A stretch of DNA of 64,000 nt from Klenkia brasiliensis. GTDB taxonomy: Bacteria > Actinomycetota > Actinomycetes > Mycobacteriales > Geodermatophilaceae. Location of the stretch: positions 372,001 to 436,000 of the forward strand of contig NZ_FNCF01000003.1 in assembly GCF_900100695.1 (NCBI RefSeq). Reading direction: 5' to 3'. The position numbers and the translations under genes were made by a program. How positions within the stretch are numbered: the first letter of the stretch is position 1; each line of letters begins with the position of its first letter. Of the stretch, positions 1 to 64,000 are shown one piece after another. Below the pieces are notes generated by a model that had not been told where the DNA came from, made no database searches, and saw only the letters and a program-made list of their open reading frames with translations.

Positions 1-432
1 GGCGGTGGAGGTGGTGGCGGCGCGCTCGACGGCGGTGGAGCAGCGCTCCTCCAGGCCGGCCAGTTGCTGCTCGGCGACGTCCCGGACGGCGTCGGGCCCG
101 CCGTGCGCGGCGACGAACCGCAGCGCGGTGAGCGCCAGGTCGTCGTAGGCGTGCGGGAAGCCCGACCGCCCGGCGTCGGTGAGCACGAAGTGCCGGGCCG
201 GGCGACCCCGGCCGCGGACCGAGCCGGGCAGCGCCCGCTCGGCGACGCGGCCCTCGGCGACGAGGGAGTCCAGGTGCCGGCGGACGGCGGCCGGGGAGAC
301 GCCCAGCCGGCCGGCGAGCTCGGTGGCGGTCTGCGCGCCGTGCTCGAGCAGCAGGCCCGTCACGCGGTCGCGCGTGCGCCGGTCGTCGGGGTTCACCGAC
401 GGCCGGGCGGACGGCACCGCGCTGGATTCCAC
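1..432 (-). CDS. sufR: SufR-like winged-helix transcriptional regulator (3' part outside window)
   Basis: The gene reads leftward out of the window, and 144 codons are visible. The N-terminal part holds a helix-turn-helix (LLLEHGAQTATELAGRLGVS followed by PAAVRRHLDSLVAEG, about residues 22-58), then RGRGRPARHFVLTDAG, the typical wing of the SufR/ArsR-like Fe-S regulators. The Fe-S cysteine region lies beyond the edge. In mycobacteria SufR (Rv1460) precedes sufBDCSU and lies near ctaA, ctaB, tkt and zwf, the order seen here; the suf genes would lie to the left. The start is either GTG at 432, chosen here, or GTG at 417; neither has a good ribosome site, so a leaderless mRNA is likely. The name rests on the winged-helix type, gene order and an operator-like palindrome over the start. 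Another DeoR/ArsR-type regulator is possible. Confidence 0.7.
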   Translation of the reverse strand, partial: MESSAVPSARPSVNPDDRRTRDRVTGLLLEHGAQTATELAGRLGVSPAAVRRHLDSLVAEGRVAERALPGSVRGRGRPARHFVLTDAGRSGFPHAYDDLALTALRFVAAHGGPDAVRDVAEQQLAGLEERCSTAVERAATTSTA

Positions 433-443
433 AACACGAGTGT
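429..443 (-). promoter_or_regulatory. SufR-type operator overlapping the regulator's start
   Basis: On the minus strand this reads ACACT-CGTGT-TGTGG. The site described for Mycobacterium tuberculosis SufR is ACACT-N5-TGTGA, so nine of ten defined bases agree. It overlaps the proposed GTG start of the regulator, which would suit autorepression. The match is by eye; binding is inferred. Confidence 0.5.
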
Positions 444-495
444 GCGCTATTTCCCGGACGTCGCAAGCAAGGTCGCCCTAACCCGAACGTGCAGC

Positions 496-533
496 CCACG
501 GGGGGTGCGGGCAGCTGCCCGCACCCCCCGTGG
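496..533. terminator. Perfect 38-bp palindrome, terminator of the clp gene
   Basis: Positions 496-514 and 515-533 are exact reverse complements, giving a 19-bp stem with no unpaired loop bases in the DNA. It lies 14 bp after the stop codon of the Clp ATPase (550-548) and before the regulator, both read leftward, so it most likely ends clp transcription. There is no clear U-tract, which is common in high-GC actinobacteria. Confidence 0.75.
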
Positions 534-547
534 CACCGCGTGCCAGG

Positions 548-3007
548 TCAGAGCGCCACCGGGCTCTCGACGGCGAAGTGCAGGCCGCCGTCGACCACCC
601 CGACCCGCAGCCGCTGACCGCGCTGCAGATCACCGGCCAGCACCATCCGGGACACCGGGTTGTCGACCTCGCGCTGGATCGCCCGGCGCAGCGGACGTGC
701 CCCGTAGGCCGGCTCGTGGCCCCGGTCGGCGAGCCAGGCCACCGCCTCCTCGTCGAACTCGACCGCGATGTCCTGCGCGGCCAGCCGACGCCGGGTCTCC
801 TCCAGCAGCAGGTCGGTGATGCGGGCCAGCTGCGCCGCCTCCAGCTGCCGGAAGACCACGATCTCGTCGATCCGGTTGAGGAACTCCGGCCGGAAGGCCT
901 CCCGCAGCCGCCGCAGGACGGCGTCGCGGACGTCGCGGCCGCCGTCGTCGGCGCCCGAGGTGAAGCCCAGCGGGCCGTGCGCGGCGTTGACGATGGCCTC
1001 CGAGCCCAGGTTCGACGTCATCACCACGACGGTGTTGGCGAAGGAGACCGTGCGGCCCTGGGAGTCGGTGAGCCGGCCGTCGTCCAGCAGCTGCAGCAGC
1101 GTGTTGAACACGTCCGGGTGCGCCTTCTCGACCTCGTCGAGCAGCACCACCGAGTAGGAGTTGCGCCGCACGGCCTCGGTCAGCTGACCGGCGTCCTCGT
1201 AGCCCACGTACCCGGGGGGCGAGCCGACCAGCCGGCTGACGGTGTGCCGCTCCTGGAACTCGCCCATGTCGAGCCGCACCATCTTGTCCTGGTCGCCGAA
1301 CAGGGCCTCGGCCAGCGCGCGGGCCAGCTCGGTCTTGCCGACGCCGGTGGGGCCGAGGAACAGGAAGCTGCCGATCGGCCGGTCCGGGTCGCCCAGGCCG
1401 GCGCGGGACCGGCGGACGGCCTCGGCCACGACCTCGACCGCCTCGTCCTGGCCGACGACGCGGGCGTGCAGCACGTCCTCCAGCCGCAGCAACCGGTCGC
1501 GCTCCTCCTCGGTCAGCTGCGCCACCGGGATGCCGGTGGCCCGGGAGACCACCTCGGCGATCTCGGCGACGCCGACCTCGGGGACGCCGGTCTCGTCGCC
1601 CGAGCGGGCCCCGGCGAGCCGCTGCTGCGCCGCGGCCAGCTCGTCGCGCAGGCCGGAGGCGCGCTCGTACTGCTCGGCGGCCACGGCCTGGTCCTTCTCC
1701 CGCTGCAGCCGCTCGACCTCCTGCTCCAGCGACCGCAGGTCGGTGGTCGGGCGGCGGACCCGCAGCCGCACCCGCGCGCCGGCCTGGTCGACCAGGTCGA
1801 TGGCCTTGTCGGGCAGGTGCCGGTCGGCGACGTAGCGGTCGGACAGCTCGGCGGCGGCGACCAGCGCCTCGTCGGTGAAGCGCACCTGGTGGTGGGCCTC
1901 GTACCGGTCTCGCAGGCCGCGCAGGATCTCCACGGTGTCGGCCACGCTGGGCTCGCCGACCAGGATCGGCTGGAACCGGCGCTCCAGCGCTGGGTCCTTC
2001 TCGATGCTGGTGCGGTACTCGTCCAGCGTGGTGGCGCCGATGACGTGCAGCTCGCCGCGGGCCAGCGCCGGCTTGAGGATGTTGCCGGCACCGGCCGAGC
2101 CCTCGGAGCCGCCCGCGTTCACCACGGTGTGCAGCTCGTCGACGAAGACCAGGACCGAGTCGGCGTGCGCCCGGATCTCGTCCATGACCTTGCCGAGCCG
2201 CTCCTCGAAGTCGCCGCGGTAGCGGGTGCCGGCGACCAGGCCGGTGAGGTCGAGCTCGACCAGCCGGCGGCCGCGGAGCACGTCGGGGACGTCGCCGGCC
2301 ACGATCTGGGCGGCGATGCCCTCCACGACGGCGGTCTTGCCGACGCCGGCCTCGCCGATGAGCACCGGGTTGTTCTTGGTGCGGCGGGACAGCACCTCGA
2401 TGGTCTGCTCGATCTCGTCGGCCCGGCCGATGACCGGGTCGATCCTGCCGTCGCGGGCCAGCGCGGTCAGGTCCCGGCCGTACTGGTCCAGCGTCGGGGT
2501 GTCCGAGGGCGGCTGCTCGGCCGGGGCACCGCTGGCCGCGCGCTGCAGGGACTCGGGGGTCACCCGCGCGCCGGACAGCTGGCGGCCGGCGGCGGAGTCG
2601 GCGTTGAGCGCGAGGGCGAACAGCAGGTGCTCGGGGCCGATGTAGGTGGAGCCGCTGGCCCGGGACACCTGGTGGGCGTCCAGCAGGGCCCGCTTCGCGG
2701 CCGGGGTGAGGGTGACCGGGCCGTCGGAGGGCTCGCCGACGCGCAGCGCCTCCTCGAGACCGGTGCGCAGCCGGTCGGGGTCGGCGCCGGCCCGGGTCAG
2801 CAGGGTGCGGGTCGGCTCCTGGCCGGCCAGCGCCCACAGCAGGTGGGGCGCGTCGAGGTCGCGGCCGCCCCACCCGGCGGCCTGCTGCGCGGCGGCGACC
2901 AGGGTCTCGCGGGCGTGCTCGGACAGCAGCTGGGTCAGGTCGACCCGCTGCATGCCCCGGCGGTTGCTGAAGAAGGCGGCGGAGAAGTCGTCGAAGGGAG
3001 AGGTCAC
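548..3007 (-). CDS. ClpC-like AAA+ unfoldase (Clp protease ATP-binding subunit)
   Basis: A Hsp100 unfoldase of 819 residues that would feed substrates to ClpP or remodel proteins in the cytoplasm. It has an N-terminal double Clp-N repeat (about 22-160), AAA-1 with Walker A GEAGVGKT (218-225) and VFVDELHT, a short middle region with a UVR motif ([20 protein letters not shown], about 470) and AAA-2 with Walker [17 protein letters not shown] and [13 protein letters not shown]. The short middle region with UVR motif marks ClpC/ClpE rather than ClpB. The tail ends without an obvious ClpP-docking tripeptide that I could identify. The GTG start at 3007 has GGAG eight bases upstream. A ClgR-type site lies about 150 bp upstream. 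This is probably a second, ClpC2-like paralogue rather than the main clpC1, but that cannot be settled from the window. Confidence 0.88.
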
Positions 3008-3155
3008 GGAGTGCGCTCCAGGGATGCGTACCTGCGCCGATCCGGGGGCCGGGTCTCGACCGGGGTCGTGCGCCGCGGGGTGGGAGCCGTCAGCCGTCGC
3101 TGTCCGGGGCCCTGCGCTGTGGTGTGCAGCGCGCCCGCCGTCCCTGTCCTTCCCG

Positions 3156-3174
3156 TGTGCGCCCAGGGCGAACA
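3156..3174. promoter_or_regulatory. ClgR-type operator between clp and ctaA
   Basis: The plus strand contains CGC-CCAGG-GCG-AAC within 3160-3173. It fits the ClgR core CGC-YNANR-GCG followed by WWS that is described for actinobacteria, where ClgR activates clp protease genes. It lies in the 189-bp divergent region, about 150 bp upstream of the Clp ATPase start and about 25 bp upstream of the ctaA start. The match is by eye. Confidence 0.45.
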
Positions 3175-3184
3175 CGCAGCCACC

Positions 3185-3190
3185 TACCCT
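3185..3190 (+). promoter_or_regulatory. -10 box of ctaA (leaderless)
   Basis: TACCCT lies six bases before the GTG start of ctaA, the spacing expected when transcription begins at the start codon. No strong -35 is visible, and no ribosome site precedes the GTG. Confidence 0.4.
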
Positions 3191-3196
3191 GGGTGC

Positions 3197-4108
3197 GTGC
3201 CGGTCTCCCCCGTCGTCGTCCGCCGCGTCGCCCTCGCCAACGCCGTCGCCAACGGCCTCATCGTCGTCACCGGCGGTGCGGTCCGGCTGACCGGCAGCGG
3301 GCTGGGCTGCCCCACCTGGCCCGAGTGCACCGACGGGTCGATCACCCCGACCGCCGAGCTCGCCGGCCACGGGTTGATCGAGTTCGGCAACCGGCTGCTG
3401 ACCTTCGCGCTCGCGGTGATCGCCATCGCCACCGTGGTGGTCGTGTGGCGCTCCAGCCGCCGGGAGCTGCGGAGGTGGGCGGTCGGCAGCTTCCTGGGCA
3501 TCCCGGCGCAGGCGCTGCTGGGCGGCGTCACCGTGCTGACCGGGCTGAACCCGTGGACGGTCGCCGCGCACTTCCTCGTCTCGATGGTCCTGGTGGCCGT
3601 CGCCACCACGCTGTGGCTGCGCTCCCGGGAGCCCGGGGTGGGCGGGCTGCTGGTGCGCCGGCCGATCGCCGCGCTGGTCACCGGCATCGCGGTCACCGTC
3701 GCCGCCGTCCAGGTGTTCGGCACCGTCGTCACCGGCTCGGGCCCGCACAGCGGCGACCCGGGTGCCGGGCGCACGGGCTTCGACCCCGAGCTGGTCAGCC
3801 AGCTGCACGCCGACGTCGTCTTCCTGCTCATCGGGCTGACCGTGGCGCTGCTGGTGGCCCTGTACGCCACCGACTCCCCCGGCCGCGTCCGCCGGGCCGC
3901 CCGTGACCTGCTGGTCGTGGAGCTGGCCCAGGGCGTCATCGGCTACGTGCAGTACTTCACCGGCCTGCCGGTCGTGCTGGTGCTGCTGCACATGCTGGGC
4001 GCGGTGCTGATCACCGCCTACACGGCACGGCTGTGCTGGGCCCTCCGCGGCCCCCGCACCGAGGCCGAGGTCCAGCCCCCCGCCGACGCCTTCGCCACCA
4101 CCCGGTAG
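3197..4108 (+). CDS. ctaA: Heme A synthase CtaA/COX15
   Basis: An integral membrane enzyme of 303 residues that oxidises the C8 methyl of heme O to the formyl group of heme A for aa3-type cytochrome oxidase. Eight hydrophobic segments are readable. GGAVRLTGSGLGCPTWPEC near residues 25-43 carries the paired cysteines seen in Bacillus-type CtaA, and HGLIEFGNRLLTF supplies the conserved histidine and the EFGNR motif. Further histidines occur in AAHFLVSM, QLHADVVF and LLHMLGA, as expected for heme ligands. The GTG start is chosen because the family begins here and a -10 box sits just upstream. It is convergent with ctaB, whose product makes its substrate. Confidence 0.93.
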   Translation: MPVSPVVVRRVALANAVANGLIVVTGGAVRLTGSGLGCPTWPECTDGSITPTAELAGHGLIEFGNRLLTFALAVIAIATVVVVWRSSRRELRRWAVGSFLGIPAQALLGGVTVLTGLNPWTVAAHFLVSMVLVAVATTLWLRSREPGVGGLLVRRPIAALVTGIAVTVAAVQVFGTVVTGSGPHSGDPGAGRTGFDPELVSQLHADVVFLLIGLTVALLVALYATDSPGRVRRAARDLLVVELAQGVIGYVQYFTGLPVVLVLLHMLGAVLITAYTARLCWALRGPRTEAEVQPPADAFATTR

Positions 4109-4121
4109 CACCGCCACACGC

Positions 4122-4437
4122 GGCGACCCTCGAGCGCGGGGTCGCGGGGCTCTCGGACGCACCAGGACCCCGGCAACCCCGTTCTCGGCGTGGCCTGACC
4201 CGCCGGAACACCCGGGACGACGCGGCGTGCGGGGTTCCTGCCCCCTCCGGGCCTGGCGAGAGGGCAGGAACCGGGCGATCGGACATCGAGGACCACCGAG
4301 TGCGGGGTTCGCGGGGTCATCGGGCTCGCCACAACCCCGGGAAGCCCGTTCTCGACGTCGCCCATCGCGGGACGACGCGGTGTGCGGGGTCCACGCCCAC
4401 TCGGGGCCGCGCGGGAGGGCGAGAACCCGGCAACCCG
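4122..4437. repeat. Two diverged tandem copies of a ~150-bp element between ctaA and ctaB
   Basis: This 348-bp gene-free gap holds two related blocks, about 4122-4272 and 4287-4427. Both contain, in the same order, a GCGGGGT(T)CGCGGGG block, CCCGTTCTCG (4178-4187 and 4345-4354), GGGACGACGCGG (4214-4225 and 4369-4380), GTGCGGGGT and a GAGGGC..GAACC end. The spacings differ by 12 bp between the copies, so small indels have accumulated. I see no reading frame with coding character. It may be a duplicated intergenic or terminator element. Confidence 0.6.
4233..4272. terminator. Inverted repeat between convergent ctaA and ctaB
   Basis: GGTTCCTGCCC (4233-4243) and GGGCAGGAACC (4262-4272) are exact reverse complements with an 18-nt loop. 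It lies in the first repeat block downstream of ctaA and could stop transcription from either side. The second block has only an imperfect version. Confidence 0.5.
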
Positions 4438-4456
4438 GCGTCAGGGATCGGGGGCC

Positions 4457-5374
4457 TCAGAGGAGGACGTCGAGGACCAGGGCGATGGACAGCAGGGTCA
4501 TGTAGGTGATCGACACCGAGAACAGCCTCATGGGCCGGTCGGGGACGCCGGCCTTGATCCGGGCCAGCCAGGCGTGGGACTCGTAGACGTACCAGGCACC
4601 CAGGGCCAGCACCGGGCCGCCGGCGATCCAGCCCAGCTGCGGGGTCACCGGGACCATGAGCACGGAGACCGCGAGGGTGGCCCAGGCCCACGCGGCGGAC
4701 TGCCTGGCCACCGTGACCGGGCCGGCGACGACGGAGAGCATGGGGACGCCCGCGCGGAAGTAGTCGTAGCGGTACCGGCTGGCCAGCGCCCAGAAGTGCG
4801 GCATCTGCCAGCAGAAGACGATGCCGAAGAAGACCACGGCGGGCCAGGCCAGCGAACCGGTGACCGCCGCCCAGCCGATGAGCACCGGGGCCGCGCCGGG
4901 GAGGCCGCCGAAGACGGTGTTGTGGTGGGTGCGGCGCTTGAGCACCATCGTGTAGAAGACCGAGTAGGCCAGCATCGCCCCGGCGGCGAGCGCGGTGGCC
5001 AGCGGCGCGGTGAAGACGCCGAGGACGACCAGCGAGATCCAGGCCAGGATGACGCCGAAGGTCAGCGCGGCCCGCGGGGCGATGACCCCGGTGACGGTCG
5101 GCCGGTCCCGGGTGCGCGACATGATCCGGTCGATGTCGCGGTCGTACCAGCAGTTGATCGTGTTGGCCGCGCCCGCGGCCAGCATCCCGCCGACCAGGGT
5201 GGCCACGACCAGCCCGGTGCCCGGCCAGCCGCCGGCGGCCAGCATCATCGCCGGGAGCGTGGTGACCAGCAGCAGCTCGACGAGCTTGGGCTTGGTCAGC
5301 GAGACGTAGGCCCCGACGAGCGCCAGCGGAGGGGTCCGCCGGACGACGGCACGCCGTTCGGCGATCGAGGTCAC
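4457..5374 (-). CDS. ctaB: Protoheme IX farnesyltransferase (heme O synthase)
   Basis: A UbiA-family prenyltransferase of about 305 residues with roughly nine membrane segments; it joins farnesyl diphosphate to heme B to make heme O, the substrate of CtaA. LTKPKLVELLLVTTLPAM opens the protein. NTINCWYDRDIDRIMSRTRDRP is the Asp-rich prenyl-diphosphate-binding motif, and a second acidic region lies in the loop after RRTHHNTVFGG. The start is GTG 5374 (GGA seven bases upstream) or GTG 5386. It faces tkt across a divergent gap, as in other actinobacteria. Confidence 0.93.
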   Translation of the reverse strand: MTSIAERRAVVRRTPPLALVGAYVSLTKPKLVELLLVTTLPAMMLAAGGWPGTGLVVATLVGGMLAAGAANTINCWYDRDIDRIMSRTRDRPTVTGVIAPRAALTFGVILAWISLVVLGVFTAPLATALAAGAMLAYSVFYTMVLKRRTHHNTVFGGLPGAAPVLIGWAAVTGSLAWPAVVFFGIVFCWQMPHFWALASRYRYDYFRAGVPMLSVVAGPVTVARQSAAWAWATLAVSVLMVPVTPQLGWIAGGPVLALGAWYVYESHAWLARIKAGVPDRPMRLFSVSITYMTLLSIALVLDVLL

Positions 5375-5420
5375 GAGTCGATCCACACCATTCGAACCGG
5401 GACGGGCGGAGGTCGGGCCC

Positions 5421-5466
5421 ACTCTAGCCCCGACGCAGGGCCGGGACACCGGCCTACCACTAGGGT
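5421..5466. promoter_or_regulatory. Candidate divergent -10 boxes for ctaB and tkt
   Basis: TAGAGT on the minus strand (5421-5426) points toward ctaB, and TAGGGT on the plus strand (5461-5466) points toward tkt, leaving a tkt leader of roughly 110 nt. Neither has a good -35. Assignment is by spacing and resemblance only. Confidence 0.3.
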
Positions 5467-5585
5467 TCGGTCACGTTGATGGTGCGCGCCCGGCGGGTAG
5501 GGCCCAGGTCGGCAAGGACGACGACCGGCAGACACTCCGGCGTCGCCCCGACGCAGACCCGACCCTCAAGGGAGCACCCGCCACG

Positions 5586-7799
5586 ATGGCAGACATCAGC
5601 ACCGAGTCCGAGGCCCCGGCGGAAGCCGCCTCCGACTCCCCCACCGGCTCGCCCGCGCAGCCGAACCCGACCCTGCCCGAGGGCTTCGGTGACCTGGACC
5701 GCAAGGCCATCGACACCGCCCGCGTGCTGGCCATGGACGCCGTGCAGAAGGTCGGCAACGGCCACCCCGGCACCGCGATGAGCCTGGCCCCGCTGGCCTA
5801 CCTGCTCTTCCAGAAGTGGATCAAGCACGACCCGTCCGACCCGAACTGGGTCGCCCGCGACCGCTTCGTGCTGTCCCCCGGCCACACCGCGCTGACCCTC
5901 TACACCCAGCTCTACTACTCCGGCTACGGCCTGGAGCTCGACGACCTCAAGGCGCTGCGCACCTGGGGCTCGCAGACCCCGGGCCACCCCGAGGTCGGCC
6001 ACACCAAGGGCGTCGAGACCACCACCGGCCCGCTGGGCCAGGGCGTGGGCAACGCGGTCGGCATGGCGATGGCCGCCCGCCGCGAGCGCGGCATCTGGGA
6101 CCCGACGTCCGACCCCTCGGGCGAGAGCGTCTTCGACCACACCATCTGGGCGATCGCCTCCGACGGCGACCTGCAGGAGGGCATCTCCGGCGAGGCGTCG
6201 TCCCTGGCCGGCACCCAGCAGCTGGGCAACCTGGTCGTCGTCTACGACGACAACAAGATCTCCATCGAGGACGACACGACGATCGCCTTCACCGAGGACG
6301 TCGCCGCCCGGTACGAGGCCTACGGCTGGCACGTGCAGCACGTGGCCGACAGCGAGGACCTCGCCTCCCTCGACGCCGCCCTGGCCGCGGCCAAGGCCGA
6401 GACCACCCGGCCCTCGCTCGTCGTCAGCCGCTCGATCATCGGCTGGCCGTCGCCGGGCAAGCAGAACACCGGCGGCATCCACGGCTCGGCGCTGGGCGAG
6501 GACGAGGTCGCCGCGACCAAGAAGGTGCTGGGCTTCGACCCGGAGCAGACCTTCCAGGTCGCCGACGAGGTCATCGCGCACACCCGCAAGGTGCTCGAGC
6601 GCGGCCAGGCGGCCCGTGCCGAGTGGCAGCCCGGCTTCGACGCGTGGCAGGCGGCCAACCCCGACCAGGCCGCGCTGTTCGACCGGATGCGCACCCGCAC
6701 CCTGCCCGAGGGCTGGGCCGACGCGCTGCCGACCTTCGACGCCGACCCCAAGGGCATGGCCACCCGCAAGGCCTCCGGTGCGGTGCTCGCCGCGATCTAC
6801 CCGGCGCTGCCGGAGCTGTGGGGCGGCTCGGCCGACCTCGCGGAGTCCAACAACACCGCGGTCGAGGGCGAGCCCTCGTTCCTGCCGCCGAGCCGGCAGA
6901 CCAAGACGTGGACCGGTGGCCCCTACGGCCGCACGCTGCACTTCGGCATCCGCGAGCACGCCATGGGCTCGATCATGAACGGCATCGCGCTGCACGGCGG
7001 CACCCGCGTCTACGGCGGCACGTTCCTGACCTTCTCGGACTACATGCGCCCCGCCGTCCGGCTCGCCGCGCTCATGCAGCTGCCGGTCACCTACGTGTGG
7101 ACGCACGACTCCATCGGCCTGGGCGAGGACGGCCCGACGCACCAGCCGATCGAGCACCTGGCCGCGCTGCGGGCGATCATCGGCCTGGACGTCGTCCGGC
7201 CCGCCGACGCCAACGAGACCGCGGTGGCCTGGCGGACGATCCTGGAGCACGACGACCGCCCGGCCGGCATCATCCTGTCCCGGCAGAACCTGCCCGTGCT
7301 CGACCGGTCGGAGTTCGGCTCGGCCGAGGGCACCGCGAAGGGCGCCTACGTGCTGGCCGAGGCCAGCGGCGGCACCCCCGAGGTGATCCTGATGAGCACC
7401 GGGTCCGAGGTGCAGATCGCCGTCGCCGCCCGCGAGCAGCTCGAGGCGGCCGGCACGCCCACCCGGGTCGTGTCGATCCCCTGCCAGGAGTGGTTCGCCG
7501 AGCAGGGCCCGGCCTACCGCGACGAGGTGCTGCCCCCGACCGTCAAGGCCCGGGTCAGCATCGAGGCCGCCGTGGCCATGGGCTGGCGCGAGTTCGTCGG
7601 CGACGCCGGGCGCATCGTGGGCCTGGACCACTACGGCGCCAGCGCCTCGTTCCAGAAGCTGTACGACGAGTTCGGCCTCACCGCCGAGGCCGTCGTGGCC
7701 GCCGCCCGCGAGAGCATCCAGGCCGCCGCCGACGGCGCCGGCCCCGCCTCGGGCGCCGACGTCCCCACCCACGAGAACGCCCACACGGCCGACCACTGA
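5586..7799 (+). CDS. tkt: Transketolase
   Basis: A thiamine-diphosphate enzyme of 737 residues moving two-carbon ketol units in the non-oxidative pentose-phosphate pathway. A low-complexity N-terminal extension (about 1-28) precedes the catalytic core. [12 protein letters not shown] follows near residue 58, and the ThDP/metal motif begins at about residue 192 (GDGDLQEG ... YDDNKIS). [19 protein letters not shown] marks the pyrimidine domain, followed by the C-terminal transketolase domain. It is first in the operon tkt-tal-zwf-opcA-pgl, with tal 17 bp downstream. The ATG start has GGGAG upstream, at slightly long spacing. Confidence 0.97.
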
Positions 7800-7816
7800 G
7801 CCCGGAGGCACACCAG

Positions 7817-8920
7817 ATGACCCAGAACGAGAACCTCGCCGCCCTGTCGAAGGCAGGCGTCGCGGTCTGGCTGGACGACCTGTCCCGCGACCGCATCCGC
7901 AGCGGCAACCTGCAGCAGCTCGTCGACGAGCACTCCGTCGTCGGCGTGACCACCAACCCCTCCATCTTCGCCGCCGCGATCAGCGGCTCGGACTCCTACG
8001 ACGACCAGCTGCACGCCATGGCCGTCCGCGGGGTCTCGGTGGAGGAGGCGCTGCGCACCATCACCGCCGCCGACGTCCGCGACGCCTGCGACCTGCTCGC
8101 CCCGGTCGCGGCCCGCACCGGCCGCGACGGCCGCGTCTCCCTCGAGGTCGCCCCCGGGCTGGCCCACGAGACCGACGCGACCGCCGCGGAGGCCGCCCAC
8201 CTGTGGTGGCTGGTCGACCGGCCGAACCTGTTCATCAAGATCCCGGCCACCGTCGAGGGCCTGCCCGCGATCACCGAGACGATCGCCAACGGCATCAGCG
8301 TCAACGTCACGTTGATCTTCAGCCTCGAGCGGTACAAGGCCGTCATGGAGGCCTACCTGGCCGGCCTGGAGAAGCGCGCCGAGGACCCCGAGGCCGGCTT
8401 CGAGGGCATCGAGAGCGTCGCGTCGTTCTTCGTGTCCCGCGTGGACACCGAGATCGACAAGCGGCTCGACGACGCCGGCGCCGACCCCGCGCTCAAGGGC
8501 AAGGCCGGCGTGGCCAACGCCCAGCTGGCCTACCAGGCCTACGAGGAGGTCTTCTCCTCCGACCGCTGGGCGGCACTGGAGGCCCGCGGCGCGAGCAAGC
8601 AGCGGCCGCTGTGGGCCTCGACCGGGGTCAAGAACCCCGACTACAGCGACGTGCTCTACCTGTCCGAGCTGGTTGCCCCCGACACGGTGAACACCATGCC
8701 GGAGAAGACCATGCAGGCCTTCGCCGACCACGGCCAGGTCGGCCGCCCGGTGCAGGAGACCTACGCCGACGCCGAGCAGGTGCTGCAGTCGGTGCGCGAC
8801 GCCGGGGTCGACCTCGACGACGTGTTCGCCGTCCTGGAGACCGAGGGCGTGCAGAAGTTCATCGACGCCTGGGACGAGCTGTCCGGCTCGGTGAAGGAGC
8901 AGCTGCAGGACAAGAAGTAA
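7817..8920 (+). CDS. tal: Transaldolase
   Basis: A class I aldolase-type enzyme of 367 residues that moves dihydroxyacetone units between sugar phosphates. [13 protein letters not shown] lies near residue 42. The Schiff-base lysine is in [11 protein letters not shown], about residue 141, and [14 protein letters not shown] follows. Length and motifs fit the long actinobacterial transaldolase (TalB-like, class 2). GGAGG lies nine bases before the ATG. A strong hairpin after the stop could lower readthrough into zwf. Confidence 0.96.
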
Positions 8921-8925
8921 CCCAC

Positions 8926-8957
8926 CGGGGCCGGGTGCACCGCCGCACCCGGCCCCG
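8926..8957. terminator. Hairpin between tal and zwf
   Basis: Positions 8926-8938 pair perfectly with 8945-8957 (13-bp GC stem, 6-nt loop) six bases after the tal stop. With no U-tract and same-strand zwf following, it may attenuate the operon or protect the mRNA 3' end rather than fully terminate. Confidence 0.55.
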
Positions 8958-9006
8958 CTGGTGTCCGCCACCCGTACACCACCAGCGCACACCACCAGAG
9001 GGATCG

Positions 9007-10521
9007 ATGACCAACCCCTTGCGCGACCCGAGGGACCGGCGGTTGCCCCGGGTCCCCGAACCCTGCGCCCTCGTCGTCTTCGGCATCACCGGCGACCTGG
9101 CCCGCAAGAAGCTCCTCCCGGCCGTCTACGACCTCGCCAACCGCGGCCTGCTGCCGACCAACTTCGCGCTGCTGGGCTTCGCCCGCCGCGACTGGGACGA
9201 CGTCGACTTCGCCGAGCTGTCCCGCGAGGCCGCCCGCCAGCACGCCCGCACCCCGTGGCGGGAGGAGGTCTGGGAGCGGTTGAGCGGCTCGGTCCGCTTC
9301 ATCCAGGGCTCCTTCGACGACGACGCGGCCTTCGACGAGCTGGCCCGCACCCTCGGCGAGCTCGAGGGCAGCCACGGCATCGGCGGCAACGCCGCGTTCT
9401 ACCTGTCCATCCCGCCGAGCATGTTCCCGGTCGTGCTCAAGCAGATGCAGCGCACCGGCATGGCCGAGAGCACCGCCGAGCGGTGGCGGCGGGTGGTCGT
9501 GGAGAAGCCCTTCGGCTCGGACCTGCCCTCCAGCCGGGAGCTCAACGGCCTGGTCGACTCGGTGTTCAGCGCCGACGACGTCTTCCGCATCGACCACTAC
9601 CTGGGCAAGGAGACCGTCCAGAACCTGCTGGCGCTGCGGTTCGCCAACACCCTGTTCGAGCCGGTCTGGAACGGCGCGCACGTGGACTCCGTGCAGATCA
9701 CCATGGCCGAGGACGTCGGCATCGGCGGCCGTGCGGAGTTCTACGAGCGCACCGGCGCGGCCCGCGACGTGCTGCAGAACCACCTGCTGCAGCTGCTGGC
9801 GCTCACCGCCATGGAGGAGCCGGTCGAGTTCTCCGCCGAGGAGATCCGCACCGAGAAGCTCAAGGTGCTGCGCGCGGTGTCGGTGCCGACCGACATGGAG
9901 CGCTTCGCCGTCCGCGGGCAGTACGAGCAGGGCTGGCTGGCCGGCCAGCGGGCGAAGGGCTACCGGCAGGAGGACGGCGTCGCCGAGGACTCCCGCACGG
10001 AGACCTACGCCGCCGTCCGGCTGGGCGTGGAGACCCGCCGCTGGGCCGGGGTGCCGTTCTACCTGCGCACCGGCAAGCGGCTGCCCCGCCGGGTCACCGA
10101 GATCGCGCTGTCCTTCCGCCGCGCGCCGCACCTGCCCTTCGCGCCCACCGACACCGAGGAACTGGGCCACAACCAGCTCGTCGTGCGGGTGCAGCCCGAC
10201 GAGGGGGTCACCCTCAAGTTCGGGTCGAAGGTGCCGGGCAGCGTGATGGAGGTCCGCGACGTCGCCATGGACTTCCTCTACGGCGAGCAGTTCACCGAGG
10301 CCTCCCCCGAGGCCTACGAGCGCCTGCTGCTGGACGTGCTGCTGGGCGACGCCACGCTGTTCCCCCGCAACGCCGAGGTCGAGGCCTCCTGGGCGGTCAT
10401 CGACCCGCTCGAGGAGTACTGGGCCGCCACCACCCCCTACCCCTACCGCGCCGGCGAGTGGGGCCCGCGCGCCGCCGACGAGATGCTGGCCTCCGAGGGC
10501 CGGGCATGGCGCCGACCGTGA
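9007..10521 (+). CDS. zwf: Glucose-6-phosphate 1-dehydrogenase
   Basis: A 504-residue enzyme oxidising glucose-6-phosphate to 6-phosphogluconolactone with NADP+, the entry to the oxidative pentose-phosphate branch. The dinucleotide motif FGITGDLARKKLLP lies at 25-38, and the active-site signature RIDHYLGKE near 195-203. Cofactor specificity cannot be read with certainty. The start ATG has AGAGGG upstream. The gene is followed after 28 bp by opcA, the usual actinobacterial pairing in which OpcA is needed for full activity of this enzyme. Confidence 0.97.
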   Translation: MTNPLRDPRDRRLPRVPEPCALVVFGITGDLARKKLLPAVYDLANRGLLPTNFALLGFARRDWDDVDFAELSREAARQHARTPWREEVWERLSGSVRFIQGSFDDDAAFDELARTLGELEGSHGIGGNAAFYLSIPPSMFPVVLKQMQRTGMAESTAERWRRVVVEKPFGSDLPSSRELNGLVDSVFSADDVFRIDHYLGKETVQNLLALRFANTLFEPVWNGAHVDSVQITMAEDVGIGGRAEFYERTGAARDVLQNHLLQLLALTAMEEPVEFSAEEIRTEKLKVLRAVSVPTDMERFAVRGQYEQGWLAGQRAKGYRQEDGVAEDSRTETYAAVRLGVETRRWAGVPFYLRTGKRLPRRVTEIALSFRRAPHLPFAPTDTEELGHNQLVVRVQPDEGVTLKFGSKVPGSVMEVRDVAMDFLYGEQFTEASPEAYERLLLDVLLGDATLFPRNAEVEASWAVIDPLEEYWAATTPYPYRAGEWGPRAADEMLASEGRAWRRP

Positions 10522-10549
10522 CCACCACCTGCCACGGGGAGGACCCGCA

Positions 10550-11656
10550 GTGAGCACCCTCTGGGACGCCAACGGGTCGGCGATCGTCAAGGAGCTCGCC
10601 GCCCAGCGCCGCACCGGCGGGGCCGTGATGAGCGGCGTCGCGCTGACCCTGGTCGTCGTCGCCGACGAGGACCAGGTCGCCGAGGCCGAGGCCGCCGCGG
10701 CGGCCGCCGCGGAGGTGCACCCCTGCCGCCTGCTGGTCGTCGTGCGCCGCCAGGTCGAGGCACCCGCGCCGCGGCTGGACGCCGAGGTGCTGGTAGGCGG
10801 CCGGCTGGGGCCTGGCGAGGCCGTGGTCATGCGCATGTACGGCCGGCTGGGTCTGCACGCCGAGTCCGTCGTGCTGCCGCTGCTGGCCGCCGACGCCCCG
10901 GTGGTCACCTGGTTCCACGGCGCGCCGCCGGACCACCTGGACCGCGACGCGCTCGGCGTCATCGCCAACCGGCGGGTCACCGACAGCCTGATGGCCCCCG
11001 ACCACGTCGCCGCACTGCACCGCCGGGCCGAGGACTTCGCGCCCGGTGACACCGACCTGGCCTGGACCCGCAGCACGTTCTGGCGCTCGGCGCTGGCCTC
11101 CACCCTGGACGCCGTCGTCGGCCGGCGCGGCGGGCCGGTGCGGGTGCTGGGCGGGCAGCTGCTCGGCGACCCGGAGAACCCGACCGCCCAGCTGGTGGCC
11201 GGCTGGCTCAGCGCCCGCTGCGGCTGCTCGATCACCGTGGAGCCCGGCCAGCGCAGCACCGGGACCAAGGGCATCGAGACCGTCGTCCTCACCCTGGACC
11301 AGGACGAGGAGGTCCGGCTGACCGACGACCGCAAGGGCGGCGCGGTGATCAGCCAGCCCTACCGGCCCGACGCCACCGTCGCGCTGCCCAAGCGGTCCCT
11401 CGGCGAGCTCATCGGCGAGGAGATGAAGCGGCTGGACAGCGACGAGCCCTACCGCGAGGCGCTGGAGGCGGCCACCGGCGTGACCGGCCTGGCGCAGCGG
11501 TCCCCGGTGCGCGAGCACCACTGGTTCGACCCCATGCGCCCGACCGCGCCGCCGGCCCCGACCGTGCCCGCCGACTCCCGCGACGACGACGAGGTCGCGC
11601 AGACCGGCACCGGGGACGACGACGGCGGCGACGACGAGCCCGGGGCGGCGGAGTGA
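10550..11656 (+). CDS. opcA: Glucose-6-phosphate dehydrogenase assembly protein OpcA
   Basis: A 368-residue protein of the OpcA family, linked in cyanobacteria and actinobacteria to assembly and redox activation of Zwf. It begins TLWDANGSAIVKELAAQRR, the conserved family opening. HGAPPDHL and DLAWTR(S)TFWR are further family-like segments. The last 35 residues or so are Asp-rich and low in complexity. The GTG start has GGGGAGGA upstream. The stop overlaps the pgl start as GTGA, so the two are translationally coupled. Confidence 0.93.
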   Translation: MSTLWDANGSAIVKELAAQRRTGGAVMSGVALTLVVVADEDQVAEAEAAAAAAAEVHPCRLLVVVRRQVEAPAPRLDAEVLVGGRLGPGEAVVMRMYGRLGLHAESVVLPLLAADAPVVTWFHGAPPDHLDRDALGVIANRRVTDSLMAPDHVAALHRRAEDFAPGDTDLAWTRSTFWRSALASTLDAVVGRRGGPVRVLGGQLLGDPENPTAQLVAGWLSARCGCSITVEPGQRSTGTKGIETVVLTLDQDEEVRLTDDRKGGAVISQPYRPDATVALPKRSLGELIGEEMKRLDSDEPYREALEAATGVTGLAQRSPVREHHWFDPMRPTAPPAPTVPADSRDDDEVAQTGTGDDDGGDDEPGAAE

Positions 11657-12384
11657 GCGCTCCCGAGGTCGTCGTCCGGCCCGGCGCCGACGAGCTGGCC
11701 GCCACGGTCGCCGGTGACCTGGTGGCCCGGCTGTCGGCTGCGCAGGCCGAGCACGGGACGGCGTCGGTGGTGCTCACCGGCGGCGGCATCGGCACCGCGG
11801 TGCTGCGCGCGGTCGCCGCGGCGCCCGGGGAGGTGGACTGGACGCGGGTGGACATCTGGTGGGGCGACGAGCGCTGGGTCCCCGCCACCGACGACGACCG
11901 CAACGAGAAGGGCGCCCGCGAGGCGCTGCTGGACGTCGTCGGGGTGCCGGCGGAGCGGGTGCACGCCATCCCGGCGGCCGACGCCGGGTACGCCGAGCCC
12001 GAGGACGCCGCGGCGGCCTACGCGCAGGAGCTGGCCGCGGCCGGCGACGGCGCGGTGGCGCGGATCGACGTCCTGCTGCTCGGGGTGGGCCCGGAGGGCC
12101 ACGTGGCGTCCATCTTCCCCGACTCCCCCGCCGTGGCCGACGACCGCACCGTCGTCGCGGTGCGCGACTGCCCCAAGCCGCCGCCCACCCGGGTCAGCCT
12201 GGGCTTCCCGGTGATCACCGCGGCCGAGGAGGTCTGGCTGCTGGTGTCCGGCGAGGGCAAGGCCGAGGCCGTCGCCCGGGGGCTGTCGGGCCGGGAGACC
12301 CCGGCGTCGCTGCCCGCGGCCGGCGCGGTGGGTCGCCGGGCCACCCGCTGGATGCTCGACGAGGCCGCCGCCTCGCAGCTGTAG
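11653..12384 (+). CDS. pgl: 6-phosphogluconolactonase
   Basis: A 243-residue member of the NagB/RpiA/DevB fold that hydrolyses 6-phosphogluconolactone, the product of Zwf. Visible motifs are VLTGGGIGTAVL, WWGDERWVP (substrate loop, about 72-80), and LGVGPEGHVASIFP near 146, the lactonase form of the GxGxDGH motif. The GTG start overlaps the opcA stop. It ends the operon just before a perfect palindromic terminator. Confidence 0.95.
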   Translation: MSAPEVVVRPGADELAATVAGDLVARLSAAQAEHGTASVVLTGGGIGTAVLRAVAAAPGEVDWTRVDIWWGDERWVPATDDDRNEKGAREALLDVVGVPAERVHAIPAADAGYAEPEDAAAAYAQELAAAGDGAVARIDVLLLGVGPEGHVASIFPDSPAVADDRTVVAVRDCPKPPPTRVSLGFPVITAAEEVWLLVSGEGKAEAVARGLSGRETPASLPAAGAVGRRATRWMLDEAAASQL

Positions 12385-12387
12385 GAG

Positions 12388-12415
12388 GCGGGGGCCCGCC
12401 CGGGCGGGCCCCCGC
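12388..12415. terminator. Perfect 28-bp palindrome, two-way terminator
   Basis: Positions 12388-12401 and 12402-12415 are exact reverse complements. It fills the gap between the convergent stops of pgl (12384) and rbpA (12421), so it very likely ends both transcripts. Confidence 0.8.
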
Positions 12416-12420
12416 ACCCC

Positions 12421-12762
12421 TCAGGCGCCGCGGCGGGCACGCAGCCGCTGCAGGGCCTCCTCGAGGAGGGCCGCGCCGTCCTCGTCGCTGCGCCGCTCAC
12501 GCACGTAGGCCAGGTGCGTCTTGTACGGCTCGATCCGCGGGGGCGGCGGCGGGTTGTCCTGGTCCTGCCCGGCGGGGAGCCCGCAGCGCGGGCAGTCCCA
12601 CGTCTCGGGCACCTCGACGTCGTGCGCGAAGGCGATGCGGGTGTCGTGCCCGTTCGCGCACCAGAAGCCCACCCGCACCCGCGGTGCGGCCTCTCCGCGC
12701 TCGGACTCGCCCATCGGTCCTGCCCCGACCCGGCTGCCCCGGATCGCGCTGCCACCAGCCAC
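12421..12762 (-). CDS. rbpA: RNA polymerase-binding protein RbpA
   Basis: A 113-residue actinobacterial transcription factor that binds RNA polymerase and the group-1/2 sigma factor and stabilises the open promoter complex. The basic linker IRGSRVGAGP is followed by the core with FWCANGHDTRI ... TWDCPRCG (C..H..CxxC, a probable zinc site about residues 33-60) and by the sigma-interacting C-terminal helix HLAYVRERRSDEDGAALLEEALQ region. The GTG at 12762 is chosen because GTGGGGG lies five bases upstream; GTG 12774 is a weaker alternative. A proline run (about 70-74) is longer than in M. tuberculosis RbpA. Confidence 0.88.
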   Translation of the reverse strand: MAGGSAIRGSRVGAGPMGESERGEAAPRVRVGFWCANGHDTRIAFAHDVEVPETWDCPRCGLPAGQDQDNPPPPPRIEPYKTHLAYVRERRSDEDGAALLEEALQRLRARRGA

Positions 12763-12807
12763 GTGTGCCCCCACTCAGGTCTGTGGATCATCGCCCCCGC
12801 GGGGGTG

Positions 12808-12813
12808 AGTGTA
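12808..12813 (-). promoter_or_regulatory. -10 box upstream of rbpA
   Basis: TACACT on the minus strand is preceded by a GGAACC element 11 bases upstream and by CTGGAC 16 bases upstream. It would place the transcription start near 12800 and leave a leader of about 38 nt containing the rbpA ribosome site. A 12-bp palindrome of C5GCG5 type lies at the predicted start. This is an eye-based call. Confidence 0.35.
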
Positions 12814-12897
12814 GGCACACCCAGGTTCCGTCCAGGTGTCGACCGCGCGTCCGAACGCCCAGGTCAGACCGGGTGTGCACGACCCGGTGGTGGTCGG

Positions 12898-13131
12898 TCA
12901 GACCTTGAGCAGGATGCCCAGCGCGACGATGCACACCGACCAGATGATCGCGGTGAAGACGGTGATCCGGTTGAGGTTCTTCTCCACCACCGACGAGCCG
13001 GACAGCGAGGACGACGCGGCCCCGCCGAACATCGAGGACAGGCCGCCGCCCTTGCCGCGGTGCAGCAGGATCAGCACGATCAGCAGCAGGCTGGTGAGCA
13101 CCAGCAGGACGTTCAGGACGATCTCGATCAC
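12898..13131 (-). CDS. secG: Protein translocase subunit SecG
   Basis: A 77-residue membrane protein with two hydrophobic helices (about 3-23 and 55-75) separated by LLHRGKGGGLSSMFGG, the conserved SecG loop. It is the accessory subunit of the SecYEG channel. The GTG start is followed directly by the first helix. In many actinobacteria secG follows tpiA; here a solute-binding protein gene is interposed. Confidence 0.95.
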   Translation of the reverse strand: MIEIVLNVLLVLTSLLLIVLILLHRGKGGGLSSMFGGAASSSLSGSSVVEKNLNRITVFTAIIWSVCIVALGILLKV

Positions 13132-13182
13132 GGGTTCTCCAGTTCGAGCGGGCAGCCAGCGGTCCAGCCTACGGGACGGCGG

Positions 13183-14907
13183 TCAGCCACCGCCGACACC
13201 GGCGGTGGCCACGTCGTAGCCGGTCCAGGGCAGCATCACCACGCCGTTGCGCAGCCGCTGGCCGGCCAGCAGCTGCACCCGGTTCTCCGCCAGCGGCACC
13301 ACCGCGTGCGTGGCCAGTGCGGCGTCGGCGACCGCGGCCCACGCCGCGACGTCGCCGGCGCCGACCGCGGTGTCGACCAGCGCGTCGACCGAGGGGTCGG
13401 CGAGCAGGCCGTAGTTGGAGTTGCCGGCCTGCTGGGTGATCGACCGGCTGTCGACCAGCGGGACCAGGAAGGACGCCGGGGTGGGCAGGTCCGCGGTCCA
13501 GGTGGCCAGCACCATGCCGTACTGGCCGCCGGTGATGGCCTGCGGCGAGCCGATGCCGGCGGTGTAGAACGTCGTGGGGTCCAGCGGCACCACGGTGACC
13601 TGGATGCCGACCTGGGCGAACTGGGCCACCAGCCGGTCGGCGACGTCCAGGCTCATCGGCACGTCGGGGACCGCCATGGTGGTGGCGAACCCGTCGGGCC
13701 TGCCGCAGGCGGTCAGGGCCTGCCGGGCGGCGTCGAGGTCGGCGGCCGGGTCGGGGTCCTCGGGTCCGCCGGGCAGGGAGCGGGGCCACAGCACGGAGGT
13801 GCGGACGGCGTCACCGGCACCGCCGAGGGCGTCCTGCACGTCGCTGCGGTCCACCGCCGCGGCCACGGCGGCCCGGCAGTCCGGCGACGTCATCGGCTCG
13901 ACGGTGGTGGGCAGGGCCAGCAGCCGCACCGACCCGGTGGTGACGTCGTCGACCCGGTCGGCCAGGCCCTGCGCGCCGTCGGTGCGGGCGGTCGTGGCCT
14001 CCTGCACGCCGGTGCCGGACAGGTCGGCGTCGGCCGAGCCGGCCAGCAGCGCCTGGTCGCGGTCCAGCCCGGTGAGCCCGGTGCGGACGACGACGGAGTC
14101 GGGCAGGGCGGTGCGCACCGGGTCGCTGTCCTGGGTCCAGGCCGGGTTGCGCTCCAGCACGATGCCGGCGACCGGGTCGACCGAGGTGATCGCGTACGGG
14201 CCGGAGGACACCGGGTCGTCCTGGTAGGCCGCCGCCGTGTCGTTCTCCGCCGGCACCGGGGAGGCCAGCGGCAGGGCGAGCAGGAACGGGAAGTCGGGGT
14301 CGGCCCGGGACAGGGTGAAGGTGATCGTCGCGTCGTCCGGGGTGGCGATGCTGCCCAGCCCCAGCCGGTCGGGCGACTCGTCCTGGTAGGGCCCGGCGTA
14401 CAGGCTCTCCGGGTCGAGCAGGTCGAGGGCGAGCTTGGGCCCGCCGGTCAGCACGTCGACGGCGAAGGACCGCTCGATGCCGTACTTGACGTCCCGGCTG
14501 GTGATCGGCCGGCCGGTCTCGAAGGTGGCGCCCGGCCGGAGCGTGAAGGTCCAGGTGCGGCCGCCGTCGGGCGTCGTCCCCAGGTCGGTGGCGAGGTCGG
14601 GGACCAGCTGCTCGGTGCTCCCCGGCTCGGAGGAGTAGGTGACCAGGGTGCGGGCGTAGAGCCGCATGAGGTTCCACACCGCCGGCAGGTAGGACCGCTG
14701 CGGGTCCAGGCTGTCCACCTGGGCGGTGACCAGCCGCAGGGTGCCCCCGGTCGCGTCGGACGGCGCCCGGAGGCCGTCCACGCCGGCGTCGGGCGCACCG
14801 GAGGCGGTGGGCACCGCGCGGTCCCCGGGGTCGCCCCCGGTGCAGCCGGCCAGCAGGGCGACCAGCAGGAGCAGGGCGGGGAGCGCTCGGCGCGGGTGGG
14901 GCCTCAC
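13183..14907 (-). CDS. ABC-type peptide/nickel solute-binding lipoprotein (orphan)
   Basis: A 574-residue family 5 extracellular solute-binding protein. The signal peptide ends in lipobox LLAGC (Cys22), so it is anchored outside the membrane. Family features include DSLDPQRSYLPAVWNLMRL, YSSEPGSTEQLVPDLATD, TWTFTLRPGATFETGRPITS and the C-terminal LPWTGYD. No permease or ATPase gene is adjacent, so it must serve a transporter encoded elsewhere or act alone. It sits between secG and tpiA in the same direction. The ligand cannot be told from sequence; oligopeptides are most usual. Confidence 0.85.
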   Translation of the reverse strand: MRPHPRRALPALLLLVALLAGCTGGDPGDRAVPTASGAPDAGVDGLRAPSDATGGTLRLVTAQVDSLDPQRSYLPAVWNLMRLYARTLVTYSSEPGSTEQLVPDLATDLGTTPDGGRTWTFTLRPGATFETGRPITSRDVKYGIERSFAVDVLTGGPKLALDLLDPESLYAGPYQDESPDRLGLGSIATPDDATITFTLSRADPDFPFLLALPLASPVPAENDTAAAYQDDPVSSGPYAITSVDPVAGIVLERNPAWTQDSDPVRTALPDSVVVRTGLTGLDRDQALLAGSADADLSGTGVQEATTARTDGAQGLADRVDDVTTGSVRLLALPTTVEPMTSPDCRAAVAAAVDRSDVQDALGGAGDAVRTSVLWPRSLPGGPEDPDPAADLDAARQALTACGRPDGFATTMAVPDVPMSLDVADRLVAQFAQVGIQVTVVPLDPTTFYTAGIGSPQAITGGQYGMVLATWTADLPTPASFLVPLVDSRSITQQAGNSNYGLLADPSVDALVDTAVGAGDVAAWAAVADAALATHAVVPLAENRVQLLAGQRLRNGVVMLPWTGYDVATAGVGGG

Positions 14908-14950
14908 GGGGGCGGCGGTCCTCCGGGTGGTGGGCCGCCGCCCCTGCGGG

Positions 14951-15760
14951 TCAGCGGCTCTCGGCTGCGGTGCGGCAGATCGAGACGAACTCGTCGGCGT
15001 CCAGGCTCGCGCCGCCCACCAGTGCCCCGTCCACGTCCGGTCCGGCGAGGATGCCCGCGGTGTTGCCGGCCTTCACCGAACCGCCGTAGAGGATACGGAC
15101 GACGTCGGCGGTCTCCGGGCCGAAACGCTCGGCGAGCCGGGCCCGGATCGCACCGCACACCTCCTGCGCGTCCTCGGGGGTGGCCACCTCGCCGGTGCCG
15201 ATCGCCCAGACCGGCTCGTAGGCGATGACGACCCCGGCCACGGTCGCGGCGTCGAGGCCCTCGAGCGCGGCGTCGACCTGCGCGGTGGTGTACGGGACGT
15301 GCTCGCCGGCCTTGCGGACCTCGAGCCCCTCCCCCACGCACAGGATCGGCACCAGCTCGTGCTCGAGCGCCTTGCGGACCTTGGCCGCCACGACCTCGTC
15401 GGTCTCGGCATGCATCGCCCGCCGCTCCGAGTGCCCGACGACGACGTAGGTGCAGGCCAGCGCCTTGAGCTGCGCGCCGCTGACCTCGCCGGTGTAGGCC
15501 CCGGAGTCGGCGGTGGACAGGTCCTGGCCGCCGAAACCGATCTCTATCTTGTCGCCCTGCACCAGCGTCTGCACGCTGCGGATCGCGGTGAACGGCGGGA
15601 CGACGACGACCTCGGCCGCCTCCAGCTCGGGCTCCTTGAGGCCGAACGCGACCTTCTGGACCAGGCCGATGGCCTCCAGGTGGGTCAGGTTCATCTTCCA
15701 GTTGCCCGCGATGAGCGGGCGCCGGCCCTCGTAGACCTTCCCGGACTTCGTGCGGGCCAT
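14951..15760 (-). CDS. tpiA: Triosephosphate isomerase
   Basis: A 269-residue TIM-barrel enzyme interconverting DHAP and glyceraldehyde-3-phosphate. Catalytic residues are visible: Lys in AGNWKMN (about 22), His in VVVGHSERR (about 103) and Glu in [12 protein letters not shown] (about 175), plus the phosphate loop [11 protein letters not shown]. The ATG shares one base with the pgk stop (TGATG), so tpiA is coupled to pgk in the gap-pgk-tpiA operon. Confidence 0.97.
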
Positions 15761-16968
15761 CAGCCGGCCCCGCCCGACAGCACGGCCAGGCCGGGCAGCT
15801 CGCGGCCCTCGAGGAACTCCAGGGACGCACCGCCCCCGGTGGAGATGTGGCCGTAGCCGTCCTCCGGCAGGCCCAGCTGGCGCACCGCGGCGGCCGAGTC
15901 GCCGCCGCCGACCACCGACAGCCCGTCGACGGCGGCCACCGCGGTGGCCACCCCCCGGGTGCCGGCGGTGAACGGCGCCAGCTCGAACACGCCCATCGGC
16001 CCGTTCCAGAACACCGTGCGGGCGTCGGCCAGGTGCTCGCCGAACAGCTCCACGGTGCGCGGGCCGACGTCGAGGCCCTTGAGGCCGTCGGGGATGGCGT
16101 CGACCGGGGTGACCGTGACCTGGGCATCGGCGACCAGCGCCTCGGCGCAGACCACGTCGACCGGCAGCACGATCTTGTCCCCGGCCTCGGCCAGCAGCCG
16201 CCGGCAGGTCTCCACCTGGTCGGACTCGAGCAGCGAGCCGCCCACCCCGTGGCCCTGCGCGGCCAGGAAGGTGAAGCACATCCCGCCGCCGACCAGGAGC
16301 TTGTCGACCTTCGGCAGCATGGCCTCGATGACGGCCAGCTTGTCGCTGACCTTCGAGCCGCCCAGCACCACGACGTAGGGCCGCTGCGGGTCCTCCGTCA
16401 GCCGGGTCAGCACGTCGAGCTCGGTGGCGACCAGCCGGCCGGCCGCGTGCGGCAGCCGGGTCGCGACGTCGTAGACCGAGGCGTGCTTGCGGTGCACGGC
16501 CCCGAAGGCGTCGTCGACGTACACGTCGGCCAGGGCGGCGAACCGGTCGGCCAGGGCCCCGCGGGCGTCGTCGTCCTTGCTGGTCTCGGCCGCCTCGAAG
16601 CGGACGTTCTCCAGCAGGCAGACGTCGCGGTCGCCCAGCGCCTCCACGGCGGCCCGGGCACCGGACCCGGCCGTGTCGGTGGCCAGCGGCACCGGGGCAC
16701 CCAGCAGCTCGGAGAGCCGCGCGGCGACCGGGGCCAGGCTGAACCGGGGGTCCGGCTCGCCCTTGGGCCGGCCCAGGTGCGCCGCGACGACGACGCGGGC
16801 GCCCGCCTCGCGCAGCGCCTGCAGCGTGGGCAGGCTGGCCCGGATGCGGCCGTCGTCGGTGATGACCGGGTCGCCGGTGGAGTCGTCGAGGGGGACGTTC
16901 AGGTCGGCGCGCAGCAGCACGCGCCTGCCCGACACCCCCTCGGCGATCAGCTCGTCGACGGTGCGCAT
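15760..16968 (-). CDS. pgk: Phosphoglycerate kinase
   Basis: A 402-residue two-domain kinase making ATP from 1,3-bisphosphoglycerate. RADLNVPLD and [19 protein letters not shown] mark the substrate domain, [10 protein letters not shown] and [10 protein letters not shown] the hinge region, and [10 protein letters not shown] and GGGDSAAAV the nucleotide domain. The ATG is two bases after the gap stop. The family's usual order gap-pgk-tpiA is kept. Confidence 0.97.
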
Positions 16969-16970
16969 GC

Positions 16971-19810
<2,840 letters not shown>

Positions 19811-19945
19811 CGTGTCCTCCCCCGCGTCCGTGACCGCTGCCGGCGCGGTCCTCCCCTCCACCTCGGCACGCGCGGCACCCACCCCCAGCCGAGGGGGTCG
19901 GGTCCGACCCGCCCGGGTGAGGTGGGCGCCGCGTGCGGGAGGCCG

Positions 19946-20926
19946 CTAGGGGCCGATCATGTCGTCGGTGACGACCGACTCGGTGTCGGGGATGCCCAGG
20001 TCCTTGGCCCGCTTGTCGGCCATCGCCAGCAGCCGGCGGATGCGCCCGGCGACGGCGTCCTTGGTCATCGGCGGGTCGGCCCGCTGGCCGAGCTCCTCGA
20101 GGGAGGCCTGGCCGTGCTCGAGCCGCAGCCGACCGGCGACGAGCAGGTGCTCGGGGGCGTCCTCGCCCAGGATCTCCAGCGCGCGCTCGACCCGGGCGCT
20201 GGCGGCGACCGCGGCGCGGGCCGAGCGGCGCAGGTTGGCGTCGTCGAAGTTGGCCAGCCGGTTGGCGGTGGCCCGGACCTCGCGGCGCATCCGCCGCTCC
20301 TCCCAGGTGAGCACCGCCTCGTGGGCGCCCATCCGGGTCAGCAGCGCGCTGATCGCGTCGCCGTCCCGCACGACCACGCGGTCGGCGCCGCGCACCTCGC
20401 GGGCCTTGGCCGCGATGCCCAGCCGGCGGGCGGCACCGACCAGGGCCATCGCGGCCTCCGGGCCGGGGCAGGTGACCTCCAGGGAGGAGGACCGACCGGG
20501 CTCGGTCAGCGAGCCGTGCGCCAGGAACGCACCGCGCCAGGCGGCCTCGGCGTCGTTGAGCCCGCCGGACACCACGGCCGGCGGCAGGCCGCGCACCGGG
20601 CGGCCGCGCTGGTCGACCAGGCCCGTCTGGCGGGCCAGGCCCTCGCCGTGCTTGGCGATGCGGACCAGGTAGCGCACGCCGCGGCGGATGTTGCCGCCGG
20701 CCAGCACGCTGACGCCGCTGGTGTAGCCGTAGACCTCGCTGATGTCGCGGCGCAGCCGGCGGGCCACCGACCCGGTGTCCAGCTCGGCCTCGATGACCAC
20801 CCGGCCGCCGACGATGTGCAGGCCGCCGGAGAAGCGCAGCAGCGCCGTGACCTCGGCCTTGCGCTCGGAGGTCCGGGTGCACTCCACCCTCGAGAGCTCG
20901 TCCTTCACCATCGCCGTCATCGCCAT
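19946..20926 (-). CDS. whiA: Sporulation/cell-division regulator WhiA
   Basis: A 326-residue DNA-binding protein with a LAGLIDADG-homing-endonuclease-like N-terminal fold and a C-terminal helix-turn-helix. Conserved stretches are [55 protein letters not shown] and [23 protein letters not shown], very close to Streptomyces WhiA. It controls ftsZ, ftsW and other division genes together with WhiB in streptomycetes. It follows yvcK and rapZ, the conserved cluster. The ATG at 20926 matches the family's start. Confidence 0.96.
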
Positions 20927-21050
20927 GCGCTGTCCCTCTCCCCCTCGGCCGGCCCCCCGGCGACCGGGCGCCCCCGGCGCGCCGGAGCCGCTCCCGCGAC
21001 CGTCGTCCCCCGATACTGCCGCACGCCGGAACCGTGCGGCGAGCTCGACC

Positions 21051-22022
21051 TCACGGCCGCCCCGCCCCGGACACGCGGGCCGCGACCTGCGCGAGCGCCG
21101 CCCGCAGCAGCTCCGGCTCGTGCCGCGCCGCGCCGTCGCGGGCAGCCACCGGCGCAAGGACCAGTTCCGCCCCGCACGCCCGCACAGCTGACAGCAGACC
21201 ACGGCGGTCAACAACCGCACCCGCATCGGCGACCACGGTGTGCAACGGCACGCCCTGCAGATGCTCCACCAGGACCCGCAGGTGCTCCTGCGGGGAGAAC
21301 CCGTCGGTCTCGCCGGCCTGCGGCTCCAGGTTCAGCACGACCACCACGTGCGCCGGGGTGGCGGCCAGCGCGGCGCGCAGCCGCGGCACCAGCAGGTGCG
21401 GCAGCACGGAGGTGTACCAGGACCCCGGGCCGAGGGAGACCACGTCGGCCCGGGCGATGGCGGCCAGCACGTCGGGGTGCACCGGCGGGTCGGCCGGGGT
21501 GACCCGGATGGAGCGGACCCGGTCGGGGCTGGTGGCGATGGCCACCTGGCCGCGGATGTGCCGCGAGCGCTGCGGGTCGTCGGGGTCGACGGTGTCGACG
21601 ATCGCCACCAGGTCCAGCGGGACGTCGGCCATCGGCAGCACCCGGCCCCGGGCGCCGAGCAGCTCGCACAGGGTGTCCAGGGCGCGGACGGTGTCCCCGC
21701 CGTGCACCTCGGTCAGGCCGGTGAGCACCAGGTTGCCCACCGGGTGGCCGGCCAGCACCCCGGTGCCGCCCAGCCGGTGCTGCAGCAGCGTGGCCATCTC
21801 CTGGGTGCGCGCGCCGTCGCCGGCCAGCGCGGCCAGCGCCATCCGCAGGTCCCCGGGCGGGAGCACCGGCATCTCGCGCCGGATCCGGCCGGAGGAGCCG
21901 CCGTCGTCGGCGACCGTCACCACCGCGGTGAGCTCGCCGGCCAGCGGCTGCCAGGCGTCCAGGGCGGCGGCCAGGCCGTGCCCGCCCCCCAGCGCGACGA
22001 CCGAGGGACCGGGGCCGCTCAC
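21051..22022 (-). CDS. yvcK: Gluconeogenesis-factor-like protein YvcK/CofD family
   Basis: A 323-residue YvcK (CuvA) protein of the CofD-like fold that binds UDP-sugars in characterised homologues and is needed for cell-wall metabolism on gluconeogenic carbon. [14 protein letters not shown] (about 8-21), [16 protein letters not shown] and LPPGDLRM are the family motifs; [15 protein letters not shown] and [18 protein letters not shown] follow. Its GTG start overlaps the rapZ stop as GTGA. In M. tuberculosis the orthologue is Rv1422, in the same uvrC-rapZ-yvcK-whiA order. Confidence 0.95.
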
Positions 22023-22933
22023 TCCCGGCCCAGGTCGCGGTGGCGGGCGTTGGCGGTCACGCCGTCGGCGGACAGCCGGCGGGCGAACTCCTCGGCGATG
22101 GCCACCGACCGGTGCTTGCCGCCGGTGCAGCCCACCGCCAGGGTCAGGTACTTCTTGCCCTCGCGCCGGTAGCCGGGGACCAGCAGCCGGAGCACGTCCT
22201 GGTAACGGTCCAGGAACTCCGCGGCGTCGGCGGCGCCCAGCACGTGGTCGCGCACCGGGGCGTCCCTGCCGGTCAGCGGGCGCAGCTCGGGCACCCAGTG
22301 CGGGTTGGGCAGGAAGCGGGCGTCGACGACGAGGTCGGCGTCCAGCGGGAGGCCGTACTTGAAGCCGAAGCTGAGCACGGTCGCGGTCAGCTCGGGGACC
22401 GCGCCCTCGCGCAGGAACGCCGCCTCCAGCGTCGCGCGCAGCTGGTGCACGTTGAGGTCGGAGGTGTCCACCCACAGGTCCGCGTCGCCGGCGATGCCGG
22501 TCAGCAGCGCCCGCTCGGCCGCGATGCCGTCGGAGAGCCGGCCGGAGCCCTGCAGCGGGTGCTCACGGCGGTTGGACTCGTACCGGCGCACCAGCACCTC
22601 GTCGCGGGCGTGCACGTAGACCACCCGCGGGCGGTGCCCGGCGTCGGTGAGCGAGCGGATCGACTCCGCCAGGTCGCTGGAGAAGGCCCGGCTGCGCACG
22701 TCGACCACCGCGGCGAACCGGCGGACGTCGCCGCGGGACCCCAGCTCGACCATCGGCGCCAGCAGGGCCGGGGGCAGGTTGTCCACGACGAAGAAGCCGA
22801 GGTCCTCCAGCACCCGGCCGGCGCTGTTCTTGCCCGCGCCCGACAAGCCGGTCACCACGACCACCTCGAGCGGGCCGGCGTCCGGCGGCTCGGCGGGGTC
22901 GGCCTCCGGGGCGGTCTCGGGCAGGTCGGTCAC
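22019..22933 (-). CDS. rapZ: RNase adapter/nucleotide-binding protein RapZ (YvcJ)
   Basis: A 304-residue P-loop protein with an N-terminal Walker domain and a C-terminal domain that in E. coli binds small RNAs and glucosamine-6-phosphate. The Walker A is [10 protein letters not shown] (29-38): the residue after Lys is Asn instead of the usual Ser/Thr. [30 protein letters not shown] and the C-terminal [15 protein letters not shown] are conserved. It overlaps uvrC and yvcK by GTGA on both sides. Whether the altered P-loop still hydrolyses nucleotide is unknown; actinobacterial RapZ proteins often vary here. Confidence 0.95.
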
Positions 22934-24927
22934 GAGGCGGCTCCGGTGGTCAGCGGGGTCGAGCTGCCATCATCGCCCGCCGCCGGGTCGGCCCCGGTCG
23001 CGGGTGGGTCGGCGACCGGGTCCGTGGCCGGCTCGGCCACCGCCGCGAGCACCGCCTCCGCGGTCCGCCGGCCGATGCCGGGCACCCGGGTGAGCTCGTC
23101 GACGGTGGCCGCCCGCAGCCGCTTGAGCGACCCGAACTCCTTCATCAACGCCTTGCGGCGGGTGTCGCCCAGCCCGGGGACGTCGTCCAGCAGCGACACC
23201 AGCATCCCGGCCGACCGCTTCTGCCGGTGGTAGGTGATCGCGAAGCGGTGCGCCTCGTCGCGGACCCGCTGCAGCAGGTACAGCGCCTCGGAGGTGCGCG
23301 GCAGGATGACCGGGTCGGGGTCGTCAGGCAGCCACACCTCCTCCATCCGCTTGGCCAGCCCGCACACCGCCACGTCGTGCACGCCCAGCTCGGACAGCGA
23401 CCGGGCCGCGGCGGCGACCTGCGGCTGCCCGCCGTCGACCACCAGCAGGTTCGGCGGGTAGGCGAAGCGGCGCGGCCGGCCCTCCTCGGCGGCGACGCCC
23501 TGCTCGTCCCTGCGGTCCTCCTCCTCCTTGAGGTGGCGGGCGAAGCGGCGGCGGACGACCTCGGCCATGGCGGCGGTGTCGTCGGTGCCCTGGGCGACCT
23601 GGAACCGGCGGTAGTCGCTCTTCTTGGCCAACCCGTCCTCGAACACGACCATGCTGGCCACCACGTTGGTGCCCTGCACGTGGCTGACGTCCATGCACTC
23701 GATGCGCAGCGGCGCGTCGGGCAGGTCGAGGGCCTCCTGCAGCTCCGACAGCGCCAGCGACCGGGCGGTGAGGTCACCGGCGCGCTTCACCCGGTGCCGG
23801 GCGAAGGCCTCCTGGGCGTTGCGCTCCACGGTCTCCATCAGCGACCGCTTGTCCCCGCGCTGCGGCACCCGCAGCGAGACCCGCGACCCGCGCAGCTCCG
23901 AGAGCAGCTCGGCGTAGACCTCGGACTCCGAGGGCAGCTCGGGCACCAGCACCTCGCGCGGCACCGCGTCGGCGGCGACGTCGCCGGTGTCGCCGCCGCC
24001 GTAGACCTGCAGCAGGAACTGCTCCACCAGCTGGCCGGTGGTGACCTCCTCGACCTTGTCGATGATCCAGCCCCGCTGGCCGCGCACCCGGCCGCCGCGG
24101 ACGTGGAAGACCTGGACCGCGGCCTCCAGCTCGTCCTGCGCGAAGGCGACGACGTCGGCGTCGGTGCCGTCGCCGAGCACGACGGCCTGCTTCTCCAGCG
24201 CCCGCCGCAGCGCGCCGAGGTCGTCGCGCAGCCGGGCGGCGCGCTCGTACTCCATGTCCTCGGCGGCGCGGGCCATCTCGCGCTCCAGCCGGCGGATGAT
24301 CTGCTCGGTGCGGCCGCCCATGAAGTCGCAGAAGTCGTCGACGATGTCGCGGTGCTCCTCGGCGGAGACCTTCCCGACGCAGGGGGCCGAGCACTTGCCG
24401 ATGTAGCCCAGCAGGCACGGGCGGCCGATCTGCCCGTGCCGCTTGAAGACCCCGGTGGAGCAGGTGCGGGCCGGGAACACCCGGGTCAGGGTGTCCAGCG
24501 TCTCGCGGATCGCCCAGGCGTGGGCGTAGGGGCCGAAGTACCGCACGCCCTTGCGCTTGGGACCGCGCATGACCTGCAGCCGGGGGTACTCCTCGTTGAG
24601 GGTGACCGCCAGCGACGGGTAGCTCTTGTCGTCCCGGTAGCGGACGTTGAACCGCGGGTCGAACTCCTTGATCCAGTTGTACTCGAGCTGGAGGGCCTCG
24701 ACCTCGGTGCCGACGACGGTCCACTCCACCGACCCGGCCGTGGTGACCATCTGCCGGGTGCGGGGGTGCAGCCCGGCGATGTCGGCGAAGTAGCTGTTCA
24801 GCCGCTGGCGCAGGCTCTTGGCCTTGCCGACGTAGATCACCCGGCCGCCGGGGTCACGGAACTTGTAGACCCCCGGCGACTCCGGGATGCTGCCGACCGC
24901 CGGCCGGTAGGTGGACGGGTCGGGCAC
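22930..24927 (-). CDS. uvrC: UvrABC excinuclease subunit C
   Basis: A 665-residue nuclease making both incisions in nucleotide excision repair. It has the GIY-YIG domain ([22 protein letters not shown] split across about residues 18-40), a cysteine-rich segment (CSTG ... [13 protein letters not shown]), a UVR motif that contacts UvrB ([20 protein letters not shown], about 235), the RNase H-like 5' nuclease domain ([25 protein letters not shown]) and C-terminal tandem HhH motifs. The tail after the HhH is Asp/Pro-rich and low in complexity. The GTG start lies three bases after the uvrA stop. Confidence 0.97.
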
Positions 24928-24930
24928 GGC

Positions 24931-27825
<2,895 letters not shown>

Positions 27826-27910
27826 GTGGGTCCCTGTCTGTGTGGTCACGAGGGTGGTCGTGGGAAGGCGTGCGGGGTGCCGCGGGGCGGAGCTCTGCCC
27901 AGGGGTGAGC

Positions 27911-29356
27911 TCAGCCGCCGGCGGCGGGGTCGAAGACGGGGGCGTGCCGACGCCAGGGTCCGTGGCGTTCCAGCTCCGCAGCCAGCCAGAGTAGTCGCGT
28001 CTCGGCACCCGGGGGGCCGACCAGCTGGACCGCCAGCGGGGTGCCCGTGGTGCGCAGACCGGCGGGCAGCACCAGCGCCGGGAGTCCCGCCAGGTTCCAC
28101 GCGGAGACCCACGGCGCCCACCGTGCGTTGGCGGTCACGTTGGCCAGCCAGCCGCGCTCGTGCCACGGCCGGGCGGCCAGCGGCGGGCCGGTGACGACCG
28201 GGGTGAGCAGGACGTCGACCCCGGGGTCGGCGGTGGCGGCGGACCCGGCGAACCAGCCGGCGACCTGCGCCCGGAACCGCTCGGCGGCGGCGGGGCGGAC
28301 CAGCCCGGCCCGGCGGGCCCAGCGGCCGAGCCGGGCGTGCGTTCGGGTGCGGGGCTGGAGGACGCGGGGGTCCAGGCCCAGGTGCGCGGCGTCGTCGGCG
28401 GCACCGGCGAACCACCGGGCGACCACGGCCAGCCCGGCCGACAGCGGCACCGGCGGGTCGCGCCGCACCACGGTGTGGCCCAGCGCGGTCAGCCGGGCGG
28501 CCACGGCCTCCAGCGCCGCCCGGCCCTCGGCGTCCAGCCGGGCCCCGGGCACCGGGGTGGCGGTGGACAGCGCGACGGTGAGCGCGCTGTCGTCGTCGTC
28601 GGTCGGCTCGGCGACCGCGCCGTCGGCCAGCACGGCGTGCGCGAGGGCGAGGTCGGCGACCGTGGTGGCCAGCGCACCGTTCTCGGCCATGCCCGACCAC
28701 GAGTCGGCCCCCAGCAGCGACGGCACGGTGCCGCGGCCGGGCTTGAGCGTGACCAGCCCGCAGGCGGCGGCGGGCAGCCGCAGCGACCCCAGCCCGTCGT
28801 TGCCCTGCGCCAGCGGCACACCGCCCGAGGCGACCGCGGCGGCGCTGCCGCCCGACGAGCCCGCCGGGGACAGCGCGGTGTCCCAGGGGTTGCGGCTGAC
28901 CGCACCGGGGCCGTCCGTGGTGGCGAACACGCACAGCTCCGGCACCCGGGTGATGCCGACGACCACCGCGCCCGCGGCCCGCAGCCGGGCCACCACCGGG
29001 TGGTCGGCCTCCGCGGGGGCGGGGACGGCGGCCGTGCCGTCGGTGACCACCTCGCCGGCGACGGCGACGTTGTCCTTGACCGCGACCGGGACCCCGGCCA
29101 GGGGCAGCCGGGCGCGGTCGGGCCGGGCGTCGACCGCGGCCGCCTCGGCCAGCGCGGCCTCGGCCCGCAGCACGCGGTAGGCGCCCACCCGGGGTTCGAC
29201 GGCGGCGATGTGCGCCAGGTGGGCGCGCACCACCTCGACGGCCGTGACGTCGCCGCGGCGCACGCGTGCGGCGAGCTCGGCGGCGGGCAGGCCGACCAGC
29301 CGCCGGGTGGTCTCCCGCGCGCCCCCGGCGCCCTCCGTGGCTAGGTTGGCGTCCAC
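27911..29356 (-). CDS. Amidase-signature hydrolase
   Basis: A 481-residue amidase-signature enzyme that hydrolyses carbon-nitrogen amide bonds; the substrate is unknown. The Ser-cisSer-Lys triad is visible: Lys94 in VAVKDN, the cis-serine in [16 protein letters not shown] (about 168) and the nucleophile Ser191 in [12 protein letters not shown], where the usual GGS is LGS. No GatB/GatC gene is nearby, so GatA of the tRNA amidotransferase is unlikely. The GTG start sits seven bases after a TAGGTT box that belongs to a DNA-damage-type promoter, and uvrA follows in the same direction, so it may be co-expressed with repair genes. Confidence 0.87.
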
Positions 29357-29363
29357 GCCGTCG

Positions 29364-29386
29364 AACCTAGACGGACCCACCGACAA
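29364..29386 (-). promoter_or_regulatory. RecA-NDp/PafBC-type DNA-damage promoter before the amidase-uvrA-uvrC run
   Basis: On the minus strand TTGTCGGTG (29386-29378), then 8 nt, then TAGGTT (29369-29364), then 7 nt to the GTG. This matches TTGTCRGTG-N8-TANNNT, the LexA-independent RecA-NDp motif recognised by PafBC in mycobacteria, at every defined position. The same motif lies before uvrB at 46768-46790. Confidence 0.75.
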
Positions 29387-29407
29387 CCTCAGATCGGAGC
29401 GTGCAGG

Positions 29408-30067
29408 GTGAGCGAGTACACCGGCGACGTCGAGGTCGGCGGCCCCGCGGACACCCGCGACCTGGGCGCGCTGACCGTGACCAAGCTCGCGGTCAGCGAG
29501 ATGGCCAACAACGCCTACCTGCTCACCTGCACCGCCACCGGCGACGGCGTCCTGGTCGACGCCGCGGCCGAGCCCGGGGCGCTGCGCGCCCTGGTCGGCG
29601 ACACCCGGCTGACCACCGTCGTCACCACGCACGGGCACTGGGACCACCACCGCGCGCTGCCCGAGGTGGTCGCCTCCAGCGGCGCGGCCACCGTGGCCCA
29701 CCCCGCCGACGCCGCCGACCTGCCGGTCCCGGTGACCCACCCCGTCGAGCACGGCGACACCGTGGCCGTGGGCGACCAGGTGCTCGAGGTGGTGCACCTG
29801 CGCGGCCACACGCCCGGCTCGATCGCGCTGGTCTGGCGGGGCGGCGACGCCGGCACGCACGTGTTCACCGGCGACAGCCTGTTCCCCGGCGGGGTCGGCA
29901 ACACGCAGCAGGACCCCGAGCGGTTCACCCAGCTGCTCGACGACGTCGAGGAGCGGCTGTTCGGCGCGCTGCCCGACGGGACGTGGGTCTACCCGGGCCA
30001 CGGCAAGGACACCACCCTCGGCGCCGAGCGCCCCCACCTCGCGGAGTGGCGCGCCCGCGGCTGGTGA
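29408..30067 (+). CDS. MBL-fold metallo-hydrolase (glyoxalase II-like)
   Basis: A 219-residue metallo-beta-lactamase-fold hydrolase. The metal motif HGHWDHH lies at residues 75-81 (H75, H77, D79, H80). Further ligands are His in LRGHTPGS, Asp in FTGDSLFPGG and His in YPGHGKDT, so the dinuclear site is complete. The layout resembles hydroxyacylglutathione hydrolases and the Rv1637c protein found next to uvrA in M. tuberculosis. The substrate is unknown; in mycothiol-using bacteria a mycothiol thioester is conceivable. It is divergent from the amidase across 51 bp. Confidence 0.87.
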   Translation: MSEYTGDVEVGGPADTRDLGALTVTKLAVSEMANNAYLLTCTATGDGVLVDAAAEPGALRALVGDTRLTTVVTTHGHWDHHRALPEVVASSGAATVAHPADAADLPVPVTHPVEHGDTVAVGDQVLEVVHLRGHTPGSIALVWRGGDAGTHVFTGDSLFPGGVGNTQQDPERFTQLLDDVEERLFGALPDGTWVYPGHGKDTTLGAERPHLAEWRARGW

Positions 30068-30088
30068 CCCCGCCGCGGGCGCGTCCGC

Positions 30089-31762
30089 TCAGGCGCGGTG
30101 GGCGAGGTACCAGCCGATGAGGCCCTTCGTGGAGGGGTCCTGGGACTGCAGGGCGTCGTCGTCCCCCGTCAGGGCCGGGGCGATCTGCAGCGCCAGCTGC
30201 TTGCCCAGCTCCACGCCCCACTGGTCGAAGCTGTCGATGCCCCAGACCGCGCCCTCGGCGAAGGTGATGTGCTCGTAGAGCGCGATCAGCTGGCCGAGCA
30301 CCGACGGCGTGAGGGACGCCGCGATGATCGACGTGGTCGGCCGGTTGCCCGGGAACACCCGCGCCGGGACGACGTCCTCCGCCGTCCCCTCGGCCCGGAC
30401 CTCCTCGGCGGTCTTGCCGAACGCCAGCGCCTTGGTCTGGGCGAAGAAGTTCGCCATGAACAGCGCGTGCACGTCGGTGTCGCCGTCGGTGAGCGCGTGC
30501 TGCGGGGTGGCGAAGGCGAGGAAGTCGGCCGGGATGAGCCGGGTGCCCTGGTGGATGAGCTGGTAGAAGGCGTGCTGTCCGTTGGTGCCCGGCTCGCCCC
30601 AGAACACCTCCCCGGTGTCGCAGGTGACCGGCTGGCCGTCCCAGCGCACGGACTTGCCGTTGCTCTCCATGGTCAGCTGCTGCAGGTAGGCCGGGAACCG
30701 GTGCAGGTACTGGCTGTAGGGCAGCACCGCGTGGGTGTGCGCGCCGAGGAAGTTGACGTACCAGACGTTGAGCAGGCCCATGAGCAACGGGACGTTGCGC
30801 TCCAGCGGGGTGGTGCGCACGTGCTCGTCGACGGCGTGGAAGCCGGCGAGGAACTCGGCGAACCGCTCCGGGCCGATCGCGACGGCCAGCGAGGTGCCGA
30901 TCGCGGAGTCCACCGAGTAGCGGCCGCCGACCCAGTCCCAGAACCCGAAGGCGTTGTCCGGGTCGATGCCGAAGTCGGCCACCTTGTCCAGCGCGGTCGA
31001 GACGGCCACGAAGTGCCGGGCGACGGCGTCGCGGCGGGACGCGTCGTCGTCGTCGATCTCCCCGGCCAGGCCGTCCCACAGCCACTGCCGGGCCAGCCGG
31101 GCGTTGGTCAGCGTCTCCAGCGTGCCGAAGGTCTTGGACGCCACGATGAACAGCGTGGTGGCCGGGTCGAGGTCGGCGGTGGTCTCGGCCAGGTCGGTGG
31201 GGTCGATGTTGGAGACGAAGCGGCAGGTCAGGCCGGCCTGCCGGTAGGCCTGCAGCGCCTCGTAGGCCATCACCGGGCCGAGGTCGGACCCGCCGATGCC
31301 GATGTTGACCACGGTGGTGATCCGCTGGCCGGTGGCGCCGGTCCACTCCCCCGACCGCACCGCGCGGGCGAACTCGTAGACCTTGGCCAGCTCGGCCTGC
31401 ACGTCGGCGTCGACGTCCTGCCCGTCGACCGTGAGCGGGGCCAGGCCCGCCGGGCGGCGCAGCGCGGTGTGCAGCACGGCGCGGTCCTCGGTGACGTTGA
31501 TGTGCTCGCCGGCGAACATGGCCTGCAGCCGGTCCAGGACGCCGGTCTGCTCGGCGAGGTCGCGCAGCAGCTGCAGCGTCTCGTCGGTGACCAGGTTCTT
31601 GGACAGGTCGACGTGCAGGTCGGCGACGTCCATCGTGAGGCGCTCGGCGCGGCCCGGGTCGGCGTCGAACCAGCCGCGCAGGTCGGGGGTGGTGGCGTCG
31701 CGGTGGGCCAGCAGGGCCGACCAGGCGGCGGTGGAGGTGGGGTCGTGCGAAGGGGCGGCCAC
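30089..31762 (-). CDS. pgi: Glucose-6-phosphate isomerase
   Basis: A 557-residue enzyme interconverting glucose-6-phosphate and fructose-6-phosphate. Motifs include [74 protein letters not shown] and the C-terminal DQWGVELGK. The GTG start at 31762 has AGGAGAG seven bases upstream. It connects the pentose-phosphate operon with the glycolytic operon and lies 37 bp after the GH15 gene in the same direction, so the two may form an operon. Confidence 0.97.
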
Positions 31763-31799
31763 GGAGCTCTCCTGGGGTCGGTCGGGGACGCGGACGACG

Positions 31800-33614
31800 C
31801 TAGGGCAGCCGGGGGGCACCCGCGCGGGCAGCGCCGACGGGGTGGTCGCTGCGGGCGTGCCGGCCCTCCTCGAGCTGGACGGCGCTGACCACCAGCGCGA
31901 AGTGGCTGAACGCCTGCGGGGTGTTGCCCAGCTGCCGGCCGGCGTCGGGGTCCCACTCCTCGCTGAGCAGCCCGAGGTCGGAGGCGCAGCCCAGCAGCCG
32001 CTCGAACAGCGCCTCGGCCTCGTCCCGCCGGCCGATCCCGTGCAGGGCGTCGACCAGCCAGAACGAGCAGGCCAGGAAGACCCCCTCGGTGCCGGGCAGG
32101 CCGTCGCCGCTGGTGTCGGGGCGGTAGCGCAGCACCAGGCCGTCCCGGGTGAGCTCGCGCTGCACGGCCTCGACGGTGGCCACCACGCGCGGGTCGTCGG
32201 CAGGCAGGAAGCCGACCCGGGGCACCAGCAGCAGCGCGGCGTCCAGCTCGGTGGAGCCGTAGGACTGCACCAGGTGGCCGTCGTGCACGCCGTGCTCGAG
32301 CACGTCGTCCCGGATGGCGTCGCGCACCTGCGCCCAGTGCTCCACCGGGCCCGGCAGGTCGTGCTCGCGGGCGCCGCGGACCATCCGGTCGAACGCCACC
32401 CAGGCCATCACCTTGGAGTGCACGAAGTGCCGGGGCTCGCCGCGTTGCTCCCACAGCCCCGAGTCGGGCTGCCGCCACTGGCCCTCGAGGTGGTCCAGCA
32501 GGGCGCACTGCAGGTCCCAGGCCTCCTCCGGGGCGCCGAGGCCGGCGGCGCGGGCCAGGTGCAGGCCGTCGAGGACCTCCCCGACCACGTCGAGCTGCAG
32601 CTGGGCGGCCGCGGCGTTGCCGGTGCGCACCGGGCGGGACCCCTCCCACCCGGCCAGCCAGTCCAGCTCGGCCTCGGGGAGACGCCGGGTGCCGTCGACG
32701 GCGTACATGATCTGCAGGTCGGCGGGGTCGCCCGCGACCGCGCGCAGCAGCCAGCGGCGCCAGGCCCCCGCCTCGTCGGTGTGCCCGGCGGCCAGCAGCG
32801 CCTGCAGGGTGTAGGTCGAGTCGCGCAGCCAGCTGTACCGGTAGTCCCAGTTGCGCGGCCCGCCGGGCTGCTCGGGCAAGGAGGTGGTGACGGCGGCGAC
32901 GATGCCGCCGGTCGGCGCGTGGGTCAGCGCCCGCAGGGTGATCAGCGACCGGGTCACGGAGTCGGCCCAGCGCCCGCCGGCCCGCTGCCCGTCGGCGACC
33001 CAGCGCTCCCAGCCGGCCACCGTCTCGCCCAGCGCCCGCTCCGGGTCGACCTCCGGCGGGGCGTCGTGATGGCCCGGCGTCCAGGTGAGCACGAAGGGCA
33101 CCCGGTCCCCCGCGCGCACGGTGAACTCCGAGACCGTGGTGCGGTCGCGGCCCTCCAGCGGGGCGGGGGTTGACAGCCACAGCGCGTCGGGGCCGGCGAG
33201 GGCCTGCCAGCGGTCGCCGCGCCGGCGCACCCAGGGCACCACCCGGCCGTAGTCGAACCGGACGGCGAGCTCCCCCCGCACCGCCACCTCCCCGGTGACG
33301 CCCTCGACGACCCGCACCACGTCGGGGTAGCGCCCGCGCAGCGGCATGAGGTCGACGACCCGCACCGTGCCGCCGTCGGTCTCCCACTCGGTCTCCAGCA
33401 CCAGGGTGTCGCCGCGGTAGCGCCGCCGGGTGCACCGGCCGCCCCCGGCCGGGGCGATCCGCCAGTGGCCGGCGGCGTCGGAGTCCAGCAGCGACGCGAA
33501 GCAGGCCGGGGAGTCGAAGCGGGGCAGGCACAGCCAGCGCAGGGACCCCTCGGCGTCGACCAGGGCGGCGGTCTGCAGGTCGCCGATCACGGCCAGGTCC
33601 TCGATCGCGGTCAC
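31800..33614 (-). CDS. GH15 glycoside hydrolase (trehalase or glucoamylase type)
   Basis: A 604-residue family 15 glycosidase without signal peptide, so cytoplasmic. It begins [34 protein letters not shown], the N-terminal beta-sandwich of the family. The (alpha/alpha)6 barrel has [20 protein letters not shown], the [24 protein letters not shown] segment (probable acid Glu) and [23 protein letters not shown] (probable base Glu, about residue 558). Mycobacterial GH15 enzymes of this type are trehalases, which would suit the nearby glgX-treY-treZ genes and adjacent pgi, but glucoamylase or glucodextranase activity is not excluded. Confidence 0.85.
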
Positions 33615-33677
33615 GGGGCGATCATGCGACCACCGGCGCCCGTCGGCCCGCCGTCCCGGGGAACCCGCAGCCGGCTC

Positions 33678-34088
33678 TCAGCCGGCGTGGTCGGGACGGC
33701 GGGTGCGCAGCTCGGCCTGGATCTCGCGCAGCAGCCGCAGCTGCTCGTCGGAGTCCTGGGACAGGTCGACCTGCTCCTCGTGCGTGAAGTCGTCGTGCGT
33801 GCGGATCACCACCGCCGCGATCCGGCCGACGATGACGCCGATGCCGATGATCCCGGCGAACATGGTCAGGACGCCGACCACCCGGCCGGCGACGGTCACC
33901 GGGTAGAGGTCGCCGTAGCCGGTCGTCGTGGTGGTCACGAAGGCCCACCACACCGAGTCCCCGAAGCCCCAGCCCTCCAGCCGCCACAGCGCGGTCGCGG
34001 CGGCGAGGACCACGGCGAGGTAGGTGGCGACGGCCAGCGGGGTGCGGTTGGCGCAGCTGACCAACGTCGCGGAGACACGAGCGAGCAC
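33678..34088 (-). CDS. Two-TM potassium channel
   Basis: A 136-residue pore-loop channel with transmembrane helices at about 18-35 and 68-92 and the selectivity filter TTTTTGYGD (GYGD 57-60). The short charged C-terminal tail (SQDSDEQLRLLREIQAEL) is predicted helical and may tetramerise. There is no RCK/TrkA-N domain, so it is much smaller than usual bacterial K+ channels of the MthK type. The GTG start has GGGAGG seven bases upstream. Confidence 0.85.
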   Translation of the reverse strand: MLARVSATLVSCANRTPLAVATYLAVVLAAATALWRLEGWGFGDSVWWAFVTTTTTGYGDLYPVTVAGRVVGVLTMFAGIIGIGVIVGRIAAVVIRTHDDFTHEEQVDLSQDSDEQLRLLREIQAELRTRRPDHAG

Positions 34089-34148
34089 GGACGACCTCCC
34101 AGTCGGACGACCGGAAGCTAGCGGACCCGGGCCCCGGCCGCCCACCGG

Positions 34149-36164
34149 TCAGCCCGGCTCGTCCCCCGCCGCCGAGGCCCCGGCCGGGAGCGCGGCCGCG
34201 GAGCTGTTCTGCGTGGTGGGCAGCCAGCGGCCCCACCAGCGCAGCACGTGCTCCAGCCGGGCCAGCCGGTGCCGCGGGCGGCCGCTGCGGGACAGCTCGT
34301 GGCCCTCGCCGGGGAACAGCAGCAGCTCCGAGGGCACCCCGCGCCGCTTGAGCTCGACGAACAGCCGGGTGCCCTGCTCCAGCGGGCAGCGCCAGTCCTC
34401 CTCGGAGTGGATCACCAGGGTCGGGGTGGTGATCCGGTGCGCGCCGGCCATCGCCGACTGCGCGGCGACCCGCGCGGGGTCGGTGCCGAGGTACTGGTCG
34501 GGGAAGAAGAACCCGATGTCGGAGGAGCCGACGAAGCTGACCGGGTCGTTGAAGGCCCGCTCGCTGATCGCGGCGGCGAACCGCTGGGTGCGCCCGACGA
34601 GCAGGGTGGTCATGTAGCCGCCGTACGAGCCGCCCATGACGCCGACCCGGGTGTCGTCGAGCTCGGGCTCCTGCAGCGCCTCGTCCAGGAACGCGAGGAC
34701 GTCGTCGGCGTCCACCTCGCCGAACCGCTCCCGGACCGCGCGGCCGTGCTCCTCGCCGTAGCCGGAGGACCCGCGAGGGTTGCACTGCAGCACGGCGTAG
34801 CCGGCCGAGACGTACACCTGCGTCTCGTCGAACAGCGACCAGCCGTACTGGCTGTGCGGGCCCCCGTGCACGGTGAGCAGCACGGGGTGCGGACCGGGCC
34901 CGTCGGGCACCGTGACCCAGCCGTGCACCGGGTAGCCGTCGGGCGCGGTGGCCGTCTTCTCCCGCATGGCGTGCAGCCGGCCGGTGCCCTGCAGCAGGGC
35001 GCCGAAGCCGGTGAGCAGCCGCCGGCGGCCGGGGGTGATGGCCAGCAGCTCCCCCGCCGACCGGTCGTGCGCGACCGTGGCGACGACGACGCCGCCGCCG
35101 ACCCCGATGCCGCGGGTGGTGTACGGGCCGTCGACCAGCGCCTCCGGCTCCCCGCCGGCCAGCGGCACCCGCAGCAGCTCCACCGCGCCCTGCTTCTGCA
35201 CCGCGACGAAGAGGTCCCCGCCGGCCACCACGACCCGGCCGAAGTCGTGGCCGAGGTCGTGCTTGGCCGGGTCCAGCAGCGGCTGGGGGTGACCGCCGGC
35301 GGCGTCCACCCGGCACGGGACGGTGCCCCGGCCGACGAAGTCCAGGCCGTCGGGGCCCAGGTCGGGCTGGGCCGCCAGGTAGACGGTGCGGCCCTCGAGG
35401 TCGTCGGGGTCGTAGGTGGGCGCCGAGCAGGAGGACCGGCTCTCGGTCACCCGGCGCAGGTGCGAGCCGTCGGGCCGGCAGGCCCACACGTCGCTGACCA
35501 GGTCGCGGTCGGCCCGCGGGTGGCGGGCGGAGACGAAGACCAGCTCGGTGCCGGCCGGGTGCCAGGCGACGTCGGTGTCGTCGTGGTCGCCCGAGGTCAC
35601 CTGCACCGGCTCGGCGACGGGCACCTCGTCGTCGGCCTCGTCGTCGGGCAGGTCGAGCACGAACACGTGCTGGCGCCGGTCGACGGTGAACCCGACGCCG
35701 TCGGACCGGTACTTCAGCGTGGTGATCAGCCGCGGCGGCTCGGCGGCCGGGTCGACCCCCTCCTCGGTGCCGTAGCGGCCCTGCTCCGGCACCCGCGCCG
35801 TGTAGGCGATCCGGCGGGAGTCCGGCGCCCAGACCGGCGCCCCGGCGCCCAGCGGGTGGTCGGTGAGCCGGCGCGCCTCCCCGCCGCCGGTGGGCAGCAG
35901 GTGCAGCTGCGGCTTGCCGCCGCTCTCGGCGCCGAGGAAGGCCAGCCAGCGGCCGTCCGGGGAGAACACCGGCGCGGAGTCGCGGTGGCCGTGGGTGAGC
36001 GGGCGGGCCGGGGCGGAGGCGTCGGTGGGCACCGCCCACAGCTGGCTGCGGTACTCGTCGCCGTCGAGGTCCAGCCGGGTCACCGCGACCACCGCGGTCG
36101 ACCCGTCCGGGGTCACCGTGGCCGCACCGGGTGTGCGCAGGCAAGCGAGGTCGTCGGGCCGCAT
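34149..36164 (-). CDS. S9-family prolyl oligopeptidase-like peptidase
   Basis: A 671-residue serine peptidase with an N-terminal beta-propeller built of WD/TolB-like repeats (SPDGRWLAFLG, APDSRRIAYTA and others, about 10-400) and a C-terminal alpha/beta-hydrolase domain. The nucleophile Ser lies in GVMGGSYGGYM, the Asp in IHSEEDWRCPLEQG and the His in GEGHELSRSG. No signal peptide is seen. It is a cytoplasmic dipeptidyl/acylaminoacyl-type peptidase. It lies back to back with a prolidase-like amidohydrolase, which suggests shared peptide degradation. Confidence 0.9.
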   Translation of the reverse strand: MRPDDLACLRTPGAATVTPDGSTAVVAVTRLDLDGDEYRSQLWAVPTDASAPARPLTHGHRDSAPVFSPDGRWLAFLGAESGGKPQLHLLPTGGGEARRLTDHPLGAGAPVWAPDSRRIAYTARVPEQGRYGTEEGVDPAAEPPRLITTLKYRSDGVGFTVDRRQHVFVLDLPDDEADDEVPVAEPVQVTSGDHDDTDVAWHPAGTELVFVSARHPRADRDLVSDVWACRPDGSHLRRVTESRSSCSAPTYDPDDLEGRTVYLAAQPDLGPDGLDFVGRGTVPCRVDAAGGHPQPLLDPAKHDLGHDFGRVVVAGGDLFVAVQKQGAVELLRVPLAGGEPEALVDGPYTTRGIGVGGGVVVATVAHDRSAGELLAITPGRRRLLTGFGALLQGTGRLHAMREKTATAPDGYPVHGWVTVPDGPGPHPVLLTVHGGPHSQYGWSLFDETQVYVSAGYAVLQCNPRGSSGYGEEHGRAVRERFGEVDADDVLAFLDEALQEPELDDTRVGVMGGSYGGYMTTLLVGRTQRFAAAISERAFNDPVSFVGSSDIGFFFPDQYLGTDPARVAAQSAMAGAHRITTPTLVIHSEEDWRCPLEQGTRLFVELKRRGVPSELLLFPGEGHELSRSGRPRHRLARLEHVLRWWGRWLPTTQNSSAAALPAGASAAGDEPG

Positions 36165-36171
36165 GGCGCAG

Positions 36172-36248
36172 ACGCTAGCCCAGCGGCAGCACCCGTGATC
36201 AGCCGACAGCGCGCGGTGATTCCCTGAGCCGGGCTCAGTACCTAGGCT
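36172..36248. promoter_or_regulatory. Divergent leaderless promoters with a central palindrome
   Basis: On the minus strand TAGCGT (36177-36172) lies seven bases before the S9 peptidase ATG. On the plus strand TAGGCT (36243-36248) lies six bases before the amidohydrolase ATG. Between them CTGAGCC-G-GGCTCAG (36224-36238) is a perfect palindrome just upstream of the second -10, placed like an operator. The regulator is unknown. Confidence 0.5.
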
Positions 36249-36254
36249 GCGCCC

Positions 36255-37490
36255 ATGACGACGCGGCGCGTGTTCACCGGCGGGACGGTCCTCGACGGCA
36301 CCGGGGCGCCCGCCGCGCCGGGCGACGTGGCCGTCGAGGACGGCCGGGTCGTGGCGGTGGGCACCGGCCTGGACGGCGACGAGGTGGTCGACTGCACCGG
36401 CGCCACCGTGCTGCCCGGTCTCTTCGACTGCCACGTGCACGTGCTGATGAGCGGGGTGGACACCCTGCGCCAGCTGCAGACCCCCTACAGCCAGGTCTAC
36501 TTCGAGGCCGCCCGCAACCTGCGCCGCACGCTCGCGCTGGGCATCACCTCGGTGCGGGACGCGGCCGGGGCCGACCTGGGCGTGGCCGAGGCGGTGCGCT
36601 CGGGGCTGGTCCGCGGGCCGCGGATGCAGATCTCGCTGACGATGATCAGCCAGACCGGCGGCCACGCCGACGACTGGCACGTGTGCGGCGCGGAGACCCC
36701 GCTGCTGCCGCCCACCCCGGGCCGGCCCAGCGGCATCTGCGACGGGCCCGACGAGGTCCGCCGCACCGTCCGCACGCTGGTCCGGGCCGGTGCGGACGTG
36801 CTCAAGGTGGCCACCAGCGGCGGCGTCCTGTCCCCCCGCGACGACCCCCGGCACGCCCACTTCCGCCCCGCCGAGCTCGAGGTGCTGGTGGAGGAGGCCA
36901 CCGCCGCCGGGCTGGCCGTGATGGCCCACGCGCAGGGGGCCGACGGGATCAAGAACGCCGTCCGGGCCGGGATCCGGTCGATCGAGCACGGCATCTTCCT
37001 CGACGACGAGGCGATCGAGTTGATGGTCGAGCACGGCACCTGGCTGGTGCCGACCCTGTCCGCGCCGCGGGCGGTGCTGGCCGCGGTCGCCGCGGGCGCG
37101 GCGCTGCCGCAGGCCGTGGTGGACAAGGCGGTGGCGGTGCAGGCCCAGCACGACGAGTCGGTGTCCCGGGCGCACGCGGCCGGGGTGCGCATCGCGATGG
37201 GCACCGACTCGGGCGTCGGACCGCACGGGGAGAACCTGGGCGAGCTGCAGCTGATGCGCGACCGCGGCATGTCGGTGGCCGACGTCTGGCACGCCACCAC
37301 GCTGTCCGCGGCCCGGCTGCTCCGGGTGGAGGACGAGCTGGGCTCGCTGGAGCCGGGCAAGCGGGCCGACGTCGTGGTGCTGGACGGCGACGCCGCCGAC
37401 CTGTCCGGGCTGGCCGGCCGGGTCCGCGAGGTCTGGCTGGACGGCGAGCGGGTGGCGGCCGGCGGCCGGGTCGCCGACCCGGCCGCCTGA
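36255..37490 (+). CDS. Prolidase-like metal-dependent amidohydrolase
   Basis: A 411-residue amidohydrolase-superfamily enzyme. GLFDCHVHVL carries the HxH pair (H60, H62). A lysine lies in DVLKVATSGGV, later histidines in MAHAQG and IEHGIFLDD, and an aspartate in AMGTDSG, so the binuclear site is complete. The TSGGV and ATSGG-type loop and overall pattern resemble the Xaa-Pro dipeptidase (Sgx9260) group and related imidazolonepropionase-like enzymes. It is divergent from an S9 peptidase and starts at its predicted transcription start. Confidence 0.85.
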   Translation: MTTRRVFTGGTVLDGTGAPAAPGDVAVEDGRVVAVGTGLDGDEVVDCTGATVLPGLFDCHVHVLMSGVDTLRQLQTPYSQVYFEAARNLRRTLALGITSVRDAAGADLGVAEAVRSGLVRGPRMQISLTMISQTGGHADDWHVCGAETPLLPPTPGRPSGICDGPDEVRRTVRTLVRAGADVLKVATSGGVLSPRDDPRHAHFRPAELEVLVEEATAAGLAVMAHAQGADGIKNAVRAGIRSIEHGIFLDDEAIELMVEHGTWLVPTLSAPRAVLAAVAAGAALPQAVVDKAVAVQAQHDESVSRAHAAGVRIAMGTDSGVGPHGENLGELQLMRDRGMSVADVWHATTLSAARLLRVEDELGSLEPGKRADVVVLDGDAADLSGLAGRVREVWLDGERVAAGGRVADPAA

Positions 37491-37494
37491 GCCG

Positions 37495-38520
37495 CTACTC
37501 GGCGCTGCGGTCGGCGGGCTGCTCCGGGCCGACGCCGGTGCCCTCGGCCGGCGACAGCTGGCCGCGGGTCTTGACCAGCGAGGCGACGGTCGCGATGACC
37601 AGGACGCCGAGGATGACCGCCAGCGACAGCCAGATCGGGATCTCGGGAACCGCCTCGACCGGCTCGCCGCCGTTGATGAACGGCAGCGTGTTCTCGTGGA
37701 TGGCCTCCAGCACCAGCTTGACGCCGATGAAGGCCAGGATGACCGCCAGGCCCAGCGACAGGTAGACCAGCCGCTTGAGCAGCCCGCCGAGCAGGAAGTA
37801 CAACTGCCGCAACCCCATGAGGGCGAAGACGTTGGCCGTGAAGACGATGAACGCCTCGCGGGTGAGGCCGAAGATGGCCGGGATCGAGTCCAGCGCGAAC
37901 AGCAGGTCCGTCGTCCCCAGGGCGAGGAAGACCACGATCATCGGCGTCCAGTACTTCTTGCCGTCCCGCTGGACGCGGATCTTGTTGCCCTCGAAGTCCT
38001 TGGTGAGCGGCAGGACCTTGCGCAGCCGCCGGATGAGGGCGTTCTCCTCGTAGTCCTCGTCCTCGCCGCGGTTCCGGACCAGGTTGATCGCGGTGTAGAC
38101 CAGGAACGCGCCGAAGATGTAGAAGACCCAGGTGAAGCGCTCGATCACCGCGGCGCCGAGCAGGATGAAGATCCCGCGCAGCACCAGCGCGATGATGATC
38201 CCGACCATCAGGACCTCTTGCTGCAGCTTCCGGGGCACCTGGAAGCGGGCCATGATGATCACGAAGACGAAGAGGTTGTCCACCGACAGCGAGTACTCGG
38301 TGAGCCAGCCCGCGTAGAACTGCGTGGCGAAGTCGCCGTTGGTGACCAGCAGCAGCACCAGGCCGAAGACCAGGGCCAGCGCGACGTAGAACGTCACCCA
38401 GATGCTGGCCTCCCGCACCGACGGCTCGTGCGGGCGGCGGGCGACGAGGGCGAGGTCGGCCAGCAGCAGGACGGTGAGTCCCACGAAGGTGCCGATCTCG
38501 AACCAGACGGGGAGCTCCAC
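37495..38520 (-). CDS. TerC-family integral membrane protein (paralogue 1)
   Basis: A 341-residue TerC/Alx-type protein with about eight to nine hydrophobic helices. SVDNLFVFVIIMARF and LLFALDSIPAIFGLT carry the conserved acidic residues of the metal path. Members export Mn2+ and have been linked to metal loading of secreted proteins and tellurite resistance. The tail (about 315-341) is polar and disordered. The GTG start lies eight bases after a TACTGT box (38534-38529), so a leaderless mRNA is likely. It lies downstream of a second TerC gene but is separated from it by a strong terminator. Confidence 0.9.
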   Translation of the reverse strand: MELPVWFEIGTFVGLTVLLLADLALVARRPHEPSVREASIWVTFYVALALVFGLVLLLVTNGDFATQFYAGWLTEYSLSVDNLFVFVIIMARFQVPRKLQQEVLMVGIIIALVLRGIFILLGAAVIERFTWVFYIFGAFLVYTAINLVRNRGEDEDYEENALIRRLRKVLPLTKDFEGNKIRVQRDGKKYWTPMIVVFLALGTTDLLFALDSIPAIFGLTREAFIVFTANVFALMGLRQLYFLLGGLLKRLVYLSLGLAVILAFIGVKLVLEAIHENTLPFINGGEPVEAVPEIPIWLSLAVILGVLVIATVASLVKTRGQLSPAEGTGVGPEQPADRSAE

Positions 38521-38590
38521 GTCGCCGAACAGTACGGGCGGGCCTGAGCCTGCGCTGTGCGGTCGGCAGTGGTGTCGGACCCACCGACGA

Positions 38591-38630
38591 CGAGGGGCCC
38601 ACCGGACGACGTCGTCCGGTGGACCCCTCG
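38591..38630. terminator. 40-bp near-perfect palindrome between the two TerC genes
   Basis: Positions 38591-38610 and 38611-38630 pair as a 20-bp stem with one mismatch. It lies 15 bp after the stop of the upstream TerC gene (38645) and before the TerC gene at 38520, so the two paralogues are probably transcribed separately. Confidence 0.75.
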
Positions 38631-38644
38631 GTGGTGGAGCGGGA

Positions 38645-39784
38645 TCAGCCCTCGCGGCTGCTGTCGGTCACCGCGGCGGTGCGGCCCGACGGCGGGGCGT
38701 CGGCCCGGGCGCCGGCCGGGCTGCCGTCGCGGTCGCCGGGGCCCTGGGCGTGCAGCCCGTCGCGGCCCGCGCCCTTGTCCCCGGCCCCGGTCGGGCTGGT
38801 GATGCCGCGCTCGGCGTCCTTCTTGTTCTTGCGGAGGCTGAGCACGGTGGTGACCACCAGGGTCGCGAGGATCACCAGCAACGAGAGCCAGGTCGGGATC
38901 TCCGGGATGAGCGTGATGTGCTCACCGCCGTTGATGAAGGGCAGCTCGTTGGTGTGCAGCGCGTGGATGACCAGCTTGATCCCGATGAAGCCCAGGATCA
39001 CGGCCAGGCCGTAGGAGAGGTAGACCAGGCGGTCGAGCAGGCCGTCGATGAGGAAGAACAGCTGCCGCAGGCCCAGCAGCGAGAAGGCGTTGGCGGTGAA
39101 GACCAGGAAGGTCTCCTGGGTCAGGCCGAAGATCGCCGGGATCGAGTCGACGGCGAAGATGATGTCGGCGGTGCCGATGGCGATCAGCGCGATCATCAGC
39201 GGGGTGATGAACCGCTTGCCGTCGATCTTCGTCGTCAGCTTGTCGGAGTGGTACTCCTCCGTGGTCGGCACGACCTTCTTGACGAAGCGGAGGACGGCGT
39301 TCTCCTTGTACTCCTCGTCGTCGTCGTGGCCACCGCTGCGGGCCTGGATGACGGCGGTGTAGATCAGGATCGCGCCGAAGAGGTAGAAGACCCAGCTGAA
39401 GTTCTCGATGGCGGCGGCACCCACGAAGATGAACACGGTGCGCAGCGCCAGGGCGAACGCGATGCCGAACAGCAGCACCTTCTGCTGCAGCTCCCGCGGC
39501 ACGCCGAAGCTGGCCATGATGATCACGAAGACGAAGAGGTTGTCGACCGACAGCGCCTTCTCGGTGACGTAGCCGGCGAAGTACTCACCGCCGAACTGCC
39601 CGCCGGCGAAGATGAACACGCCGATCCCGAACAGGATCGCGATGCCGACGTAGATGGCCGACCAGGTGGCCGACTCCTTGAGCGAGGGGGCGTGCGGGGT
39701 GCGCACGTGGCCGATGAAGTCGAAGACGATCATCCCGACGATCGCGGCCACCGTGACTGCCCACACCCAGAAAGGGACGTCCAA
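38645..39784 (-). CDS. TerC-family integral membrane protein (paralogue 2)
   Basis: A 379-residue TerC/Alx protein with the same core as its neighbour: LSVDNLFVFVIIMASF, FAVDSIPAIFGLTQ, LLGLRQLFFLIDGLLDRLVYL and LPFINGGEH. A long polar C-terminal tail (about 320-379) is rich in Gly, Ser and charged residues. The start is the rare TTG at 39784, chosen because CCGGAGG lies six bases upstream and the family begins with this L/MDVPFWVW segment. A yybP-ykoY-like leader precedes it, which indicates control by Mn2+. Confidence 0.9.
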   Translation of the reverse strand: MDVPFWVWAVTVAAIVGMIVFDFIGHVRTPHAPSLKESATWSAIYVGIAILFGIGVFIFAGGQFGGEYFAGYVTEKALSVDNLFVFVIIMASFGVPRELQQKVLLFGIAFALALRTVFIFVGAAAIENFSWVFYLFGAILIYTAVIQARSGGHDDDEEYKENAVLRFVKKVVPTTEEYHSDKLTTKIDGKRFITPLMIALIAIGTADIIFAVDSIPAIFGLTQETFLVFTANAFSLLGLRQLFFLIDGLLDRLVYLSYGLAVILGFIGIKLVIHALHTNELPFINGGEHITLIPEIPTWLSLLVILATLVVTTVLSLRKNKKDAERGITSPTGAGDKGAGRDGLHAQGPGDRDGSPAGARADAPPSGRTAAVTDSSREG

Positions 39785-39790
39785 CGTGTG

Positions 39791-39916
39791 CCTCCGGTGT
39801 CTGTTGCAGAACGCCGGAGGTCTCTCCCACCGACCCCGAGGGGCCGGCCGGCAGTGCCGGAGGTCGATGGCGACCTCGTGCTGACGACAGCTGCCGCGGG
39901 GGATACTCCCCTCCAC
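39791..39916 (-). promoter_or_regulatory. yybP-ykoY (Mn2+) riboswitch with Shine-Dalgarno switch
   Basis: The leader of the TTG-start TerC gene begins GTGGAGGGGAGTATCC (39916-39901), includes CTGTCGTCAGCACG (39890-39877) and ends GGGAGAGACCTCCGG (39828-39814), the pattern of actinobacterial yybP-ykoY leaders. GGAGG at 39914-39910 can close the aptamer with CCTCC at 39820-39816. The same CCTCCGG (39820-39814) can instead pair with CCGGAGG (39797-39791), which is the ribosome site, reinforced by TCTG/CAGA inside the loop. Metal binding would thus free the ribosome site: a translational ON switch. The class assignment is from memory of the family. Confidence 0.72.
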
Positions 39917-40015
39917 GCGATCCGGGTTGTGCGCTCTGCTGGACGTGTGCAAACGCCAACCAGTGCCTACCCGGCTCGCAGGGTGAACGAACACCGATCC
40001 GGCCGGGTTCCCGTC

Positions 40016-41377
40016 TCAGGCGGTGACGGCGGCCACCGGCAGCTGGACCCGGAAGCAGGCGCCCCGGTCGGCGGGCAGGCACAGCACGTCACCGCCGTGT
40101 GCCCGGGCCAGCGCCCGGGCGATCGGCAGGCCGAGCCCGGCGCCGCCGTCGCGGGTGCGGGCGGCGTCCAGCCGCACCAGCCGGTCGAAGACCCGCTCGC
40201 GCTGGTCGGCCGGGACGCCGGGGCCGTCGTCGACGACGTCGAGCCGCACGTCTTCGCCCTCCGACCGGACGGCGACCCGCACGTGCCCGGCCGGCCCGGC
40301 GGCGCGGACGGCGTTGCGCAGCAGGTTGTCCAGCACCTGGCCGACCCGGTCGGGGTCGACCTCGGCGGTGACCGGGGCGCCGGCGACCTCGACCGGACCG
40401 CCCACGCGGCGGGCGCTCCCCCGGGCCAGCTCCAGCAGGTCGGTGGGCCGGCGGTGCAGGGCGGGCGGGTCGCCGCTGTCGAACCGGGTGACGTCGAGCA
40501 GGTCGGCCACCAGCCGGCCGGAACGCTGCAGCTCCCGGACAGCACCGGCCAGCAGCTCCTCGCGGCGGTCGCGGTCGGGGTCGGTTCGCAGCACGGTCTC
40601 CACCGAGGCCTGGACGGCGGCCAGCGGGGTGCGCAGCTCGTGGGCGGCGTCGCCGAGCAGGTCGCGCATGCCGGCCTCGGCGCGGCGGGCCGTGCGCTCG
40701 GCGCCCTCGAGCTCGTCGAGCATGTCGTCGAAGGCGGCCGCGGTGCTGCCCAGCTCGGTGTGCGGCCGGTCTGGGCGCAGCCGGCGGCCGCGGTCCCCGG
40801 AGGTGATCGAGCGAGCCAGGGCGGTCATCCGGCCCAGTGGCCGCAGGCCCAGCCCGACGGTGGCGCTGACCAGGACGGCGGCCAGCAGGAGGGTGAGCGC
40901 GGCGCCCACCACCAGCACCCACCGCAGCTGGGTGACCGCGTCGGTGATCGGGCCCTGGTCGGCCAGCAGGGTCAGCCGGGCACCGTCGTCCAGGTCGGTC
41001 TGCAGGACGTACGCGTCACCGGTGTCGACCACGGCGTCCTGCCGCGGCGGCGGACCGGGCCGTCCCGGCGGACCGGTTCCCGGCCCGGGCGGCTCCAGCT
41101 CGCCGACCTGCTGCCCGTCCGCGGTCTCGATCTGCGCCTGCACGGTGTCACCGGTGACGGCGTCGAGCACCTCCTCGTCCGAGCGACCCTGGGCGACGAG
41201 CTCGGCGGCGATCTCGGCCCGGTCGACCAGCCGCTGGCGCAGGTCGCTGCGCAGGTTGGCACCGAGCACCAGGTCGACGACGACGCCGAGGACGACCAGC
41301 AGGACGGCGAGCAGGCCCAGCACCCACAGGCTCAGCCGGCGGCGCAGGGACGCGGTGCGCAGGACGGGGGCGGTCAC
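40016..41377 (-). CDS. Two-component sensor histidine kinase
   Basis: A 453-residue membrane kinase. Transmembrane helices at about 15-40 and 150-175 enclose a periplasm-side sensor segment with a Pro/Gly-rich stretch (about 98-112). A HAMP domain follows, then HisKA with the phospho-His in DAAHELRTPLAAV and a HATPase domain with N-box NLLRNAVRAA, DDGPGVP and GGAGLGLPIA. Its GTG start overlaps the response-regulator stop as GTGA. The signal is unknown. The divergent genes encode secreted and membrane proteins, so an envelope signal is plausible. Confidence 0.93.
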   Translation of the reverse strand: MTAPVLRTASLRRRLSLWVLGLLAVLLVVLGVVVDLVLGANLRSDLRQRLVDRAEIAAELVAQGRSDEEVLDAVTGDTVQAQIETADGQQVGELEPPGPGTGPPGRPGPPPRQDAVVDTGDAYVLQTDLDDGARLTLLADQGPITDAVTQLRWVLVVGAALTLLLAAVLVSATVGLGLRPLGRMTALARSITSGDRGRRLRPDRPHTELGSTAAAFDDMLDELEGAERTARRAEAGMRDLLGDAAHELRTPLAAVQASVETVLRTDPDRDRREELLAGAVRELQRSGRLVADLLDVTRFDSGDPPALHRRPTDLLELARGSARRVGGPVEVAGAPVTAEVDPDRVGQVLDNLLRNAVRAAGPAGHVRVAVRSEGEDVRLDVVDDGPGVPADQRERVFDRLVRLDAARTRDGGAGLGLPIARALARAHGGDVLCLPADRGACFRVQLPVAAVTA

Positions 41378-42054
41378 GGCCGGACCGTGTAGCCCAGCCC
41401 GCGGACGGTGTGCACCAGCCGTGGGCCGTGCGCCTCGAGCTTGCGGCGCAGCGCGCTGACGTGGACCTCCACCAGGTTGGGGTCGTAGTCCCCGTAGCCC
41501 CAGACCTGGGTCAGGATCTGGGTCTTGGACACGGTGCGGCCGCGGTTGCCGACCAGGTAGCCCAGCAACCGCAGCTCGGTGGCGGTGAGCTCGAGGTCCG
41601 CGCCGGCGCGGGTGGCGGTGCCGGCCGGCTCGTCGACGACCAGGTCGCCGACCTCGACGGCGCCGGGCCAGCGGCCGCGCCGGTTGAGCACCGCGCGCAC
41701 CCGGGCGACCAGCTCCGCCATCGCGAACGGCTTGACCAGGTAGTCGTCGGCACCGGCGGCGAACCCGGCCAACCGGTCGGGGACGGCGTCGCGGGCGGTC
41801 AGGACGACGACGCCGGCGTCCCCGGCCCGGCGGACGTCGGCGGCGAGCGCCAGGCCGTCGCGGCCGGGCAGCATCACGTCGAGGACGACGAGGTCGGGGC
41901 GGAACCCGGCGAGGTCGGCGGCCAGCGTGCTGCCGTCGGGCCGGCCCTCGACCGCGCAGCCCTCGTCGGCGAGCGCGGTCACCACGCCGTCGCGGATGGC
42001 TGCCTCGTCCTCGACCACCAGGACCCGGGGCCGGGGCGTTCCGTCGCTGCGCAC
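41374..42054 (-). CDS. OmpR/PhoB-family response regulator
   Basis: A 226-residue regulator with a receiver domain (acidic pocket VVEDE, phospho-acceptor Asp59 in LVVLDVMLPGRDG, Thr in VLTARD, Lys in DDYLVKPF) and a C-terminal winged helix (TATELRLLGYLVGNRGRTVSK ends in two parts, WGYGDYDPNLVEVHVSALRRKL, HTVRGLGYTVRP). The GTG start at 42054 has no close ribosome site. Paired direct repeats upstream are placed to be its own operator. Partner kinase immediately downstream. Confidence 0.94.
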   Translation of the reverse strand: MRSDGTPRPRVLVVEDEAAIRDGVVTALADEGCAVEGRPDGSTLAADLAGFRPDLVVLDVMLPGRDGLALAADVRRAGDAGVVVLTARDAVPDRLAGFAAGADDYLVKPFAMAELVARVRAVLNRRGRWPGAVEVGDLVVDEPAGTATRAGADLELTATELRLLGYLVGNRGRTVSKTQILTQVWGYGDYDPNLVEVHVSALRRKLEAHGPRLVHTVRGLGYTVRP

Positions 42055-42078
42055 GGCAGCGATGGTGCCTCCCCCAGG

Positions 42079-42137
42079 CTGAAGCCGCGCTGAAGAACGG
42101 GGCGGCCGGCGGGCGCTTCAGGGTGGGTTCAGGGTGG
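42079..42137. promoter_or_regulatory. Paired 11-bp direct repeats in the divergent RR/secreted-protein promoter
   Basis: CTGAA occurs at 42079-42083 and 42090-42094. Its reverse complement TTCAG occurs at 42117-42121 and 42128-42132, where the units extend to (C/G)TTCAGGGTGG (42116-42126, 42127-42137). Each pair has an 11-bp period, the usual layout of OmpR/PhoB-family sites, and the two pairs face each other between the response-regulator gene and the divergent secreted-protein gene. Confidence 0.65.
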
Positions 42138-42199
42138 CCGCACACGGTGGGGACAGCGCCGCCCCGGCCCGGGGCGGCACCCGAACCGAGGAGGACCCC

Positions 42200-43069
42200 G
42201 TGTCCCGATCCGCCCGCACCCCCCGCTCCCGCCGCTGGACCGCGGCCGTCGTCGGCGGCGCCGCCACCGGCGCCGTGCTGCTCGGCGGCGGCATCGCGCT
42301 GGCCGACGGCTCCGGCTCCGGCTCCACCGACGCGCCGTCCACCGACCAGGCCCCCGGTGACCACGGCCCCGGTGGTGAGCGCGTCGTCGGCACCGTCACC
42401 GCGGTGTCGGACTCGTCCCTGACCGTCACCGACGACACGGGCGCCACCCACGAGCTGACGCTGTCCGACGAGACCCGCTACGGCGGCCCCGGCGGGCCGG
42501 GGGGCGGCCCGGACGGGGGTCGCGGGCCGGACGGCGGCCGGGGCGAGGGGCGTCCGGGACCGGGTGGGCCCGGCGGTGGTGCACCCGGCGCGCCGACCGA
42601 CGGCAGCGCCCCCTCCGACGCCCCCGCACCGCCGTCCGACGGCAGCACGCCGTCCGCGCCGTCCGCTGCTCCCTCCGACGGCAGCACCCCGTCCGACGCG
42701 CCCGCCGCGCCCTCGGACGGCAGCGCCCCCTCGGACGCCCCGGCGCCGCCCAGCGACGGCGAGGCCCCGACCCCGCCGAGCGGTGACGCACCCGAGGCCG
42801 GTTCGGCGTCCGACATCGCGGTCGGCGACCGGGTCGAGGTCCGGGTGTCCGACGGCGCCGCGTTGGAGGTGCACGAGGTCGACGCGCACGTCGACGGCAC
42901 CGTGGTGTCGGTGGACGGCACCGACCTGACCGTGGTCACCGTGCCCGGGCTGCGGGTGGACGTCGACGCCGCGGCCCTGTCGCAGGTGCCCGCGGTGGGC
43001 GACGAGGTGCACCTGCACGGCTCGGTGACCGACGACGGCCGGACGGTCGTCGCCGACGCGGACCGGTGA
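42200..43069 (+). CDS. Secreted DUF5666-like protein with a Pro/Ser/Asp repeat insert
   Basis: A 289-residue exported protein of unknown function. A basic start and hydrophobic segment (WTAAVVGGAATGAVLLGGGIALA, about 13-35, in two parts) form a signal peptide. RVVGTVTAVSDSSLTVTDDTGATHELTLSDETRY (in parts) and SDIAVGDRVEVRVSDG ... VVADADR form a small-barrel fold like DUF5666. Between them lie a Gly-rich run and several copies of PSDGS(T/A)PSDAPA (about 105-195). GAGGAGG precedes the GTG. It is divergent from the response regulator and overlaps the next gene by GTGA, so it is likely a target of that system. Confidence 0.72.
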   Translation: MSRSARTPRSRRWTAAVVGGAATGAVLLGGGIALADGSGSGSTDAPSTDQAPGDHGPGGERVVGTVTAVSDSSLTVTDDTGATHELTLSDETRYGGPGGPGGGPDGGRGPDGGRGEGRPGPGGPGGGAPGAPTDGSAPSDAPAPPSDGSTPSAPSAAPSDGSTPSDAPAAPSDGSAPSDAPAPPSDGEAPTPPSGDAPEAGSASDIAVGDRVEVRVSDGAALEVHEVDAHVDGTVVSVDGTDLTVVTVPGLRVDVDAAALSQVPAVGDEVHLHGSVTDDGRTVVADADR

Positions 43070-43602
43070 CCCCGACGGTGGGCACCGGCTGGGTCGACCT
43101 GGTCCTGGTGCTGCTCCTGGTGCTCGGCGCGGTCGGGGGCTGGCGGCGCGGCGGGCTGCGGCTGGCCGGCTCGGTGGTCGGCCTCGTCGTCGGCCTCGCG
43201 ATCGGCACCGCGCTGGTGCCGGTGCTCACCGGGTCGCTGCAGGGCGGCACGCGGGTGGCCGCCACCGTGCTCGGCGTGCTGGTCGTCGCGGCCCTGGGCT
43301 CCGGCCTGGGCCGCGCGGCCGGTGGCGTGCTGGCGACGCTGGTCGCGCGGCTGCACCTGGGGGTGCTGGACCGGCTGGCCGGTGCGGCCGGTGGGGCGCT
43401 GCTGGCGCTCGTGGTGGTCGGGCTGGGGTTGGCGCTGCTGGGCGCCGCCCCGGTCGGGGGTCCCACCGGTCCCGGTCCGTGGCTGGCCGTGGCGCGCGAC
43501 TCGCAGCTGGGCGGGTGGGCGGTGGACGCCGCCGACCGGGCGCTGCAGGTGGTCGCGGGGCAGACTCCCGGTCTGCACCTGCCGACGGGAGGACCTGGGT
43601 GA
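43066..43602 (+). CDS. CvpA-like membrane protein
   Basis: A 178-residue protein with four hydrophobic helices (about 9-27, 30-50, 65-95, 105-128), in the pattern of the CvpA family (WVDLVLVLLLVLGAVGGWRRGGLR at the start in two parts). The family is linked to colicin V production and envelope stress; its exact role is not known. GTG start and stop overlap both neighbours as GTGA, so the three genes are translationally coupled. Confidence 0.7.
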   Translation: MTPTVGTGWVDLVLVLLLVLGAVGGWRRGGLRLAGSVVGLVVGLAIGTALVPVLTGSLQGGTRVAATVLGVLVVAALGSGLGRAAGGVLATLVARLHLGVLDRLAGAAGGALLALVVVGLGLALLGAAPVGGPTGPGPWLAVARDSQLGGWAVDAADRALQVVAGQTPGLHLPTGGPG

Positions 43603-44171
43603 ACGCGCGGGACGGGGAGACGTCGCAGTTCCCGGCTGTCGGGTCGGACCTGCCCGGCAGTCGCCGGCCGACCCACGTGGTCGGGCCGTGGGCACTGGGC
43701 ACCCGCGACGAGACCGCCGCCTTCCCCACCGTCCCGGAGCAGCCGGCCGCGCCCCCGCCGCCGGGCCGGCGTCCGCGCCGGCGGGCCGGTGCGCTGGTCG
43801 CGGGCCTCGCTGCGCTGGCCGTCGTGCTGGTGGCGGGCGTGGTGCTCGGGGTCGTGCTCGGCGGCGGGTCCTCCGCGGGTGACCCGGCCGGCACGACCGC
43901 GCCCGCTCCCAGCTCGGCGGCACCGTCAAGCGCCGACGACGAGACCACGGCGACGACGAGCCCGGCCGACCCGTCCACGAGCGAGCCGACGCCCGAGGAG
44001 CGACCCGGCCCCGGCGGCGGGGGCGGCAACGGCGGCGGGAACGGCGGCGGGGGCGACGGCCCCGGCGGCGGTCCTGGCGGTGGCGGGAACGGCGGTCCCG
44101 GTGGCGGCGGTGGCCCGGGCGGCGGCGGTCCCGGCGGAGGCGGCGGAGCGGGGCGCGGCCCCGGCGGCTGA
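43599..44171 (+). CDS. Single-pass membrane protein with a glycine-rich outer tail
   Basis: A 190-residue protein of unknown function. The N-terminal 57 residues are polar (TSQFPAVGSDLPGS, ETAAFPTVPEQ, PPPPGRRPRRR) and probably cytoplasmic. One hydrophobic helix follows (AGALVAGLAALAVVLVAGVV, about 63-88). The remainder is Ser/Thr/Pro-rich (about 92-130) and then almost pure Gly/Pro/Asn (about 134-190). GGGAGGA precedes the GTG, which overlaps the upstream stop. The tail may be a flexible wall-spanning or surface segment. No family is recognised. Confidence 0.6.
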   Translation: MNARDGETSQFPAVGSDLPGSRRPTHVVGPWALGTRDETAAFPTVPEQPAAPPPPGRRPRRRAGALVAGLAALAVVLVAGVVLGVVLGGGSSAGDPAGTTAPAPSSAAPSSADDETTATTSPADPSTSEPTPEERPGPGGGGGNGGGNGGGGDGPGGGPGGGGNGGPGGGGGPGGGGPGGGGGAGRGPGG

Positions 44172-44183
44172 CCCCGGCTCGAA

Positions 44184-44224
44184 CGCCCACGGCCCGTTCT
44201 GGACACCGGAACGGGCCGTGGGCG
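44184..44224. terminator. Terminator hairpin after the envelope gene cluster
   Basis: Positions 44184-44199 pair perfectly with 44209-44224 (16-bp stem, 9-nt loop), 12 bp after the stop at 44171. It probably ends the plus-strand three-gene transcript. Confidence 0.75.
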
Positions 44225-44264
44225 TCCTCGGGCCCGGCGGGACCCGCGCATGCCCGGGGCTCAC

Positions 44265-44505
44265 GGTGGTGGGAGGTCTTCCCCCGCGGTGGGAGGCCTC
44301 GGCAACCACCTCCCACCATCGGCGATCACCTCCCACCCGGCCCGACGGCCGGGGTGGCCGGACATCGTGCACGGTGGTCGCACGGTGCACCCGCCGGCGA
44401 CCGTCAGGGATGTCCGGCCACCCGAGGCAGAAGGCCAGGGCGGCCGGTGCACGGTGTGCCCGGCCGAGGCGGCCAGCCCGCCCGGCCGAGGCGGTCAGCC
44501 CCCCG
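44265..44505. repeat. Symmetric short repeats in a 466-bp gene-free gap
   Basis: The 44172-44637 gap has no coding region I can support. It holds GGTGGGAGG at 44268 and 44288, and its reverse complement CCTCCCACC at 44309 and 44329: four copies on an exact 20-bp grid, symmetric about 44302/44303. Next is a 15-bp inverted repeat GGGTGGCCGGACATC (44352-44366) / GATGTCCGGCCACCC (44409-44423), then a direct repeat CGGCCGAGGCGG(C/T)CAGCCC (44461-44479, 44483-44501). From 44506 to 44637 I see nothing further. Confidence 0.7.
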
Positions 44506-44637
44506 GCCCACGTGGCCGCCCCGGCTCACCGGCGTCGGCGACCCACAGCGGAGCGCGGTGGATCCGCCCGGGGTCCGGACCCGGTCACTGCGGCGCAGGC
44601 AGCGACCAGGTGCGGTCCGACGGGCAAGCGGAGCGGG

Positions 44638-46761
<2,124 letters not shown>

Positions 46762-46767
46762 GCACCG

Positions 46768-46790
46768 AATGTAGGACGGCCCACCGACAA
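46768..46790 (-). promoter_or_regulatory. RecA-NDp/PafBC-type DNA-damage promoter of uvrB
   Basis: On the minus strand TTGTCGGTG (46790-46782), 8 nt, TACATT (46773-46768), then 6 nt to the GTG start. All defined positions of TTGTCRGTG-N8-TANNNT are matched. No LexA palindrome is seen in this 220-bp divergent region. Confidence 0.78.
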
Positions 46791-46981
46791 TTCCAGTCGA
46801 TCGTGGGCAGCAGCACCCTCGGCCACCCGGCGGGCGCGGACGGTGGGCGGCAGACTCCTGCGGGGGGCCGCCGGCAGCAGCACGTGTGCGCCCCCGCACC
46901 GCGGGGCACCGACGCCCGAGCACCACCGCCCCCCGGCCCGGATCGACCGCGGCCGACCAGCGCAGGAGGATCCACGACCTC

Positions 46982-49089
<2,108 letters not shown>

Positions 49090-49093
<4 letters not shown>

Positions 49094-51405
49094 CCGAGGC
49101 CGCCCGCCGGGGGGTGCCCTCGGGCACCTACCGGCTGCAGTTCCACGCCGACTTCACCCTCGGCCAGGGCGCCGAGCTCGCCGGCTACCTGGCCGACCTG
49201 GGCGTCAGCCACGCCTACGCCTCCCCGCTGCTGCGGTCGGCGGAGGGCTCCAACCACGGCTACGACACCACCGACCACGCCCACGTGGACGAGGCGCGCG
49301 GCGGTCGGGAGGGCCTGGAGCGGCTGGTCTCGGCGCTGCACGAGCACGGGCTGGGCCTGGTGCTGGACCTGGTGCCCAACCACATGGGCGTCGAGGACGC
49401 GCACGCCTCGGGCTGGTGGTGGTCGCTGCTGGAGCTCGGCCCCGACAGCCCGCACGCGCACGCCTTCGACGTGGACTGGGAGGCCGGCGGCGGCAAGGTG
49501 CGGGTGCCGGTCCTGGGGTCCGACGACGACGTGGCCGAGCTGCGGGTCGAGGACGGCGAGCTGCGGTACTACGACCACCGCTTCCCGATCGCCCCCGGCA
49601 CCGGCGAGGGCACCCCGCAGGAGGTGCACGCCCGCCAGCACTACGAGCTGGTCGGCTGGCGCCGGGCGGACCACGAGCTGAACTACCGCCGGTTCTTCGC
49701 CATCAACACCCTCGCCGGGCTGCGGGTCGAGGACGAGCGGGTCTTCGAGGCCACCCACGCCCTGGTCCGCGAGCTGCTGGCCGCCGGCTGGGTCGACGGC
49801 CTGCGGATCGACCACCCCGACGGCCTCGCCGACCCCCGCGGCTACCTGGACCGGCTCGCCGAGCTGTCCGGGCACCGCTGGACGGTCGTGGAGAAGATCC
49901 TGGAGCCCGGCGAGGACCTGCCCGACAGCTGGGCCACCGCCGGGACGACGGGGTACGACGCGCTCGCCGAGGTGGACGGCGTCCTGGTCGACCCGGCCGG
50001 CGAGGCCGCGTTCACCGCGCTGGACACCGAGGTCGCCGGGCACCCCGTCGACTACGCGCAGCTGGTGCACGACAGCAAGCGGGAGGTCACCGACGGCATC
50101 CTGGGCTCGGAGGTCGCCCGGCTGGCCCGCCTGGTCGGCGAGCTCCCCGGGGTGCCGGCCGAGCAGGTGACCGAGGCGCTGGCCGAGCTGCTGGCCTCCT
50201 TCGACGTGTACCGGACCTACCTGCCCGACGGCCGGTCGCACCTGGACGCGACCGTCACCGCCGTCCGGGAGCGCCGGCCGGACCTCACCGCCGCCCTGGA
50301 CGGCCTGCACCCGCTGCTCGGCACGCCGGGCACCGAGCTGGCCACCCGGTTCGAGCAGACGTCGGGGCCGGTGATGGCCAAGGGCGTGGAGGACAGCGCC
50401 TACTACCGGTGGTCGCGGTTCGTCGCGCTCAACGAGGTGGGCGGCGACCCGACCCGGTTCGGGCTGCCGGTCGCGGACTTCCACACCGCGCAGCAGCAGC
50501 GGGCCGCCGAGCGCGCGGTCTCCATGACCACGCTGTCCACCCACGACACCAAGCGCAGCGAGGACGTGCGGGCACGGCTGGCCGTGCTGGCCGAGCTACC
50601 CGAGGAGTGGGCCGGGCTGGTGCGCGGCTTGCTGCAGCGGCACCCGCTGGCCGACCGGCCGCTGGCCCACCAGGTGTGGCAGAACCTCGTCGGCGCGTGG
50701 CCGCTGAGCCGGGAGCGGGCGCACGCCTACGCCGAGAAGGCCGCCCGCGAGGCCGGGACCTCGACCACCTACACCGCGGTGGACGAGGAGTTCGAGGCCA
50801 CGCTGCACGCACTGGTCGACGCCGCGTTCGACGACCCCACCACGCGGGCCGAGGTCGACGCGTTCGTCGAGCGGGTCACCGCGCCGGGCCGGTCGAACTC
50901 GCTGGCGCAGAAGCTGCTCCAGTTGACGATCGCCGGCGTCCCCGACGTGTACCAGGGCACCGAGCTGTGGGACCTGTCGCTGGTCGACCCGGACAACCGC
51001 CGTCCGGTCGACTACGCGCAGCGCCGGCGGCTGCTGGCCGACCTGGACGTCGGCGAGGTGCCGGCCGTCGACGACACCGGCGCGGCGAAGCTGCTGGTCG
51101 TCTCCCGGGTGCTGCGGCACCGCCGGGACCACCCCGAGGCGTTCGCCGGCTACAGCGCGGTCGAGGCCACCGGCCCGGCCGCCGACCACGTGGTCGCCTT
51201 CGACCGGGGCGGGGTCGTCGCCGTCGCCACCCGGTTGCCGGTCGGCCTCGAGGCCGACGGCGGCTGGCGGGACACCGCGCTGGCGCTGCCCGCCGGCGGC
51301 TGGCGCGACCTGCTCACCGGCACCCGCACCGTCAGCGACGCCTCCGGTGCCCCCCTGGCGGAGGTCCTGCAGCACCTCCCCGTCGCACTGCTCGTCCAGG
51401 ACTGA
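49090..51405 (+). CDS. treY: Maltooligosyltrehalose synthase
   Basis: A 771-residue GH13 intramolecular transglucosylase converting the reducing end of malto-oligosaccharides into a trehalosyl unit. The N-terminus is [16 protein letters not shown], the TreY hallmark. Catalytic regions are [27 protein letters not shown] (nucleophile Asp) and [12 protein letters not shown] (acid Glu). [14 protein letters not shown] and [15 protein letters not shown] are further family segments. The GTG start overlaps glgX, and treZ follows after a few bases. Confidence 0.96.
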
Positions 51406-51416
51406 AGGGCATGACC

Positions 51417-53165
51417 ATGAGCACCGAGTTCGCCGTCTGGGCGCCGCTCCCCGAGCGGGTCCGACTGCAGGTCGACGGCGAGGTCCACCCGATGACCCGG
51501 GACGACGACGGCTGGTGGCGCGCCGAGGTCGAGGCCGCGGAGGAGGCCGACTACGGCTTCCTGCTCGACGACACCACCCCGGCCCGCCCCGACCCGCGCG
51601 GCCGCCGCCAGCCCGACGGCGTGCACGGGCTCTCCCGCCGGTTCGACCCCACCGCGCACACCTGGGGCGACCGGGCCTGGACCGGGCGGCCGCTGGCCGG
51701 CAGCAGCGTCTACGAACTGCACCTGGGGACCTTCACCCCCGAGGGCACCCTCGACGCCGCGGCGGCCAAGCTCGACCACCTGGTCGACCTCGGCGTCGGC
51801 TTCGTCGAGCTGCTGCCGGTGAACGGGTTCAACGGCACCCACAACTGGGGCTACGACGGCGTCGCCTGGTACGCGGTGCAGGAGACCTACGGCGGGCCGG
51901 CGGCCTACCAGCGGTTCGTCGACGCCTGCCACCAGCGCGGGCTGGGTGTCATCCAGGACGTCGTCTACAACCACCTGGGCCCGTCGGGGAACTACCTGCC
52001 CGAGTTCTTCCCCGTCTTCAGCGAGGGCGGGGCGAACACCTGGGGCGACTCGGTGAACCTCTCCGGCCCGCACTCCGACGAGGTGCGCCGCTACATCATC
52101 GACAACGCCCTGATGTGGCTGGGCGACATGCACGTCGACGGCCTGCGGCTCGACGCCGTGCACGCGCTGGTCGACGAGCGGGCCACCCACGTGCTGGAGG
52201 AGCTGGCCGCCGAGGTCGACGCGCTGTCGGTCGCCGTGGGCCGGCCGTTGACCCTCATCGCCGAGAGCGACCTCAACGACCCCCGGATGGTCACCCCGCG
52301 CGCCTCGGGCGGGCTGGGGATGACCGCGCAGTGGAGCGACGACTACCACCACAGCCTGCACGCCGTGCTCACCGGCGAGGGCCAGGGCTACTACCGGGAC
52401 TTCGCCGACGCGGGCCTGGCCGGGCTGGCCAAGGTGCTCACCGGGGCCTTCCTGCACGACGGCGCGTGGTCCTCCTTCCGCAAGCGGCACCACGGCCGGC
52501 CGGTGGACACCGCCCGGCTGCCCGGCTGGAAGTTCCTGGCCTACCTGCAGGACCACGACCAGATCGGCAACCGGGCCACCGGCGACCGCATCTCGGCCAC
52601 CCTCTCCCCCGCCCAGCTCGCCGTCGGCGCCACCATCACGCTGACCAGCCCGTTCACCCCGATGCTCTTCATGGGCGAGGAGTGGGGCGCCGGGACCCCG
52701 TGGCAGTTCTTCACCAGCCACCCCGAGCCGGAGCTGGGCAAGGCCACCGCCGAGGGCCGGATCGGGGAGTTCGCCGAGCACGGCTGGGACGCCGACGAGG
52801 TGCCCGACCCGCAGGACCCGGAGACCTTCACCCGCTCGAAGCTGGACTGGTCCGAGCTCGACCGGGACCCGCACGCCGGGCTGCTGCGGGTGCACACCGA
52901 CCTGCTGGCGCTGCGCCGGGCCCGGCCCGAGCTGGTCGACGCCGACCTGACCCGCGTCGCGGTGGACCACGACGAGGCCGAGCGCTGGCTGGTCGTGCGC
53001 CGCGGCACGCTGCGGGTGGTGGCCAACCTGGCCGACGAGCCGCGCACGGTCGAGCTGGACGCCGCGCCCACCGAGGTGCTGTTCGCCACCGGTGAGCTGC
53101 CCGCCCTCGACGGCACCGCGGTCACCCTGCCCCCGCACTCGGCGGCCGTGCTGGCCGCCCGGTGA
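51417..53165 (+). CDS. treZ: Maltooligosyltrehalose trehalohydrolase
   Basis: A 582-residue GH13 enzyme releasing trehalose from maltooligosyltrehalose. An N-terminal CBM48-like domain ([17 protein letters not shown]) precedes the barrel. Motifs are [33 protein letters not shown] (nucleophile Asp), [12 protein letters not shown] (acid Glu) and [15 protein letters not shown]. Of two nearby ATGs (51411 and 51417) the second is chosen because GAAGGG lies seven bases before it. It overlaps the next gene by GTGA, so translation is coupled into the reductase-like gene. Confidence 0.95.
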
Positions 53166-53887
53166 GGGCCCTGGTCCCGCCGGGTGGGCTCGACGACACG
53201 TCCCTGGCCGAGGCCTACCGGCCGCCGTCCGGCCGGTTCGTGCGGGCCAACTTCGTGCACGCCCTGGACGGCGCGACCAGCGTCGACGGCGCGTCGGCCG
53301 GCCTGGGGTCGGACGCCGACCAGCGCGTGTTCACCGTGCTGCGCGCGTGGTGCGACGCCGTCCTGGTCGGCCACGGCACGGCGGCCGCGGAGGACTACGG
53401 CCCGCTGGAGGCCGACTCCGACGTCGGGCGGCTGCGCACGGAGCTCGGCCGCCCGGCGACCGCCCCGGTCGTGGTGGTGTCCCGGCGGGCGTCCCTGTCC
53501 CCGGGCGACCGGCTCGCGGTGCCCGGCACCTGGCTGGTCACCTGCGCCGCCTCCGACGCCGAGCGGCGGACCGCGCTGACCGGGGCCGGGGTGCGCGTGC
53601 TGGTGGCCGGCGACGAGGACGTCGACCTGCCCGCCGCGCTGGACGCGCTGGCCGGCGAGGGGATCGAGCACGTGCTCTGCGAGGGCGGGCCCTCGCTGTT
53701 CCGGGACGCGGTCGCGGCCGGGGTGGTCGACGAGCTGTGCCTGACCACCGCGCCGCTGCTGACCGGCGGTGCGCACGGGGTGCTGGGCGGGGAGGCGCTG
53801 CCCGGCCCGGTGCGGGCCCGCCTGGTGCAGCTGCTCGAGGAGGACGGCGTCCTGCTGGCCCGCTACGCCCTGTCGCGGGCTGCTTGA
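53162..53887 (+). CDS. RibD C-terminal/dihydrofolate-reductase-fold pyrimidine reductase-like protein
   Basis: A 241-residue stand-alone RibD_C protein. [17 protein letters not shown] and [25 protein letters not shown] are the substrate and NADPH-fold motifs, and [23 protein letters not shown] the C-terminal signature. It lacks the deaminase half of RibD. Such single-domain proteins may serve riboflavin synthesis or unknown reductions; the substrate is not known. It is embedded between treZ (GTGA overlap) and ligC (8-bp gap), so it belongs to the trehalose-ligase operon. Confidence 0.85.
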
Positions 53888-53895
53888 CTGCACGG

Positions 53896-54984
53896 GTGGA
53901 CCTGCCCGTCATGCCCCCGGTGAAGCCGATGCTCGCGAAGGCGGCCACCACCGTCCCCGAGGGCGACTTCTTCTACGAGCCCAAGTGGGACGGCTTCCGC
54001 TGCATCGTCTTCCGGGACGGCGACGAGGTGGAGCTGGGCAGCCGCAACGAGCGCCCGCTCACCCGCTACTTCCCCGAGGTGGTGGAGGCGGTCAAGGCGC
54101 AGCTGCCGCAGCGGTGCGTCGTCGACGGCGAGATCGTCGTCCCCCGCGGCGACCGGCTGCACTTCGAGTCGCTGCTGCAGCGCATCCACCCGGCCAAGTC
54201 GCGGGTGGACAAGCTGGCCGCGGAGACCCCGGCGTCCTTCCTGGCCTTCGACGTCCTGGCGCTGGGCGACGAGTCGCTGCTGGAGGTCCCCTTCCGGGAG
54301 CGGCAGGCCCGGCTGCGCGAGGCGCTGGCCGGGGCGCAGGCCCCCGTGCACGTCACCACCGTCACCACCGACGCCGAGGTCGCCCGGCGCTGGTTCCAGG
54401 AGTTCGAGGGCGCCGGGCTGGACGGCGTGGTCGCCAAGCCCGCCGACTCCCCCTACGCCCCCGACCAGCGCACGATGACCAAGGTCAAGCACGTGCGGAC
54501 GGCGGACGTGGTGGTCGCCGGCTTCCGCTGGCACAAGACCTCCACGCCGGAGCAGCCGCTGGTCGGGTCGCTGCTGCTGGGCCTGCACCGCGACGGGGAG
54601 CTGCAGCACATCGGGGTCGCCGCCTCCTTCACCCTGAAGCGGCGGGCCGAGCTGGTCGCCGAGCTGGAGCCCTACCGGGTCACCGACCTGTCCACGCACC
54701 CGTGGGGTGGTTGGGCGAACGCCCAGGCCGAGTGGACCGAGGGCCACCCCGGGCAGCGGATGCCGGGTGCGCAGAGCCGCTGGAACGCCGGCAAGGACCT
54801 GTCCTGGGTGCCGCTGCGGCCCGAGCTGGTGGTGGAGATCCGGTACGACCAGCTGGAGGGCGAGCGGCTGCGGCACACCGGCCAGTTCCAGCGGTGGCGG
54901 CCGGACAAGGACCCCGCCGACTGCACCTACGACCAGCTCGACGTGCCGGTCCGCTACGACCTCGCCGAGGTCCTCGGGGGCTGA
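53896..54984 (+). CDS. ligC: ATP-dependent DNA ligase LigC
   Basis: A 362-residue ATP-dependent ligase. The nucleotidyl-lysine is Lys30 in YEPKWDGFR; ELGSRNERPLTRYFPEVVEA, CVVDGEIV, FLAFDVLAL, GLDGVVAKPADSPYAP and MTKVKHVRTADVVVAG are motifs III to V, followed by an OB-fold domain ending in VEIRYDQLEGERLRHTGQF. It resembles M. tuberculosis LigC (Rv3731) along its full length, including the VDLPVMPPVKPMLAK opening, which fixes the GTG start. LigC seals nicks in an excision pathway with the primase-polymerase Prim-PolC; a matching polymerase gene lies 1.7 kb downstream. Confidence 0.93.
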   Translation: MDLPVMPPVKPMLAKAATTVPEGDFFYEPKWDGFRCIVFRDGDEVELGSRNERPLTRYFPEVVEAVKAQLPQRCVVDGEIVVPRGDRLHFESLLQRIHPAKSRVDKLAAETPASFLAFDVLALGDESLLEVPFRERQARLREALAGAQAPVHVTTVTTDAEVARRWFQEFEGAGLDGVVAKPADSPYAPDQRTMTKVKHVRTADVVVAGFRWHKTSTPEQPLVGSLLLGLHRDGELQHIGVAASFTLKRRAELVAELEPYRVTDLSTHPWGGWANAQAEWTEGHPGQRMPGAQSRWNAGKDLSWVPLRPELVVEIRYDQLEGERLRHTGQFQRWRPDKDPADCTYDQLDVPVRYDLAEVLGG

Positions 54985-55035
54985 GAGATGGGGCACGAGG
55001 GACCGAGGTGACGGGCGTGACGGGCCCGGTCCTCC

Positions 55036-55041
55036 TAGGGT
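55036..55041 (+). promoter_or_regulatory. -10 box of the lipoprotein peptidase gene
   Basis: TAGGGT lies eight bases before the GTG at 55050, pointing to a near-leaderless transcript separate from the upstream operon. Confidence 0.4.
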
Positions 55042-55049
55042 GGACCCCC

Positions 55050-56618
55050 GTGAGTGCCCCGTCCCGCCGCCCCGCCGTCCTGGTGGCGCTGCTGTCCGTC
55101 GTCCTTGTGGTGCTGTCGGCCTGCTCGTCCTCCGACACCGGGGACGAGGCCGCCAGCAGCTCCTCGGCCGCCCCCACCACGCCGGCCGAGCCGACGGTCG
55201 CGCCGGTGGAGTGGACCGACTGCACCGCCGACATCGCGCCGATCATCGCCGGGCGCCCCGGCGCCGACCGGCCGCTGACCTTCGGCTGCGGGCAGATCGA
55301 GGTACCGCTGTCCTACGACGACCCGACCGGGCCGACGCTGTCGCTGTTCGCCGTGCGGGCCGTCTCGGGCACCCAGGCCGACCGCATCGGCTCCCTGGTG
55401 GTCAACCCCGGGGGTCCGGGCCTGTCGGCCACCGACGCCGCCGTGCAGAGCGCGCTCACCCTGCCCGACACCGTGCTGGCCCGGTTCGACGTCGTCGGCG
55501 TCGACCCCCGCGGCGTGGGCCTCTCGCAGCCCGTGCAGTGCATCTCCGACAGCACCAAGGACCAGCTGACCGCCGCCGAGCCGCGGCCGAGCACGGCCGA
55601 CCAGCTGGACGCCGCGTTCTCCCTCGCCGACGACGTCGCCGCCGGCTGCGTCGACCAGTACGGCGAGGGCCTGGGCGCCTTCTCCACCGTCGATTCCGCC
55701 CGCGACCTCGACGTCGTCCGGCAGGCGGTCGGGGACCAGCAGCTGACCTACCTCGGCTACAGCTACGGCACCACGCTGGGCTCGACCTACGCGGAGCTGT
55801 TCCCCGAGGAGGTCCGCGCGCTGGTGCTCGACGGCGCGGTCGACCCCGACGCCACCCGGCAGGACGCCGCCGAGGCGCAGGCGCAGGGGTTCGAGGCCGC
55901 GTTCGACGCCTTCGCGGCCAACTGCACCTCCCTGGTCAGCGGCTGCCCGGTCGGCGCCGACCCGCGGACCGCGGTGGGTGACCTGCTCACCCAGGCGGGG
56001 ACCACGCCGATCCCCAGCAGCCGGGAGGGCGAGACCCGGCAGGCCACCCCCGGGCTGGTGCTGGCCGCCGTCCGGTCCGCGCTGTACAACCCGGCCGCCT
56101 GGCCGCAGCTGGCCCAGTCGCTGGCCGCCGCCCAGCAGGGCGACTCGGCGGGCGTGCTGACCCTCGCCGACACGTTCACCGGCCGGGCCGAGGACGGCAC
56201 CTACAGCAACACCATCGACGCCAACATCACGGTGAGCTGCGCGGACACCGAGGAGAGCTACTCCCAACCCGACGTGCGCACGCTGGTCGCCGACTGGGGC
56301 ACCCGCTACCCGCTCTTCGGCGCCGCCGCCGCGCTGTCGCTCTACACCTGCACGCCGTGGGACGCCCCGCGCACGCCGCTGCCCGACCGGGACGCCGAGG
56401 GTGCGGCGCCGATCCTGGTGATCGGCACGCAGGGCGACCCGGTCACCCCGCTGCCCGGCGCCGTCGACATGGCGCAGGACCTGGCCTCGGGCGTGCTGCT
56501 GACCTGGCAGGGCAGCGGGCACACCGCCTACCCCAAGACGCAGTGCGTGACCGACGCGGTGAACTCCTACCTGGTCGATCTGGCCGCGCCGACCGCCGAC
56601 CTGACCTGCCCCGCCTGA
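55050..56618 (+). CDS. Secreted tripeptidyl-aminopeptidase-like alpha/beta hydrolase (lipoprotein)
   Basis: A 522-residue exported serine hydrolase. The signal peptide ends in lipobox LSAC (Cys25), followed by a Ser/Thr/Pro linker. The hydrolase domain has the oxyanion segment LVVNPGGPGLSA, the nucleophile in YLGYSYGTTLGSTYAELFP, the Asp in ILVIGTQGDPVTPL and the His in WQGSGHTAYP, with the TAP-like C-terminal domain. It resembles SlpD/SlpE-type peptidases of Streptomyces. It sits between ligC and the polymerase gene without an obvious functional link. Confidence 0.88.
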   Translation: MSAPSRRPAVLVALLSVVLVVLSACSSSDTGDEAASSSSAAPTTPAEPTVAPVEWTDCTADIAPIIAGRPGADRPLTFGCGQIEVPLSYDDPTGPTLSLFAVRAVSGTQADRIGSLVVNPGGPGLSATDAAVQSALTLPDTVLARFDVVGVDPRGVGLSQPVQCISDSTKDQLTAAEPRPSTADQLDAAFSLADDVAAGCVDQYGEGLGAFSTVDSARDLDVVRQAVGDQQLTYLGYSYGTTLGSTYAELFPEEVRALVLDGAVDPDATRQDAAEAQAQGFEAAFDAFAANCTSLVSGCPVGADPRTAVGDLLTQAGTTPIPSSREGETRQATPGLVLAAVRSALYNPAAWPQLAQSLAAAQQGDSAGVLTLADTFTGRAEDGTYSNTIDANITVSCADTEESYSQPDVRTLVADWGTRYPLFGAAAALSLYTCTPWDAPRTPLPDRDAEGAAPILVIGTQGDPVTPLPGAVDMAQDLASGVLLTWQGSGHTAYPKTQCVTDAVNSYLVDLAAPTADLTCPA

Positions 56619-56660
56619 CCGGCTCGTACCCACCCGCCCGTCCGCCCCTAGGGTCGCGGC

Positions 56661-57746
56661 ATGGCCCGCACCGCCCCCGCCGTCCTGCAGGTCGGTGACC
56701 ACGAGGTCCGCGTCTCCAGCCCGGACCGCGTCGTCTACGACGCCACCGACCGCACGCCGGCGTTCACCAAGCTCGACGTCTGCCGGTACGTGGCGGAGGT
56801 CGGTGCGGTGTGGCTGGCCAGCATCGGGGGCCGGCCGACGGCGATGGAGCGCTGGCCCGACGGGTGGCACGAGGGCATGCGGCTGGCCACCGGCCCGGGC
56901 GACAAGGACGCCGACGGCTTCTACCAGAAGCGGCTCCCCCGCGGCGCGCCCGACTTCGTGCGCACCGCCCGGGTGGCCTTCCCCAGCGGACGCACCGCCG
57001 ACCTGCTCTGCCCGCACCAGCCCGCGGACCTGGTGTGGGCCGCGCAGATGGGCACGCTGACCTTCCACCCGTGGCCGGTGCGGGTGCCCGAGGTCGACTC
57101 CCCCGACGAGCTGCGGCTGGACCTGGACCCGCAGCCGGGCACCGGGTTCGCCGACGCCCGCCGGGTCGCCGGGGTGGCGCGGGAGCTGCTCGAGGAGCTG
57201 GGGATGACCGGCTACGCCAAGACCAGCGGCAACCGGGGCGTGCACGTCTACGTGCGGATCGCCACCGGCCACACCTTCGAGGACGTGCGGCACGCCGCGA
57301 TCGGCTTCGGCCGGGAGCTGGAGCGCCGCGACGGCGGGGTGACCACCGCGTGGTGGAAGGAGGAGCGCGGCGAGCGGGTGTTCGTGGACTACAACCAGAA
57401 CAACCGCGACCGGACCATCGCCGGCGCCTGGAGCCCCCGCGCGCGGCCCGGCGCCCCGGTCAGCACGCCGCTGACCTGGGCGCAGCTGGCCGAGCTCGAC
57501 GACCCGGCCGAGCTGAACCTGGCCACCGTCCCCGAGCGGCTGGCCGACGGCGACCCGTGGGCCGGGATGGACGACGTCGCCCACGACCTGGCCCCGCTGC
57601 TGCAGCTGTGGGAGACCCTGCCCGGCGGTGAGCTCAACTTCCCGCCGGACTACCCCAAGATGCCCGGCGAGCCGCCGCGGGTGCAGCCCAGCAAGAAGGT
57701 GGCCGCGCACTGGGACGCCGACGGCAACCGGGTCGAGCCGGTCTGA
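56661..57746 (+). CDS. LigD-type primase-polymerase (PolDom/Prim-PolC-like)
   Basis: A 361-residue stand-alone polymerase of the archaeo-eukaryotic primase fold, adding nucleotides or ribonucleotides at gaps. The catalytic aspartates are in LRLDLDP (D154, D156), the third in VFVDYNQNNRDRT, and the phosphate-binding motif is KTSGNRGVHVYV. No ligase or nuclease domain is fused. In mycobacteria Prim-PolC (Rv3730c) works with LigC in short-gap filling; here ligC lies upstream on the same strand. A TAGGGT box (56650-56655) lies just before the ATG, so it is probably leaderless. Confidence 0.92.
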   Translation: MARTAPAVLQVGDHEVRVSSPDRVVYDATDRTPAFTKLDVCRYVAEVGAVWLASIGGRPTAMERWPDGWHEGMRLATGPGDKDADGFYQKRLPRGAPDFVRTARVAFPSGRTADLLCPHQPADLVWAAQMGTLTFHPWPVRVPEVDSPDELRLDLDPQPGTGFADARRVAGVARELLEELGMTGYAKTSGNRGVHVYVRIATGHTFEDVRHAAIGFGRELERRDGGVTTAWWKEERGERVFVDYNQNNRDRTIAGAWSPRARPGAPVSTPLTWAQLAELDDPAELNLATVPERLADGDPWAGMDDVAHDLAPLLQLWETLPGGELNFPPDYPKMPGEPPRVQPSKKVAAHWDADGNRVEPV

Positions 57747-57753
57747 ACCGCGC

Positions 57754-58560
57754 TCACCCGGCGGGGATGCCCAGGGTCGTCGCGGCCAGCCAGCCGGTGG
57801 GCGACGGGGCGGTGCGCAGCAGCCCGCTGGGGTCGTAGAAGGCGTCGCGGTCGTTGCGGGTGTCCCGCCCGGCGTGCTGCCGGTAGGGGTCGTTCGCGTA
57901 CACCTGGTCGGAGACGGTGTCGTCGAGGAAGAGCTGGGTGGTGAGCACGGTCGCCGTCCCGAGGTGCACCTTCAGGTGCAGGTGCGGCGTCCGGGTCGGG
58001 TACCAGCCGGGGTACACCGTGCTGAACCGGACGACGCCGTCGGCACCGGTCACCTGGGTACCGCGCAGGAAGGTCGCACCGTCGGTGGCCGCTGACTGCG
58101 CGTCGCCGTACTCGTCGCGGCCGCCGGGCGAGCCGCCCTGCCCCGGCGCGCTCCCGGCGAACCCGGAGTACACGCCCAGCGCGTCGCACTGCCACAGGTC
58201 CACGACGGCCTGCGGCACCGGCGTGCACGCGGGCAGCTGCACCACCCGCAGGGCCAGGTCCAGCGGGACGCCGGGGCGGTCCTCCCGCACGTCGCTGCGC
58301 ACGGCGTGCGCGTCGAACCAGGTCGGCCCCGCGATCGTCTCGTGCACCAGCTGGCAGGTGCCGCTGCCGTCGAGCAGGTCGACGGCCTGCGGCACGGGCG
58401 GTGCGGTGGTCGCCGGGGCGGTCGTGCCCGGGACGGGGTCGCTCGTCGCGACCGGGCCGGCGGGGTCCGGCTCGGCGCGCCGGCACGCCGCCAGCACCCC
58501 GGCCAGGGTCAGCAGGCCCCCTGCTCCCAGCAGCTGACGTCGGTCCATGCCCGCGGCCAC
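57754..58560 (-). CDS. Intradiol ring-cleavage dioxygenase-like Tat lipoprotein
   Basis: A 268-residue exported protein of the intradiol dioxygenase fold. DRRQLLGAGG forms a twin-arginine motif and LAAC (Cys26) a lipobox, so it is probably exported folded and lipid-anchored. VVDLWQCDALGVYSGF is the fold's core. Candidate iron ligands are Tyr in VYSG and YPGWYPTR, and His in TPHLHLKV, so the non-heme Fe site looks complete. Secreted members of this group are poorly characterised. The start is GTG 58560, seven bases after TACGGT (58573-58568); ATG 58548 is the alternative. Confidence 0.82.
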   Translation of the reverse strand: MAAGMDRRQLLGAGGLLTLAGVLAACRRAEPDPAGPVATSDPVPGTTAPATTAPPVPQAVDLLDGSGTCQLVHETIAGPTWFDAHAVRSDVREDRPGVPLDLALRVVQLPACTPVPQAVVDLWQCDALGVYSGFAGSAPGQGGSPGGRDEYGDAQSAATDGATFLRGTQVTGADGVVRFSTVYPGWYPTRTPHLHLKVHLGTATVLTTQLFLDDTVSDQVYANDPYRQHAGRDTRNDRDAFYDPSGLLRTAPSPTGWLAATTLGIPAG

Positions 58561-58656
58561 GGGCGGCACCGTAGGACCACCGGCTGTGAGCCGGTTCCCA
58601 GGTACGTCCGGTACGAACCAGCCGCTGGCACACGGGGACGACGCAGCGGAGGACCC

Positions 58657-59862
58657 ATGCGGATCGGACGGACCGGGCTGACCGCCGCGGGCGCTGCGCT
58701 GCTGCTGCTTGCGGGGTGCTCGTCCGGCGCGACCACCAGCGCCGCCCCGGCGACCAGCACCGCCCCGCCGACGACCAGCGCCCCGCCGACCACGCCGAGC
58801 ACGTCACCCACGCCGACCGTGCCCGACCAGCTGCCCGGCATGCCGCCGGTGGTCGACGCGCGCGACGTCTACGGGTCGGCCGGCGCAGGCATGCTCAGCC
58901 CGGCGGCCGCCGCGGCCGTCCCGATGGTCTACGTGCCGCACAACAGCGGCGAGGTGTGGGAGATCGACCCGACCACCTTCCAGGTGGTGCGACGGTTCCC
59001 CGCCGGCCAGGAGGTGCAGCACGTCGTCCCCTCGTGGGACATGACCACGCTGTACGCCACCGACGACGTCGGGAACACGATCACCCCGATCGACCCGCTG
59101 ACCGGTGACCCGGGGGCGCGCATCCCGGTGGTGGACCCCTACAACATGTACTCGACGCCGGACGGCAGCTCGGCGATCTCGGTGGCCGAGGCCCGCCGCG
59201 AGCTGGTCTTCTACGACCCGCACACGTGGGCGGTGCAGACCACGCTGTCGGTCCCCGACTGCGCCGGGATCGACCACGCCGACTTCACCCCCGACGGCCG
59301 GACAGCGGTGTTCAGCTGCGAGTTCGCCGGCCGGGTCGCGGTCGTCGACGTCCCCTCGCACACGCTGCTGCGGATGATCGACATGCCCACCCGCAACACC
59401 CGCATGGGGCCGCAGGACGTCAAGCTCGCACCCGACGGCAGCCGCTTCTACGTCGCGGACTCCGACCAGGGCGGGCTGTGGGTGCTCGACGGCGCCGCGA
59501 CGACGGTCATCGGCCAGATCCCGACGGGCCCGGGCGCGCACGGTCTGTACCTGAGCCGGGACGCCACGGAGCTGTACGTGACCAACCGGCACGGGAACAG
59601 CGTCTCCGTGCTCGACGCCGACACCGGGGCGCCGATCACCACCTGGCCGATCGCCGCGCCCTCCAGCCCCGACATGGGCGGGGTGACCGCCGACGGCAGC
59701 GAACTGTGGCTGTCGGGACGCTACGACGACGAGGTGTACGTGATGTCCACCGTCGACGGGCACCTGGTCGCCCGCATCCCCGTGGGGAAGGGACCGCACG
59801 GGTTGTGCGTCTGGCCGCAGCCCGGCCGGTACTCCCTGGGGCACACCGGCATCACCCGATGA
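58657..59862 (+). CDS. YncE-like beta-propeller lipoprotein
   Basis: A 401-residue exported protein with lipobox LLAGC (Cys21), a Thr/Ser/Pro linker (about 22-55) and a seven-bladed propeller of the YVTN type. Repeating blade motifs include VYVPHNSGEVWEIDPTTFQVV, TLYATDDVGNTITPIDP, TELYVTNRHGNSVSVLDADTG (in parts) and GRYDDEVYVMST. The function is unknown; such proteins may bind ligands or scaffold at the surface. GGAGG lies six bases before the ATG. It is divergent from the dioxygenase-like lipoprotein. Confidence 0.85.
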   Translation: MRIGRTGLTAAGAALLLLAGCSSGATTSAAPATSTAPPTTSAPPTTPSTSPTPTVPDQLPGMPPVVDARDVYGSAGAGMLSPAAAAAVPMVYVPHNSGEVWEIDPTTFQVVRRFPAGQEVQHVVPSWDMTTLYATDDVGNTITPIDPLTGDPGARIPVVDPYNMYSTPDGSSAISVAEARRELVFYDPHTWAVQTTLSVPDCAGIDHADFTPDGRTAVFSCEFAGRVAVVDVPSHTLLRMIDMPTRNTRMGPQDVKLAPDGSRFYVADSDQGGLWVLDGAATTVIGQIPTGPGAHGLYLSRDATELYVTNRHGNSVSVLDADTGAPITTWPIAAPSSPDMGGVTADGSELWLSGRYDDEVYVMSTVDGHLVARIPVGKGPHGLCVWPQPGRYSLGHTGITR

Positions 59863-59918
59863 CCCCCGACACACCCTCGTGGGGGGTGCCCGTGCACGGG
59901 GGGCTGGACAGGTGTGGT

Positions 59919-59924
59919 TAGGGT
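59919..59924 (+). promoter_or_regulatory. Candidate -10 box of the cold-shock gene
   Basis: TAGGGT within GGTTAGGGTTCAG, about 65 bp before the ATG, would leave a leader of about 58-60 nt ending in AGGAG at the right distance. No clear -35. Confidence 0.35.
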
Positions 59925-59989
59925 TCAGATGTCGGGAAGGCTCTGTAAGTGGCAGGACCCCGACGTACGACCTCAGCTAGGAGCGAGCA

Positions 59990-60193
59990 ATGCCCGAAGG
60001 AACTGTGAAGTGGTTCAACGCGGAGAAGGGGTTCGGCTTCGCCACCCCTGACGGCGGCGGCCCGGACGTCTTCGTCCACTACTCGGCGATCCAGACCAGC
60101 GGGTACCGCTCGCTCGACGAGGGCCAGCGCATCTCGTTCGACGTCGAGCAGGGCCAGAAGGGCCCGCAGGCTGCGAACGTCAACCCGCTCTGA
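59990..60193 (+). CDS. cspA: Cold-shock-domain protein
   Basis: A 67-residue single cold-shock domain that binds single-stranded RNA/DNA as a chaperone. [13 protein letters not shown] (RNP1, about 6-18) and DVFVHYSAI (RNP2, about 26-34) carry the aromatic binding face. AGGAG lies eight bases before the ATG. A strong terminator follows, so it is monocistronic. Actinobacterial members are often constitutive rather than cold-induced. Confidence 0.96.
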
Positions 60194-60234
60194 ACCACTG
60201 AGCGGCGGCTGACCCCAGCCACCTGATCCACCGG

Positions 60235-60268
60235 CAGCGCCCCCCGACCTCCGGGTCGGGGGGCGCTG
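60235..60268. terminator. Terminator of the cold-shock gene
   Basis: Positions 60235-60249 pair perfectly with 60254-60268 (15-bp stem, 4-nt loop TCCG), followed by a mildly T-containing stretch. It lies 41 bp after the csp stop. Confidence 0.8.
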
Positions 60269-60370
60269 TCGCATTCTGGGACACCCGCGGTGTTCCGGTC
60301 CGGTCCTGCCCGGTCCAGGCTCGGGTTCGACCCCGGGCCCAGGGCCCCGGGCGCGACCGAGAGGACACCG

Positions 60371-61393
60371 GTGTCCGACCCCACCCCTCCCCCCGTCCAG
60401 CACCTCGACCTGGGCGCCTTCGAGCTGGCCGGCGGGCACGTGCTGCCCGGTGCCCGGCTGGCCTACCGCACCGTGGGCGAGCTGAACGATGCCCGCGACA
60501 ACGCCGTCCTGCTGCCGCACATGTACAGCGGGACGTCGGAGTTCATGACCGCCTTCATCGGCGAGGGCCGCCCGCTGGACCCCACCCGGTACTTCTTCGT
60601 GCTGCCCGACCAGTTCGGCGACGGCGTCTCCTCCTCCGCCAGCACCCAGCCCCCGCCCTACGACCGGGGCTCGTTCCCGGCCGTCGCCGTCTCCGACGAC
60701 GTGCGGGCCCAGCACCGGCTGGTCACCGAGCACCTGGGCATCGAGCGGCTGGCCATGGTCAGCGGCTGGTCGATGGGCGGGCAGCAGACGCTGGAGTGGG
60801 CGGTGCGCTTCCCCGACGCCGTCGCCAGGGCCGTGCCGTTCGCCGCCACGTTGCGCAACCCCGACCACTGCTCGGTGTTCTGCGACCTGCACATGGACGC
60901 ACTGCGCAGCGACCCCGCCTTCGCCGGCGGGTCCTACGCCCGCTCCGCCGACGTGGCGCTCGGCCTGCGCCGGCACGCCCAGGCCTTCGCCCTCATGGGC
61001 GCCACCTCGCACATGTACCGGGAGGAGGCCTGGCGGGAGCTCGGCTTCACCTCCCGCGACGGGTTCGTGCAGGGCTTCCTGCAGGCCTACTTCCTGCCCA
61101 TGGACCCCAACGACCTGCTCACCCAGGCCGCGAAGTGGAAGGCCTCCGACGTCGCCGCGGTGACCGGCGGGGACCTGGACGCCGCGCTGGCCCGGGTGAC
61201 CGCCGAGGTCACCGACGTCGCGTTCACCGGCGACCTGTTCTTCCCGCCGGAGGACGTCCGGGCCGACGCCGAGCGGATCCCCGGGGCCCGCTACGAGGAG
61301 ATCGGCTCCGTGTGGGGCCACTTCACGATGTTCAACCTGCGGGAGTCCGACACCGCGCAGATCGACGAGGTGTACGCCCGGGTGCTCGGCTGA
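60371..61393 (+). CDS. Homoserine O-acetyltransferase-like alpha/beta hydrolase
   Basis: A 340-residue protein of the MetX/alpha-beta hydrolase group. LPGARLAYRTVGELN opens the domain, the nucleophile Ser is in VSGWSMGGQQTLEWAVRFP, and the C-terminal catalytic His is in SVWGHFTMFN. A lid region with SYARSADVALGLRRHAQAF follows the nucleophile. It lacks several regions typical of true MetX, and no met genes are nearby, so a general hydrolase of unknown substrate is more likely. The GTG start follows the csp terminator by about 100 bp. Confidence 0.8.
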   Translation: MSDPTPPPVQHLDLGAFELAGGHVLPGARLAYRTVGELNDARDNAVLLPHMYSGTSEFMTAFIGEGRPLDPTRYFFVLPDQFGDGVSSSASTQPPPYDRGSFPAVAVSDDVRAQHRLVTEHLGIERLAMVSGWSMGGQQTLEWAVRFPDAVARAVPFAATLRNPDHCSVFCDLHMDALRSDPAFAGGSYARSADVALGLRRHAQAFALMGATSHMYREEAWRELGFTSRDGFVQGFLQAYFLPMDPNDLLTQAAKWKASDVAAVTGGDLDAALARVTAEVTDVAFTGDLFFPPEDVRADAERIPGARYEEIGSVWGHFTMFNLRESDTAQIDEVYARVLG

Positions 61394-61426
61394 GCCGGCG
61401 TGCCCCGGGCGCCGGCACCGGCCGGG

Positions 61427-61879
61427 TCAGTGCGCCCGGGGCACGTAGCCACCGACGAGGGCGCTCATCAGCAGCGCGCCGTCGTGCTCGCCGACGGCTG
61501 CGGCGGCGTCGGCCAGCGCCCGCCACCGGGCCCGCTCCACCTCGGTCGGCGCGTTCGCCGCGCGGGCCTCGAGCTGCTCGCCCAGGCGCTCCCACTCCGA
61601 CTGCGGGGTGGGCCACAGGCCGGTCAGCCGGCGGGCCTCACCGGAGATGCCGGTGATCCGGACGACGTCGCCGGCCACGTTGGTCAGCGCCGCGACGTAC
61701 CCGGTGTCCACCAGGCCGCGGACGGCGGCGACGACCTGCGCCCGGGGCAGCCCGCTGGCCGGGACGACCTGGCCCAGGTAGGGCGCTCCCCCGTGCTCGG
61801 CGCTGTCCACGAGCCGGGCGACGGCGCGCAGCACGGGCAGGTCACGGGTGAACCAGGAGTCGGGCAGCAGCTCGGGCAC
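61427..61879 (-). CDS. Conserved hypothetical actinobacterial protein
   Basis: A 150-residue protein with no signal peptide or membrane helix. GGAPYLGQVVPASGLPRAQVVAAVRGLVDTGYVAAL (in parts, about 30-66) reads like a winged-helix: two helices and a turn. The C-terminal half is helical (SEWERLGEQLEARAANAPTE). The GTG start lies six bases after TAGCGT (61891-61886), so it is likely leaderless. I recognise no family; a small DNA-binding protein is only a guess. Confidence 0.65.
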   Translation of the reverse strand: MPELLPDSWFTRDLPVLRAVARLVDSAEHGGAPYLGQVVPASGLPRAQVVAAVRGLVDTGYVAALTNVAGDVVRITGISGEARRLTGLWPTPQSEWERLGEQLEARAANAPTEVERARWRALADAAAAVGEHDGALLMSALVGGYVPRAH

Positions 61880-61935
61880 CGGGCCACGCTACGCGCCCGG
61901 TGATCATGAGCGGGGGTCATGAGCGGTGCGAAAGT

Positions 61936-61957
61936 TGTCACCTGTTGTTCATGGACC
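61936..61957 (+). promoter_or_regulatory. PHO-box-like direct repeat before the secreted nuclease
   Basis: Two adjacent 11-bp units, TGTCACCTGTT (61936-61946) and GTTCATGGACC (61947-61957), resemble the GTTCACC-type direct repeats bound by PhoP/RegX3 in streptomycetes and mycobacteria. They lie about 80 bp before the nuclease start. Confidence 0.4.
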
Positions 61958-62033
61958 TCCGCACAGCTCGCTGACAGGATCGGAGGACCCCCTGACCGGC
62001 GAACGGCCGCCCCGCGCGGCCGCGAGGAGAACC

Positions 62034-64000
62034 GTGTCCCCCATCCGCACTGCCCGCCCCGCCGTCCTCGGCGTCGCGGTGGGCGCCCTGGTCGCCGGCG
62101 GCCTGGTCACCACCGCCGCCCCGGCCGCCGCAGCCTCCCCCGACGTGGTCATCAACGAGGTCTACGGCGGTGGCGGCAACAGCGGCGCCGTCTACGCCAA
62201 CGACTTCATCGAGCTGCGCAACGACGGCCCGACCGCCGTCGACCTGTCCGGCTGGAGCGTGCAGTACGCCTCCGCCACGGGCACGTCCTGGAACGCCACC
62301 CCGCTCACCGGCACCATCCCCGCCGGCGGCACCTACCTGGTGCAGCAGGCCGCGGGCGGCAACACCGCCCTCCCGGCGCTGCCCTCCCCCGACGACACCG
62401 GGACCCTGGCGATCAGCGGCACCGCGGGCAAGGTGGCCCTGTCCACCGGCACCGCGCGGCTGACCTGCGGCACGGCCTGCGCCGGCGCCCCCGGCGTGCG
62501 CGACCTGCTCGGGTGGGGCGCCGCCACCGGCGGCGAGGGCGCACCGGCGCCCGGCACCAGCAACTCGACCTCGGTGGCCCGCACCGCGGGCCCGGACACC
62601 GACGTCAACGCGGCCGACTTCGCCGTCGGCGCGCCCACCCCGGCCGGGACCGGCGGCACCGCCCCGGACCCCGACCCGGAGCCCGAGCCCGAGCCCACCG
62701 GCCCGGCCTGCGACGCCACCGCCGTCCCGATCGGCACCGTGCAGGGGTCCGGCGCATCGACGCCGGTCGCCGGCCAGCAGGTCACCGTGCGCGGCACCGT
62801 CGTCGCCGACCTGCAGGCCGGCGGCTTCGACGGCTTCCACGTGCAGGACACCGGCGACGGCGACCCGGCCACCTCCGACGCCGTCTTCGTCTACGCCCCC
62901 GGCGGTGCGCCGGTGGACCTCGGCGACGTCGTCACCGTGACCGGCACCGCCGCGGAGTTCCCCGCGGACGACCCGCTGTCGGTCACCCAGCTGACCCGGG
63001 CGACCTACACCGACTGCGGCACCGCGCCGCTGCCGGAGCCGGCCACCCTGCCGATCCCCAGCGACGACGCCACCCGTGAGGCCTTCGAGGGCATGCTCGT
63101 CACCCCCGGCACCGAGCTGACCGTCTCCGAGCTGTTCGACCTCACCAGCTTCGGCGAGGTGCTGCTGTCCTCGGGCGGCCGCCTGCTGTCCCCGACCCAG
63201 GCCGCCGACCCCGGCGCCCCGGCCGCCGCGGTCGCCGCGGACAACGTGCTCCGCTCGATCACCCTGGACGACGGCCGGTCCACCCGGCTGGCCGGCGGCT
63301 CGGTCCCGCCCTACCTCGCCCCCGGCGACCCGGTGCGCATCGGCGACACCGCCGACCTGGGCCCGGTCGTGCTCTCGGCCGGTTTCGGCACCTGGCGGCT
63401 GCAGCCGGCCAGCGGGGACACGTCCGGGACCACCTTCACCCCGACCAACCCCCGCACCGCGGCCCCGGCCCCGGTCGGCGGTGACCTGCGGGTCGCCGAC
63501 TACAACGTGCTCAACTACTTCGTCACCTTCGGCGGGGCCTCCCGCGGGGCGGCGAACGCGGCCGAGCTGGCCGAGCAGCAGGCCAAGATCGTGGCCGGGC
63601 TGCAGGCACTGGACGCCGACGTGATCACCCTGCACGAGATCGAGAACTCCGCGATCACCACGCCGGACACCCCGTACCGGGCGGTGGAGACCCTGCTGGC
63701 CGCCCTGTCGGCGGCCGACGGGCACACCTGGGCCTACGCGCCGGCACACGAGGACAGCGATGTCATCACCAACGCGATCGTCTGGCGCACCGACGTCGTC
63801 ACCCCCGTCGGAGCGCCCCTGGCCTACACCAGCCCGGCCTTCGACAACGCCCGCAGCCCCATCGCGCAGACCTTCGCGACGACCGACGGCGGCGAGGTGT
63901 TCAGCGTGGTCGCCAACCACCTGAAGTCCAAGGGCAGCGCCTGCGCCACCGGCAACGACACCTCCGTCGGCGGCCCGGGCAACTGCAACGCCGACCGGAC
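62034..64000 (+). CDS. Secreted ExeM/NucH-type endonuclease (3' end outside window)
   Basis: A large exported nuclease, with 655 codons visible. A signal peptide (about 1-34, ending AAPAAAA) precedes a lamin-tail domain (DVVINEVYGGGGNSG ... NDFIELRNDG, about 36-150), a DPDPEPEPEPTG linker and OB-like ExeM segments (VTVRGTVVADLQAGGFDGFHVQD in parts, about 245-450). The endonuclease/exonuclease/phosphatase domain starts near 482 (DLRVADYNVLNYF) with LHEIENS carrying the catalytic Glu and VVANHLKSKGSACATG. It would digest extracellular DNA, perhaps for phosphate. GAGGAG precedes the GTG. Confidence 0.88.
   Translation, partial: MSPIRTARPAVLGVAVGALVAGGLVTTAAPAAAASPDVVINEVYGGGGNSGAVYANDFIELRNDGPTAVDLSGWSVQYASATGTSWNATPLTGTIPAGGTYLVQQAAGGNTALPALPSPDDTGTLAISGTAGKVALSTGTARLTCGTACAGAPGVRDLLGWGAATGGEGAPAPGTSNSTSVARTAGPDTDVNAADFAVGAPTPAGTGGTAPDPDPEPEPEPTGPACDATAVPIGTVQGSGASTPVAGQQVTVRGTVVADLQAGGFDGFHVQDTGDGDPATSDAVFVYAPGGAPVDLGDVVTVTGTAAEFPADDPLSVTQLTRATYTDCGTAPLPEPATLPIPSDDATREAFEGMLVTPGTELTVSELFDLTSFGEVLLSSGGRLLSPTQAADPGAPAAAVAADNVLRSITLDDGRSTRLAGGSVPPYLAPGDPVRIGDTADLGPVVLSAGFGTWRLQPASGDTSGTTFTPTNPRTAAPAPVGGDLRVADYNVLNYFVTFGGASRGAANAAELAEQQAKIVAGLQALDADVITLHEIENSAITTPDTPYRAVETLLAALSAADGHTWAYAPAHEDSDVITNAIVWRTDVVTPVGAPLAYTSPAFDNARSPIAQTFATTDGGEVFSVVANHLKSKGSACATGNDTSVGGPGNCNADR

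Follow-up and report, generated by a model that had tools for sequence, protein, structure and literature searches.

A probable PafBC-dependent promoter at the start codon of uvrB in Klenkia brasiliensis

We identified a promoter directly upstream of uvrB that very probably depends on PafBC (a RecA-NDp promoter). Carrying this reading are an excess of the motif over chance, the presence of pafBC, a regulon-like set of targets, conserved promoter geometry, and the absence of a LexA box. Binding of PafBC and induction by DNA damage at uvrB are predicted from these features. RecA-NDp/PafBC control, sigma adaptation at the -26 motif, and UvrABC targets are described in earlier work (PMC8223512, PMC11804915, PMC6789036, PMC8151990, PMC10693628), and M. 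tuberculosis has a degenerate motif with TGTCGG, TGTCAG, and TGTCAC forms (PMC8151990). The motif, its M. tuberculosis degeneracy, and UvrABC as PafBC targets are already known, and uvrB here is a well-supported further case.

The promoter lies on the minus strand of the window (the whole 64,000-nt stretch analysed). Positions 46790-46768 read TTGTCGGTG-N8-TACATT (full minus-strand read ctggaaTTGTCGGTGggccgtccTACATTcggtgcGTGacg), and the uvrB GTG follows at 46761, 6 nt past the -10 TACATT. Direct reading of the minus strand reproduced the sequence, coordinates, and 6-nt spacing of the original prediction, and a motif search bore out its ‘perfect’ consensus match, with agreement at every defined base of TTGTCRGTG-N8-TANNNT. 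The features are:

46782..46790, minus strand: -26 (PafB-type) element TTGTCGGTG of the uvrB promoter (direct read, motif search)
46768..46773, minus strand: -10 element TACATT of the uvrB promoter (direct read, motif search)
46759..46761, minus strand: GTG start codon of uvrB, located 6 nt past the -10 and probably the transcription start as well
44638..46761 (stop included), minus strand: uvrB, 707 aa; its S. oceani homologue has a UvrB_inter match

Judged from this geometry, the uvrB mRNA is likely leaderless, starting at or next to the GTG. A longer UvrB N-terminus (the frame is open to 47007) was considered and rejected: family promoters have either 6 or 7 nt from -10 to GTG, which leaves no reading frame shared across the promoter.

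The window contains two perfect matches to TTGTCRGTG-N8-TANNNT, both on the same strand (46790-46768 and 29386-29364). The second precedes an amidase gene followed by uvrA and uvrC:

29364..29386, minus strand: the other perfect RecA-NDp site, TTGTCGGTG-N8-TAGGTT; the amidase GTG follows after 7 nt
27914..29356 (stop codon not included), minus strand: amidase gene (PF01425, by Pfam)
24934..27825, minus strand: uvrA, downstream of the amidase gene
22933..24927, minus strand: uvrC, with its GTG 3 nt past the uvrA stop codon

This twin site (29386-29364) would drive the amidase gene and probably also uvrA-uvrC, by read-through from the amidase gene. No TGTC-N12-TANNNT was found in the amidase-uvrA gap (88 bases including the stop codon).

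From base composition, 0.0007 perfect matches would be expected per window and 0.05 per genome. With ≤2 mismatches allowed, the window has five matches where shuffled sequences average 1.08, and the looser TGTCR-N11-TANNNT occurs in the window only at uvrB and the amidase gene. The genome search that the original prediction proposed gave five perfect sites in 4.45 Mb and 15 sites with ≤1 mismatch, largely before repair and replication genes (reversed-pattern control, 0 for both). Thirteen of the 15 precede genes, at a -10-to-start distance of 6-7 nt in nine cases; in the remaining four the distances are 10, 27, 32, and 75 nt. This start geometry was not built in, because the ≤1-mismatch search required no start codon. 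The other two lie inside genes (by eye, a dnaK-like gene end and a transposase-like gene) and count against the PafBC reading.

The uvrB promoter belongs to a group of similar promoters that stand ahead of DNA-repair genes. Beside uvrB, the ≤1-mismatch sites have Pfam-recognised targets that include dnaX, a UvrD-type helicase, sbcD, priA, RNase J, and an ABC transporter, as well as a FakA-like gene (recG next), the amidase gene (uvrA-uvrC next), and a gene pair encoding a PD-(D/E)XK protein and, behind it, a UvrD/PD-(D/E)XK protein. Three target loci (L001, L005, L098) have no Pfam match; PADLOC identifies L001 as a CBASS-type cyclase. A relaxed leaderless pattern, TGTCR-N11-TANNNT-N6/7-RTG, matches 23 times in this genome. 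Twelve of these stand before genes that serve repair, recombination, replication, or chromosome upkeep, if two broad families are included: uvrB, dnaX, sbcD, methyladenine glycosylase, NAD ligase, SMC, polA, two PD-(D/E)XK nucleases, an exonuclease, a DEAD-type helicase, and an AP_endonuc_2 TIM barrel. For another two, the gene behind the first target is a repair gene (uvrA, recG). Nine of the 23 precede genes without an evident tie to DNA repair, which counts against the PafBC reading.

Two of the perfect sites have neighbours of separate interest. One (G000 C7:116282-116304; L350:2836-4443) precedes a CBASS-type pair, a CD-NTase-type cyclase (PADLOC) and a Cap15 effector (Pfam), with a 27-nt leader that contains a ribosome-binding-site-like stretch. 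This arrangement suggests that the pair may be a damage-inducible phage defence. Another (G000 C7:655990-656012; L351:546-6919) precedes a 1025-aa PD-(D/E)XK protein and an 1100-aa UvrD/PD-(D/E)XK protein, a pair that is AddAB- or AdnAB-like (named by eye).

The genome encodes the regulator. Pfam places PafA, a WYL/WCX protein in the PafB position, and PafC (with its own HTH family, HTH_PafC) in one locus, and proteasome genes recognised by eye adjoin pafA/pafBC. Both pafB and pafC, whose presence the original prediction had proposed to check, are thus found in the Pup-proteasome locus, along with pafA. Among four WYL matches in the genome, two are PafB and PafC. By the mechanism described for M. 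smegmatis (PMC11804915), single-stranded DNA arising from DNA damage would bind the WYL domains of PafBC. PafB would read the -26 element TTGTCGGTG and PafC would contact sigma-A domain 4, allowing the housekeeping polymerase to start at a promoter without a -35 box. Transcription of uvrB would then begin at or next to the GTG and yield a leaderless mRNA.

We compared uvrB upstream regions in a set of 57 genomes including this one, probably Geodermatophilaceae. uvrB was found in 56, the match was cut before the start in three, and 53 upstream regions (own included) were read. In 50 of them, a TANNNT lying 6-8 nt ahead of an in-frame start provided an anchor. All 50 start with GTG, at 6 nt in 26 and 7 nt in 24. 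TANNNT and its spacing served as the anchor, so the upstream TGTC is an independent result: TGTC is present in 49 of 50, TGTCR in 48, the GTG triplet in five, and the full TTGTCRGTG in three. The three non-anchored promoters have TGTC, TATNNT, and a GTG 8 nt on. The commonest family forms of the element are TGTCACAC and TGTCGTAC. The perfect match and start geometry of the original prediction hold, the geometry across the family, but the GTG triplet, kept in only 5/50 anchored family promoters, was rejected as essential. The conserved part of the consensus is TGTCR-N11-TANNNT, the perfect match at uvrB is lineage-specific, and, judging from the relatives, the switch can vary more in sequence than its textbook form allows.

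Across seven family genomes, the relaxed pattern matches 160 times (reversed control, 3). With one extra spacer base (N12) there are seven matches (reversed control, 13). An ECF41-type promoter (motif TGTCACA...CGTC) was considered for TGTCAC variants and dropped on spacing.

Beyond the family, relaxed-pattern matches and reversed controls number 25/1 in S. oceani, 31/1 in Peterkaempfera, 35/0 in Saccharothrix, 64/3 in Hamadaea, 39/4 in M. sphagni, 33/8 in Nocardia pneumoniae, and 21/2 in Acidimicrobiales DHS20C19, with 3/1 in Bifidobacterium, 6/2 in Bacterium D16-34, and 12/21 in Bacillus. An Acidimicrobiaceae MAG with PafC has just seven sites (two in the control), which counts against the PafBC reading. 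Pfam assigns repair or replication functions to the genes behind 13 of the 25 S. oceani sites (20 proteins analysed, five short ones left out), and the leaderless TGTCR sites of this species include those of recA, uvrB, uvrC, dnaX, a radA-type gene, xseA, and xseB. The corresponding figure for the Acidimicrobiales MAG DHS20C19 is 7 of 21 (Pfam on 10 proteins; uvrB is locus L038). By eye, M. sphagni has polA with TGTCGGAC and radA-like and dnaX-like genes with TGTCACAC. Several M. sphagni DUF222/HNH-like genes (L315, L319, L332, L340, L341; by eye) also have PafBC-type elements immediately before the start codon, and these overlap or adjoin LexA-like half-sites.

We treated 47 uvrB loci as actinobacterial. 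A TGTC-N12-TANNNT followed by an in-frame start is present in 26 of them; the search accepted spacings of 4-9 nt, yet every one of the 26 falls at 6-7 nt. We kept 44 named genomes, dropping L006 and L025 (without upstream DNA) and L018. PafC is present in 25/25 named genomes with the uvrB promoter vs 11/19 without; the chance of this association would be 0.0004 for independent genomes, a value that serves only as a guide, given the relatedness of the genomes and the presence of several incomplete MAGs. The 11 PafC-bearing genomes without the promoter, one a Corynebacterium, count against the PafBC reading. An exact LexA box, sought from 350 bases upstream of uvrB, was found in five of eight PafC-lacking named genomes and in none of the 36 PafC-bearing ones (0/25 with the promoter, 0/11 without). 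Genomes with PafC and neither promoter nor exact LexA box at uvrB are L021, L022, L028, L032, L040, L042, L044, L046, L047, L051, and L056.

The LexA pattern GAACNNNNGTTCG gives 30 rows at 18 places in this genome (reversed control, 4), with neighbours that include recA and dinB (Pfam) and lexA, ruvC, and an imuA-like gene (by eye). One box (G000 C13:55945-55957; L124:1506-3008) lies by a gene that is radical-SAM-like by eye and has an intein splicing domain match below the curated cut-off. Around the uvrB start, no GAACNNNNGTTC with ≤2 mismatches occurs at 46700-47000, in keeping with the LexA palindrome's reported absence there, and none occurs in the stretches searched before uvrA or uvrC. 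Upstream of the amidase gene is one two-mismatch GAACNNNNGTTC match, which shares bases with the edge of the RecA-NDp motif. Given that uvrB lacks a LexA box, it may be controlled by PafBC alone. Upstream of recA there is a LexA box and also a PafBC-type element, TGTCGGACCCCCGTCCTACCGT, 65 nt before the start and without the GTG triplet. The leaderless pattern does not pick up sites that have a leader; a direct look revealed this one, and recA as a LexA-only gene was rejected. Its two elements match the dual control described for mycobacteria (PMC8223512).

Dual control of uvrB itself, with PafBC activating and LexA also repressing through a diverged or distant box, has parallels in this recA and in mycobacterial uvrA and uvrC (PMC8223512). 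The absence of a box with ≤2 mismatches at 46700-47000 and the 0/36 count of exact boxes among PafC-bearing named genomes argue against it, and we regard it as very unlikely. Only a small chance attaches to a constitutive extended -10 sigma-A promoter, in which TTGTCG would be a weak or accidental -35 element, with no role for PafBC. The -10 is indeed of housekeeping type, but TTGTCG stands 11 nt from the -10 hexamer rather than near 17, one extra spacer base abolishes the excess (160 vs 7), and repair genes are abundant among the targets.

The uvrB site could also be read by a different WYL-domain activator working through the -26 region. SiwR is such a -26 activator and needs its -26 region too (PMC10693628), and the genome has two further WYL frames. 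Described SiwR sites have a palindrome and a GGA triplet, however, and a single operon is known for SiwR; the breadth of the repair regulon and the agreement with the mycobacterial motif favour PafBC. A SiwR-like reader is thus extremely improbable, and PafBC remains the preferred regulator.

We lean slightly towards the view that leaderless PafBC control of uvrB is an old Actinomycetota trait, with the signature TGTCR-N11-TANNNT and a start 6-7 nt on, that LexA and PafBC were exchanged at uvrB as PafBC came and went, and that Streptomyces and Acidimicrobiales have such regulons despite a negative first search in S. venezuelae. The host family includes radiation- and desiccation-tolerant members. 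A damage response studied mainly in mycobacteria is now extended to this family, and the comparison shows which promoter bases evolution keeps. In the first search, the M. smegmatis PafBC motif was apparently not conserved in S. venezuelae (PMC9380542); the S. oceani data, from another species, make the open question of a RecA/LexA-independent response in Streptomyces testable. Titles and abstract openings among the literature matches listed include none on leaderless PafBC promoters or on PafBC in Geodermatophilaceae.

LexA/SOS control places the same gene, uvrB, under a damage response, but uses a repressor and a palindrome, which is found at uvrB in five of eight PafC-lacking named genomes and not in this genome. 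The promoter described here resembles PafBC promoters of M. smegmatis and M. tuberculosis in motif, spacing, a -26 element with a housekeeping -10, and repair targets including UvrABC (PMC8223512, PMC11804915). It differs in its non-mycobacterial host and in the lack of a LexA-like box at uvrA/uvrC, which are dually controlled in mycobacteria. RecA-NDp-type promoters are described in Streptomyces and M. tuberculosis (PMC5087735, PMC2897130). The SCO6735 and recA promoters of Streptomyces likewise represent this promoter type outside mycobacteria, at a UV-inducible gene, although a single macrodomain gene and recA, rather than uvrB, are the cases shown there (PMC5087735).
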